This document shows positions 1 through 37,997 of a DNA stretch of 37,997 bases, piece after piece. Below the pieces are notes generated by a model that was given only the letters and a program-made list of their open reading frames with translations, was not told the origin of the DNA and ran no database searches. Location: positions 1-37,997 of IMG/VR virus record IMGVR_UViG_3300042453_003353; one strand, given 5' to 3'. The stretch comes from a virus. How positions within the stretch are numbered: the first letter of the stretch is position 1; each line of letters starts with the position of its first letter. The position numbers and the translations under genes were made by a program.

Positions 1-2062
1 TGACGATCGCATCCCACTTTGCCTTGTCCGCGCCCCGAGGCGGCGTGTTGCGCCAGTCCTTGCCGGCCGCCGCCAGCCGAGCCCGCAGGGCGCTTGCGCT
101 CACCCCCAGCAACTGGGCAATGCGCGGAGCCAGCGCCAGGGCAAGCTCGGGCGCCACCGGCTCCACCGCATCGCGCCCAGGACGGGCGATCTCGCGCTGG
201 GAGGCAGCTACCCCTTCCATCACCCTCGACGGGTCGCTGTAGGGGCTTGCAGGGGCCTCGCTGGGCCCTTGTGGTCCACGCGCCCTCATGTCTTGCGCCG
301 ACGGCGTCTCGCCGCGGCGCGTCAGGCCACGGTCGGCATTCCGCAGGTCGCGCAGCGTCTTGTCCGCGCCGAACTGCCGGCGAAAGTCGGCGAGCTCTTC
401 AGCGCTCACCATCGCCCGACCGTTGATCACCGGACGATTCGGCATCGGGCCGTCCCATGCCTTGCGAGCCCTTGGGGCAAGACCGCGATCCAGCGCCGCA
501 AGACTGCGGTTGCGGGCCTGGAGCGTCAACTCCCGCTCCGCATCTCCGCCGCCCGCCATCAGCACAGCACCGCCGGACTTCATCTTGGCTTCGGCCATCC
601 GCAGAGCGGCTTCCATCGCCTGCCCGCTGTCCATGCCGCCTTGGACCAGACCGCTCTTGATGCGGTCCACAACCTGCGAGTAGCTCATGTCTGATCCTTC
701 CACAGCCCCACCTTGGGCCTTCTTGACCGCATTCTCTGCCTTCACGCCGTCGCGCTCCAAGATGCGCAGATTCTGCTCCTCGCCCGGGAACACGACGTAG
801 TTGCGCGTACCTTCGCCACGATCGCGAGAAAATTCATCGAAGTACCTGACTCCCGGCACGCCTTGACTTTGCAAAAGCACCGACGCCTCCTTCTGGCCTC
901 CAGACTGCTCTGCAAGATACTGGTAGATGCTCTCGCCCGAGTAGCTGTCCGGGTCGGCCATGTAGTAGTCGAACCCGCCGCCTTCTCCAAACTTCGCTCG
1001 ATCCTTCGCGGCAAGATTTTGCAATGCCTTCTGCACCAGTTCGGGCTGCTCACTGATGGCCGCGTCCCAATCCAACATTCGATTGACAACTGTGTCCGGA
1101 AGGTCAATAGAATAAAACGAACCAGTTTTTTCTAGTGGCTCTTTGTATTTGCCGCTCTCAAGAAATGAAAGAGTATCCTGCAGCAGTTTCTTTTGCGGGT
1201 GATCGTCATTCGTCTCTAGCACGAAACGAATATCATCGGCCGCATAATTTGCTCCGCCCTGTAGTTCAGCCAACCTTTTTGCGTTTGCGTGAGCATTCAA
1301 CCTGCCCTGATTGGAAGCATCTCGATTTGCGAGTTGCTCAGCATATCTCTTGCCGACGGCCGGGTTCTCTGCGACATAAATGCCATGTCCGTACATTTGG
1401 TTGCCCTCGCCGCTGCCGATCTTCTCGGCGCGGAACCGCCCCAGCGGCAGCCCAGGCTCAGGAGCAAAGGTGTGCGGCGTGCCGTGGTAGGTCGTGATCT
1501 CCGGCGTCATGCCAGACCGGCGCATGTAGCTCTCGGCGAGCTCGGCCACCTTCGGTCCCAGGTTCTCGACCGCGGCCGCACCTGCACGCCGCGCACCCCG
1601 GCCAGCCGCCCGGGCGCCGGCCGCCGCCGCACGCGCAGCAGGCTTGGCAGCCGCCGCAATCCCTAGGGCATTCAGCGGATCCAAGGCAATCTCGGCCGCA
1701 GTCGCCGCCAGCGGCGAACCCGTCGCCCGCAGCGTCAAATCACCGACAGCCTGGGCTGGCGCCCCCAGCGGAGCAAGGCCCTGCGCAAGGCCCATGGTGG
1801 CCCGTACGCCGCCTTCCGTCGTGGGCATGGGGGTGAAGACGTCTTGCACCCTCTCGACCGTCTCAGCGGCCCCTGCAGGCCCGCGGAAGGGCAGCATGGC
1901 AAGCCCCGCCAGCCCGGCAGGCACGCTGCCCGCCAGGGCGCCGCCGATCGTCTCCAGAGCCTCCCCGCCACCGCGCTGATCAGGCCGGCGGCGCCCGGCG
2001 CTGGACATCCGAAACGACGGACGCGCCGCTCGCTGCAGTTCTTCCAGGGTCGGCTCGTCCAT
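1..2062 (-). CDS. Polyvalent phage protein with ADP-ribosyltransferase-like domain (3' end outside window)
   Basis: This minus-strand frame is open from an ATG at 2062 to the left edge, 687 codons without a stop, so the C-terminus is missing. A Shine-Dalgarno-like GAAGGAC lies just upstream of the ATG. Residues 1-180 are Ala/Gly-rich with helical character. Residues about 190-440 look like the ADP-ribosyltransferase domain found in phage polyvalent proteins: YHGTPHTF (H193), then GSGEGNQMYGHGIYVAEN around 216-233, then a tail with QGVPGVRYFD and NYVVF. In such enzymes the YHGT His and the GIY Tyr are NAD-binding positions; I could not assign the third catalytic residue. The remainder (441-687) is charged and unrecognised. 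The stretch coding residues 245-330 looks AT-richer than its surroundings. Such proteins are thought to be packaged and injected; that role here is inferred. It follows a 57-aa gene and the large terminase. Confidence 0.85.
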   Translation of the reverse strand, partial: MDEPTLEELQRAARPSFRMSSAGRRRPDQRGGGEALETIGGALAGSVPAGLAGLAMLPFRGPAGAAETVERVQDVFTPMPTTEGGVRATMGLAQGLAPLGAPAQAVGDLTLRATGSPLAATAAEIALDPLNALGIAAAAKPAARAAAAGARAAGRGARRAGAAAVENLGPKVAELAESYMRRSGMTPEITTYHGTPHTFAPEPGLPLGRFRAEKIGSGEGNQMYGHGIYVAENPAVGKRYAEQLANRDASNQGRLNAHANAKRLAELQGGANYAADDIRFVLETNDDHPQKKLLQDTLSFLESGKYKEPLEKTGSFYSIDLPDTVVNRMLDWDAAISEQPELVQKALQNLAAKDRAKFGEGGGFDYYMADPDSYSGESIYQYLAEQSGGQKEASVLLQSQGVPGVRYFDEFSRDRGEGTRNYVVFPGEEQNLRILERDGVKAENAVKKAQGGAVEGSDMSYSQVVDRIKSGLVQGGMDSGQAMEAALRMAEAKMKSGGAVLMAGGGDAERELTLQARNRSLAALDRGLAPRARKAWDGPMPNRPVINGRAMVSAEELADFRRQFGADKTLRDLRNADRGLTRRGETPSAQDMRARGPQGPSEAPASPYSDPSRVMEGVAASQREIARPGRDAVEPVAPELALALAPRIAQLLGVSASALRARLAAAGKDWRNTPPRGADKAKWDAIV

Positions 2063-2071
2063 GCGTGTCCT

Positions 2072-2245
2072 TCAGTGCGGCTCGTGGTGAACCCACACCT
2101 CATTGCCGGTCTCGGGGTCCACGTACTCCAGGCGCGGCATGCACCAGCACAACGGGCTCGGGAGATGTTCGAACACCTCCTGATCACGGTCCAGCATCAC
2201 ATGCTTCTCGTAGACCGAAAACACCTGCGTGCCATCACGCCGCAT
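2072..2245 (-). CDS. Hypothetical protein, 57 aa, coupled to terminase
   Basis: The start chosen is the ATG at 2245, which overlaps the last codons of the large terminase (stop at 2235) and is preceded by GGGAGAA, a good Shine-Dalgarno sequence. A longer open frame exists upstream but lies inside the terminase and is probably not used. The 57-residue product begins MRRDGTQVFSVYEKHV, has a Cys pair (CWC) in the middle, and ends in a His/Glu-rich tail. No family was recognised. The tight coupling between terminase and the polyvalent protein suggests late, packaging-linked expression. Confidence 0.65.
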   Translation of the reverse strand: MRRDGTQVFSVYEKHVMLDRDQEVFEHLPSPLCWCMPRLEYVDPETGNEVWVHHEPH

Positions 2246-5200
2246 ACGGATTCTCCCGCTTCGGGCGACCAGTGTCTGCGAAGTCGTCTTCGTCCCAATC
2301 ATCCCGAGGCGGTGGGTCAACCTCCAACCAGCCGGAATCGCGCAGGAATCGAAGGGCCTGCGTCACAGTATCCACCAGATCATCATGCGTGGTCTGCGGG
2401 AATGCGCAGACTTGCGACACCAGGGGTTCAGCCCAGTCCCTCACATACCCGCGGCGCTGCGTCGACTCGGGAATCCACACCCGCCCCCGGGCGATGATGT
2501 GCGAGACGATGTTCAGCCTCTGCACCTTGTCTGCCCTGCCGGGGTTGTACGCCCGCACCGGCAGATGCGCCCGCTGCAAGTCTTGAATCAGGGAGATGCC
2601 AGCCGACTTGTCCTCAATTAGGATCAGGTCCACCCGCTTCCTCTCGCGCCCGTCAGCCCCCGACTCAAAGACCGTCTCATACTCGTCGATCACCTTCGGC
2701 CGCAGGTCGGGATACTGCAGCCGGTCTTGCCAGCAGTCGATCAGCATCACCGACATCGGCCCGTCCTCGGGCTTGAACACGCCCCAGGTGCTCGAAGCAG
2801 TCGGGTCGTTCTGCGTCTTCTCCGACGTCGCGCAGTCGTAGCTCTGCACCACGTATTCGAACTTCGGGAACGGCTTGTCAGCAGGCCACAGACGGAAACT
2901 CGCCCGCTTGACGATGCCGCCCTCCTCGGGGTCAATGATCTCGGCGTGGATCTCCTGCCGGCCGAGCGTCGTGCCCTCGTACTGCAGGATCTGCTTCTTG
3001 AAGTTCGCCGAGAGGTTGCCGAGGTTCGCGTACGTCGACGCCCTGGTCACGACGACATCGTCGCCCTCCCGGCCCAGCAGTTCGATCACCAGATCCTTCG
3101 GCTTCGGCGTCGTGGTGATCACCATCCGCGTCCGCGCACCCAGGCGCACGCCGAACTGGATCTGGTCCCAGGTTTCCTGAAGGTAGTCCCAGGCGGCCAG
3201 CTCGTCGCAGTTGTGGACGACGATGCCGTTGGCGATGAACTCGTGCTCGCCCTCAACAGTCAGGTTGTACGTCGGGGCGTTGGGCAAGCGTTCGACGCGG
3301 CGTACCACCAGTCGGCTGACTGCGGTAGGTTCGCACCTTGGATCGGTTGTTGCACGCCCGGCAGCAGTACCGCTGGAACCGCTTGGTGGCGATGTACGCG
3401 CCCCGGCAGACCTCACAGGCTCGCTGCTCGGGCTGGAACACGTTGCGACGCCACCGCTCCGTGCAATCGCGAGAACAGAAGGAACCAGCCCGCCCAACGG
3501 CCAGGGAGACAAACCCGGCGCCGCACTGAAGGCAGCGTCCATCCTTGGGAGTGCGCAGCTTGGCCAGAGTAGCCGCTGCAGCGGCCTTCTGAGCGTCCGT
3601 GGTCGGCTTGCCGGTCTGGTGCATCCGGTTGTGCTCAGCCCGAGGCATCGCCTCAAGGTTCGCAATGTCGTTGTTGCCAGGGTTGCCATCTCGGTGATGA
3701 ACCACCCAGCCAGCCGGAATCGGCCCGTGGTGCCGCTCGTAGATGACCCGGTGCGCGTACCTGCCGCCGATGTACTTGTAGCCCATACCGAGGAGCCTTC
3801 CTTGACGTCGCCAGCAGCCACCCACTGGTCGCCCACCAGTATGGGATGGTCCTCGGTCACAGTCAAGCTCGTCTCGCCACACTCCAGCCTCACCAAACCC
3901 GCTGGATTGCCCGACGGGCCGGCCGCCAGCACTCGCCTCGGGCCGTGCCGGGTCAGCACGACATCACCAGCCCGCAGTGTCTCGATCGGCCGCTCTCCGT
4001 CCGGAGCGGCGATCATGGTTCCCGGGATGCAGCACCAACCCCCATGGAACTGCGGCCCCCGGAAGCGCTCAGGCTCCGATGCCGGGATGCCGATCATCAT
4101 CGACCCGTTGGTCAGCGTGATCGTCGGCCTGGGCTGCTTCAGGTACTGCTTGATCAGCGGCGGCGGGATCACCGACAGCAGTCCCGATTCCCCCTCGAAG
4201 CACGTTCCCTGGACATCCGCGCTCGTCGGGGCGGCCACCAGCCACCGCGTGCTTGGCATCTCCCAGGCCCACCAGCCGATCTGCTCGGCAGCCGTGCGCG
4301 TGTTGTGCGTCGGAATCATGCTCCGCCCGGCCAGATACAGCCGCGACGGGCTGTCCACCGTCAGGCACCGCATCGGCTTGGGTTCGATCGGTTCCACGCT
4401 CACGATCATGCGGTGGCCGTGCTTGAACCCCTGCGCCTTCGGTGGGCCGAGCTTCTCCGCCTTGCGCGGCAGACTGAACGGGTTGAACCGCGCCCACCTC
4501 CACGTCACCCGGTACTTCGGCCCGAAGTCCTGGCCGTTCAGCGTCGCCCGGCCCTCGTTCAGCGCAGCCTTCTCGCCCAGGCTCACCACCAACTCGTGGA
4601 CGTCCTGCGCCAGCACCTTGTCGACCGAGCAGAACTCGACGATCTTTGAATCGGCGTACCCATCCGAGTCGCACAAGCCACGCAGCAGCGCCAGCCGCTG
4701 AGCCACCGACGCCCGCATGTACACCGCAGGGATGTGCTTGTTGCCCAGCAAGCCCGCCGCCTTCAGTTGACGGCGCAGTCCCGGGACTCGCACGCTTGAC
4801 CTGCCGTGCTCAGCTTCCCTGGTGATGGTGCATTCGCGCCCCAGCATGTTCAGAACATGCGTATCGTCGAAGTTGCCCTTGTAGCTGCCGGCCGTCAGCC
4901 TCTGCCCTTTTGAGTCCCCATTGCCCAGCCAGTAGCCCAGCGTCCACGGGTCGATCGGCAAGTCCGCCTCGGGCAGGTTCAGCGGCTGCGTCGTCGGGAT
5001 GCAGTGGTTCAGGTCACCCCTGGCGCTGTACGTCAGCGTCTGCGCGATCCTGGCCGTCGTCAACGTCTCAGCGCCGCACAGTCCCACGATGTTGTGGTGG
5101 CTGTCCAGCAGCGGGTGACGGTAGGTCGCCCAGTCGTCCGGCACCCGGTCGATCCCGTGCCGCTGCATCTGCTTGCGCGTACGGTGCGTCATCGTCGTCC

Positions 5201-5588
5201 ACAGGTGCTCGCCGCCAGCGTCGATCGTCGACCCGTCGCTGAACGTCACCCGATACGCTGTCTCGGGCACCGTGATCGGGTGCGCCTCGACCACGCGGCA
5301 TGGGTTGCCGCGCTCGTCGAACACGACATCTCCGTCTCGGATGTCGCCATTGCGCACCCAGCCAGACGGCGTCGGGATCGGGGTGTCGACGCAGGCCAGC
5401 TTCCCCGCTCCCCGGCCGGCCAGCATCAGCCAGATCGACCACCAGTCCCCAGGCGGCAGCACCTGATGCGCGTGCGCCGTCTGCAGCCACCGCGCTCGCC
5501 AGAGATACGCCAGCCGCTTCTCAGCCGGCAGAGCCTGCAGCGCCCCTTGAGCATCAGGCTGCGCCAGCAACTCGGCGATGTCAGCCAC
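2235..5588 (-). CDS. terL: Terminase large subunit containing two inteins
   Basis: This is the DNA-packaging motor ATPase/nuclease. The 1117-residue precursor starts at GTG (5588), overlapping the upstream stop. The extein parts total about 476 residues, normal for the family. Residues 1-63 end in the Walker A motif GRGAGK, which is interrupted before its Thr by intein 1 (64-429). Residues 430-518 continue TRTAAEQIG and run to HGGW. Intein 2 then interrupts the Walker B motif, which resumes as CDELAAWDYL at 794. After that come the coupling motif ITTTPKP (about 824-830) and an RNase H-like nuclease domain with acidic residues in QSYDCATSE, LIEDKSAG and THDDLVD. Splicing of both inteins should be needed for activity, because each destroys an ATPase motif. 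The 3' end overlaps the next ORF by a few bases. Assignment as TerL rests on the motif order and is firm. Confidence 0.95.
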   Translation of the reverse strand: MADIAELLAQPDAQGALQALPAEKRLAYLWRARWLQTAHAHQVLPPGDWWSIWLMLAGRGAGKLACVDTPIPTPSGWVRNGDIRDGDVVFDERGNPCRVVEAHPITVPETAYRVTFSDGSTIDAGGEHLWTTMTHRTRKQMQRHGIDRVPDDWATYRHPLLDSHHNIVGLCGAETLTTARIAQTLTYSARGDLNHCIPTTQPLNLPEADLPIDPWTLGYWLGNGDSKGQRLTAGSYKGNFDDTHVLNMLGRECTITREAEHGRSSVRVPGLRRQLKAAGLLGNKHIPAVYMRASVAQRLALLRGLCDSDGYADSKIVEFCSVDKVLAQDVHELVVSLGEKAALNEGRATLNGQDFGPKYRVTWRWARFNPFSLPRKAEKLGPPKAQGFKHGHRMIVSVEPIEPKPMRCLTVDSPSRLYLAGRSMIPTHNTRTAAEQIGWWAWEMPSTRWLVAAPTSADVQGTCFEGESGLLSVIPPPLIKQYLKQPRPTITLTNGSMMIGIPASEPERFRGPQFHGGWCCIPGTMIAAPDGERPIETLRAGDVVLTRHGPRRVLAAGPSGNPAGLVRLECGETSLTVTEDHPILVGDQWVAAGDVKEGSSVWATSTSAAGTRTGSSTSGTTGRFRLAGWFITEMATLATTTLRTLRRCLGLSTTGCTRPASRPRTLRRPLQRLLWPSCALPRMDAAFSAAPGLSPWPLGGLVPSVLAIARSGGVATCSSPSSEPVRSAGARTSPPSGSSGTAAGRATTDPRCEPTAVSRLVVRRVERLPNAPTYNLTVEGEHEFIANGIVVHNCDELAAWDYLQETWDQIQFGVRLGARTRMVITTTPKPKDLVIELLGREGDDVVVTRASTYANLGNLSANFKKQILQYEGTTLGRQEIHAEIIDPEEGGIVKRASFRLWPADKPFPKFEYVVQSYDCATSEKTQNDPTASSTWGVFKPEDGPMSVMLIDCWQDRLQYPDLRPKVIDEYETVFESGADGRERKRVDLILIEDKSAGISLIQDLQRAHLPVRAYNPGRADKVQRLNIVSHIIARGRVWIPESTQRRGYVRDWAEPLVSQVCAFPQTTHDDLVDTVTQALRFLRDSGWLEVDPPPRDDWDEDDFADTGRPKRENPYAA
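3210..4034 (-). mobile_element. Intein 2 in TerL Walker B, with endonuclease region overprinted
   Basis: TerL residues 519/520-793 sit between HGGW and CDELAAW. Block A reads CIPGTMIAAPDG; either of two adjacent Cys (519 or 520) could be the first residue, and starting at 519 restores GGWCDELAAW. Block B is TVTEDHPIL (His near 581). The C-terminal blocks are PTYNLTVEGEHEF then ANGIVVHN, followed by Cys794, so this is a normal class 1 arrangement. Between about residues 601 and 757 this frame reads low-complexity Ser/Thr/Arg/Pro sequence that looks like an antisense or shifted frame. The real information there is an HNH nuclease in another frame (3253-3786). The frame nevertheless stays open all the way through. 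Confidence 0.88.
3253..3786 (-). CDS. HNH homing endonuclease nested out of frame inside intein 2
   Basis: This 177-residue frame is shifted by one base relative to TerL and lies where an intein endonuclease domain normally sits. The ATG at 3786 is preceded, 9 bases upstream, by a strong Shine-Dalgarno sequence AAGGAAGG. The protein starts MGYKYIGGRYAHRVIYERHH and contains an HNH_3-type core, WVVHHRDGNPGNNDIANLE (27-45) and AEHNRMH (50-56), with His30/31 and His52/56 as metal or catalytic candidates. It is followed by two Cys-rich knuckles, CLQC...FCSRDC and CEVC...YCCRAC, that resemble zinc ribbons. Its last codons overlap the C-terminal splicing block of the intein in a different frame. It could be translated separately, or could mark two compensating frameshifts in a once in-frame domain. 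The family call is firm; the expression mode is inferred. Confidence 0.85.
   Translation of the reverse strand: MGYKYIGGRYAHRVIYERHHGPIPAGWVVHHRDGNPGNNDIANLEAMPRAEHNRMHQTGKPTTDAQKAAAAATLAKLRTPKDGRCLQCGAGFVSLAVGRAGSFCSRDCTERWRRNVFQPEQRACEVCRGAYIATKRFQRYCCRACNNRSKVRTYRSQPTGGTPRRTLAQRPDVQPDC
4302..5399 (-). mobile_element. Intein 1 in TerL Walker A, class 3 type with LAGLIDADG endonuclease
   Basis: TerL residues 64-429 (366 aa) sit between GRGAGK and T, exactly inside the P-loop. Splicing block A reads LACVDTPIPTPSGW. The block does not place Cys or Ser at position 1 if Walker A is to be rejoined correctly. Block B ends GGEHLW with Trp130, block F has Cys408 (MRCLTVDSP), and block G is IPTHN with Thr427, His428 and Asn429. 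This Trp/Cys/Thr set is the signature of class 3 inteins, which use the internal Cys instead of an N-terminal nucleophile. Two LAGLIDADG motifs, LGYWLGNGD (about 217-225) and LLRGLCDSDG (301-310), indicate an in-frame homing endonuclease. Using Cys66 as a class 1 start is possible but would leave two extra residues in the P-loop. Confidence 0.9.
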
Positions 5589-5814
5589 CGAGCACCACGA
5601 TCTTCTGCCCAGGCATCAGCCAGGAGCCCGCCGAAGCCCACTGCCGGGCTCCGTTGCTACCAGAGTACTCCGCCAGCACATCAGCGCCTTGTAGAGCCTC
5701 CTGGGCCGCCTCCCGGGCTAGGAGGCGCAGCCTGTCCGGCAAATCACCGGAAAGCGCCCCGCGCATGTGCTTCGGCTCCCAGCCCATGATCTCGGCAATG
5801 CGCTCGTCAGTCAT
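5581..5814 (-). CDS. Hypothetical protein, 77 aa, between HNH gene and terL
   Basis: The ATG at 5814 overlaps the stop of the HNH gene as ATGA, and the 3' end overlaps the GTG start of terL, so the three genes are translationally coupled. The start MTDERIAEIMGWEPKHMRGAL looks like a short helix-turn-helix-type segment, followed by LPDRLRLLAREAAQEAL and a Gly-containing C-terminus MPGQKIVVLGG. No family was recognised. The position next to terL suggests a packaging accessory role, but nothing in the sequence proves that. Confidence 0.65.
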   Translation of the reverse strand: MTDERIAEIMGWEPKHMRGALSGDLPDRLRLLAREAAQEALQGADVLAEYSGSNGARQWASAGSWLMPGQKIVVLGG

Positions 5815-6323
5815 GCCACCCTCAGCAACTGATCCCAAGGGTTCGCGGCGATCTCGCGGTACGAGTCGCCGTTCCTGATGTTGCACACCGTGCTCTTCGA
5901 GCAGCCAAACTCCCGCGCCAGCGCCGCCGCGCTCCTCGGGTCCGTCCGCACCATCAGCACCTGCTCATCCGTCAGCGCCCGCTTGTGCGCGTTCACGCGC
6001 TGCAGCTTCACGATCCGCACCGGGTGCCGCATGTCGACGCACGAGGCAATGTACCGCGCATGCTGCTTGGATGTGCGCTCTAGGATGTGCGCCGGATTGA
6101 CGCACCGCGGGTTGCCGCACGACGCCGACAGGAAGCGCCCAGGCGCAGCAGGCGTGCCCTGCAACTCACGGATGAACCGCCGCACCGTCAGCAGCCGGTT
6201 GTGGACCTTGATCAGCGGCGTCCGGCCGTCCTGCATGAAGCCCTGCCACTCCAGGCAATCTCCGACCTCCACCGTGCGGGCCAGGACGCTCTCCAAGGTG
6301 TGGATCACCTTCGGTCGACCCAT
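5811..6323 (-). CDS. Free-standing HNH endonuclease with C-terminal HTH
   Basis: This is a 170-residue phage-type HNH nuclease. Residues 1-60 resemble the N-terminal part of phage homing HNH proteins (GDCLEWQGFMQDGRTPLIKV). The diagnostic CGNPRCVNPAHI spans 69-80. The C-terminal third (about 115-160) reads as a DNA-binding helix-turn-helix, TDEQVLMVRTDPRSAAALAR then FGCSKSTVCNIRNG. Such proteins cut DNA at intron-less or intein-less alleles, and HNH proteins next to terminases can also help cos cleavage; either role is possible here. The start at 6323 overlaps the stop of a 27-codon upstream ORF (TGATG). Confidence 0.9.
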   Translation of the reverse strand: MGRPKVIHTLESVLARTVEVGDCLEWQGFMQDGRTPLIKVHNRLLTVRRFIRELQGTPAAPGRFLSASCGNPRCVNPAHILERTSKQHARYIASCVDMRHPVRIVKLQRVNAHKRALTDEQVLMVRTDPRSAAALAREFGCSKSTVCNIRNGDSYREIAANPWDQLLRVA

Positions 6324-6406
6324 CAGTACCCCCCCAGCGGACCGAACAGGCCGAACAGCAACGCACCCGCCACCAGGGACCAGAAGATCAGTTCAAACAC
6401 CCGCAT
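6323..6406 (-). CDS. Putative 27-aa single-span membrane micropeptide
   Basis: A short ORF starts at ATG 6406 and ends with a TGA that overlaps the start of the HNH gene. The product is almost entirely one hydrophobic segment (FELIFWSLVAGALLFGLFG) ending in GGY. A weak GAGGTG lies about 16 bases upstream. The coupling and hydrophobic pattern favour a real gene, but it is short, its Shine-Dalgarno sequence is poor and no homolog is recognised. Confidence 0.4.
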   Translation of the reverse strand: MRVFELIFWSLVAGALLFGLFGPLGGY

Positions 6407-6891
6407 ACAAAACCCGAGTGAACACCTCATATCTTCCGCAGGCTTTGCAGAGCATCCGCCACCGCCCCGCCGTCAGTTGAGCTACATCCAAGATCCCCCC
6501 ACATGGACACATACTCTCTTACCCCTTATGCCTGCTCTTTGGTGAATGCTTGAGCAAAGCACAGCCTAACCGTGACCGCATCACAAGTTCGCTCTGTGCC
6601 TGCTCTTCGGAGCCACGCCATCGCGTCGCACTACCCCAGACTTGTTTCAACCACCCGGCTCTAGGGATTCGCCCACCGCCCCCGCTCTGGCTTGCTCGTG
6701 TAACGGGGTTGTTCCAGCCACCACCGACGTACCGCATGGCATCGGCTGACGCAGAAACGACGAAGCCCTTGCTACTCGACCCGGTGAGAACCTCCCGAGG
6801 GGCTGGGAGGCGGGTCGATGAGCAAGGGCTCCTAACCGTCGGTTCTCACGCCAACGGCCGCAGTCTACTGCAGTTCCGCCGGCTGTGCAAG
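6407..6891. other. 485-bp stretch without a convincing gene, between terS and the HNH block
   Basis: No convincing gene was found on either strand. A 72-codon minus-strand frame (6519-6737) lacks a good ribosome site and family features. An 11-base direct repeat TGCCTGCTCTT occurs at 6529 and 6598. The right part holds a nested inverted repeat described separately. No tRNA with a proper T-loop could be built. The location next to terS makes it a candidate for the packaging (cos/pac) region or for an untranslated structured RNA. Confidence 0.55.
6764..6849. repeat. Nested inverted repeats with an alternative pairing arm
   Basis: Perfect arms nest as AGCCCTTGCT (6764-6773) with AGCAAGGGCT (6821-6830), CGACCCG (6777-6783) with CGGGTCG (6811-6817), and CCTCCC (6791-6796) with GGGAGG (6805-6810). 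In addition GTGAGAACC (6784-6792), inside the hairpin, is the exact complement of GGTTCTCAC (6841-6849) outside it, so a pseudoknot or a switch between two folds is possible. There is no clean T-tract after the stem on the minus strand. It may be a terminase binding site, a structured RNA or a terminator-like element. Confidence 0.75.
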
Positions 6892-7392
6892 TCACGCCTG
6901 ATCCGCCTGCCGCGTCAACTGGGCGTGCTCCAGGATCGTCTTCAGCAGCTTCTCGGCGTTCACCTCGGCCTCGACCTTCAGCGGCGCATCGGCGTCACCC
7001 GCCACCTGGACGCGCTCGCCGTACTTCTTCGGGTTCCACTTCGCCAGCAGCTTCAGCCGCGTCTCAATCCTCAGCTTGCTGCGCTGTACGTGCTCGGCGT
7101 TCAGCCTGGGCCCGTGCTCCGTCTCCATCCAGTCATTGGAGGCGTCGTCAGCAATGCGCAGGCAGTCCTCGGCGATAGCGTCGTACCCGATCTCCCGCGC
7201 ACGCGCGATGGATGCAGACAGGCCGGCGCCCCCACCAGCGGCGACAGCGGCGTCGTCCTTGACCATCCAGTCGTAGATGGTGCGCCACTCGGGCATGCCG
7301 TCCTGTCTGCAGATCTCCCGCAGTGGGACGCCTTCAGCCAACTGGCGGCAGATTTCTCTGGCGATCTCGACGGTGTACTTGCTGGCGGGCAT
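6892..7392 (-). CDS. terS: Terminase small subunit
   Basis: The 166-residue protein starts at an ATG with a strong AAGGAGAAGC upstream. The N-terminus is a helix-turn-helix: SKYTVEIAREICRQLAEG, then VPLREICRQDGMPEWRTIY. The middle contains the DNDWME-like segment seen in this terS group (DDASNDWMETEHG), followed by NAEHVQRSKLRIETRLKLL and KWNPKKYGERV. This arrangement matches small terminases that bind the packaging site and recruit TerL. The gene is separated from terL by about 1.3 kb containing homing-type genes and a structured region, whereas terS and terL are usually adjacent; insertion of mobile HNH DNA is a plausible cause. Confidence 0.88.
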   Translation of the reverse strand: MPASKYTVEIAREICRQLAEGVPLREICRQDGMPEWRTIYDWMVKDDAAVAAGGGAGLSASIARAREIGYDAIAEDCLRIADDASNDWMETEHGPRLNAEHVQRSKLRIETRLKLLAKWNPKKYGERVQVAGDADAPLKVEAEVNAEKLLKTILEHAQLTRQADQA

Positions 7393-7476
7393 GATGCTTC
7401 TCCTTTGCGGTGGAGGGTATCAGAACACCTTGCCGCCGGGCTTGATGCGGTTCTCGGGCTTGTGGCTCGGTGGCGT

Positions 7477-7734
7477 TCATGCCGCCAGGGGCACGACGTT
7501 GCCGGCCGGGTCGACCTTGACGTCCAGCAGGCTGTCCTGCGGATCGGCCTGGGGCTCCTCCCTGACAGACTCCACCTTGGTGGTGGGCAGCAGGGCGATC
7601 AGGTCCTTCTGGCTGGCCTTGCGCACCTTGTAGGTGGTGCGGGCGGCGTAGGCCAGGGCCTGGGTGCTGAGTGCGGCCTCGATGAGGCGCGGCGCGTGGT
7701 TCTCGGCTTCGACCACGTAGACGTTCTGTCCCAT
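7477..7734 (-). CDS. Hypothetical protein, 85 aa
   Basis: Two ATGs are possible. The second (7734) is preferred because AGGAG lies 6 bases upstream, whereas it touches the first ATG (7740). The product MGQNVYVVEAENHAPRLIEA continues with ALAYAARTTYKVRKASQKDL and an acidic C-terminal half. No family was recognised. Reading past its stop in the same frame gives a further 18 codons ending IKPGGKVF, which looks protein-like, so a nonsense mutation or readthrough is possible. It lies directly after a terminator-like hairpin and before terS. Confidence 0.7.
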   Translation of the reverse strand: MGQNVYVVEAENHAPRLIEAALSTQALAYAARTTYKVRKASQKDLIALLPTTKVESVREEPQADPQDSLLDVKVDPAGNVVPLAA

Positions 7735-7746
7735 CTCCATCTCCTG

Positions 7747-7791
7747 AAAAACCCGCCGGGTTACGCCGCCTGCCCAGGATAGGCTGCGGCG
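7747..7791 (-). terminator. Terminator-like hairpin just upstream of the 85-aa gene
   Basis: On the minus strand AACCC-GGC-GGGTT (7762-7750) is followed by a run of T (7751-7747). A second, larger hairpin with arms CGCCGC and GCGGCG (7791-7764) lies just before it. The ribosome site of the next gene follows at once, so it could act as an attenuator between the early genes and the terminase block. Confidence 0.5.
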
Positions 7792-7833
7792 TTCCGGAGC
7801 ACTGTCGATTCTACTGCTTGCGATGGCTTGCGT

Positions 7834-7986
7834 CTAGCCCGGCTTAGACTGCCGCTGCTGCTGCAGGCGGGCGGCGAGAGCCTTGATGGCGGCCGCATCG
7901 TCGGGGTGGACGTAGACCTCCACCCGCACCAGACCCTGAGCGGCCCGGCGCTGGCGCATGGCGGCGACTCGTTGGGCGGTGATCAT
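7834..7986 (-). CDS. Short protein, 50 aa, ribbon-helix-helix-like
   Basis: The ATG at 7986 overlaps the stop of the upstream gene (ATGA). The product MITAQRVAAMRQRRAAQGL continues VRVEVYVHPDDAAAIKALAA and ends in a Gln-rich tail. The segment VRVEVYVHPDDAAAIKALA has the strand-turn-helix look of small ribbon-helix-helix DNA-binding proteins. A regulatory role is an inference from this pattern only. Confidence 0.7.
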   Translation of the reverse strand: MITAQRVAAMRQRRAAQGLVRVEVYVHPDDAAAIKALAARLQQQRQSKPG

Positions 7987-8309
7987 TGGGAGTACGCCTC
8001 TCTGGCGGCCTGCAGGCGCTTGTTGAAGCCCTCGGGGGTCACCTTCGCGATGAAGCCCGCGAGGTGCTCCTGGGCCCGTTTGGCGGCCTCCCTGGGGCCC
8101 AGGTTGATGGAGGAGCAGGGCACCTTCTTGTACAGGCGGGTGACCTCGCAGACCCGTCCGCCGCTGATGGGGTCAGAGACGACCCACCCGAAGCTGCCTC
8201 GGTGCAGGGCGAGCCGGTGCTCGACGTCGCCGGACTTGATGATGATGGGGCGGTATTCGACCTCCCCCTCGTGGACCCCTTCCGGGGTCAGACGCTTGAA
8301 CGTGGGCAT
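7983..8309 (-). CDS. Hypothetical protein, 108 aa
   Basis: It starts at ATG 8309 after a modest GAAGAG. The protein begins MPTFKRLTPEGVHEGEVEYR and contains GSFGWVVSDPISGGRVCEVT in the middle and a Lys/Arg-rich helical C-terminus. No domain was recognised. It is coupled to the downstream 50-aa gene by ATGA and belongs to the early minus-strand series. Confidence 0.75.
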   Translation of the reverse strand: MPTFKRLTPEGVHEGEVEYRPIIIKSGDVEHRLALHRGSFGWVVSDPISGGRVCEVTRLYKKVPCSSINLGPREAAKRAQEHLAGFIAKVTPEGFNKRLQAAREAYSQ

Positions 8310-8319
8310 GATGGTCTCT

Positions 8320-8565
8320 TCAGTTGCAACGGACGATGGCGACCTGGATCATGGCTTGCATGGCGGTCGACTTGTAGCTGGCGAGCGCCGCCTGCAGGCT
8401 GTCGAACCTCTTGCCCAGGCCGCCCCAGGCGCGGTGCGAGGCGTTCAGGCTGCAGACCTGCACGTACCACGGCGCGACCCAGATTTGGGCGCCGTGCTTG
8501 CCGCAGGTGAGCTCCAGCAGATGGCTGCCGTCGATCTTGTCGTGGCGGGTGACTGTGACTTCCAT
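8320..8565 (-). CDS. Hypothetical protein, 81 aa
   Basis: The ATG at 8565 has a strong AAGGAG upstream; a longer frame runs further but overlaps the neighbouring gene and is rejected. The product MEVTVTRHDKIDGSHLLELT contains a central IWVAPWYVQVCSLNASHRAW and a helical C-terminal part. No family is known to me. Its leader contains one of two copies of a structured element that is also found before the 57-aa gene at 10489. Confidence 0.75.
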   Translation of the reverse strand: MEVTVTRHDKIDGSHLLELTCGKHGAQIWVAPWYVQVCSLNASHRAWGGLGKRFDSLQAALASYKSTAMQAMIQVAIVRCN

Positions 8566-8585
8566 TCGCTTCTCCTTCGCTTGGT

Positions 8586-8633
8586 GGTGACACTGTCCAA
8601 CCTCGGGGCTGGACGCTGCCACCGGCAGCGGGG
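8586..8633 (-). promoter_or_regulatory. Structured leader element, copy A
   Basis: In the minus-strand transcript CCCCGCTGCC is followed by GGTGGCA, which pairs with TGTCACC to form a 7-bp stem with one G-U pair. The loop contains a small hairpin TCCA...TGGA. The Shine-Dalgarno sequence of the 81-aa gene follows. A second copy with the same flanks but a different, self-complementary inner hairpin is at 10675-10720. Confidence 0.6.
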
Positions 8634-8639
8634 AGGGGA

Positions 8640-8900
8640 TCAGGACTTGATGATCTCGGCGCGGGCGCTGCGGCTGTAGTTGCTGAAGCAGGGCTCCAGG
8701 CCCAACTCGGTGGCTAGGCTGTCGTAGGCCTGGGCCAGCGTGGCGCGATTGAGGCGATCGGCCTTGGTGCCGTAGTCGCTGCGAATGGTGGGGATGTAGC
8801 CGTGCTGGCGCTGCTTGAGCACAAGCTCCATCAGCGTGTCGCATCCGACAACATAGGTGCGGGTCAGTTGATTGGCGATGGCGGTGGTGTTGGGGCTCAT
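8640..8900 (-). CDS. Hypothetical protein, 86 aa
   Basis: The ATG at 8900 is preferred over an in-frame codon at 8975, because GGAGC lies upstream and the region before it holds a good promoter. The product MSPNTTAIANQLTRTYVVGC continues with LKQRQHGYIPTIRSDYGTKA and ARAEIIKS at the end. No domain was recognised. It is the first gene behind one of the repeated promoters. Confidence 0.7.
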   Translation of the reverse strand: MSPNTTAIANQLTRTYVVGCDTLMELVLKQRQHGYIPTIRSDYGTKADRLNRATLAQAYDSLATELGLEPCFSNYSRSARAEIIKS

Positions 8901-8934
8901 GTTGCTGCTCCGGGTTCGTTGTTGCGATGGGTGG

Positions 8935-8963
8935 ACTGTAGAGGTGTTACCGGAAACACGCAA
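8935..8963 (-). promoter_or_regulatory. Sigma70-type promoter before 86-aa gene
   Basis: On the minus strand TTGCGT is separated by 17 bases from TACAGT. This is a variant of the promoter found at 9788, 10960 and 11701. Confidence 0.5.
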
Positions 8964-8991
8964 GGGGTTTTTCAATGGCCCCTCGCATCAC

Positions 8992-9330
8992 TCAGGCATT
9001 GCAGCATCCGCAGCAGGGAGCGTCCTCGCACCGGCCGCGCTTGTTGCGGTAGAACTCGCGGCCGCCCGAGCTCCAGACATGGCTGACCCCACGCTCCAGG
9101 CTGCGGCGCAGGTAGCGGCCTGCAGCGATCGTGGCTTCATCCTGCGGGTCGAGCGTCTCGTCGACGGACGCACCCAGGGCGCCGTCCGGGTCGACGGACT
9201 CGTCAGGGGCCGCAGGAGCGGCGCGAGACACGAGGTAGTACCTACCCCTTCCTGCGCTCGCGATCGTGTCTCCTGGGGCGATCTGAGCCCCCGTGCGGGC
9301 GCATCGGCCCGGGTAACGTGCTGCGAACAT
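8992..9330 (-). CDS. Cys-rich hypothetical protein, 112 aa
   Basis: It starts at ATG 9330 after GAGGAGAGC. The N-terminus MFAARYPGRCARTGAQIAPGDTI resembles short zinc-knuckle-like phage proteins. The C-terminus is strikingly Cys-rich (RCEDAPCCGCCNA), so metal binding is likely. The middle, acidic third (VDPDGALGASVDETLDPQDE) looks flexible. No enzyme motif is visible. Confidence 0.75.
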   Translation of the reverse strand: MFAARYPGRCARTGAQIAPGDTIASAGRGRYYLVSRAAPAAPDESVDPDGALGASVDETLDPQDEATIAAGRYLRRSLERGVSHVWSSGGREFYRNKRGRCEDAPCCGCCNA

Positions 9331-9340
9331 GGTGCTCTCC

Positions 9341-9475
9341 TCAGATCAGGGACTTCAGGACGGACTGCTCGACGCAGTCATCGTGACCGGCCTGCAGTTC
9401 CTCTTGATCGCGCAGCAGGCGCTCGATCGCCCACTGCTCCAGTTCATCGGTGGTGGCCTGGGCGTAGTCACTCAT
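9341..9475 (-). CDS. Small acidic protein, 44 aa
   Basis: The ATG at 9475 lies 7 bases after the stop of the previous gene, with GAGGCGG as a possible ribosome site. The short acidic product MSDYAQATTDELEQWAIERL is predicted to be helical and ends in VLKSLI. No family was recognised. The longer frame starting upstream overlaps a real gene and is rejected. Confidence 0.6.
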   Translation of the reverse strand: MSDYAQATTDELEQWAIERLLRDQEELQAGHDDCVEQSVLKSLI

Positions 9476-9482
9476 GGCCGCC

Positions 9483-9746
9483 TCAGTCCGCGTACGCACG
9501 ACGGCTGTCGACGATCTCGCGCTCAAAGCGCACCGCGTCGGCCGAGGTGGCCTTGCGCTCCAGCCACAAGGCACGGTAGCCGCGGCGGTCGAGGATGTTG
9601 TACTTGAAGCACGACCGCGAGCCGGCCCAGCCGTCGCTGGTGTCCGTGTAGAGGTCGATCACCCCCACGAGGCAGGGGATGCCCGCCACGGTGGACGGGT
9701 GGAGCTCCTGGTAGCGGCGCTCGGCCTGGAGGAGTTGCTTGTTCAT
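9483..9746 (-). CDS. Hypothetical protein, 87 aa
   Basis: It starts at ATG 9746 with AAAGGAAG upstream, directly behind a repeated promoter and leader. The product begins MNKQLLQAERRYQELHPSTV and contains GVIDLYTDTSDGWAGSRSCF and ALWLERKATSADAVRFEREI. No domain was recognised. The conserved-looking alternation of strands and helices argues for a folded protein. Confidence 0.72.
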   Translation of the reverse strand: MNKQLLQAERRYQELHPSTVAGIPCLVGVIDLYTDTSDGWAGSRSCFKYNILDRRGYRALWLERKATSADAVRFEREIVDSRRAYAD

Positions 9747-9787
9747 GATTCGCTTCCTTTCGCTGTCCTGCGTGCTGCAGTGCCTGT

Positions 9788-9817
9788 AGTGTAACCCCAG
9801 GTTCTATGATGATGCAA
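9788..9817 (-). promoter_or_regulatory. Repeated sigma70-type promoter, copy 1
   Basis: On the minus strand TTGCAT (9817-9812) is 18 bases from TACACT (9793-9788). It is followed by the leader CACTGCAGCACGCAGGACAG, which also occurs, nearly unchanged, before the genes at 10916 and 11659. Confidence 0.65.
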
Positions 9818-9823
9818 GCCCCA

Positions 9824-10492
9824 CTAACCCGCTGGGTTTATCACATAGTCATGAAAGACGGCGCCCTTGGCCTTGTCGCCGACCTCGCAATTCCGCACCC
9901 AGCAGCGCTTGCCCGAGCGTGTCGTGCGCCAGTGCCCGCGGCGCTCGTGCCACCTGGGGCTGGCGTGCGTGCCGCCCTGAGGGGCCGCCTTGGGCTGCGG
10001 CGGCTCGATGACGATCGTCTCCCAGTCGTACTGGGGAGGCCTGCCCTGGCGCAGGCGTTTGGCGTGGTTCGGCCGCAGCGCAGGCTGATAGGCGGCCACG
10101 GGCCCGGTGTCCAGGCTACGCAGGAATGAGGCGATCAGCGGCGCATACCCGGCCGCCCCGCTCGTCTTCGGGTCGAACGGCGTGCGGTCGTGGTGCCAGA
10201 CGCGAACCTCGCCGTCCTGCACGACGTAGCCAAACGCCTTGCCCGAGCTCATGCCGCGGGGAGTGAGAAGCATGGGCACGCAGCCGGTGATCTGCTCGGT
10301 CTGCACCAGCAGCAGCACGAGCCGGTTGCTCCCCAGTTGGCAGGCGACTGCAACCTTCGGAAACGGCAGCCGGCGTGACATGACCTCGGCGTCGACTTGA
10401 ACCGACTGGCCGGGGTCAGGTATCTCAAACCAGTGATATTTGATAGCCTCATCGGGCACGAGGCCGGCGAGGCTGGCGATGAGCGGCGTCAT
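9824..10492 (-). CDS. Hypothetical phage protein, 222 aa
   Basis: The ATG at 10492 overlaps the stop of the upstream gene as ATGA; the longer frame upstream is out of phase with the real genes there. Residues 1-150 form a mixed alpha/beta region (PLIASLAGLVPDEAIKYHWF, then AVACQLGSNRLVLLLVQTEQ). The C-terminal part ASPRWHERRGHWRTTRSGKR, then CWVRNCEVGDKAKGAVFHDY, is a basic module with two Cys that I associate with phage and mobile-element proteins of unknown function. Nucleic-acid binding is plausible from its charge. Confidence 0.75.
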   Translation of the reverse strand: MTPLIASLAGLVPDEAIKYHWFEIPDPGQSVQVDAEVMSRRLPFPKVAVACQLGSNRLVLLLVQTEQITGCVPMLLTPRGMSSGKAFGYVVQDGEVRVWHHDRTPFDPKTSGAAGYAPLIASFLRSLDTGPVAAYQPALRPNHAKRLRQGRPPQYDWETIVIEPPQPKAAPQGGTHASPRWHERRGHWRTTRSGKRCWVRNCEVGDKAKGAVFHDYVINPAG

Positions 10493-10662
10493 GGCTGCAC
10501 CAGCGTGTTCCCGAAGGCGATCGCCTGCTCCTCGGTGAGGAAAGTGCGGGTGGCGATGACCTCGCCGCTGTCGGTGTCGCGGAAGATCAGTTGGAAGACG
10601 GTCGCCGGCACCGGGGTGATCTCGACGCTCAGGCCCTGGTCCTTGTCGGTGATGGTGGTCAT
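10489..10662 (-). CDS. Hypothetical protein, 57 aa
   Basis: The ATG at 10662 has CAGGAGACC upstream. The product MTTITDKDQGLSVEITPVPA continues with TVFQLIFRDTDSGEVIATRT and FLTEEQAIAFGNTLVQP, a compact beta-rich small protein. No family was recognised. The second copy of the structured leader lies before it. It is coupled by ATGA to the 222-aa gene. Confidence 0.72.
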   Translation of the reverse strand: MTTITDKDQGLSVEITPVPATVFQLIFRDTDSGEVIATRTFLTEEQAIAFGNTLVQP

Positions 10663-10674
10663 GATGGGTCTCCT

Positions 10675-10720
10675 GGTGACACTGGCCTGCCGCCGGGCAG
10701 GCCGCTGCCACCGCAGCGGG
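10675..10720 (-). promoter_or_regulatory. Structured leader element, copy B
   Basis: The minus strand reads CCCCGCTGC, GGTGGCA, an 8-bp inner hairpin (arms GGCCTGCC and GGCAGGCC), then TGTCACC and the ribosome site. The outer stem and the flanks are the same as in copy A at 8586-8633, while the inner hairpin differs in sequence but keeps pairing. Confidence 0.6.
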
Positions 10721-10727
10721 GGGAAGG

Positions 10728-10916
10728 TCACTCCTCCTTGATGTCGATCTTGATCTTGTCCAAGCCGCTGTAGACGCGCAACTCAATGGCGGCCATGATG
10801 GCGCGAGCCGTCAGGGAACCCCACTGCTCGGGCGTGGAGTTGTAGGGCAACTTGCCGACCGCGTCCAACACGGAGATGGCGTTGGCGATGTGCTGGGCGG
10901 TGAGAAGACTGCTCAT
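10728..10916 (-). CDS. Hypothetical protein, 62 aa
   Basis: It starts at ATG 10916 after AAGGAG and behind a repeated promoter. The product MSSLLTAQHIANAISVLDAV continues GKLPYNSTPEQWGSLTARAI and ends in a charged, Lys/Glu-rich tail. It looks like a small helical protein. No function can be assigned. Confidence 0.7.
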   Translation of the reverse strand: MSSLLTAQHIANAISVLDAVGKLPYNSTPEQWGSLTARAIMAAIELRVYSGLDKIKIDIKEE

Positions 10917-10959
10917 GTTTAGCTCCTTGGTTCGCTGTCCTGCGTGTTGCAGTGGATGT

Positions 10960-10989
10960 AGTGTAAGCGCAGATTAGATTCTGATGCAA
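10960..10989 (-). promoter_or_regulatory. Repeated sigma70-type promoter, copy 2
   Basis: On the minus strand TTGCAT (10989-10984) is 18 bases from TACACT (10965-10960), followed by the leader CACTGCAACACGCAGGACAG and then AAGGAG. Confidence 0.65.
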
Positions 10990-11155
10990 GCCCCTTCTGT
11001 TTGGTCAGGATTAGAAGAGAGCGGGTATGTCAGTCAGATCGGCAGGAGGGATGGGGCGGCTGTAGTTCAGCAGCGTCCGCGGGAAGGGCCAGTTCGGTAG
11101 ACTGGGCTGCGGCGCCCCTTGTGCGACCGGGTCTGTCTCCCCCGGCGGGCGCCTT

Positions 11156-11190
11156 GCCCGCCCCGGTTCGCCCGGGCGGGCTCTTTTCTT
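11156..11190 (+). terminator. Intrinsic terminator reading on the plus strand
   Basis: On the plus strand GCCCGCCCCGG (11156-11166), loop TTCGC, and CCGGGCGGGC (11172-11181) form a strong GC stem with one bulge, followed by TCTTTTCTT. There is no T-run in the minus direction. No plus-strand gene was found before it. The tract 10990-11155 upstream has no convincing gene on either strand. Confidence 0.65.
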
Positions 11191-11351
11191 CAGAAGTTCC
11201 ACGGCTTGGCACCCAGGGCCTTGGCGGCGGCCTTGGCGGCCCGCAGGGTGGGGTAGTGCTCCCTCTTGATCCGAGCGCTCATCAGGTCGGGCCCGTGAGT
11301 CAGGATCAGGTCGTACCCGCCACCGCGGGCCCGGTAGATGTGCGCGATCAT
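11190..11351 (-). CDS. Small basic protein, 53 aa
   Basis: The ATG at 11351 follows the stop of the upstream gene by about 14 bases, with AAGGGG as ribosome site. The product begins MIAHIYRARGGGYDLILTHG, continues PDLMSARIKREHYPTLRAAK and ends in an Ala/Lys-rich helix closing with KPWNF. The beta-then-helix pattern resembles small phage proteins of unknown role. Its stop overlaps the T-rich tail of a plus-strand terminator. Confidence 0.65.
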   Translation of the reverse strand: MIAHIYRARGGGYDLILTHGPDLMSARIKREHYPTLRAAKAAAKALGAKPWNF

Positions 11352-11365
11352 CTCGGGCCCCTTGA

Positions 11366-11659
11366 TTACAGGGTGGAGACCTTGACCGTGTAGACGGCCG
11401 TGGTCTTGGTGTGGGCGGCAATCAGATCGGCAGGGATCGCGAGCTTGGCGGTGATCGCCTTCCAGTCCACGCTGCTGCGGTTGGACTCGCTGTAGGTGGC
11501 GCGGAACAGTTGGCCGTCGAAGTGGTGCTGGCCGCTGATGCTCGCCTCTTCCTTCAGGCGGGCCTTGATCTCATCTGCCCGCTTCTCCAGCACGGCGATG
11601 TTGGCGAGGATGGCGCCGAGGGTGTCGATGTCGGCGGCGGTGTTCAGGGTGGTGGTCAT
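11366..11659 (-). CDS. Hypothetical phage protein, 97 aa
   Basis: It starts at ATG 11659 after GAAAGGAAAG. The N-terminal half (TLGAILANIAVLEKRADEIK) is probably coiled coil. The second half holds FRATYSESNRSSVDWKAITA and a Thr/Val-rich strand TAVYTVKVSTL. I associate this layout with small phage early proteins of unknown function; a DNA-metabolism role is only a guess. Confidence 0.75.
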   Translation of the reverse strand: MTTTLNTAADIDTLGAILANIAVLEKRADEIKARLKEEASISGQHHFDGQLFRATYSESNRSSVDWKAITAKLAIPADLIAAHTKTTAVYTVKVSTL

Positions 11660-11700
11660 TTCGCTTTCCTTTCGCTGTTGCTGCGTGCTGCAGTGATGCC

Positions 11701-11729
11701 AATGTAACCCCTGCTTAGATCAGATGCAA
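11701..11729 (-). promoter_or_regulatory. Repeated sigma70-type promoter, copy 3
   Basis: On the minus strand TTGCAT (11729-11724) is 17 bases from TACATT (11706-11701). The leader CACTGCAGCACGCAG and the element AACAGCGAAAGG follow. Confidence 0.62.
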
Positions 11730-11744
11730 GGGATTCATCAAGCC

Positions 11745-12047
11745 CTACTGTTCTCTGGGGTCTTTGATCAAAGCTCTGACGTCGGCCAGCAGGTCGGCCT
11801 CATCGAAGCCGTGGTGCTTCGCGAAGCCTCGGGTGCCCAGGCCGTGAACCCCGGTCTTGCCGCGGTGGTGCTCAGGGCATAGGGGAATCACATCCCAGTC
11901 GCTCGATCGCATTCCCATGCCGGCGCCGACCCGAGGGTGGTGCAGCTCGGCAGGGCCTGGGTCGTGCGGGCCGTGGATCCGCCGGCAGGCGAGGCAGCCC
12001 AGGGCTGCGACCTCGCCCATGTACCGGCGCACCTGCCAGGGCTTCAC
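11745..12047 (-). CDS. Ref-like HNH nuclease, 100 aa
   Basis: The start is GTG 12047, overlapping the previous stop as GTGA, with AAGGCGG upstream. The sequence matches the core of the RecA-dependent nuclease family typified by phage P1 Ref: LGCLACRR (Cys18, Cys21), AELHHPRVGAGMGMR (His36/37), VIPLCPEHHRGKTGVHGLG (Cys57, His60/61, His68), and a final DEADLLADV. In P1, Ref cuts DNA bound in RecA filaments and stimulates recombination. The short form here lacks the long basic N-terminus of P1 Ref. A role in phage recombination or host-DNA attack is inferred. Confidence 0.85.
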   Translation of the reverse strand: MKPWQVRRYMGEVAALGCLACRRIHGPHDPGPAELHHPRVGAGMGMRSSDWDVIPLCPEHHRGKTGVHGLGTRGFAKHHGFDEADLLADVRALIKDPREQ

Positions 12048-12385
12048 AGGACCGCCTTGATCTCTTGCCTCGCCGATGCCTCTCGGCTGCGCCAGACGTC
12101 GACCCTGGCCTGCGCAGCCACCAGCCCCCACCGGAGCTCTTCCTCGACTGCTACAGCGGCCTGTAGGCCCTTCAGCAGGGCCATGTAGTCGGGGTGGGCG
12201 TATGCCTCGCGCTCCTGAGCCGCGGCCGTCTTCTCTCCCGCGACCTCGGCTTCCTTCATGAGCAGAGCCTTCTGGCTCTTGCGGTACTCCTCTAGGTAGA
12301 CCCTCTCAGCCTTGGCCTGGGCGTATTTCCGCCCGTGCTTGAAGATGTACTCAATCGCCGCATCCGGGTCATTCTTCGTTTCCAT
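12044..12385 (-). CDS. Helical early protein, 113 aa
   Basis: It starts at ATG 12385, inside the last codons of the upstream gene, and ends with a GTGA overlap into the Ref-like gene. The product is highly charged and helical: KYAQAKAERVYLEEYRKSQK, then AYAHPDYMALLKGLQAAVAV and LRWGLVAAQARVDVWRSREA. I associate this pattern with a conserved phage protein found beside recombination genes, but its function is unknown. Confidence 0.78.
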   Translation of the reverse strand: METKNDPDAAIEYIFKHGRKYAQAKAERVYLEEYRKSQKALLMKEAEVAGEKTAAAQEREAYAHPDYMALLKGLQAAVAVEEELRWGLVAAQARVDVWRSREASARQEIKAVL

Positions 12386-12800
12386 CCTTGCCCCTTTCTT
12401 GGTCTCTTTGTGTCTCCGCGTCGATGTTGTACGGTTCGGTCAGGATGCCGTCGCGCTTCGCCCAGGTGTATCGCAGACGGAACAGGCGCTTCTGCTCAGC
12501 GTTCAGTGCGACTGAACTTGTCTGCCGGTTCCACATTGATGCAAGCAGGCGCTTCCGAAGGTCGTTTTCCTCCAGATCCAGCATCGTGCAGTACCACCCG
12601 ACGATGTCATTCGGTGCGAACAACCAGCGAAGTGCTTGGATCGCCTCGTATGCCCGGTTCTGCTGGGCCCTGATCTCGCTCCTGAGCAGGGTCTGGCAAC
12701 AATCTTCGATGGCCCTGGTGATCACGGCCATGAGCAGTCGACGCTGCGCACCCGCAGGATCTGCGAGTCGGTATTCGTCGTCGGCCTGCAAGTCGTCCAT
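12369..12800 (-). CDS. Hypothetical phage protein, 143 aa
   Basis: The ATG at 12800 overlaps the stop of the RuvC-like gene as TGATG; the upstream frame extension is rejected. The protein is helical with RRLLMAVITRAIEDCCQTLL, IQALRWLFAPNDIVGWYCTM and LDLEENDLRKRLLAS. The second half contains LNAEQKRLFRLRYTWAKRDG. I recall similar proteins beside resolvases and Ref-like nucleases in phages; no activity is known to me. Confidence 0.75.
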   Translation of the reverse strand: MDDLQADDEYRLADPAGAQRRLLMAVITRAIEDCCQTLLRSEIRAQQNRAYEAIQALRWLFAPNDIVGWYCTMLDLEENDLRKRLLASMWNRQTSSVALNAEQKRLFRLRYTWAKRDGILTEPYNIDAETQRDQERGKDGNEE

Positions 12801-13252
12801 CAGCGTTGACGCCTCAGCCACTCGGCCAGCAGCAGCGCCTCGGCCACCCCGTGATCCTTCACGCGCTTCAGCGGGGCCTGCGGCCACAGTTGCCGGGCGA
12901 CGATCAGGGACGACCCCTTGTCTGATGTCAGGCCCATGTTGGACTTCCAGACCCGAGGCTCCGCCAGGGTGACCGGCCACGGCAATAGGTCAAGAAGGCC
13001 CTGTATGGCCCCTACAGCGCGTCCGAAGGCGAAGGTTGAGGCCACCCCCTGTCCTGGCATCGAATGGACGCTCTCAAGGGCTGCTACGCAGTCTTCGCGG
13101 CCGACAGCCTGCAGAAGGTTCTCCCGCCACGCACGGACGGTGATGCGGCGGTCGGCGTGCGGGATCGCGCCTGATGCGATGTAGTCCCCGTGGTGGTTGA
13201 TCACACCCCAGGCGCCAGAGACAAGGCCGGGGTCGACTCCGAGGATCATCAT
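12800..13252 (-). CDS. RuvC-like Holliday junction resolvase
   Basis: The ATG at 13252 overlaps the previous stop (ATGA); a second ATG follows directly. The 150 residues have the RNase H-like layout of RuvC-type resolvases: MMILGVDPGLVSGAWGVI with Asp7, AALESVHSMPGQGVASTFAF with Glu60, and the C-terminal VKDHGVAEALLLAEW with Asp133 and Glu138. These would form the metal site that cuts Holliday or branched DNA, possibly to debranch DNA before packaging. Length and motif order fit phage members of the family. Confidence 0.88.
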   Translation of the reverse strand: MMILGVDPGLVSGAWGVINHHGDYIASGAIPHADRRITVRAWRENLLQAVGREDCVAALESVHSMPGQGVASTFAFGRAVGAIQGLLDLLPWPVTLAEPRVWKSNMGLTSDKGSSLIVARQLWPQAPLKRVKDHGVAEALLLAEWLRRQR

Positions 13253-13476
13253 CGCCAGTCCCCCGGTTCTCCGCGGTTGCCCTTGGTCCACTGGTCGCGC
13301 ACATCAGCCTCCAGCGTTGAACCTGGGTAAGCCGCGTTCCACTTGCGCAGCCACTCCGTGGCGAATGCTCTGTCGGCGACGCGCTTCAAAATCACGGATC
13401 GGACCAAGCATTGATGCCGATACTCGAACGAATACGTCCAGCCGGTCGGGTTCGCAGAGTCGCTCGATGACCACAT
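13249..13476 (-). CDS. Hypothetical protein, 75 aa, overlapping its neighbour
   Basis: The frame starts at ATG 13476 and ends by ATGA overlap with the resolvase gene. The sequence YSFEYRHQCLVRSVILKR and PGSTLEADVRDQWTKGNRGE looks like a conserved small phage protein. Its first 170 bases are also covered by another frame (13304-13546), so the true start could be further downstream at a non-ATG codon. Function is unknown. Confidence 0.72.
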   Translation of the reverse strand: MWSSSDSANPTGWTYSFEYRHQCLVRSVILKRVADRAFATEWLRKWNAAYPGSTLEADVRDQWTKGNRGEPGDWR

Positions 13477-13546
13477 CGGAATCGGTTTGATGGTAGTAAG
13501 CGCAAGCCTGCCGCATGACGCACCACCCTCCCATGCACGCGGTCAT
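13304..13546 (-). CDS. Cys-containing small protein, 80 aa
   Basis: The ATG at 13546 overlaps the stop of the upstream gene (ATGA). The start MTACMGGWCVMRQACAYYHQ with its Cys spacing and ERLCEP recalls a family of small phage proteins that usually end soon after this motif. Here the frame runs on for about 45 codons over the next gene, which suggests a lost stop. The N-terminal half is convincing; the C-terminal half may be meaningless overlap. Confidence 0.65.
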   Translation of the reverse strand: MTACMGGWCVMRQACAYYHQTDSDVVIERLCEPDRLDVFVRVSASMLGPIRDFEARRRQSIRHGVAAQVERGLPRFNAGG

Positions 13547-13968
13547 GCTTTCCTCAGCAGGCCAGCCAGCGCCTCTTCCGCAGCGCCAGACCACAGACGA
13601 TAGGTCGTGGCAGGCCGGCGCTCACCGTTGCGCTGGACGCAGTTTGCCGGGTCCAGATCGTAGCCATGTCGTCGCAGACGGGTCCAAGCATCCTCAAGCC
13701 TCTCGGCTTCGCTCCCAGGCGCACCCGAGGCGAAGTACCTGCGGGCGCTCAGCACCTCCTGCAGCAGAGCTCCATGCTCGTGCGTCATCGACTCGGTGAT
13801 GTTGGGCCACCGCACGCTCGGGACGCTATGGTGGTGCCGGCAGAAGCTCGGGGCTCCCGCTCCGGCAGACAGCCCGGCAGGGAACGGACAGCCGTGCGCG
13901 TAGCACCCGCTCCTCGACTTCTCCTCGGTCTGCTCTTGGACGTTCTTCAGGCTCGCGGCGTATCCCAC
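13543..13968 (-). CDS. Zinc-knuckle-like hypothetical protein, 141 aa
   Basis: The start is GTG 13968, placed 7 bases after AAGGAG that lies at the end of the DUF1376 gene. The N-terminal part has GCYAHGCPF and SFCRHHHSVPSV, a Cys/His cluster likely to bind zinc. The rest is helical with YFASGAPGSEAERLEDAWTR and a basic stretch. No enzyme motif was found. It may be a DNA-associated early protein. Confidence 0.7.
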   Translation of the reverse strand: MGYAASLKNVQEQTEEKSRSGCYAHGCPFPAGLSAGAGAPSFCRHHHSVPSVRWPNITESMTHEHGALLQEVLSARRYFASGAPGSEAERLEDAWTRLRRHGYDLDPANCVQRNGERRPATTYRLWSGAAEEALAGLLRKA

Positions 13969-13969
13969 C

Positions 13970-14785
13970 TCATCTCTCCTTGTTGTAGCGGCCCTCGGCC
14001 ACCTTGACGAAGTTGCTCGGCAACATCAGCCACTCCAGGTCGGCCTGCCACGGTCTGTCGGTCTTAGCGCGGCCGGTCAGGAAGTCGCTGCGGTTCACGG
14101 ACTCAAAGAACTCTCGGAACCAGACCAAGCCTCCAGCCCGGTCCCACTTCAGGTCAGACCAGACCTCGCGCCACCGCTGCCGGATCAGACCCTGGCGCTT
14201 CGGGCTCAGCACCATCACCCGAGCGAGGGTCGGGCAGCACTCGTGGTAGAGCTCAACGATCTCTCCATGCGGGCAGTCAGGTGCTCCAGGCTTGTCCTGG
14301 GGCACAACCACCGTAGGTGGTAAGTCTTTTGGTTCTTGGTTCTTGGTTATTGGTTCTTGGTTCTTGGTTGCTATACGCCCCCCCACGCCCCCCCCACTAG
14401 GGAGGTCATGGGTTGGTGATGGGGGGGCTATAGGGGGGTTATTGGCCCCCCCATGTTCTTGTGCGGGTTTACCCCAGCGCTGCTGCGCTCCAGCCCGTCC
14501 GCCAGCGCTCATGCGACGGTACTTGCCGAGCTCCTCTTCGCAGCGCTTGTGCGTCCACCCGGCATCCGTCGGAACGAAGAACTCGTTCAGGACGTCCCTG
14601 ACGGCCGAGCGCTCTTCAGGGCTGCAGGCCACGATGCGGCGGCAGACGCGCTCTAGGTCAAGGGGAATGGGGGACTCGGTCTCGTAGTAGAGCTCGATCA
14701 GGTCGCGGTACAGCGACCTCTCAAGCCGAGACAGGTGCCTCGTCGCGGCGTTGAAGTCCCCGATGTGGTGCGGGTAGTAGTGCAT
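13970..14785 (-). CDS. DUF1376 protein with hypervariable linker, 271 aa
   Basis: The ATG at 14785 follows AGGACGGAC; an in-frame TTG upstream is less likely. The N-terminus MHYYPHHIGDFNAATRHLSR, then LERSLYRDLIELYYETESPI, is the DUF1376 domain (about 1-90), common in phage replication modules and similar in style to replication initiators. Residues about 95-180 are a Gly/Pro linker encoded by homopolymer runs and a 7-base tandem repeat. The C-terminal part LSPKRQGLIRQRWREVWSDL and LEWLMLPSNFVKVAEGRYN is the second domain usual in these proteins. A replication role is inferred from family context. Confidence 0.82.
   Translation of the reverse strand: MHYYPHHIGDFNAATRHLSRLERSLYRDLIELYYETESPIPLDLERVCRRIVACSPEERSAVRDVLNEFFVPTDAGWTHKRCEEELGKYRRMSAGGRAGAQQRWGKPAQEHGGANNPPIAPPSPTHDLPSGGGVGGRIATKNQEPITKNQEPKDLPPTVVVPQDKPGAPDCPHGEIVELYHECCPTLARVMVLSPKRQGLIRQRWREVWSDLKWDRAGGLVWFREFFESVNRSDFLTGRAKTDRPWQADLEWLMLPSNFVKVAEGRYNKER
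14329..14370. repeat. Six tandem copies of a 7-base unit
   Basis: TTGGTTC is repeated six times with single-base variation (plus strand). It lies inside the linker of the DUF1376 gene. Because the unit length is not a multiple of three, gain or loss of one copy would shift the reading frame. Confidence 0.9.
14378..14452. repeat. Cluster of homopolymer runs in a coding linker
   Basis: C7 at 14378-14384, C8 at 14388-14395, G7 at 14421-14427, G6 at 14433-14438 and C7 at 14446-14452 lie within 75 bases of the DUF1376 gene. Such runs are prone to slippage in replication and in sequencing. Confidence 0.9.
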
Positions 14786-14802
14786 GTCCGTCCTCGCCCT
14801 CC

Positions 14803-14853
14803 TCAAGGGAAAACCACGGCAGGCGGAGGAGGGTCGCTTTTCGGGGGGCTCAT
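14803..14853 (-). other. Possible 16-codon proline-rich leader ORF
   Basis: An ATG at 14853 opens MSPPKSDPPPPAVVFP and stops 17 bases before the DUF1376 start. A G-rich GGGGGGAAG precedes it. Consecutive prolines could stall ribosomes. It may be a leader peptide or chance. Confidence 0.3.
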
Positions 14854-14882
14854 GACTTCCCCCCTAGCCGGGCTTCTGAACA

Positions 14883-15200
14883 TCATACGCGCCTGGGCCG
14901 GCCTCCGCGAGACCCATTCGCTGCAGCCACCCGCTGCCGGCGCTGCTGGCGCTCAACCTCTTCCTGCAGTTCGACCTGGACGTACCCGTGGTCGGTGACG
15001 TCGAAAAACTTCTCCAGCACCGGGGAGATGCAGTCCCAGTCCAGCCGGATCAGGTCTTGCAGGAGCTTGCGGTCCCGAGGGAGGGGGCCTTCGCGCTCGA
15101 AGTAGGCGTCGATCATCCGGCGAAGAGCAAGATCCTCGGCGTCCGGCATCTCGGCCATCAGCGGCCCCCACTCGGCCAGCTTGAAGGGGTAGGTGTTCAT
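14883..15200 (-). CDS. Short DUF1376-type protein, 105 aa
   Basis: The ATG at 15200 overlaps the stop of the YdaS-like gene (ATGA). The sequence MNTYPFKLAEWGPLMAEMPD, then LALRRMIDAYFEREGPLPRD and LDWDCISPVLEKFFDVTDHG, follows the DUF1376 pattern but stops after this domain, ending in a basic tail RGGRPRRV. It is followed by a second, longer DUF1376 gene, so the two may act together in replication start. Function is inferred from the family only. Confidence 0.78.
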   Translation of the reverse strand: MNTYPFKLAEWGPLMAEMPDAEDLALRRMIDAYFEREGPLPRDRKLLQDLIRLDWDCISPVLEKFFDVTDHGYVQVELQEEVERQQRRQRVAAANGSRGGRPRRV

Positions 15201-15397
15201 CGGAAGAGGTCCGGGCGCAGGTCTTCGCGGGAGACTGCACCGTTGGTGAGCTTGTGGATCGCCGCGGCCATCTCTGCCGAGCAGGTCTCCCGGCCGCTGA
15301 TGACCAGCGACAGCCATGTCCGGCTGATGCCAAGTTGCTCTGCCATCTGCGCCTTGGCGCCTCGCGGCCGATCCGCGAAGTATTCCTTCAGTGTCAT
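15197..15397 (-). CDS. YdaS/Cro-like transcription regulator, 66 aa
   Basis: The ATG at 15397 has a perfect AGGAGG. The product MTLKEYFADRPRGAKAQMAE continues QLGISRTWLSLVISGRETCS, a helix-turn-helix of the YdaS/Cro type, and ends DLRPDLFR, typical of this family. It is the first gene leftward from the divergent control region and probably binds the inverted repeat at 15432-15446, in the manner of a Cro repressor. Its partner CI-like repressor was not seen in the window. Confidence 0.85.
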   Translation of the reverse strand: MTLKEYFADRPRGAKAQMAEQLGISRTWLSLVISGRETCSAEMAAAIHKLTNGAVSREDLRPDLFR

Positions 15398-15431
15398 GTC
15401 GACCTCCTGTGTAAGCGCATCATACACCAGA

Positions 15432-15446
15432 GCAAAGACGCTTTGC
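15432..15446. promoter_or_regulatory. Operator candidate between divergent early operons
   Basis: GCAAAG-ACG-CTTTGC is a perfect 6-bp inverted repeat with a 3-base spacer. It lies between the start of the YdaS-like gene (15397) and the plus-strand promoter at 15455-15484, upstream of TATGAT on the minus strand. It is a likely binding site for the neighbouring regulator. Confidence 0.55.
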
Positions 15447-15454
15447 ACAAGATG

Positions 15455-15484
15455 TTGCAAGCCAGACTTACATCATGCTATGCT
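15455..15484 (+). promoter_or_regulatory. Rightward early promoter
   Basis: TTGCAA (15455-15460) is 18 bases from TATGCT (15479-15484). The leader ends in AACAGCGAAAGG, the same element as in the leftward leaders, then ATG at 15514. Confidence 0.6.
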
Positions 15485-15513
15485 TCAGGCTCCATCAACA
15501 GCGAAAGGCGTGT

Positions 15514-15786
15514 ATGTCGCCCTTACTCAATCAAGACCAGAGATTCCACTACAGAGACTCGGCCAGCACCGATGTGGGAAGCCGCTTCGCGGCAGCCTGG
15601 GAAGACCTCGGGCAACTGCCGCCCGACCACGACCCCAGAGTTCAGCGCAACAGACTCCGTGCTCAGGGGTTTGATCTTGCGATGGAGGAGCGCGAAGCAG
15701 AGATGCGCCGCATCCTCAACCGCGTCGAAGCCGGCGCCGCACAACCCGGCGACCTCCTCGCCATCCGCAACTACATGGGACTTTGA
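15514..15786 (+). CDS. Hypothetical early protein, 90 aa
   Basis: The ATG at 15514 lies 6 bases after AAAGG; the in-frame ATG at 15475 falls in the promoter and is rejected. The product begins MSPLLNQDQRFHYRDSASTD and contains SRFAAAWEDLGQLPPDHDP, then the helical LAMEEREAEMRRILNRVEA. It ends NYMGL three bases before the SSB-like gene, whose start repeats the same bases ATGGGACT. No domain was recognised; it is the first gene of the rightward operon. Confidence 0.72.
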   Translation: MSPLLNQDQRFHYRDSASTDVGSRFAAAWEDLGQLPPDHDPRVQRNRLRAQGFDLAMEEREAEMRRILNRVEAGAAQPGDLLAIRNYMGL

Positions 15787-15789
15787 ATC

Positions 15790-16446
15790 ATGGGACTGAC
15801 AGCACGACAGGGATCCGAAGGCGGATCGTTCAAGCCGGTGCCCGCCGGCATGCATCTGGCGCGGTGCTACCGCATCGTTGACCTCGGCTCGCAGAAGTCC
15901 GAGTGGCAGGGCAAGACGAAGATCCAGCCCAAGGTGATGATCCAGTGGGAGGTTCATTCTGAGGACGACGAAGGCAAGCCCTTGGTCACCGACAAGGGCG
16001 AGCCGATGACGATCTCGAAGAACTACACCGTCAGCCTGGGAGAGAACGCCCGACTGCGGATCGACCTGAAGTCCTGGCGCGGCCGGGATTTCACGCCCGA
16101 GGAATTCGCCGGGTTCCACCTGAGGAACGTCCTCGGCGCCTTCTGCATGCTCACCATCACCCGTACCGCGGGCAACGACGGGAAGGAGTACAGCAACATC
16201 ACCGCTGTCTCCCCGGTGCCGGCCAACATCCGGCGCCTGGGCCTGCCGCAGGGGCACAACGCCCCGTCTTTCTTCGACCTCGACAACCCGGACTGGGCTC
16301 TGTTCGACAGCTTCGGCGATCGCCTGCAGGCCAAGATCAAAGCCGCCCCGGAGTTCCCGAAGGGGTCGCCCGCAGAGAACTACCAGAAGGAGCAGAACGC
16401 CAGCGCGAAATCGCTGGAAGACATGGACGACGACATCCCATTCTGA
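15790..16446 (+). CDS. SSB-like single-stranded DNA-binding protein, 218 aa
   Basis: The protein starts MGLTARQGSEGGSFKPVPAG and shows a beta-rich core (MHLARCYRIVDLGSQKSEWQ, KVMIQWEVHSEDDEGKPL, LGAFCMLTITRT) as expected for an OB-fold-like protein. It ends in an acidic tail DMDDDIPF, the hallmark of SSB proteins that recruit partners through their last residues. No strong ribosome site precedes it, so translation probably relies on coupling to the gene before it. The operon also encodes a PD-(D/E)XK exonuclease. The SSB call rests on tail, size and position rather than on a full domain match. Confidence 0.75.
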   Translation: MGLTARQGSEGGSFKPVPAGMHLARCYRIVDLGSQKSEWQGKTKIQPKVMIQWEVHSEDDEGKPLVTDKGEPMTISKNYTVSLGENARLRIDLKSWRGRDFTPEEFAGFHLRNVLGAFCMLTITRTAGNDGKEYSNITAVSPVPANIRRLGLPQGHNAPSFFDLDNPDWALFDSFGDRLQAKIKAAPEFPKGSPAENYQKEQNASAKSLEDMDDDIPF

Positions 16447-16462
16447 TCAACGGAGATTCACG

Positions 16463-16909
16463 ATGGACTTCTCAATCGCACTCGCCCTGCTGAAGCAGGG
16501 CCATTCGATCACCCGCGAAGGGTGGAACGGCAAGGGCCTGTCCCTGCGCCTGCAGAACCCTGACGCCAGCAGCAAGATGACGCTGCCCTACGTCTATTTG
16601 GAGTACCCAATGGGCGGCGTGTACCCCAAGGGCGCCCGGGTGCCCTGGCTGGCCAGCCAGACCGATCTGCTGGCCAACGACTGGGTGGTGATCGCCCCCG
16701 CCAAGGCCCCGCAAACGGCCCAGGAGGCGCCGAAGCGCCGCGGCAGACCCAAGGGTGCTTCCAAGGCTTCCAAGCCCGCTCAGCGCGATCCTGAGGCTCC
16801 CCACGGCCGCAAGGCCGACGGCACGCCGCGCAAGCCGCCCGGCCGCCGAAAGGTGGACGTCGTGATGCACGCGCCTCCGGAACAGCTCGCCGAACCGCCG
16901 GCCCAGTGA
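16463..16909 (+). CDS. DUF2829 (Tad2-like) protein with AT-hook tail, 148 aa
   Basis: Residues 1-77 match the DUF2829 pattern: MDFSIALALLKQGHSITREG, WNGKGLSLRL, MTLPYVYLEYPMGG, and VPWLASQTDLLANDWVVI. DUF2829 includes the Thoeris anti-defence protein Tad2, which sequesters the cyclic ADP-ribose-type signal made by ThsB. The tail (78-148) is basic and holds an AT-hook-like KRRGRPKG at 91-98, plus a second basic patch. This extension is unusual in my knowledge of Tad2. Whether the ligand pocket is intact cannot be judged by eye, so anti-Thoeris activity is an inference. Confidence 0.8.
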   Translation: MDFSIALALLKQGHSITREGWNGKGLSLRLQNPDASSKMTLPYVYLEYPMGGVYPKGARVPWLASQTDLLANDWVVIAPAKAPQTAQEAPKRRGRPKGASKASKPAQRDPEAPHGRKADGTPRKPPGRRKVDVVMHAPPEQLAEPPAQ

Positions 16910-16915
16910 ACCCCC

Positions 16916-16931
16916 GGGGGCTTCGGCCCCC
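16916..16931 (+). other. UUCG-tetraloop hairpin after the Tad2-like gene
   Basis: GGGGGC-TTCG-GCCCCC forms a very stable hairpin just after the stop at 16909. It lacks a T-run, so it may stabilise the upstream mRNA end or pause transcription. Confidence 0.6.
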
Positions 16932-16951
16932 TGTCTTGAGGAGAACAGCGA

Positions 16952-17209
16952 ATGAAGTACGAAGACACTGTGTTTGACGACGGCACCGAGCCTACGGTGC
17001 GTCAAGTCCTCGAGCGCCGCCTGCCGTATGGGTGCGACCAGCAAGGTCGATATCCCCAGGCCGCCAAACCCTGCACTGACCTCGATGAACTGGGCGTCAG
17101 GGTGCCTGACGAGCCCGAATGGATCGAACGAGCCGCTGCACTGGTGGTGATCGTGTTCGTTCTGGCGGTGCTGGTGCTGCTGGGGACGGCGCTGTGGAGG
17201 CTGGCATGA
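16952..17209 (+). CDS. Single-span membrane protein, 85 aa
   Basis: The ATG at 16952 has GAGGAGAAC upstream. Residues 1-58 are soluble and charged (MKYEDTVFDDGTEPTVRQVL, LDELGVRVPDEPEWIER). Residues about 60-82 form one membrane segment, AAALVVIVFVLAVLVLLGTA, ending LWRLA. A C-tail-anchored early membrane protein of this kind may act on the host envelope or in superinfection exclusion; this is a guess. It overlaps the next gene as ATGA. Confidence 0.75.
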   Translation: MKYEDTVFDDGTEPTVRQVLERRLPYGCDQQGRYPQAAKPCTDLDELGVRVPDEPEWIERAAALVVIVFVLAVLVLLGTALWRLA

Positions 17210-17658
17210 CCACCATGCAGATTGACCGCGCCGTGGTTGAGCAGGCGCTGGAGGTGTTGGAAAGTCATGCGACGCACGGTCCGCTTCCCGGACGTTGCCC
17301 AGTCAGGGAAGCCGAATACGCCCTCCGCGCCGCGCTGGCGCAGCAGGAGCAGGAACCGGTGGCGTGGACAGACCGAGAGTTTGAACTGATCGACGGAATG
17401 ATTGAGGTCCAACTGCATCACGCCGCGCAGTGCGATGCCATCGCAAACCGCACGATGGCCGAGAAACAGAAGGGCTGGGACATGGAGCGAGTGGCTCTGC
17501 TGCACAAGATCAAGAGCATCTCACCCCGCCGCGAGTGGAAGGGGCTGAGCGACACAGAGGTGTTGTCGATACACCAATCCCTATGCAATACGGTGGGCAG
17601 CGACTACCGCACAGTTGCCCGCGCCGTCGAGGCCAAGCTGAAGGAGAAGAACCAATGA
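17206..17658 (+). CDS. Hypothetical cassette protein, 150 aa
   Basis: The ATG at 17206 overlaps the upstream stop. The N-terminal third reads MTTMQIDRAVVEQALEVLES and ALRAALAQQEQEPVAWTDRE, a helical module I associate with Burkholderiales phages and prophages. The rest, FELIDGMIEVQLHHAAQCDA and MERVALLHKIKS, is also helical. It is the first of a run of short overlapping genes that share terminal modules. Function is unknown. Confidence 0.72.
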   Translation: MTTMQIDRAVVEQALEVLESHATHGPLPGRCPVREAEYALRAALAQQEQEPVAWTDREFELIDGMIEVQLHHAAQCDAIANRTMAEKQKGWDMERVALLHKIKSISPRREWKGLSDTEVLSIHQSLCNTVGSDYRTVARAVEAKLKEKNQ

Positions 17659-17876
17659 GCCAACCCAAAGCCCTGCGGCTGGCTGATGCGCTTGATCGCT
17701 GGTATGAAGGCTGGTTCCCAGAAGAAGCCGCAGCCAAACTGCGCCGGTTGCACGCCCTGAACGGGGAACTGCTGGAGGCGTTGAAGTTGGCGCAGTCAAT
17801 CATTGGGCATCCAGAAGACGCGCACAGCAAGCTCATTGCCGCCGCCATCGCCAAAGCGGAAGGAGAACCGAAATGA
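17655..17876 (+). CDS. Hypothetical cassette protein, 73 aa
   Basis: The ATG at 17655 overlaps the upstream stop (ATGA) and has AAGGAGAAG before it. The product begins MSQPKALRLADALDRWYEGW, then FPEEAAAKLRRLHALNGELL. Its last 40 codons share near-identical DNA with the end of the next gene (repeats 17766-17786 and 17841-17865), and this shared end carries the ribosome site for the following gene. No function is known. Confidence 0.72.
   Translation: MSQPKALRLADALDRWYEGWFPEEAAAKLRRLHALNGELLEALKLAQSIIGHPEDAHSKLIAAAIAKAEGEPK
17841..17865 (+). repeat. 25-base gene-end repeat, copy 1
   Basis: GCCGCCATCGCCAAAGCGGA followed by AGGAG is identical at 17841-17865 and 18197-18221. In both places it codes the end of one gene and supplies the AAGGAG for the next. 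Confidence 0.85.
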
Positions 17877-18232
17877 CCGAGCAACACAAGTGTTGCCGCA
17901 TGGTCGGAAGTGTCTTTGCGCAATACGCCTGCGGCAGGACAGCCCAGTACGAACACCTTGGGAAGTGGTACTGCAAGACGCATCACCCGCCCACCGTGTG
18001 GGCGAAGCGGGAGGCTCGGAGCGCCGAGTGGGACAAAGAGTTTGCGGCGCGACAGCTTGCGATCAAGGAGGCCCAAGCCGCCAAGGATGAAGCCGCTCGC
18101 CGCGCTGCGCTGTATCCGGAACTGCTGGAGGCGTTGAAGCGCATTGCAGACCCGCGCAACATACATTTTGCCGGTGACGCCCAGGTGGTGGCCCGCGCCG
18201 CCATCGCCAAAGCGGAAGGAGGACAGACATGA
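17873..18232 (+). CDS. Cys-containing hypothetical protein, 119 aa
   Basis: The ATG at 17873 overlaps the upstream stop. The N-terminus MTEQHKCCRMVGSVFAQYAC, with GKWYCKTHHPPTVWAKREAR, has a Cys/His set (CC, C, C..HH) fitting a small zinc-binding module of the kind seen in phage early genes. A charged helix follows, then the shared cassette end LLEALKRIADPRN and AAIAKAEGGQT. Function is unknown. Confidence 0.75.
   Translation: MTEQHKCCRMVGSVFAQYACGRTAQYEHLGKWYCKTHHPPTVWAKREARSAEWDKEFAARQLAIKEAQAAKDEAARRAALYPELLEALKRIADPRNIHFAGDAQVVARAAIAKAEGGQT
18197..18221 (+). repeat. 25-base gene-end repeat, copy 2
   Basis: This is identical to 17841-17865 and sits directly before the ATG at 18229. A further 21-base identity upstream pairs 17766-17786 with 18119-18139. 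Confidence 0.85.
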
Positions 18233-18456
18233 CCACATGGCACAAAGGCCCGCCGCCTAGCATCGGCTGGTGGCCGGCGAGTCGCAGACGAAACCCAGAC
18301 CTACTGCGGTGGTGGAATGGTAGGGAATGGAGTGGTTCAGCGCACATCACTTGGACGGCCGAGGATGCCGAGGGTGCTGCAGAGGTGGGGACTACCATGA
18401 GCGACATCGAATGGACAGACCGGCCCGCATCGTGGCCGGAGAGGAGCAGAACATGA
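18229..18456 (+). CDS. Trp-rich short protein, 75 aa
   Basis: The ATG at 18229 overlaps the upstream stop and uses the AAGGAGG of the gene-end repeat. The start MTTWHKGPPPSIGWWPASRR, then LLRWWNGREWSGSAHITWT, is a Trp-rich motif I associate with small proteins of betaproteobacterial phages and prophages. The C-terminal part is Ala/Glu-rich. Function is unknown. The end overlaps the next gene as ATGA. Confidence 0.72.
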   Translation: MTTWHKGPPPSIGWWPASRRRNPDLLRWWNGREWSGSAHITWTAEDAEGAAEVGTTMSDIEWTDRPASWPERSRT

Positions 18457-18692
18457 CCCAAGAAGACATCATCCGCATGGCGAGAGAGGCCGGGCTGTAC
18501 GAGGACGGCAAGTTCTTTGTGCTTGAACATGGTGAACTTACGCACTTCGCCGCCCTCGTCGCCGCAGCAGAGGTGCGTAAGGCAGTGATGGCAGAACGCG
18601 CCGCCTGCGCCGACATCTGCGACCAGCACGCTAGCATCGAAGGGATTGCGCAACGGTGTGCCGCTGAAATCAGAGCGAGGAGCAAGACATGA
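18453..18692 (+). CDS. Hypothetical protein, 79 aa
   Basis: The ATG at 18453 overlaps the upstream stop and follows GAGGAGCAG. The product MTQEDIIRMAREAGLYEDGK, then FFVLEHGELTHFAALVAAAE and VMAERAACADICDQHA, is helical. It resembles the next gene in length, Ala content and an AER..C motif, which suggests a shared origin. No function is known. Confidence 0.72.
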   Translation: MTQEDIIRMAREAGLYEDGKFFVLEHGELTHFAALVAAAEVRKAVMAERAACADICDQHASIEGIAQRCAAEIRARSKT

Positions 18693-18973
18693 CTGACGAC
18701 GACATCGCTGCACTGATAAACGACACTGCAGGCCAGCACTGGGGCGACGAGGCGCACTTCCAGCGCTTCGCTGTTGCGCTTGAAAAGCGTTTTGAACTGG
18801 CCGCGATGCCGGCAATCAAGCTGGCAATGCAAGCGGAGCGCCAGAACGGCGCAGCAGCGGAACGCCAACGCTGCGCCATGATCGCCCGTCAGTTCGACGG
18901 CGACCATCCGCTCACCAACTACGGCGGGTGCATCGCCCGCATCATCGAGGGGTCAGATGCCGGCCAACCGTAA
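18689..18973 (+). CDS. Hypothetical protein, 94 aa
   Basis: The ATG at 18689 overlaps the upstream stop after AGGAGCAAG. The product begins MTDDDIAALINDTAGQHWGD and contains HFQRFAVALEKRFELAAMPA and AERQRCAMIARQFDGDHP. It is partly similar to the preceding gene. It overlaps the next gene by 17 bases. Function is unknown. Confidence 0.72.
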   Translation: MTDDDIAALINDTAGQHWGDEAHFQRFAVALEKRFELAAMPAIKLAMQAERQNGAAAERQRCAMIARQFDGDHPLTNYGGCIARIIEGSDAGQP

Positions 18974-19448
18974 GCCCCGCAAAGCCTTCCGGCCCAAGCC
19001 GGTGAATCGGCTGGCGCATGTCTCCACCATCATGGGCGTGGGTCTCCTGACGCTGGATGACCGCTCCATCTGGGCGCTTGCTTTGGATGCCGCCATCACC
19101 GAGGTGGCCAAGGGAACGGCCACCAAGGAGCACTGGGACGAGATCATCGCTGCCGTGGCCTTGGTAGAAGAGCTCATACGCATGGGGCGTGCCGACGATC
19201 CAGGTGATCTAGTACCGGCTGCCGAGCAGGCGATCGTCGACATCCTCCAGCGCCGCAAGACCGGAATCCTGGCCGTCAGAGAATCCGAACTCGCAGTGCT
19301 GCGCAGCCTCATGGAGGACTGGATTCGGCTGCTGGATGGCATCACGCACGCCGAGAAGTACCAAGCCGAGCAGCGCCTGAAGATGCGCAAGTCGTCCCCC
19401 CACAACACGAAGGTGCCCAATGTCCCTGATGGCCTCGTACGCCGCTGA
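18957..19448 (+). CDS. Hypothetical protein, 163 aa
   Basis: The ATG at 18957 lies in the last codons of the upstream gene, after GAGGGG. A basic N-terminus (MPANRKPRKAFRPKPVNRL) is followed by a helical body: LDAAITEVAKGTATKEHWDE, IIAAVALVEELIRMG and LAVLRSLMEDWIRLLDGITH. The basic arm suggests nucleic-acid contact. No family was recognised. Its 3' end overlaps the exonuclease gene by 29 bases, so the two are probably co-translated. Confidence 0.72.
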   Translation: MPANRKPRKAFRPKPVNRLAHVSTIMGVGLLTLDDRSIWALALDAAITEVAKGTATKEHWDEIIAAVALVEELIRMGRADDPGDLVPAAEQAIVDILQRRKTGILAVRESELAVLRSLMEDWIRLLDGITHAEKYQAEQRLKMRKSSPHNTKVPNVPDGLVRR

Positions 19449-20175
19449 GAGCGGCCACTGGTACGACCGCAACGGTCTGCCCACCTACACCATCATGGGG
19501 GCCAACGGCAAGATCCGCCCCACCACGCTCAGAGACGCCCGCAAGCACAACCTCGTCCCGTCGGTCACCACCATCATCAACGTCGCCGCCAAGCCCGGCT
19601 TGGACCGCTGGAAGCAGGAGCAGGTGCTGCTGGCGGCCCTGACCCTGCCCAAGATCGACGCCGAGTCAGACGCCGAGTTCATCGCCCGCATCTTGGACGA
19701 CTCCAAGGACGCCTCTAGGTCGGCCGCAGACGCCGGCACGGACATCCACGCGAGCATTGAGTCGTTCTACCGCGGCGAGGTCAGGGACAGGCACAGGGAG
19801 CACGTTCAGGGCTTCCACAAGGCTCTGGAAGGACAATTCGGCATGCACCCCTGGGTGGCGGAGCGGGCGTTCGCCCACGAGGCCGGCTACGGCGGCAAGG
19901 TCGACCTGCATGCCCCAGGCTTCGTGGTGGACGTCAAGACCAAGGAGTTCACCGACCCGTCCAAGGTGGATGGGTACGACGAGCATCTGATGCAGCTTGC
20001 GGCCTACCGGGTTGGCCTGGGGATGCCGCAGGCCCGGTGCGCCAACGCCTTCGTCTCTCGATCCGTCCCCGGCCTGTGCGTCTTCAAGGAGTGGACGCAA
20101 CAGGAACTCGACGTTGGGTGGAAGATGTTCCACGCACTCCTGACCTTCTGGCAACTCAAGAACGACCACCGATGA
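19420..20175 (+). CDS. PD-(D/E)XK exonuclease (RecB/Cas4-like), 251 aa
   Basis: The ATG at 19420 follows GAAGGTG; an alternative ATG three codons later is possible. The nuclease core is visible: ADAGTDIHASIESF (His110), ERAFAHEAGYGGKVDL with Glu and Asp162, VVDVKTKEF with Asp171 and Lys173, and the Q-x3-Y motif MQLAAYRVGL. This set is typical of RecB/Cas4-type phage exonucleases that resect DNA ends for recombination. The SSB-like protein is encoded in the same operon. The N-terminal 50 residues mention no other domain. Family call is firm; the substrate is inferred. Confidence 0.87.
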   Translation: MSLMASYAAESGHWYDRNGLPTYTIMGANGKIRPTTLRDARKHNLVPSVTTIINVAAKPGLDRWKQEQVLLAALTLPKIDAESDAEFIARILDDSKDASRSAADAGTDIHASIESFYRGEVRDRHREHVQGFHKALEGQFGMHPWVAERAFAHEAGYGGKVDLHAPGFVVDVKTKEFTDPSKVDGYDEHLMQLAAYRVGLGMPQARCANAFVSRSVPGLCVFKEWTQQELDVGWKMFHALLTFWQLKNDHR

Positions 20176-20378
20176 AAACCGTATCCGCTTTCGAGACGAC
20201 CGACGGCCGTCTCTTCAACTCGGAGAGAGCCGCCAAGCTGCATCAGACCTTTCTGAACGAGCAGGTGTCCATTGAGGAATTCCTCAACGACAAGGAGTTC
20301 CCCTACAAGTCGGTGCCGCAGCGGGCCATCGCCCGCAACACCATCACGATGTGGGAACTCTGGAGGGGCAAGAAGTGA
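20172..20378 (+). CDS. Hypothetical protein, 68 aa
   Basis: The ATG at 20172 overlaps the exonuclease stop (ATGA). The product MKTVSAFETTDGRLFNSERA, then LHQTFLNEQVSIEEFLNDKE and ITMWELWRGKK, is a small phage-type protein with the KTVSAFET.DG..F opening I have seen in other phage genes. No function is known. It is coupled to the next gene by GTGA. Confidence 0.72.
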   Translation: MKTVSAFETTDGRLFNSERAAKLHQTFLNEQVSIEEFLNDKEFPYKSVPQRAIARNTITMWELWRGKK

Positions 20379-20563
20379 GCGACGACGACATCAAGAAGCT
20401 CTTCTGGAGCCACAACGACAAAGACCCCAACGGGGTCTATGCCGATGAGGTCAACATCATGGACTTCGGGCGGAAGGTTAAAGCCGCCGCCCGGGACGAG
20501 GAGCGTCAGCGCATCATCGACATCGTCCGGCAGCACTCACCGGGCTTGGCGGCGCTGCTGTAG
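20375..20563 (+). CDS. Hypothetical protein, 62 aa
   Basis: The start is GTG 20375, overlapping the upstream stop (GTGA) after GGAGGGG. The product begins with SDDDIKKLFWSHNDKDPNGV and contains MDFGRKVKAAARDEERQRII. It is the last gene of the rightward operon. Its end overlaps the end of the convergent transglycosylase gene by 27 bases, and no terminator is seen between them. Function is unknown. Confidence 0.68.
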   Translation: MSDDDIKKLFWSHNDKDPNGVYADEVNIMDFGRKVKAAARDEERQRIIDIVRQHSPGLAALL

Positions 20564-22171
20564 GGCCGCAGGCCAGCGTGTCCCGGTGCGGTAGAACACC
20601 GCCGGTCGGCTGGCCATCTCGCGCTCTGCCTCGGTCAGCGGGCTGGTGTCTCCAGGCCCCTGCGCAGCCATCCGCTCGCGCATGGACTGGACCAGCGGGG
20701 CACCGATCGCCACCGGCAAGCCCACAGGCGCAGTGGCCGGGAATGCGCTTGCCAGGGCCCCCAGGCCGCCTGCGGTTTGCAGGGCCATGGTGACGGGATC
20801 GGGCTCTTCCTTGCGCGACTCCTGATAGGCCGACGCCAGTTCACCGGCACCTTGGAACCCAGCCAGGGGCGGCGCGGCGTACCGCATCGCCCTGCCTGCC
20901 AGCCCGAGGCCGGTGTCGGCCATTCGCCGGAAGGCTTGCGTCACCTGCTCCAGTCCCCCAGGCTTCGGGGGAACGGTCGGCACCGGAGAGGGTGTCGGGA
21001 TCGACTGCAGACCACCCGGGGTGGAGACGTAGCTCGCCCGAGGTCCCCGGCCAGCACTCTGCTCCGGGGTCATGATGCCGCTGAACATCGGGTTCTCGAC
21101 GAACCCACCGCCCATCTGCGCCACCCGCCCTCGACCCTCTTGGGCCTTGTTGATCAGGTCCCAGACGCCGCCCTCTTGCTTGGTCATGCCGGTGGCAAGC
21201 TGAGCCTCGATCGGCGTGAGCCCGAAAGCCCGACCGGTGTTCACGACACCCTGCCCGGGCCCGGCCGCCCGCGGGAACGCCCCAGGCGCCCCAGGCTGCG
21301 CAGCGAAGGGCGGCGGCCGAGTACCACCAGGAGTCAGCGGCGCACCCCCGGGCGGGGTCATGCCGGGAGCGCCCGGGCCTGAGACGGGAGCCCCAGGAAG
21401 GCCCGTAGGAGCCCCGCCAGGGCCCGCAGGAGGACCCGCCTGCCCTACCCCCCTTGCCACCGCCTGCCCGGCCGCCTGCAGCCCCTTGGTGGCCACATCA
21501 GCCCCCGCCCGGCCGGCAGCCAGAGCCGCCCCACCGCCCAGGCCCACGAGTTCTGCCATGCGCCGCTCTTGGGCGTTGATGGCCGTCTGCATGTCGGGCA
21601 GCTTGAACGGGTCTTCCGGAGCCGGTTCAGGGCTCATAACCGGTTCAGAACGGTTCAAAACCGGTGCAGAAGGCGGTTCAGGGCGGTTCAGAGACGGTTC
21701 AGAAGCCGGTTCAGAAGCCGGTTCAGCGGGCGGTTCAGCGCGGAACGCACCGTAGCCCTTCAGGGCCAGCAGGTAGTCCTGCGTCTCCTTCGGGAGATCA
21801 CCCCCGCGGTCGAACTCGATCAGCCGCTGAGGCCCGGCGTTGTAGTAGATGACCGCCAGCCTGGGGTCGCCCGTCTCGGTCAGGGCCTTCTTCAAGTAGC
21901 GCAGGCCGGCATCAATGTTGGCGTCCGGGTCCTGCAGCTTCTCCGGATCCACCCCGACATCCCGCGCAGCGATCGGCCGCACCTGCATGATGCCTACAGC
22001 ACCCATCCGGTTCGTAGGGGTTGCCGGGTTCAGCCGAGACTCTTGGAAGGCCACCGCCACCGCCAGATCAGGCGGGATTCCCATCGCCTGGGCACGCTCG
22101 CGGATGATCTCGGCGTACTGCCGCTGCTGCTCGGTCAGGGTCGACAGGAACGAGAGGTTGGCCATGATCAC
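20537..22171 (-). CDS. Virion lytic transglycosylase, 544 aa
   Basis: The start is GTG 22171, overlapping the previous stop; an ATG two codons later is an equal choice. Residues about 13-130 are an SLT lysozyme-like domain: VAVAFQESRLNPAT with catalytic Glu44, GAVGIMQVRPIA and LAVIYYNAGPQRL. After it comes a Glu/Pro/Asn linker coded by a repeated octamer (about 145-185), then a long Gly/Pro/Ala-rich low-complexity region and a helical C-terminus. In short-tailed phages such proteins are ejected with the internal virion proteins and open the cell wall for DNA entry. The neighbouring large structural genes fit this role. Confidence 0.85.
   Translation of the reverse strand: MIMANLSFLSTLTEQQRQYAEIIRERAQAMGIPPDLAVAVAFQESRLNPATPTNRMGAVGIMQVRPIAARDVGVDPEKLQDPDANIDAGLRYLKKALTETGDPRLAVIYYNAGPQRLIEFDRGGDLPKETQDYLLALKGYGAFRAEPPAEPASEPASEPSLNRPEPPSAPVLNRSEPVMSPEPAPEDPFKLPDMQTAINAQERRMAELVGLGGGAALAAGRAGADVATKGLQAAGQAVARGVGQAGPPAGPGGAPTGLPGAPVSGPGAPGMTPPGGAPLTPGGTRPPPFAAQPGAPGAFPRAAGPGQGVVNTGRAFGLTPIEAQLATGMTKQEGGVWDLINKAQEGRGRVAQMGGGFVENPMFSGIMTPEQSAGRGPRASYVSTPGGLQSIPTPSPVPTVPPKPGGLEQVTQAFRRMADTGLGLAGRAMRYAAPPLAGFQGAGELASAYQESRKEEPDPVTMALQTAGGLGALASAFPATAPVGLPVAIGAPLVQSMRERMAAQGPGDTSPLTEAEREMASRPAVFYRTGTRWPAALQQRRQAR
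21623..21738. repeat. Eight exact copies of CGGTTCAG
   Basis: Exact copies start at 21623, 21641, 21674, 21684, 21695, 21707, 21719 and 21731, plus two one-base variants at 21651 and 21662. Most code Glu-Pro on the minus strand, but 21684 and the variant at 21651 fall in another frame (Asn-Arg). Confidence 0.85.
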
Positions 22172-23853
22172 CTACTGAGGGGTACGAGTCTTTCGACGTT
22201 CCGTATGGCGCCCGGGAATCGCGGCGTGGCAGGAGCCGCCCCAGGCGGTCGGCCCGAGCCTTGCAATGCAGCCGGCGGCGCCGCGCCCGGGGCAGGCGTC
22301 GCGACTGGTGGCGCAGCAGGCGCGGTGGTCTGCTCCGCGCCTTGCGGCCTAGGAACCGCCGGCTGGCCGCCGAACATCTTCGCAAGGTTCTCGTTGTACT
22401 GCTTGGTCATCTGCCGGTACTGCGATGACCGCTCAAACTGCAGGTAGGTCAGGGAAGGCTTCTCGTCCTTCATCTTGTAGAACAGGTCGGCCACGTTCAT
22501 GTCGTGCTGCGCACGCGCCTCCAGCAGCTTGGCCTTCTGCAACAGCACGGTCGGGCTCTGACTGACGCCGCCGGGAATGCGCCGCACGATCTCGCGCTCA
22601 CCCTCTGTGATCTGCCCCTGATTCTTCATGTACAACTGCGTGTACGTCAGTTCGATCTCAGCCAGATCACCGGCCGCCATCATGACGGCATCCAGTTGCT
22701 GCTGCGTCATGCCGGGCATCATTTGGCGAATGACCCCCTCAAAGTCGCCCAAAGCGACTTGAGTAGATCCAACGCGCAGTCCCTCATTGACGGCCTTTCC
22801 AATCGCCGCAGCAACTCCTGGCCGAGCAAAGATGCCAAACGCTCCTGGGTTCTTCTTGACGTACTCTTGCAGACGCTGCGTATTGGCGAAGATTCGCTGC
22901 GCAGCAAGGTTGCGCTGCTCAACCTCGGCTTCGCGCTTGGCGGCTTCCGTGGCAAGCGTCTTCTCTCGCTCCAGCGCCGCCGCTCTCTCAATCTCCGTCT
23001 CCGACACGCTCCTCGGGCCACCCTCTGGCGCCGCCCCTTCACCGCGCCGCAGATACTGGTCGGCAATCTGCTTGTAGGCGGCCATGTCGCCGCGCTCTTG
23101 GGCCGCGTTCAGCCTCGCCGCAATGCCCGGAGGAACCTTGTAGGTTGACCCGTAGATTTGCACCTCGACCTGATCAGGCTTCGAGGGGTAGAACATGCCG
23201 GTGGCGCGGTTGAACACGCCGCCTTCGCGCACCTCAAGCTGCTTCTGCTGAAGGTCTTGCCACTGCTTCTGCGCCTGAGCGAAAGTCACCGACGGGTCCT
23301 GCATGGCCGTGGCCATGAACTGTCGGTACGTCGGGAACGATTTGTCCGGGGGCGCGGTGGGAATGCCCTCAGGCTCAGCCAGCCGGCCCGCACCAGCCTG
23401 CGCCACGCCTTGCGCCACGCCTGCGGCACTCACCGGCCCAGAAGGCTCGCCAGGGGCCCCAGAAGGGCCTACAGCAGGCTCTGCGCCCTCTGGAGTACCC
23501 TCACCCCCAATCGCCTGCCGGAACATCCTCTCGCGGGCTTTCTGGCGCTGCAAGGCAAGCCCCTGCTGGGAAAGTTCAAACCGCGCCTGGGCAATCTTCT
23601 GCTCCCGCTCCAGTTCCTTCTCTTGCGCCTGCCGCATACCCGCAGCAGCGTAGCCCAGGCTCTCGCCAAAGGACCCGGTCTGCGTCGGCTTCAAGAATCC
23701 TTCGGCCATCGCCAGAAGCGTCGGGTCGAACATGCTGTTCTGCCGGGCGTCAAGAGATGCCAGAAGCCGCTGCAGTGCTGCCTCGTTTTCACGATTCGCC
23801 GCCATGTCGCCCGGGTCCGCGCCGGGTAGGTAGCCGACTGCTTCTTTGGCCAT
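22168..23853 (-). CDS. Internal virion-type structural protein, 561 aa
   Basis: It starts at ATG 23853 after GGGAG, one base past the previous stop. The protein is long, helical and charged, with likely coiled coils around ARFELSQQGLALQRQKARER and ERAAALEREKTLATEAAKRE, and Gly/Pro-rich linkers near 120-170 and at the C-terminus. The segment MMPGMTQQQLDAVMMAAGDL and the LTYTQLYMKNQGQITEGERE region look conserved. It precedes the transglycosylase gene, as ejection proteins of short-tailed phages often do. The role is inferred from position and composition. Confidence 0.75.
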   Translation of the reverse strand: MAKEAVGYLPGADPGDMAANRENEAALQRLLASLDARQNSMFDPTLLAMAEGFLKPTQTGSFGESLGYAAAGMRQAQEKELEREQKIAQARFELSQQGLALQRQKARERMFRQAIGGEGTPEGAEPAVGPSGAPGEPSGPVSAAGVAQGVAQAGAGRLAEPEGIPTAPPDKSFPTYRQFMATAMQDPSVTFAQAQKQWQDLQQKQLEVREGGVFNRATGMFYPSKPDQVEVQIYGSTYKVPPGIAARLNAAQERGDMAAYKQIADQYLRRGEGAAPEGGPRSVSETEIERAAALEREKTLATEAAKREAEVEQRNLAAQRIFANTQRLQEYVKKNPGAFGIFARPGVAAAIGKAVNEGLRVGSTQVALGDFEGVIRQMMPGMTQQQLDAVMMAAGDLAEIELTYTQLYMKNQGQITEGEREIVRRIPGGVSQSPTVLLQKAKLLEARAQHDMNVADLFYKMKDEKPSLTYLQFERSSQYRQMTKQYNENLAKMFGGQPAVPRPQGAEQTTAPAAPPVATPAPGAAPPAALQGSGRPPGAAPATPRFPGAIRNVERLVPLSR

Positions 23854-23854
23854 G

Positions 23855-24913
23855 TCAATCTCCCGTCACGGGCACTTCGCGGCCGTTGTAATCGTAATAC
23901 TTCGATGTTTCTGTATCAAAGTACACAGGAACGCCGCCAGCATTGACCCCAGCATATTCTTTGGGGTCGACAGTGAAGCCGCCGCCAAACAGATTGCCCC
24001 AGCTTTTCGGCAAGATGTCCTTGAAGCCGCCAGCCACCCAGTTCAGGAAATCGCCGCCCGCGCTGGTTGGTGCATCTTTGGTTCCACCAGTCCTGATGGA
24101 GCCAAGCACCGACAGGATGCCGAGGACGTTCGACAGGTCCGAGGTCTCATACGCTCCAGCAAGAGGCCCGACTCTCTTCTCCTCCTGCGACATCGGAACT
24201 TGGAGGCCGCGCATCAGGCCGGCGGCTTCCAAAGCGGTCTTGAGCGGATAGTCCAGCTTGGCCTGCTCATACGCCTGCTTCTCTGCCCCGGCTTTGGTCA
24301 GAGCACCGGCTTCCGTCAGCCCGAGCGACTGCGCCTTCTCGGCGATGCCCATCTGAGTCTTGGCCGCCTCGTTCTGCAGTTGCAGTTCGTCCATCGCGGC
24401 CTTCACAGCCTCGCTGTAGCCCTTGCTGAGCGCCCCGTACTGCTGCCCCGTCAGGTTGGCCTGGACGTCAGCCATCGTCTGCCCCAGCGCCCCGGCGTAC
24501 CGTTGGCTGCCCAGGTTCCCACCACCGACGAAGCCGGCCTTCAGGCTCGGCAGGACGTTGCGCTGGATGTTCTGCTGCGACAGCCGGGCCATCTCATCGA
24601 CGACGTTGGTCCGGTAGGGGTCCATCAGCGCGGTGATGCGAGTCGCATCAAGACCACCAGCAGCAGTCTCCGCCGTCTTCTCTGCGTCCGTCAAGCCGGC
24701 CTCGTAGGCGCCTGCCGCCGTCTCGACCATGCCGTAGCCCTTGGTCTGCAGCGGGTCATAGCCGGCGATACCCTCGGCGGCCGTCCTGCCAATGGCCGTC
24801 TCGCCGGCACCTGACAGCTTGTCGAGATAGTCCTTGTAGTAGTCCGGCGCGGTGTCTTTCTTCGTCGTAGTGACGGTGACGTCCGGCAGCGGACTGCCCT
24901 GCGTGATGCTCAT
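23855..24913 (-). CDS. Internal virion or ejection-type protein, 352 aa
   Basis: The ATG at 24913 overlaps the previous stop (ATGA). The protein contains LMDPYRTNVVDEMARLSQQN, then VLPSLKAGFVGGGNLGSQRY and AGALGQTMADVQANLTGQQY, a Gln/Ala/Gly-rich helical region I associate with phage virion proteins of the ejection group. The C-terminal 80 residues are Gly-rich and Tyr-rich with YFDTETSKYYDYNGREVPV. The order with the 561-aa and transglycosylase genes supports an internal virion role. Confidence 0.75.
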   Translation of the reverse strand: MSITQGSPLPDVTVTTTKKDTAPDYYKDYLDKLSGAGETAIGRTAAEGIAGYDPLQTKGYGMVETAAGAYEAGLTDAEKTAETAAGGLDATRITALMDPYRTNVVDEMARLSQQNIQRNVLPSLKAGFVGGGNLGSQRYAGALGQTMADVQANLTGQQYGALSKGYSEAVKAAMDELQLQNEAAKTQMGIAEKAQSLGLTEAGALTKAGAEKQAYEQAKLDYPLKTALEAAGLMRGLQVPMSQEEKRVGPLAGAYETSDLSNVLGILSVLGSIRTGGTKDAPTSAGGDFLNWVAGGFKDILPKSWGNLFGGGFTVDPKEYAGVNAGGVPVYFDTETSKYYDYNGREVPVTGD

Positions 24914-27618
24914 CGTGAGCTCCTGCGTTTGGTGATGTAGTCCAGCGGAGACTTCTTGGCAGGCGGCGGCAAATCCTTTGGACCCGCTGATCGGTGATGC
25001 CGCCGGATGCTATGCATCATGTCGTACAGTTTATCGGACCCCGCCTTCGTTGACCCGTTACCCAGGGCCGACACAACATCGGCCGGGATCACGAATTCAC
25101 CGTCGGCCAGCATCGCCGGAATATCGTCCGACTGCCCGTCGCCGATACCCGTCACCGCATCGCCCTGCCGGTAGTCCACCCGGTGCTTCCCGGAGTGCTC
25201 CAGCACCCGCAGAGCCCCGTGGGCGTTCTCTCCATGCCGAGTCCCACCCTGCGCAAAAGCCGGCCCCCCCATGGCGAACCCGTACAGACCCTCAAAGTCC
25301 CTCTCAGGCTGGTACAGGTCCAGCGGGTTCTGAGGCATCATGGGAATCGCCGCCTGCTCAGGCCGCGGTGCGGCCGTCGGCACGCGAGACGGCATGAAGT
25401 CCGGTGTCATTGCCTCCTTCAAGAACGGCGCTAGGGCGCTCTGGAACGCCTTGGGAGCCTCTCCGCCGACGATGAAGGGCGCGAGGAAGGTTGCTCGGTA
25501 GTCCATGGGCGTGGTGGCCTGCGTGGTGGCCTGCGTGGTGGCCGTAGGCGGCCGATACGTGGCCGCCGCAGGAGACGGCGCAGGGGCAGAGGAAGAGGAG
25601 GTGGAAGCAGACGTTGCCGGGGACGGAGCCGGCGCGGCGATGGTGTTGCCGCTCTGGTCAACGATCTGACCCGTCGAAGTCACCACGCCTTGATCAGCAC
25701 CTCCGGCAGCGATTGCGCCCGGCTTGCCCTCAAGGTCCTCCAGCGTCTGGTTCCACTCGTCCCACTTGTCGAACACGGACTGCCCGTAGTCGCCCTCGAC
25801 GGCGCTCGTTGATCCATCTTGGTCTGCCGTCAGGTAGGGCTCGTTGTCGACGTCGCTGGGATCTGCCGTGAGGTAGGGCTCGCTGAATTCATCTTTCGCA
25901 GCAAGGCCAGCCAGCGCCTCTTGAATCTCTTCCTGCGTCAAGCCGGTCTCTGCAGAGGCTTCAGGGCTTGCTGTACCAGCCTGATCCGTCGATGGCATCA
26001 GAGCTTCGTCGGTCAGCAACGGCTGCTCAACCGAGGTGTCAACAGGCATGCCAGCATCAAAGTCGCCGACATCAACGTCACCACCAGAGCCCACGACGTC
26101 CTCAAGCTCAGCCCTTATGTCAGCCGGCTGGCTCTTGATTGCTCCCAACACTCCGGTCGCCGTCTTGAAGGCTTCCACCGGGTTGACATCGCCACCCGAC
26201 TGAATCAGGTTCAGCACCCCTTGGCTGGTCTGCGGAGACAACCCAACTTCGGCGCCCGCAGCTTTGGCGGCGTTGTTCAGCAGCGTCTGCTGCGCGGCAT
26301 CCAATGCATCGCCCCCCGACAGGCCGGTCAAGGCTCCCGTCGTGATAGCCCTCTGCACCGCGTCGGTGATCGGCTGCGACACCTGCCCGAGCACAGGATC
26401 AAAGTCCGGCGGAGCGACAGCACCCACCGCCTGACCGATGCCCTGCGAAACGACCGGTGCGGCAAGAGGCAGAGCACCCGCCCGCAGAACGTCCTCTACA
26501 TCACCACCCAGGGCGCCTTGAATGCCGGCGTTGATGATGCCGCGGCCCACCGCGCTGGTGATCACCTCGGGCGCTAGGTTCAACGCCCCGCTCAGTGCAG
26601 TTGCGGCCTCGGCCGGCAGGATCGCGGAACCGATGGACTGCGCGACCGAGCCACCATACCCGGGAATGCCCATGATGGTGGTGGCGACAGGCAAAACAAA
26701 ATCCTTGAACAAAGACACTACATCCGCATCTCTGCCCTCGCCGTAGTACTCTCCAACAACTTGCCCATCAGGCAGCCTGAAGCCGTACTTCTGGCGATAG
26801 TTGCGCAGATCAGGCTGATATTGGACAAAGTCATAGCCCTCGGCGCGTTTCTGGTCAACGAAACTTTTGAATTGAGGGTCGATGCCAGTGATACCACCGC
26901 CTTCAATGTCATACCCAACAGTGCCGTATACAGGCTCGGTATATCCTAGTTGTTTTGCAATATCTTCCCATTGGGAGTAATTGACTCCTGCCGGTTCTTC
27001 ATATGTGTACGCATCGTCGGGACCGCCGCCATAGCGCGTTGTCGGCATCTCGGCAGTGCTTTTCCAAAGCGGAAACACCTCCTTTGCGGGCTCATACGCC
27101 TGCACCAAGGGATTGATGTGCCCCATCCAGCTTTGATACGATGTATCAGAGAAAAAGGGACTGGACTCCTTGAAGCCTTCCAGTACTTGCATGGCGTACT
27201 GAAGCCGCTGCTGATCTGATGCACCAGAAACATCAGAGGGCACATTGTCAGCAATATCGGAAAAATTGCGGATGACGCCCTGCGCACTCCCTTTGCCAGT
27301 GCTGCCGCTCCATTCGGAAAGGATGCGATCAACGCCCGCCTTGACCTCGGGGTCAACTGGCGGAGGTGGTGGCGCAGGAGGAGGAGGTGGCGGTGGCGGT
27401 GGTGGCGGTGGAGGAGGCGGCGGAGGCGGCGGAGGCGGCGGAGGGGGCGGAGGGGGCGGCGGGGGAGGTGGACGCAGAAAGGTAAAATTGCTGTTGCGGA
27501 AATAATTCCCGGACAAATAGGTTACCGGCCCACTTTCGTCATAGTGGGTGCTGTAGACATTCCCGGTTGCATCATCAACCGTATAACTGTGTCCGTAGGC
27601 GTCTCGTACAGTTCTCAT
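24910..27618 (-). CDS. Large virion protein with 32-proline run, 902 aa
   Basis: The ATG at 27618 overlaps the previous stop (ATGA); the upstream extension is rejected. Residues 1-50 are followed by 32 consecutive prolines, one Ala and five more prolines, coded by all four Pro codons. The body contains DILSEWSG-like helical regions, a Gly/Ala-rich part with LPVATTIMGIPGYGGSVAQS, and a Ser/Ala/Pro linker near 670-720. The C-terminal module DDIPAMLADGEFVIPADVVS, then ALGNGSTKAGSDKLYDMMHS, is common in virion proteins of short-tailed and marine phages. The long Pro tract may act as a rigid rod. Assembly role is inferred. Confidence 0.78.
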   Translation of the reverse strand: MRTVRDAYGHSYTVDDATGNVYSTHYDESGPVTYLSGNYFRNSNFTFLRPPPPPPPPPPPPPPPPPPPPPPPPPPPPPPPPAPPPPPVDPEVKAGVDRILSEWSGSTGKGSAQGVIRNFSDIADNVPSDVSGASDQQRLQYAMQVLEGFKESSPFFSDTSYQSWMGHINPLVQAYEPAKEVFPLWKSTAEMPTTRYGGGPDDAYTYEEPAGVNYSQWEDIAKQLGYTEPVYGTVGYDIEGGGITGIDPQFKSFVDQKRAEGYDFVQYQPDLRNYRQKYGFRLPDGQVVGEYYGEGRDADVVSLFKDFVLPVATTIMGIPGYGGSVAQSIGSAILPAEAATALSGALNLAPEVITSAVGRGIINAGIQGALGGDVEDVLRAGALPLAAPVVSQGIGQAVGAVAPPDFDPVLGQVSQPITDAVQRAITTGALTGLSGGDALDAAQQTLLNNAAKAAGAEVGLSPQTSQGVLNLIQSGGDVNPVEAFKTATGVLGAIKSQPADIRAELEDVVGSGGDVDVGDFDAGMPVDTSVEQPLLTDEALMPSTDQAGTASPEASAETGLTQEEIQEALAGLAAKDEFSEPYLTADPSDVDNEPYLTADQDGSTSAVEGDYGQSVFDKWDEWNQTLEDLEGKPGAIAAGGADQGVVTSTGQIVDQSGNTIAAPAPSPATSASTSSSSAPAPSPAAATYRPPTATTQATTQATTPMDYRATFLAPFIVGGEAPKAFQSALAPFLKEAMTPDFMPSRVPTAAPRPEQAAIPMMPQNPLDLYQPERDFEGLYGFAMGGPAFAQGGTRHGENAHGALRVLEHSGKHRVDYRQGDAVTGIGDGQSDDIPAMLADGEFVIPADVVSALGNGSTKAGSDKLYDMMHSIRRHHRSAGPKDLPPPAKKSPLDYITKRRSSR
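27375..27470 (-). repeat. Polyproline tract: 32 CCN codons in a row
   Basis: On the minus strand 32 Pro codons of mixed type (CCA, CCT, CCG, CCC) run without interruption, followed by GCG and five more. Translation of such a run needs elongation factor P. Confidence 0.92.
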
Positions 27619-27857
27619 ACTCGACTCACTGCGTTGACCACGGAAGCAGCCCAATCGTCCCAGCGCTCAAAGTTGCTGGTGCCTGGGATGGCTTCGTTGG
27701 TGAAGATGTCGATGGCTTTCAGGCCCTCACCCCACTTCTTCCAGTTCGTCTGGGGGGTGGGAATCTCCAACTGCTGCGCAGCGTAGAGCTCCACCATCAA
27801 GGCCGCCCAGGACTCAAAGGTGTGAAATCTGGGGTCATAGATGATGACATTGGCCAT
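27615..27857 (-). CDS. Small virion-operon protein, 80 aa
   Basis: The ATG at 27857 overlaps the tail-hub stop as TGATG. The product MANVIIYDPRFHTFESWAAL continues MVELYAAQQLEIPTPQTNWK and ends DWAASVVNAVSRV. I associate this small acidic, Trp-rich protein type with phage structural operons; it may be a chaperone or minor virion part. No enzyme motif is present. Confidence 0.72.
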   Translation of the reverse strand: MANVIIYDPRFHTFESWAALMVELYAAQQLEIPTPQTNWKKWGEGLKAIDIFTNEAIPGTSNFERWDDWAASVVNAVSRV

Positions 27858-30082
27858 CAGTACCCCCTGACGTCACCGACGTCGGCGTTCAGGATCACCT
27901 TGCCCAGTTGGTAGTCCCCGCCGGCCACGTTGCTGCGGAACTTCAGCCTGAGCTCGCGGCGCTGCTCGCGCATGTCAATCTTGTTCGTGTCTTGATTGAA
28001 CGTGTACGGCCCCGTCGTGTCGTCTTGCGACTGCGCATAGGGACGCCCGGTGACGTAGAGCTCCATCTCGCCAGCCATGATGAAGTCCGGCTCCACCCGC
28101 TCCAGCCTCAACCAGCGATTCGCGCCCTCTGCTGACGGCTGCGACGGACCACCAGACACCCAGCCCAGGTCGTTCGTCTCAACGAAACTCTCGATGGCCA
28201 GCACCTCGGCGCCGTCAATCGCGTCTCGGCCAATCTCGTGCTGGTACAGCTTCACCAACCCGGGCGGGTTGCTGAACGTCACCGTGGTCGATGCACTCGC
28301 CGTGGCGTTGGCCGACAACTGGATCATCTGGGCGTATAGCGCCGTCACCGGAACCGAGAAGTTGGAGCCCGTGCCGCCCAGATCGGCCGCGTCAGCACTC
28401 AGCACGTCGCCCACCACGTAGCCCGCCCCAACGGTGGTGATCGTCACCGCCGTCACAGCACCCCCGGAAACGGTCACAGAAGCCTCTACAGCGAGCCCGG
28501 AGCCGCCGGTAAGGGGTACACCCGTGTACGTGTTGTCGACGTAGCCTGAGCCCGCTGTGATGGCCCCCAGGGTCTGCACGCCGCTGGACTGGATCGTGAG
28601 CACCGTCGTCCCCGCTGGGAATTCCGTTGCCTCAGCGATCTGGTCGACCTCCACCAGCGTGTTGTAGGTGGTCAGCAGCAGCAGGGGGCTTCCCGACGTC
28701 ACCGTCGTGGCGATCGACGTCACCTCCGTCTGCACCGAGGTCTCCCAGTCCGCCTCCACCGGGTAGGCGAAGACCTGGGAGAAGTACCCCGCCGACCGCC
28801 GAGCACCGATGGCTTGGCCGGCGTCGTACCAAGTGTTCTCGCGCACGTTGTAGATGATCGCGTCGTTGCACTCAACCGAGTTGCCACGCGGGTAGAACCA
28901 CCAGATCTCGCCGAACCTGGGAACCTTGGTCGCCCACACCTTCTGGCGCTGGGTGTAGTTCAGGTTGTCGAAGAACCAGTTCTGGTTCATCGGGTTGGGG
29001 ATTTCCTTGACCACCCCGTTGTACAGGAGGAACCGATCGACCCCGCACCAGTAGTAGATGCCGTCGTACTCGATCACGCTTGACGACGACATGATCGAGC
29101 TCTGACTGCTGATGATGTCGTACCGCCAGAACGTCGGAGCGGCGAAGTTCGCCGTCCCGGCCACCCCCAGGCTCTGCGGAGCGTAAGAGACGCGGATCAG
29201 GCTGTCCAGGCTCCAGAACAGGCCCGAAGGGCTGTTGGAACCGCCCCGCACCGGTAGACCCTTGACGATCTTGCCCGAGGCCACGTTGTTCTCGTTCGCG
29301 TCGGCCGACACCCAGTCGTTGGGGTCCCCGGCCGAGCAGTTCCTGATCAGCCCGTCGTTGCCGTAGACGAAGACGTAGGGGTGCAGCACGACCACGCCCC
29401 CAGAGACAGAGACGTTGTTGTTGAACGTCGCCGTCACCGTCCCCGAACCGGTGGCAGCCTGGGAGAGCGTCACCGTTGTCCCCACCACCGCAGTGACGGT
29501 GGTGCCGGCGGGGATGTTCAACCCTGAGACGCTCTGCCCGGCTCCGATGCGGATGTTGGCCGCCGCCAGGGTTGCGGTGGTCGTGCCGTTGAGCGTCAGG
29601 GAGTCCGTGAACACCCCAATCTGCGACATCGTGGTGCCGTTGATGTTGCCGATCAGCACCGGAGTGTTGGTCGTGCTGTCAATCTCGCCCAGGTTCTGGC
29701 CTGGGTGCGCCACCAAAGATGCAACACCACCCGTGGCGTTGTAGAACCCGTCAAACTGCCATAGGTTCTTCGGGCTTGAGGTGAAGTTTGTCAGGGTGAA
29801 GTTGGAGATGCCAGCCCCGACCCCCGTGTCGTCGATCGTGAGCACCTGCAGGCCCGATGCGTGCCCGCTGAAGATGTAATTGAAGCCGTTCAGAGCGTTC
29901 AGCCAGATGCCCCGAGAAGGGCCCTTGATGGCGTCGCTGATGCGGCGGAAACCGAACATTTTCCGCGGGCGCCCGCGCTGGAAGCGCACCCACCGGCCGT
30001 CCGTGTAGAACAGACGGTCAAAGACCGTGCCATCCCGCTGGATGCCGGGCTGCGTGTCAAGGGCGAAGACCTTCTGAGTCAT
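27857..30082 (-). CDS. Tail hub/stabilisation-like protein, 741 aa
   Basis: The ATG at 30082 is chosen over an in-frame TTG upstream. The N-terminus FALDTQPGIQRDGTVFDRLF, then YTDGRWVRFQRGRPRKMFGF, is typical of the large tail-hub proteins (P22 gp10-like group) of short-tailed phages, which close the portal after packaging. The beta-rich body has IIYNVRENTWYDAGQAIG and IEYDGIYYWCGVDRFLLYNG. Two extra domains appear inserted: an Ig-like one near 165-245 (SGLNIPAGTTVTAVVGTTVT) and a Gly/Val repeat near 520-600 (AGSGYVDN, GAGYVVGDV). The hub call is moderate; structural role is secure. Confidence 0.75.
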   Translation of the reverse strand: MTQKVFALDTQPGIQRDGTVFDRLFYTDGRWVRFQRGRPRKMFGFRRISDAIKGPSRGIWLNALNGFNYIFSGHASGLQVLTIDDTGVGAGISNFTLTNFTSSPKNLWQFDGFYNATGGVASLVAHPGQNLGEIDSTTNTPVLIGNINGTTMSQIGVFTDSLTLNGTTTATLAAANIRIGAGQSVSGLNIPAGTTVTAVVGTTVTLSQAATGSGTVTATFNNNVSVSGGVVVLHPYVFVYGNDGLIRNCSAGDPNDWVSADANENNVASGKIVKGLPVRGGSNSPSGLFWSLDSLIRVSYAPQSLGVAGTANFAAPTFWRYDIISSQSSIMSSSSVIEYDGIYYWCGVDRFLLYNGVVKEIPNPMNQNWFFDNLNYTQRQKVWATKVPRFGEIWWFYPRGNSVECNDAIIYNVRENTWYDAGQAIGARRSAGYFSQVFAYPVEADWETSVQTEVTSIATTVTSGSPLLLLTTYNTLVEVDQIAEATEFPAGTTVLTIQSSGVQTLGAITAGSGYVDNTYTGVPLTGGSGLAVEASVTVSGGAVTAVTITTVGAGYVVGDVLSADAADLGGTGSNFSVPVTALYAQMIQLSANATASASTTVTFSNPPGLVKLYQHEIGRDAIDGAEVLAIESFVETNDLGWVSGGPSQPSAEGANRWLRLERVEPDFIMAGEMELYVTGRPYAQSQDDTTGPYTFNQDTNKIDMREQRRELRLKFRSNVAGGDYQLGKVILNADVGDVRGY

Positions 30083-30096
30083 TGGACTTGTCTCTG

Positions 30097-30237
30097 TCAA
30101 CAAACGTCTTGCGGAAGTTTGCTGCAAACCGTTGTCTTGGTGTTGCCCATATTGTCGGCTTTTCCCTGATTAAGGGCGCGGTCGAGCAAACCCCCATCGC
30201 GCTTGATGACCACACTGAGTGCGTTGTCGAAGTTCAT
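30097..30237 (-). CDS. Small protein, 46 aa, possible GH108 N-terminal remnant
   Basis: The ATG at 30237 lies three bases after the fibre stop, with a weak GAGTGG upstream, and the frame ends 14 bases before the tail-hub start. The product MNFDNALSVVIKRDGGLLDR, then ALNQGKADNMGNT, echoes the opening of GH108-type muramidases (F-D-x-A-L, E-G-G, G-x-A-x-N-x-G-x-T), but the catalytic Glu would be Asp and the rest of the enzyme is missing. It may be a remnant or an unrelated small protein. Confidence 0.5.
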   Translation of the reverse strand: MNFDNALSVVIKRDGGLLDRALNQGKADNMGNTKTTVCSKLPQDVC

Positions 30238-30240
30238 GGC

Positions 30241-33213
30241 TTACCACTCGAAGATGATCACGCCCGCAGCACCTGCAGCGCCAGGACCGCTAGCCGAAGG
30301 CGAAGAACTAGCGCCGCCGCCGTATGCAGCACTTCCAAGTGAGCCATACGGAGAAGCGGATGCATATATACTATCGCCCCCAATTCCATAGCCGCCAAAG
30401 CTGCCGCCGGGGACGTTAAGATCTCCGTTTGTTCCACCCCCGCCGCTGCCGCCGCTGCCGCCCGCAAGCCCCGCGCCGCCTCCACTGCCAGTAAGTGTAG
30501 TGATCGTCTGCGGCGTTCCTGTCGTACCAGTAGCCACCGTACTAGCAGACCCAGCGCCGCCGTTTCCTGGCGCAGAAGTGCCCGCCGTGCCGCCCGCACC
30601 CACTGAATAAGACAGCGTATTTCCAGGGGTCATTCCCGTTAGCCACTTGATGGCGGCACCACCGCCACCGCCGCCACCTCCGGTGTTTCCAGACACAGAG
30701 CCCCCACTGCCCCCGCCGCCGCCAACAACAGTGACCTTGAGCTTGGTAACATTTGCTGGGATTGTGAAGTTGCCGCTACCCGAGGTATAGACTTGTGCAT
30801 TGACGCCAGCGACGGGCAACGCAGTACTCTGCCAAGTCGTCCCATTGGAAGTCAGCACGTTGCCCGAGGTGCTGGGGGCCACCGCTTGAACGCCCGATGT
30901 CCCATTTCCCAGCAGGACGTTGTTGGCGGTAAGAGACGCTTGACCGGTGCCGCCGTTGGCGACAGGCAGCGTGCCAGTGACGTTGGAGCCCAGGTTGCAG
31001 AACGTCGTTGACGATGTGCCGGTGCCGCCGTTGGCAATTGCCAGAATGCCCGTGAAGCTGATGTTCGGCGTAGCGCCGCCGCTAGATGCCAGCGGCGAAG
31101 ACGCGGTAACACTGGATACCCCGGGCGCAGGAAGCGCAGCACTCGTCCACGTTGTGCCGTTAGATGTCAACACGTTGCCCGAAGTACCCGGAGCCACCAC
31201 CTGAAGCGCAGAGGTGCCGTTGCCGAGCAGGACGTTGTTGGCAGTCAACGTGGCTGCGCCCGTGCCCCCATTCGCAACCGGCAGGGTGCCCGTCACACCC
31301 GTGGTCAGCGGCAGCCCAGTGGCATTGGTCAGCACCGCCGCAGAAGGCGTGCCTAGCGCAGGCGTCACCAGCGTCGGCGAAGTAGCCAAGACAATGCCAC
31401 CCGAGCCCGTGACATTCTGTCCCAGCGCCGTGGCTACGCCCGTGCCGAACGCGGTGATCCCTGTACCACCAGAAGCCACCGGCAGCGTACCCGTGACCCC
31501 AGTAGACAGCGGCAGGCCCGTGGCGTTGGTCAATACGCCACTGGATGGAGTGCCAAGCGCACCTCCATTGACGACAGGAGCCCCTGCGGTGCCGACGTTG
31601 ATGGCCAATGCAGACGCGACCCCAGTGCCAAGCCCCGATACGCCCGTGGAAATGGGCAAGCCCGCGGCGTTCGTCAACGTGCCACTTGATGGCGTACCAA
31701 GAGCACCCCCGTTCACAACTGGAGCGCCGGCAGAACCGACATTGACAGCCAGCGCCGAGGCGACTCCGGTGCCAAGACCAGACACGCCTGTGCTGATCGG
31801 CAACCCAGTTGCGTTGGTCAGCGTCACGGCAGACGGAGTGCCAAGGTTTGGCGTCGTCAACGTCGGCGAGGTGGCCAGAACGTTGTTGCCGGTGCCGGTG
31901 TTCGTCACCGACACGACGTTCTTGCTGCCGTCCAGCGCCAGGGCAGTGGAAGCCGTCAGGGCCGACAGCGTCGACGTTCCCCCTACAGTCAGGTTGCCCG
32001 TGGCTCCGATGCCTCCCGTGATCGTCAAGCCCGATGCCTGCAGCAGCGCCCGCTGCGTTCCAAGGATGGTGACGCCCCACTGTCCAGACGCCGGACGGTA
32101 AACGCCAGTCGTAAGCTCGCTGGCAAAGTTCAGCGAAGGCGACGAGACGGTCCCGTCGTCCAACGACAAGACAGACGCTCCTGCGGCGATCGTAGAGGCG
32201 TTGTAGAGGCTCTGAGAGTCGCAGATGAGGATAACCTGCTGCCCGGCAGGAATAGTCGCCCCAGCGCTGCCCGCAACACCCGTGGTCAAGGAGACCGTAT
32301 AGCCGGCCCCAGTGCCATCCGTCTGGTTGGTGACGTAGTAGACGGCGATGGTCTGAGGCACCGTCACCGTGACGTTGCCCGTCAGCGTGCCCGTGAACTT
32401 CTGGATCGGGTTGGAAGCCTCCGAGGCCGTCAGCACGTACGAGCCGGAGGTGACCGCCTTGGTGTTCTGGCTGAAGTTGAAGTCGGTGTTCTTGCCCACC
32501 CCAACGGTGAAGAACGCCGAGCCCGAGCAGCAGATGATGGCCGAATCCGCCGGCTGAAGCGCCAAGGACACCGCCGAGTTGATCTGATCGCCGCCAGACG
32601 GCGCGATGGTCAGCGTGCCCGTGCCGTTGTTGCGGACCAAGATGAACCAGTTGTCGCCCAAGGTGCCTGACGAAGTCAGCGTCAGGGTGCCGGCCCCGGC
32701 GGTCCAGACGAACGTCTTCGCTCGATCGGCCACCACCGCGGTGTAGTTAGACGAGAAGCTCTGCACCGGATAGGCAGAGTTCAGCGTCGACCCAATCGTG
32801 GTCAGGCCGTACCCGTCCAGGCTCGCCGCGTCGGCCGTCGAAGTTCCCACGCCGAAGGCGATGATGCCCCAGGTTCCAGCCTCATCAGGGTTGGTGGTGA
32901 TATAGATGTACTTCGCCTCGCCAGCCGCGACGACGATGATGACATTGCCGTCGTAGTCGGCCACGGTGAACGTGTTGGCGCCCACGTTGCGGATCAGCGC
33001 ATCCTGCCCGACGGACGCTTGGTTGGCCGGCGGCATGCGCAGCACCAGCCCACCCGAGGTGGCCGTGACGTTCATGATCCGCGCCGCATAGTTCGCGGTC
33101 GCGTTGCCGTTGACCGGCCACTCCAGGGTCGTGTTGGCCGACAGCGTGATGCTGCGGTAGGAGACGTCAGTCGGAACGATGACGTTGCCGGTGAACGGGC
33201 TGTTGAAGCTCAT
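30241..33213 (-). CDS. Repetitive tail fibre with glycine-rich tip, 990 aa
   Basis: The ATG at 33213 overlaps the adaptor stop (ATGA). The N-terminal 350 residues are Thr/Ser/Val-rich beta structure (TANYAARIMNVTATSGGLVL, GTWGIIAFGVGTSTADAASL). From about residue 445 the chain has repeats of the type LGTPSSGTLTNATGLPISTG and TGTLPVANGGTG, usual in trimeric phage fibres. The last 150 residues are a glycine-rich domain (VTVVGGGGGSGGSV and similar), as in receptor-binding adhesins with polyglycine layers. Receptor recognition by this tip is the likely role. A small protein follows three bases after it. Confidence 0.85.
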   Translation of the reverse strand: MSFNSPFTGNVIVPTDVSYRSITLSANTTLEWPVNGNATANYAARIMNVTATSGGLVLRMPPANQASVGQDALIRNVGANTFTVADYDGNVIIVVAAGEAKYIYITTNPDEAGTWGIIAFGVGTSTADAASLDGYGLTTIGSTLNSAYPVQSFSSNYTAVVADRAKTFVWTAGAGTLTLTSSGTLGDNWFILVRNNGTGTLTIAPSGGDQINSAVSLALQPADSAIICCSGSAFFTVGVGKNTDFNFSQNTKAVTSGSYVLTASEASNPIQKFTGTLTGNVTVTVPQTIAVYYVTNQTDGTGAGYTVSLTTGVAGSAGATIPAGQQVILICDSQSLYNASTIAAGASVLSLDDGTVSSPSLNFASELTTGVYRPASGQWGVTILGTQRALLQASGLTITGGIGATGNLTVGGTSTLSALTASTALALDGSKNVVSVTNTGTGNNVLATSPTLTTPNLGTPSAVTLTNATGLPISTGVSGLGTGVASALAVNVGSAGAPVVNGGALGTPSSGTLTNAAGLPISTGVSGLGTGVASALAINVGTAGAPVVNGGALGTPSSGVLTNATGLPLSTGVTGTLPVASGGTGITAFGTGVATALGQNVTGSGGIVLATSPTLVTPALGTPSAAVLTNATGLPLTTGVTGTLPVANGGTGAATLTANNVLLGNGTSALQVVAPGTSGNVLTSNGTTWTSAALPAPGVSSVTASSPLASSGGATPNISFTGILAIANGGTGTSSTTFCNLGSNVTGTLPVANGGTGQASLTANNVLLGNGTSGVQAVAPSTSGNVLTSNGTTWQSTALPVAGVNAQVYTSGSGNFTIPANVTKLKVTVVGGGGGSGGSVSGNTGGGGGGGGAAIKWLTGMTPGNTLSYSVGAGGTAGTSAPGNGGAGSASTVATGTTGTPQTITTLTGSGGGAGLAGGSGGSGGGGTNGDLNVPGGSFGGYGIGGDSIYASASPYGSLGSAAYGGGASSSPSASGPGAAGAAGVIIFEW
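31510..31815. repeat. Tandem fibre repeats, unit about 144 bases
   Basis: Two nearly identical 48-residue units (NATGLPISTGVSGLGTGVAS, then a VNVG.AGAPVVNGGALGTPSS part) lie in tandem and a third, diverged copy begins the next unit. A second pair of repeats (LTANNVLLGNGTS, TSGNVLTSNGTTW) lies at about 30835-31260. Confidence 0.85.
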
Positions 33214-33842
33214 GCATCCCTCGCAATGGTTTGACGGTCACCGATGCGGGCGACGTCCTCGACCTTCAGCACCTGCATGACCTGATCGTATTGGGCCTTC
33301 CACATGGGGATGCGCTCGTCGTTCTTCAGGAACGGCATCGCCTGCAGCAGAGCCCCGTACAGAAGCGCCTGGGGCGCGTACTGAGTGAACCAGTTCGTCT
33401 GGTTCGACTCGTCCAGAGGCTGCGGCCGCTCGTAGTACAGCACCTCGTAGTTGTACGCTGCAGCCGGAGTCGGCGCCACCAGCCAGTGCGTGTAGTCGTA
33501 GTCGCAGTAGTACAGCGGCGTGTCCGTCAAAGCGGGATCGGGCCAATACTCCCGCAGGTACTCGTACTTCCGAAGCAGCACCGGCCTGCGCTCTCCGGCT
33601 ACCGTGACGTTGATGGAGACCGTCTTCCGCCACCGGGCCGGCTTGTCGATCGTCGCCTGACCCTGAGTCATCGTGCTTGTGGCCACCGTCAGGTTGCCGA
33701 GGAACTTCAGTTCCGTGGCGATCACCTGCTCAGCCAGCATGATGAACGTCGGGATCTTCTCCAGCGTAGACGCGTCGGTGCGCTCTAGGTAGCTCCGGAT
33801 GTCCAGCACCAGACTGTCGTAGGTCATCACTACCGCAGGCAT
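33210..33842 (-). CDS. Head-tail adaptor/connector-type protein, 210 aa
   Basis: The ATG at 33842 overlaps the previous stop (TGATG) after AAGGTG; a later ATG (33827) is possible. The sequence MTYDSLVLDIRSYLERTDAS, then PTFIMLAEQVIATELKFLGN, and the C-terminal WFTQYAPQALLYGALLQAMP, follow the pattern of adaptor (tail tubular A-like) proteins that dock on the portal ring in short-tailed phages. The length is normal. It supports the podovirus reading of the virion. Confidence 0.82.
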   Translation of the reverse strand: MPAVVMTYDSLVLDIRSYLERTDASTLEKIPTFIMLAEQVIATELKFLGNLTVATSTMTQGQATIDKPARWRKTVSINVTVAGERRPVLLRKYEYLREYWPDPALTDTPLYYCDYDYTHWLVAPTPAAAYNYEVLYYERPQPLDESNQTNWFTQYAPQALLYGALLQAMPFLKNDERIPMWKAQYDQVMQVLKVEDVARIGDRQTIARDA

Positions 33843-34231
33843 CACCACACCTTCTTCTTGATCGATTCAGGCTGCGGGACATACTGCTGCCCGCGCTTGG
33901 TTCCTTCGCGCTTTGCCCGGCTGGTGGCTGCGTATTCAGAAGGTGTCAGCTTCTCGCGTGCCGCCTTTGGCAAGTACCGCTCTCCGGTCGCTTCAGAACC
34001 CTGGGTGGACGGTTTCCCTGAGCGCGTGCCCCAGTCCTCGCGCGTCCACCGCGCCAGGGCATTATCCGCCCTCTGAGGGCCTTTGTAGCCCCCGCCGCTA
34101 CGTTGGTATTGCTGAGTCGCCATTTGCGCCTTACGGGCGCTCCATTGGCCTGGAGAGCCCCCTTTGCCAGACGCCTTGACGTTGGCGACGATGCGCTTCC
34201 ACTTGGCAGGATCGGTCTTGACTGCGCTCAT
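33842..34231 (-). CDS. DUF5872-type protein, 129 aa
   Basis: The ATG at 34231 overlaps the lysozyme stop (ATGA). The basic sequence WKRIVANVKASGKGGSPGQW, SARKAQMATQQYQRSGGGYK and GTRSGKPSTQGSEATGERYL, PKAAREKLTPSEYAATSRAK is the DUF5872 pattern, known from phages and large viruses without an assigned activity. Its high Lys/Arg content suggests DNA or virion association. It sits between lysis and adaptor genes, so late expression is expected. Confidence 0.82.
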   Translation of the reverse strand: MSAVKTDPAKWKRIVANVKASGKGGSPGQWSARKAQMATQQYQRSGGGYKGPQRADNALARWTREDWGTRSGKPSTQGSEATGERYLPKAAREKLTPSEYAATSRAKREGTKRGQQYVPQPESIKKKVW

Positions 34232-34743
34232 CTCAGAAACAGCGCACGTTCATCCGTACGCCGCCTCACAAGCCCGGGAAGCTCCCGGCCGCCGGCCTTC
34301 GTCCACTGCATGAACGCGTCAGCCGCCCCTTCAATGTCGCCGCGGTTGGCCTTCATCCTGATCTGGCTGCGCTGCAGGTTGCCTAGACCGGCGTTGTACG
34401 CAAAAGAGACCAGAGCGTCAAACCGCCCTTGACGACCAGCACAGCCGGGAACCAGACGTAGAACACCTCGCTCAAAAGCAGCGACGTCAGTGTCGAAAAG
34501 CGCATCGATCTCCTGCTTTGACCAGACACGGTTGTGCTCCGGACGTAGCGGGTAATCCCGCCTGATGAAGCCTTCATACCCCTCCTTGCGAACCATGGGA
34601 AGCTGAATCTGGTCTTGGTACAGGACGTGCCCGTACCCGATCGTCCAGATGTGCGCAGGGCACAGGTAGGGCTTGTTCCTGTAGCCCTCGTACCGGTGCA
34701 TCAGCGCAGCGCCCTCCGGGCTCAGCTTCACTTCTTGCTCCAC
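34228..34743 (-). CDS. Endolysin, GH24 (T4-type) lysozyme, 171 aa
   Basis: It starts at ATG 34743 inside the end of the membrane-protein gene. The catalytic triad spacing of GH24 is exact: Glu19, Cys28 in place of the usual Asp/Cys position, and Thr34 (RYEGYRNKPYLCPAHIWTIG, then YGH). The later FDALVSFAYNAGLGNLQRS and MQWTKAGGRELPGLVRRRTD match the conserved helical lobe. No signal peptide or SAR segment is seen, so release depends on a holin. The three membrane proteins encoded directly upstream are the probable partners. Confidence 0.92.
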   Translation of the reverse strand: MEQEVKLSPEGAALMHRYEGYRNKPYLCPAHIWTIGYGHVLYQDQIQLPMVRKEGYEGFIRRDYPLRPEHNRVWSKQEIDALFDTDVAAFERGVLRLVPGCAGRQGRFDALVSFAYNAGLGNLQRSQIRMKANRGDIEGAADAFMQWTKAGGRELPGLVRRRTDERALFLR

Positions 34744-35231
34744 TGCCGACTGCCGAACCAGAACCCGATGATCCCGCCCAGCATGGCCATCTCGTCCTCG
34801 CTGAAGATGATCGCCGTCACCCGGATCAGGTCATCCACCGACTGGATCAGGCCCGGATGCTTCCAGACGTACAGCGTCAGAGCAGCGTTGATCAGGACCA
34901 ACTCGATGATGAAGATGTAGGTCACGGTCGGCCGCACCGTGCCGACGTAGTTGGCAACCCAGCGGCTGGCCTTCTCCAGCACCTTCTCATCGTGCCTGAG
35001 CGCCGCCTCGGTCATCTGCGCCTCGGTCTGCATCGCCACCTGCTCGACGCGGATCTCCTCCATCTTGGCCTGGGAGGCGTACCCCTGAGCCGCAAGCTGG
35101 AGCTCTCGCTCGGTCTGCAGACGCGCCAGGGCAATCTCGTGCTTCTGATCAGACTTGTTTTGGAAAAACTCCAGCAGCTTGGGCAGGCCGCTGATCAGCA
35201 GACCACCGAGGGTCGAAAGCAAAGAGAGCAT
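34728..35231 (-). CDS. Holin-like membrane protein with coiled coil, 167 aa
   Basis: The ATG at 35231 follows the previous stop by two bases. Residues 1-22 are hydrophobic, 25-90 are a charged coiled coil, 103-123 (VTYIFIIELVLINAALTLYV) and about 148-161 (MLGGIIGFWFGSRQ) are membrane segments. This layout resembles the 3-TM holins of gene-transfer-agent type. It overlaps the lysozyme gene by 16 bases, as expected for a lysis cassette. Whether it is the holin or an accessory is not clear, because two other membrane proteins precede it. Confidence 0.75.
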   Translation of the reverse strand: MLSLLSTLGGLLISGLPKLLEFFQNKSDQKHEIALARLQTERELQLAAQGYASQAKMEEIRVEQVAMQTEAQMTEAALRHDEKVLEKASRWVANYVGTVRPTVTYIFIIELVLINAALTLYVWKHPGLIQSVDDLIRVTAIIFSEDEMAMLGGIIGFWFGSRQWSKK

Positions 35232-35233
35232 AG

Positions 35234-35644
35234 TTACCCCTTGGTGGAGATGACATCGTCGCCGCGCTGAACGGTGACACGGTCGCCTTCGACGTTGACC
35301 TTCATGGTCGGCTCCTGACGCTCAGGTTTGTCCAGCCGGCTGATCAACTCCTTGATGATCGTGATCTCCGGCTTCTCTTCCTTCTTGGCCTCGTTCACGA
35401 TGCCGTTGACCATCTGGATCAAAGCCATCGTGGCCGTGGCCACCAGTCCGATCACGGCCGGCAGCGCCTCAGATGCCAAGAAGGCCGACGACACCACGCC
35501 CACAAGCACCAGCAGGAAGATCCAAATGATGGCCGTCTTGCCGATTGATTTGGCAGCGACCTCCTTTGCCGTAGCCTGGGCCTCAAGCCTCTGAAGCTCA
35601 ACCGCCGCCTGGGCCTTGAGCGTGCGCAGATCAGTCAGGTCCAT
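35234..35644 (-). CDS. Two-span membrane protein of lysis cassette, 136 aa
   Basis: The ATG at 35644 lies inside the end of the holin gene; the longer frame upstream is rejected. Residues 10-35 form a charged helix, 37-57 (KTAIIWIFLLVLVGVVSSAF) and 60-80 (LPAVIGLVATATMALIQMVN) are membrane segments, and the C-terminal 55 residues are soluble (KPEITIIKELISRLDKPERQ). It may regulate the holin or act as a second pore. No lipobox or spanin features are seen. Confidence 0.72.
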   Translation of the reverse strand: MDLTDLRTLKAQAAVELQRLEAQATAKEVAAKSIGKTAIIWIFLLVLVGVVSSAFLASEALPAVIGLVATATMALIQMVNGIVNEAKKEEKPEITIIKELISRLDKPERQEPTMKVNVEGDRVTVQRGDDVISTKG

Positions 35645-35849
35645 TACTTTCTCCCTTCTTGGTCGTGTGCATCTTGTGCCACCTGTACAGCAAGAACGCG
35701 ATCTGCAACACCACATAGACCAACGTGGCCCACAGGATCAGATCGTTCACCTGGATGCCGGCGACGGTCGCGCCAGCCACCGTGACAGGCGGAGCGGCCT
35801 TCATCGCCTCCGCCGTCAGATCGGCCTTCTGTTGCATGTTCAAGCTCAT
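35631..35849 (-). CDS. Holin, class II-like, 72 aa
   Basis: The ATG at 35849 (second Met of the open frame) is favoured because the protein then begins MSLNMQQKADLTAEAMKAAP like other phage holins of the T7/holin superfamily II type. One clear membrane segment follows PPVTVAGATVAGIQVNDLI: LILWATLVYVVLQIAFLLYR (about 36-55), then a short basic tail. Size, topology and position two genes upstream of the endolysin-linked gene support the holin call. Confidence 0.78.
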   Translation of the reverse strand: MSLNMQQKADLTAEAMKAAPPVTVAGATVAGIQVNDLILWATLVYVVLQIAFLLYRWHKMHTTKKGESNGPD

Positions 35850-35886
35850 GTTTTCTCGCCACCAAGTGGCCTCCAACTGTACCCAA

Positions 35887-37997
35887 TCACCACCGGCAGA
35901 ACATCAAGAACACGCCGGTCGTGACTACCGGCGGCGGCGTTGCCGACTCAAAGTACCAGCCCAGCGACCCGTTGTTGGTTGAGTTCGCTCCGGCGTACCA
36001 CGTTGTGGTCAAGTCGTAGGCGCGGATGCCGGTGATCGTCAGGTAGTCAGGCGTGGTCACCGTGCCCGAGGTCAGCACCAGCGTCGCGGGGGAGGAGGCA
36101 GAACTCCCCGTCAACGTCAACACCCTACCGGCTTCACCAGTGGCAGTGAAGCTGCCAACACGCTGTGTCGTCGTGCCAAAGGCAATGGTGGTGGCACCAG
36201 TGGCGCTGTAGGTGTTGGTGATGTTGGCGAAGGTGTTGTTGCCGTTAACGGACAGCGTGCCTACACCGCCTTGGTTGAGAGTGATGCCGCTGTAGGAGAT
36301 GCTGCCGCCTACGAAGGTCTTGGCAGATGCAGAGGTGAGGCTGATGGTGCCTGTGCCGGTGACGGTGAGGTTGGTGGATGTAGTCGCGTTCCAAGCAGAC
36401 CCGATTCCTGAACTCGTCCATGTACCAGAACCAACTGCAACCGTGCGCGTAGCTGCGCCAGAAACAGTAAACGTGCCGCCAGAGCCAAGGGTTACATTAT
36501 ATGTAACAGCATTAAACGTGCCAGAAGTTAAAGCTATCGCGCCGGTATTCGTGTTGCTTGATTGATAGGCGTCCTGTAGCGTCAACGTACCACCAGGAGA
36601 ATTAACTTCCAGCCTTGAAGCAAAAGAAACTCCAGCGCTAGTAAGGGTCTGTGAACCCCTCCCAGCAAAAAAGAGCAAACCATTATTACTAACAGTTGTC
36701 CCCGTGCCGTTAATCCAATTACCGTAAACTGATATTGTTCTGTTTGATGTGAGGAACAGTATTGTATTGGCGGTTCTTGCAGACATATCAACTGCACCAA
36801 CATGATAGTCTGCGTTCATGCTTATGGAGGCGCCGCTGTTCAGCCCCGTAGCTTCAAAGAAGCAGGTGTCCTGTGCCAACGGGAAGTCGTTGATGTTCGG
36901 TGTACCGCCGCTGCCTGTAGCCCAACCAATAGCACCGCCCCAGTCGCCGCCAGCAGCAAGGTTCCAATACTTGTTCGCCGCAGCCGTGAACGTAACACCG
37001 CTGTTGCCTTTGCAGTCGCCTATGCGCGTACCAGAGGCAGGAGCAGCAGCACCGGCGATGGTGATGTCACGGAAGTCAACGTCGGTCATTGACACGGCGT
37101 TAGCCGTAATGGTGCGGGTGGTGCCGATGGTGTCGCTGCGGCAGAAATGCCGCATGGTGGCGTCTGTGCCTGCGGAGAAGGTGAGCGTGCCTGTGACGGT
37201 TTGGTTGGCGGTGACGGAGATGTTCTTCAGGCCGGCAGCAGTGATGCCGGTGAAGGACAGGTTGTTGAAGCTGTTGGTGCCGTTGATGGTAACAGTACCT
37301 GCGTTTAGGCTTGTAAAGCTGACGTTGTAGAAGGTTTGGTTGTTGCCGGAGAATGTTGCAGACGTTGCAGAACAGTTGATTTGAGATGTGCTTGCAGTGA
37401 CGGTTAGGTTGGCTCGGTTGGTTTCTGTGGTGCCAAAGTCTATTGGCGGGGTACTTGAAATCTCAGTGGTCCCCGTGTCAAAGTCAATCGTTCTAGAGTT
37501 TCCGTTGTTTGATGAAATTTGGCCGGCGGTCAAGTTATATGTAGCAAGGTCAAAAGACCCGTTGGTAACCGTCAGTATTGACGTTCCCATATTTAATGCA
37601 CTACCAAGCGTCCACGCACAATCAACGCCGTCTATAAAAACATTTGACGCCAGCGTCACTCCATTCGTCGTAAACGTCTGTCCAGTGGAATTACTAGAAA
37701 GCGTAATATTGCCCGTATACGTCCGCGTCAACCCCGTCGCAGGCAGCGTCACATTGCCGTGGATGCCGTTAATGGTTGTAGAACCCGCCAACGTCACATT
37801 CCCAGACGCAGGACCAGCAATGGTCAACGACTTCATCCTGATGCCGCCTGTAACAGCGTTCACCGTGGCCGTGTAGGCTGTCCCATTGCTGCCTGAATCA
37901 AACACAACATCATCGTGGCTGCGTGGCACAGAGGCTCCGCTGCCTGTTCCAGATGTCGTAGACCAGCGTGCTGTGTCGCTCCAGTTGCCTGTGCCAC
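35887..37997 (-). CDS. Large beta-rich fibre/adhesin-like protein (5' end outside window)
   Basis: The frame is open from a stop at 35887 to the right edge, at least 702 residues; no start is visible, since codons upstream of a GTG at 37929 still read as protein (NWSDTARWSTTSGTGSGASV). The opening PRSHDDVVFDSGSNGTAYTA and the very long Thr/Ser/Asn/Gly-rich repeats (LTVTGTGTISLTSASAKTF, TGTLTFSAGTD) indicate parallel beta structure as in phage fibres or surface adhesins. The C-terminus LGWYFESATPPPVVTTGVFL, then MFCRW, is short and hydrophobic. Parts (36460-36800, 37480-37720) look AT-richer, suggesting mosaic origin. Confidence 0.78.
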   Translation of the reverse strand, partial: GTGNWSDTARWSTTSGTGSGASVPRSHDDVVFDSGSNGTAYTATVNAVTGGIRMKSLTIAGPASGNVTLAGSTTINGIHGNVTLPATGLTRTYTGNITLSSNSTGQTFTTNGVTLASNVFIDGVDCAWTLGSALNMGTSILTVTNGSFDLATYNLTAGQISSNNGNSRTIDFDTGTTEISSTPPIDFGTTETNRANLTVTASTSQINCSATSATFSGNNQTFYNVSFTSLNAGTVTINGTNSFNNLSFTGITAAGLKNISVTANQTVTGTLTFSAGTDATMRHFCRSDTIGTTRTITANAVSMTDVDFRDITIAGAAAPASGTRIGDCKGNSGVTFTAAANKYWNLAAGGDWGGAIGWATGSGGTPNINDFPLAQDTCFFEATGLNSGASISMNADYHVGAVDMSARTANTILFLTSNRTISVYGNWINGTGTTVSNNGLLFFAGRGSQTLTSAGVSFASRLEVNSPGGTLTLQDAYQSSNTNTGAIALTSGTFNAVTYNVTLGSGGTFTVSGAATRTVAVGSGTWTSSGIGSAWNATTSTNLTVTGTGTISLTSASAKTFVGGSISYSGITLNQGGVGTLSVNGNNTFANITNTYSATGATTIAFGTTTQRVGSFTATGEAGRVLTLTGSSASSPATLVLTSGTVTTPDYLTITGIRAYDLTTTWYAGANSTNNGSLGWYFESATPPPVVTTGVFLMFCRW

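Follow-up and report, generated by a model that had tools for sequence, protein, structure and literature searches.

Intein homing endonucleases are generally treated as domains nested in frame within their inteins. The terminase large subunit gene (terL) studied here carries an intein whose splicing blocks and HNH endonuclease are read in different frames, which raises the questions of whether this offset is genuine, how two proteins could be made from the same DNA, and where such an arrangement came from.

Architecture of the terL locus

The window, meaning the whole stretch of DNA that was analysed, comprises the 37,997 bases of a single metagenomic IMG/VR virus record. On its minus strand, the terL ORF of 1117 aa (2235–5588), identified by Pfam Terminase_6N/Terminase_6C and by the PHROG terminase large subunit family, contains two inteins and is open along its whole length, intein 2 included. 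Intein 1 (4302–5399, minus strand, 366 aa) interrupts Walker A between GRGAGK and T, a motif that is intein-less in a related locus (L008), and has the ordinary intein architecture, with an in-frame LAGLIDADG domain (Pfam LAGLIDADG_3). It starts with L-A-C instead of Cys and carries W in EHLWTT, C in RCLTV and T in IPTHN; from these residues it looks like a class 3 (WCT) intein, in which case two differently built inteins would lie in one terL. Between terS and terL, a 170-aa ORF (6323–5811, minus strand) has an HNH-like look (CGNPRCVNPAHIL) and is without a Pfam match.

Intein 2 (3210–4034, minus strand, 275 aa) interrupts Walker B directly after the W of GGWCDELAAW and is recognized by Hint_2 and TIGR01443. 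The original prediction had located this intein correctly except for its start, which we place one codon upstream, at 4034. Intein-less alleles carry only one Cys codon there, so that the first of the two present in the window belongs to the intein. Its N-terminal splicing half (approximately 3783–4034, minus strand), with C1 and the TxxH block TEDHP, and its C-terminal splicing blocks (3210–3272, minus strand; TYNLTVEGEHEFIANGIVVHN; TIGR01443 1.8e-10), with the penultimate H and the terminal N followed by Cys at +1, are both read in the terL frame. AlphaFold predicts a Hint fold for residues 1–88 and 233–275 with a pLDDT of about 95, and the best solved matches, by fold and by sequence, are mini-inteins. 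The residues C1, T60, H63 and N275 are invariant among 27–30 aligned inteins. Intein 2 thus combines splicing blocks bearing the catalytic residues, a Hint fold and a precise insertion in a conserved motif for which intein-less alleles exist. Between the two halves, the endonuclease slot in the terL frame (3297–3779, minus strand; residues 89–232) contains no stops and is predicted to be disordered (pLDDT <50).

The nested HNH endonuclease gene encodes 177 aa at 3253–3786 (minus strand), from an ATG at 3786 to a stop at 3255–3253, exactly as predicted, and lies in the +2 (= −1) frame relative to terL (PF13392 HNH_3, 5e-20). Its end also overlaps the C-terminal splicing segment, as had been claimed: over 44 nt (3253–3296, minus strand) the same DNA codes for the HNH C-terminus and for the start of the intein C-terminal segment. 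The window protein carries H30, H31, D33, N38, N39, N43 and H52 together with Cys-rich zinc-finger-like motifs, and H30, H31, N39, N43 and H52 are invariant in the alignment. The AF2 model is fair (mean pLDDT 77.7). The intron-encoded endonuclease I-HmuI is the best solved (PDB) match by sequence and by fold, with modest significance (fold E = 0.02 only), and matches in the fold search were weak beyond it.

Conservation of the offset and proposed translation of the nested gene

In a first survey, viral contigs were scanned twice, using the HNH and the N half of the intein as queries. It returned about 50 loci related to the window's terL intein, and the same HNH offset, with the N and C blocks in the terL frame, was found wherever an HNH and splicing blocks of this type were readable. 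For a wider survey, a profile was built from diverse HNHs, viral contigs were scanned again together with GTDB genomes, and the loci were classed by profile HMMs for the N block, the C block and the HNH. This gave 129 nested loci after identical copies were dropped, 107 of them distinct at 80% DNA identity. The survey hits comprised 104 nested, 3 split and 24 free-standing loci, counts that do not estimate prevalence because the survey was conditioned on similarity to nested HNH seeds. Among the 107 distinct nested loci the offset was +2 in 106 and +1 in one, and the intein frame was stop-free in 104, the three with stops being L064, L066 and L150. Single-base indels putting the HNH in frame with the intein, or a loss of the ATG in all relatives, were not encountered among the relatives.

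These loci come from phages, prophages, and bacterial and archaeal contigs, whose titles name Gemmatimonadales, Parabacteroides, Bacteroides, Frankia, Glycomyces, Simkania, Byssovorax, Opitutae, Nitrospiraceae and a Methanomethylophilaceae archaeon; host assignments are given as in the record title, since most such contigs are MAG contigs. The same arrangement lies under one terL CDS in the annotated genomes of Tetrasphaera phage TJE1, Acinetobacter phage Highwayman and Rhodobacteraceae phage LS06-2018-MD07. As far as these comparisons reach, the nested arrangement is not confined to one locus but belongs to a family that occurs widely and also has split, free-standing and HNH-less members.

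The openness of the intein frame was assessed in 101 representatives by holding the HNH protein fixed and redrawing synonymous codons from local usage. Over 18,624 codons, 284.5 stops were expected in the intein frame and none was seen, whereas the unused frame held 1,307 stops against 1,279.5 expected; the joint figure of 10^-153 for the absent stops is not a probability, because the loci are related. Five AT-rich loci (L088, L204, L142, L098 and L087; 34–39% GC) were each expected to contain 5–8 stops, and for L088, L204, L142 and Highwayman (L060), at 34–40% GC, the probability of finding none was at most 0.005 each. Together, the synonymous shuffles and the AT-rich loci rule out an intein frame kept open by chance in GC-rich DNA. 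A TGA in the intein frame is forced wherever the residue after a Met is K, N, T, I or M. Such pairs were found at 0 of 163 Met residues in nested HNHs and at 16 of 44 in free-standing ones, a comparison that shows the cost of the overlap and is not an independent test, because nested loci are stop-free by definition. On these sequence comparisons, overlapping double coding is confirmed as real, widespread and kept by selection.

How the HNH protein would be translated is constrained by its surroundings. Upstream of the HNH, a stop inside the intein closes the HNH frame in 99 of 103 loci, and the median distance from this stop to the profile start is 39 nt, so that either a local start or a frameshift is needed. 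A start codon near the end of the N block was present in 103 of the 104 loci examined, and it was ATG in 90 of 103, a number somewhat inflated because the choice of start favoured ATG. Across loci, the Shine-Dalgarno (SD) sequences upstream of the HNH starts were stronger than in synonymous shuffles (mean −6.1 versus −4.9 kcal/mol, P ~1e-7). The original prediction had also credited the window's HNH with its own SD. An SD-like AAGGAAGG does lie 9 nt before the ATG (3796–3803, minus strand) and recurs in L002–L008, but in the window it is no stronger than synonymous shuffles, and it also encodes intein residues. A promoter-like TTGACT-17-CATACT was noted at 3866–3838 (minus strand), about 50 nt upstream of the HNH ATG and inside conserved intein block B, with 0.1 expected in shuffles.

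If −1 ribosomal frameshifting produced the HNH, the product would be an IntN-HNH fusion and internal initiation would play no part. This route would agree with an offset that nearly always corresponds to the −1 frame, and a slippery heptamer lies near the junction in 12 of 103 loci. However, a same-length extein control contained such heptamers in 6 of 99 cases, which amounts to no clear enrichment, and frameshifting would need neither the local ATG nor the stronger SDs. The phase bias also has another explanation, as free-standing HNH genes have stops in only 3.3% of their +2 shadow codons versus 11.9% of the +1 shadow codons. We consider frameshifting unlikely, and internal initiation would be the better reading for the HNH.

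Evidence for mobility of the element and selection on its two frames

Alleles lacking exactly intein 2 at Walker B were found in five loci (L053–L057), with 95–96.5% DNA identity over 864 bp, and one further locus (L041) has a 130-residue mini-intein without an HNH at the same site. When the window was compared with L003, identity rose at the insertion site, from about 80% upstream of it to 93–99% across the intein and the following 1 kb or so. Alleles with the full intein, without it and without only the HNH correspond to the stages of a homing cycle, and together with this boundary they support homing. The co-location of the HNH with intein 2, together with this mobility pattern, suggests that the HNH is the homing enzyme of the intein. 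Within the C-terminal insertion site, to which a Mantel test was restricted since exteins are not comparable across mixed sites, HNH distances correlated with extein distances at 0.59 and with intein distances at 0.53; because they follow the extein as well as the intein, much of the HNH history may be vertical. In four terL genes (L008, L021, L026 and L045) two such units were present, one in Walker B and one in the C-terminal nuclease motif, and each intein there had its own nested out-of-frame HNH, of different subfamilies.

HNH proteins have been reported to work with phage terminases, and a competing view would make the nested HNH a packaging helper nuclease residing at terL instead of a homing enzyme. 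The host genes, which are nearly all terL, speak in its favour: among 83 exteins scanned, 38 matched Terminase_6N and 36 Terminase_3, with one portal family protein and one DNA polymerase A exonuclease domain. The free-standing homologues do so as well, since most of them start either directly after an intein-less terL or before terS. Such a role is nevertheless quite improbable, because close relatives have a terL without intein and HNH, an HNH-less mini-intein exists, a DNA polymerase gene (L173) houses a different HNH in the same way, the best solved relative of the HNH is a homing endonuclease, and some terL genes carry two of these units.

Selection on the two frames was estimated between the window and 23 relatives with Nei-Gojobori-type methods, applied frame by frame and not as a joint overlapping-gene model. 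The HNH-frame omega was 0.05–0.27 where computable and the intein-frame omega was 0.8–1.5, that is, about 1; changes fell mainly at HNH third positions. No protein-level constraint was seen in the intein frame of the slot (omega of about 1, pLDDT <50). Given these omega values and the concentration of changes at HNH third positions, the terL frame of the slot is kept open, but not visibly as protein.

The frame offset might instead have been a sequencing or assembly error, or the mark of a decayed in-frame HNH intein, and the window does come from one metagenomic record. The relatives with the same offset, 106 of 107 distinct loci in independent records, rule out an indel or assembly error, the HNH frame is under purifying selection, and two compensating indels would be required in every relative, so that we give error or decay next to no credence. 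An intron removed at the RNA level and open by chance deserves equally little, even though intron ORFs encode HNH enzymes such as I-HmuI, because the insertion has the conserved intein residues C1, TxxH and HN and a confident Hint fold, and because Rfam gave no match to a group I or II ribozyme core up to E = 1 in window positions 2000–6400.

We conclude that the element is very probably a mobile intein of phage terL that encodes its homing endonuclease in an overlapping gene instead of an intein domain, with a free HNH made from the internal ATG and with cutting and splicing as proposed below. The two frames, their conservation, the avoidance of stops, the intein-less alleles and the transfer boundary are documented directly in the sequences. 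In such an element, a ribosome reading straight through the terL frame would produce a precursor in which the Hint halves fold around a disordered loop, and the intein would then splice itself out to leave an intact TerL. Ribosomes starting at the internal ATG would instead make the free 177-aa HNH endonuclease with its zinc-finger-like tails, which would cut intein-less terL alleles near the Walker B codons, where repair would copy the intein in. Selection would preserve the HNH protein itself, while in the intein frame it would do no more than keep stops out. The original prediction, of one mobile unit in which a separate homing enzyme is nested out of frame, is supported and fits all of the comparative evidence; the HNH would then be expressed independently, as also foreseen, with cleavage and splicing as putative steps.

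Probable origin, relation to known systems and implications

Most insertions in the family are found at the C-terminal nuclease motif, between DH and CxDAxRY, and the 17 Walker B units group in a single clade (100% support). In the HNH tree, nested and free forms interleave, with 12 changes between them, at least 3 of which are forced by well-supported branches; moves between the two states have therefore occurred, in one or both directions. One free-standing HNH (L081, 1260–1865), just after an intein-less terL, has a stop-free +2 shadow frame and falls among nested rows in the tree, as would be expected of an escape from an intein. Split forms, in which TerL-IntN, HNH and IntC-TerL are separate ORFs, were found in Vibrio phage 1.245.O (L064), L100 and L150, and a split form with a remnant HNH in Brochothrix phage BL3 (L066). 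The terL of Exiguobacterium phage vB_EauM-23 (L069, 1029–2246) stops at the usual intein site (..EDKNNHSMAA) and is followed by a free-standing HNH; its terL C-terminus seems to be missing or frameshifted.

The +1 offset occurs in a terL with the same HNH family (L145, 3917–4435) and, with another HNH, in a terL (L058, 2494–3387) and in the DNA polymerase A gene mentioned above (L173, 3701–4249); these three cases suggest independent captures. Inteins with in-frame HNHs are also present (L176 and L178). Since the +2 shadow frame of free-standing HNH genes has the fewest stops, an HNH captured out of frame would survive far more easily in +2, and the counts point to this low stop frequency as the source of the shared phase, with common descent for the rest. 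The most likely origin would be the capture of an HNH gene like those that stand free beside terminase genes, in the phase with the fewest shadow stops. The free-standing homologues next to terminase genes and the split versions suggest how the nested unit arises and decays.

Canonical mobile inteins with in-frame LAGLIDADG or HNH share with intein 2 the Hint domain, an endonuclease between the splicing halves, intein-less alleles and the mobility pattern. Their endonuclease, however, is a domain of the spliced-out intein, whereas the window HNH is a separate gene in another frame and is not continuous with the intein polypeptide, which at this point, given the +2 offset, reads a disordered stretch. 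Dassa et al. in 2009, a study cited in PMC3229294, reportedly described fractured genes in which split inteins have a free-standing endonuclease gene between their halves. Such genes resemble the present family in that separate endonuclease gene, and the family itself includes forms of this kind (L064, L066, L100 and L150), but the window and 104 representatives encode one intein polypeptide with the endonuclease overlapping it; the split relatives appear to link the nested and fractured-gene arrangements. The HNH enzymes of phage group I introns, I-HmuI among them, are likewise HNH domain proteins engaged in homing and encoded by an ORF apart from the splicing element's own product. The difference is that splicing here is predicted to be by protein, with no intron found, so that the frame through the HNH ORF must stay open.

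When the literature was searched for inteins whose endonuclease is out of frame, the only close match was the 'ShiLan domain', which Arsenault et al. 2025 (PMC11855218) describe as an insertion into phage methylases that carries an HNH out of frame, has no intein motifs and does not splice. Its insert is thought to stay in the protein, and its HNH has a GTG start and no detectable RBS (PMC11855218). As in our family, the insertion is open in the host-gene frame, the HNH lies in another frame and the sporadic distribution suggests homing. ShiLan lacks intein splicing motifs and the intein fold, whereas the window HNH sits in the slot of a complete intein with its Hint domain, and for this reason how the host protein survives would pose no problem here. 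A 2025 preprint by Gosselin et al. on non-canonical actinophage inteins may, to judge from its title and a citing sentence (PMC11855218), treat overlapping frames, and may describe part of the nested-HNH intein finding.

For the family as a whole, we lean, with reservations, towards a large and old class of mobile inteins, mostly in phage terL and spread over many bacterial and some archaeal lineages, in which the homing-endonuclease gene overlaps the intein in a near-fixed phase set by the few +2 shadow stops. This class would serve as a reservoir for split inteins, arising when a stop appears in the overlap, and for escaping free-standing HNH genes.

In phages such as TJE1 and Highwayman, these findings reveal a second gene that the terL annotation conceals, and they add a large natural set of conserved overlapping genes. 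Natural disordered slots may be useful as insertion points in engineered inteins. The family also offers a concrete path by which a free-standing nuclease could become part of an intein and, later, of a split intein. In this selfish element, the splicing protein and the DNA cutter share DNA but not a reading frame, and they can therefore be expressed, lost and replaced independently.
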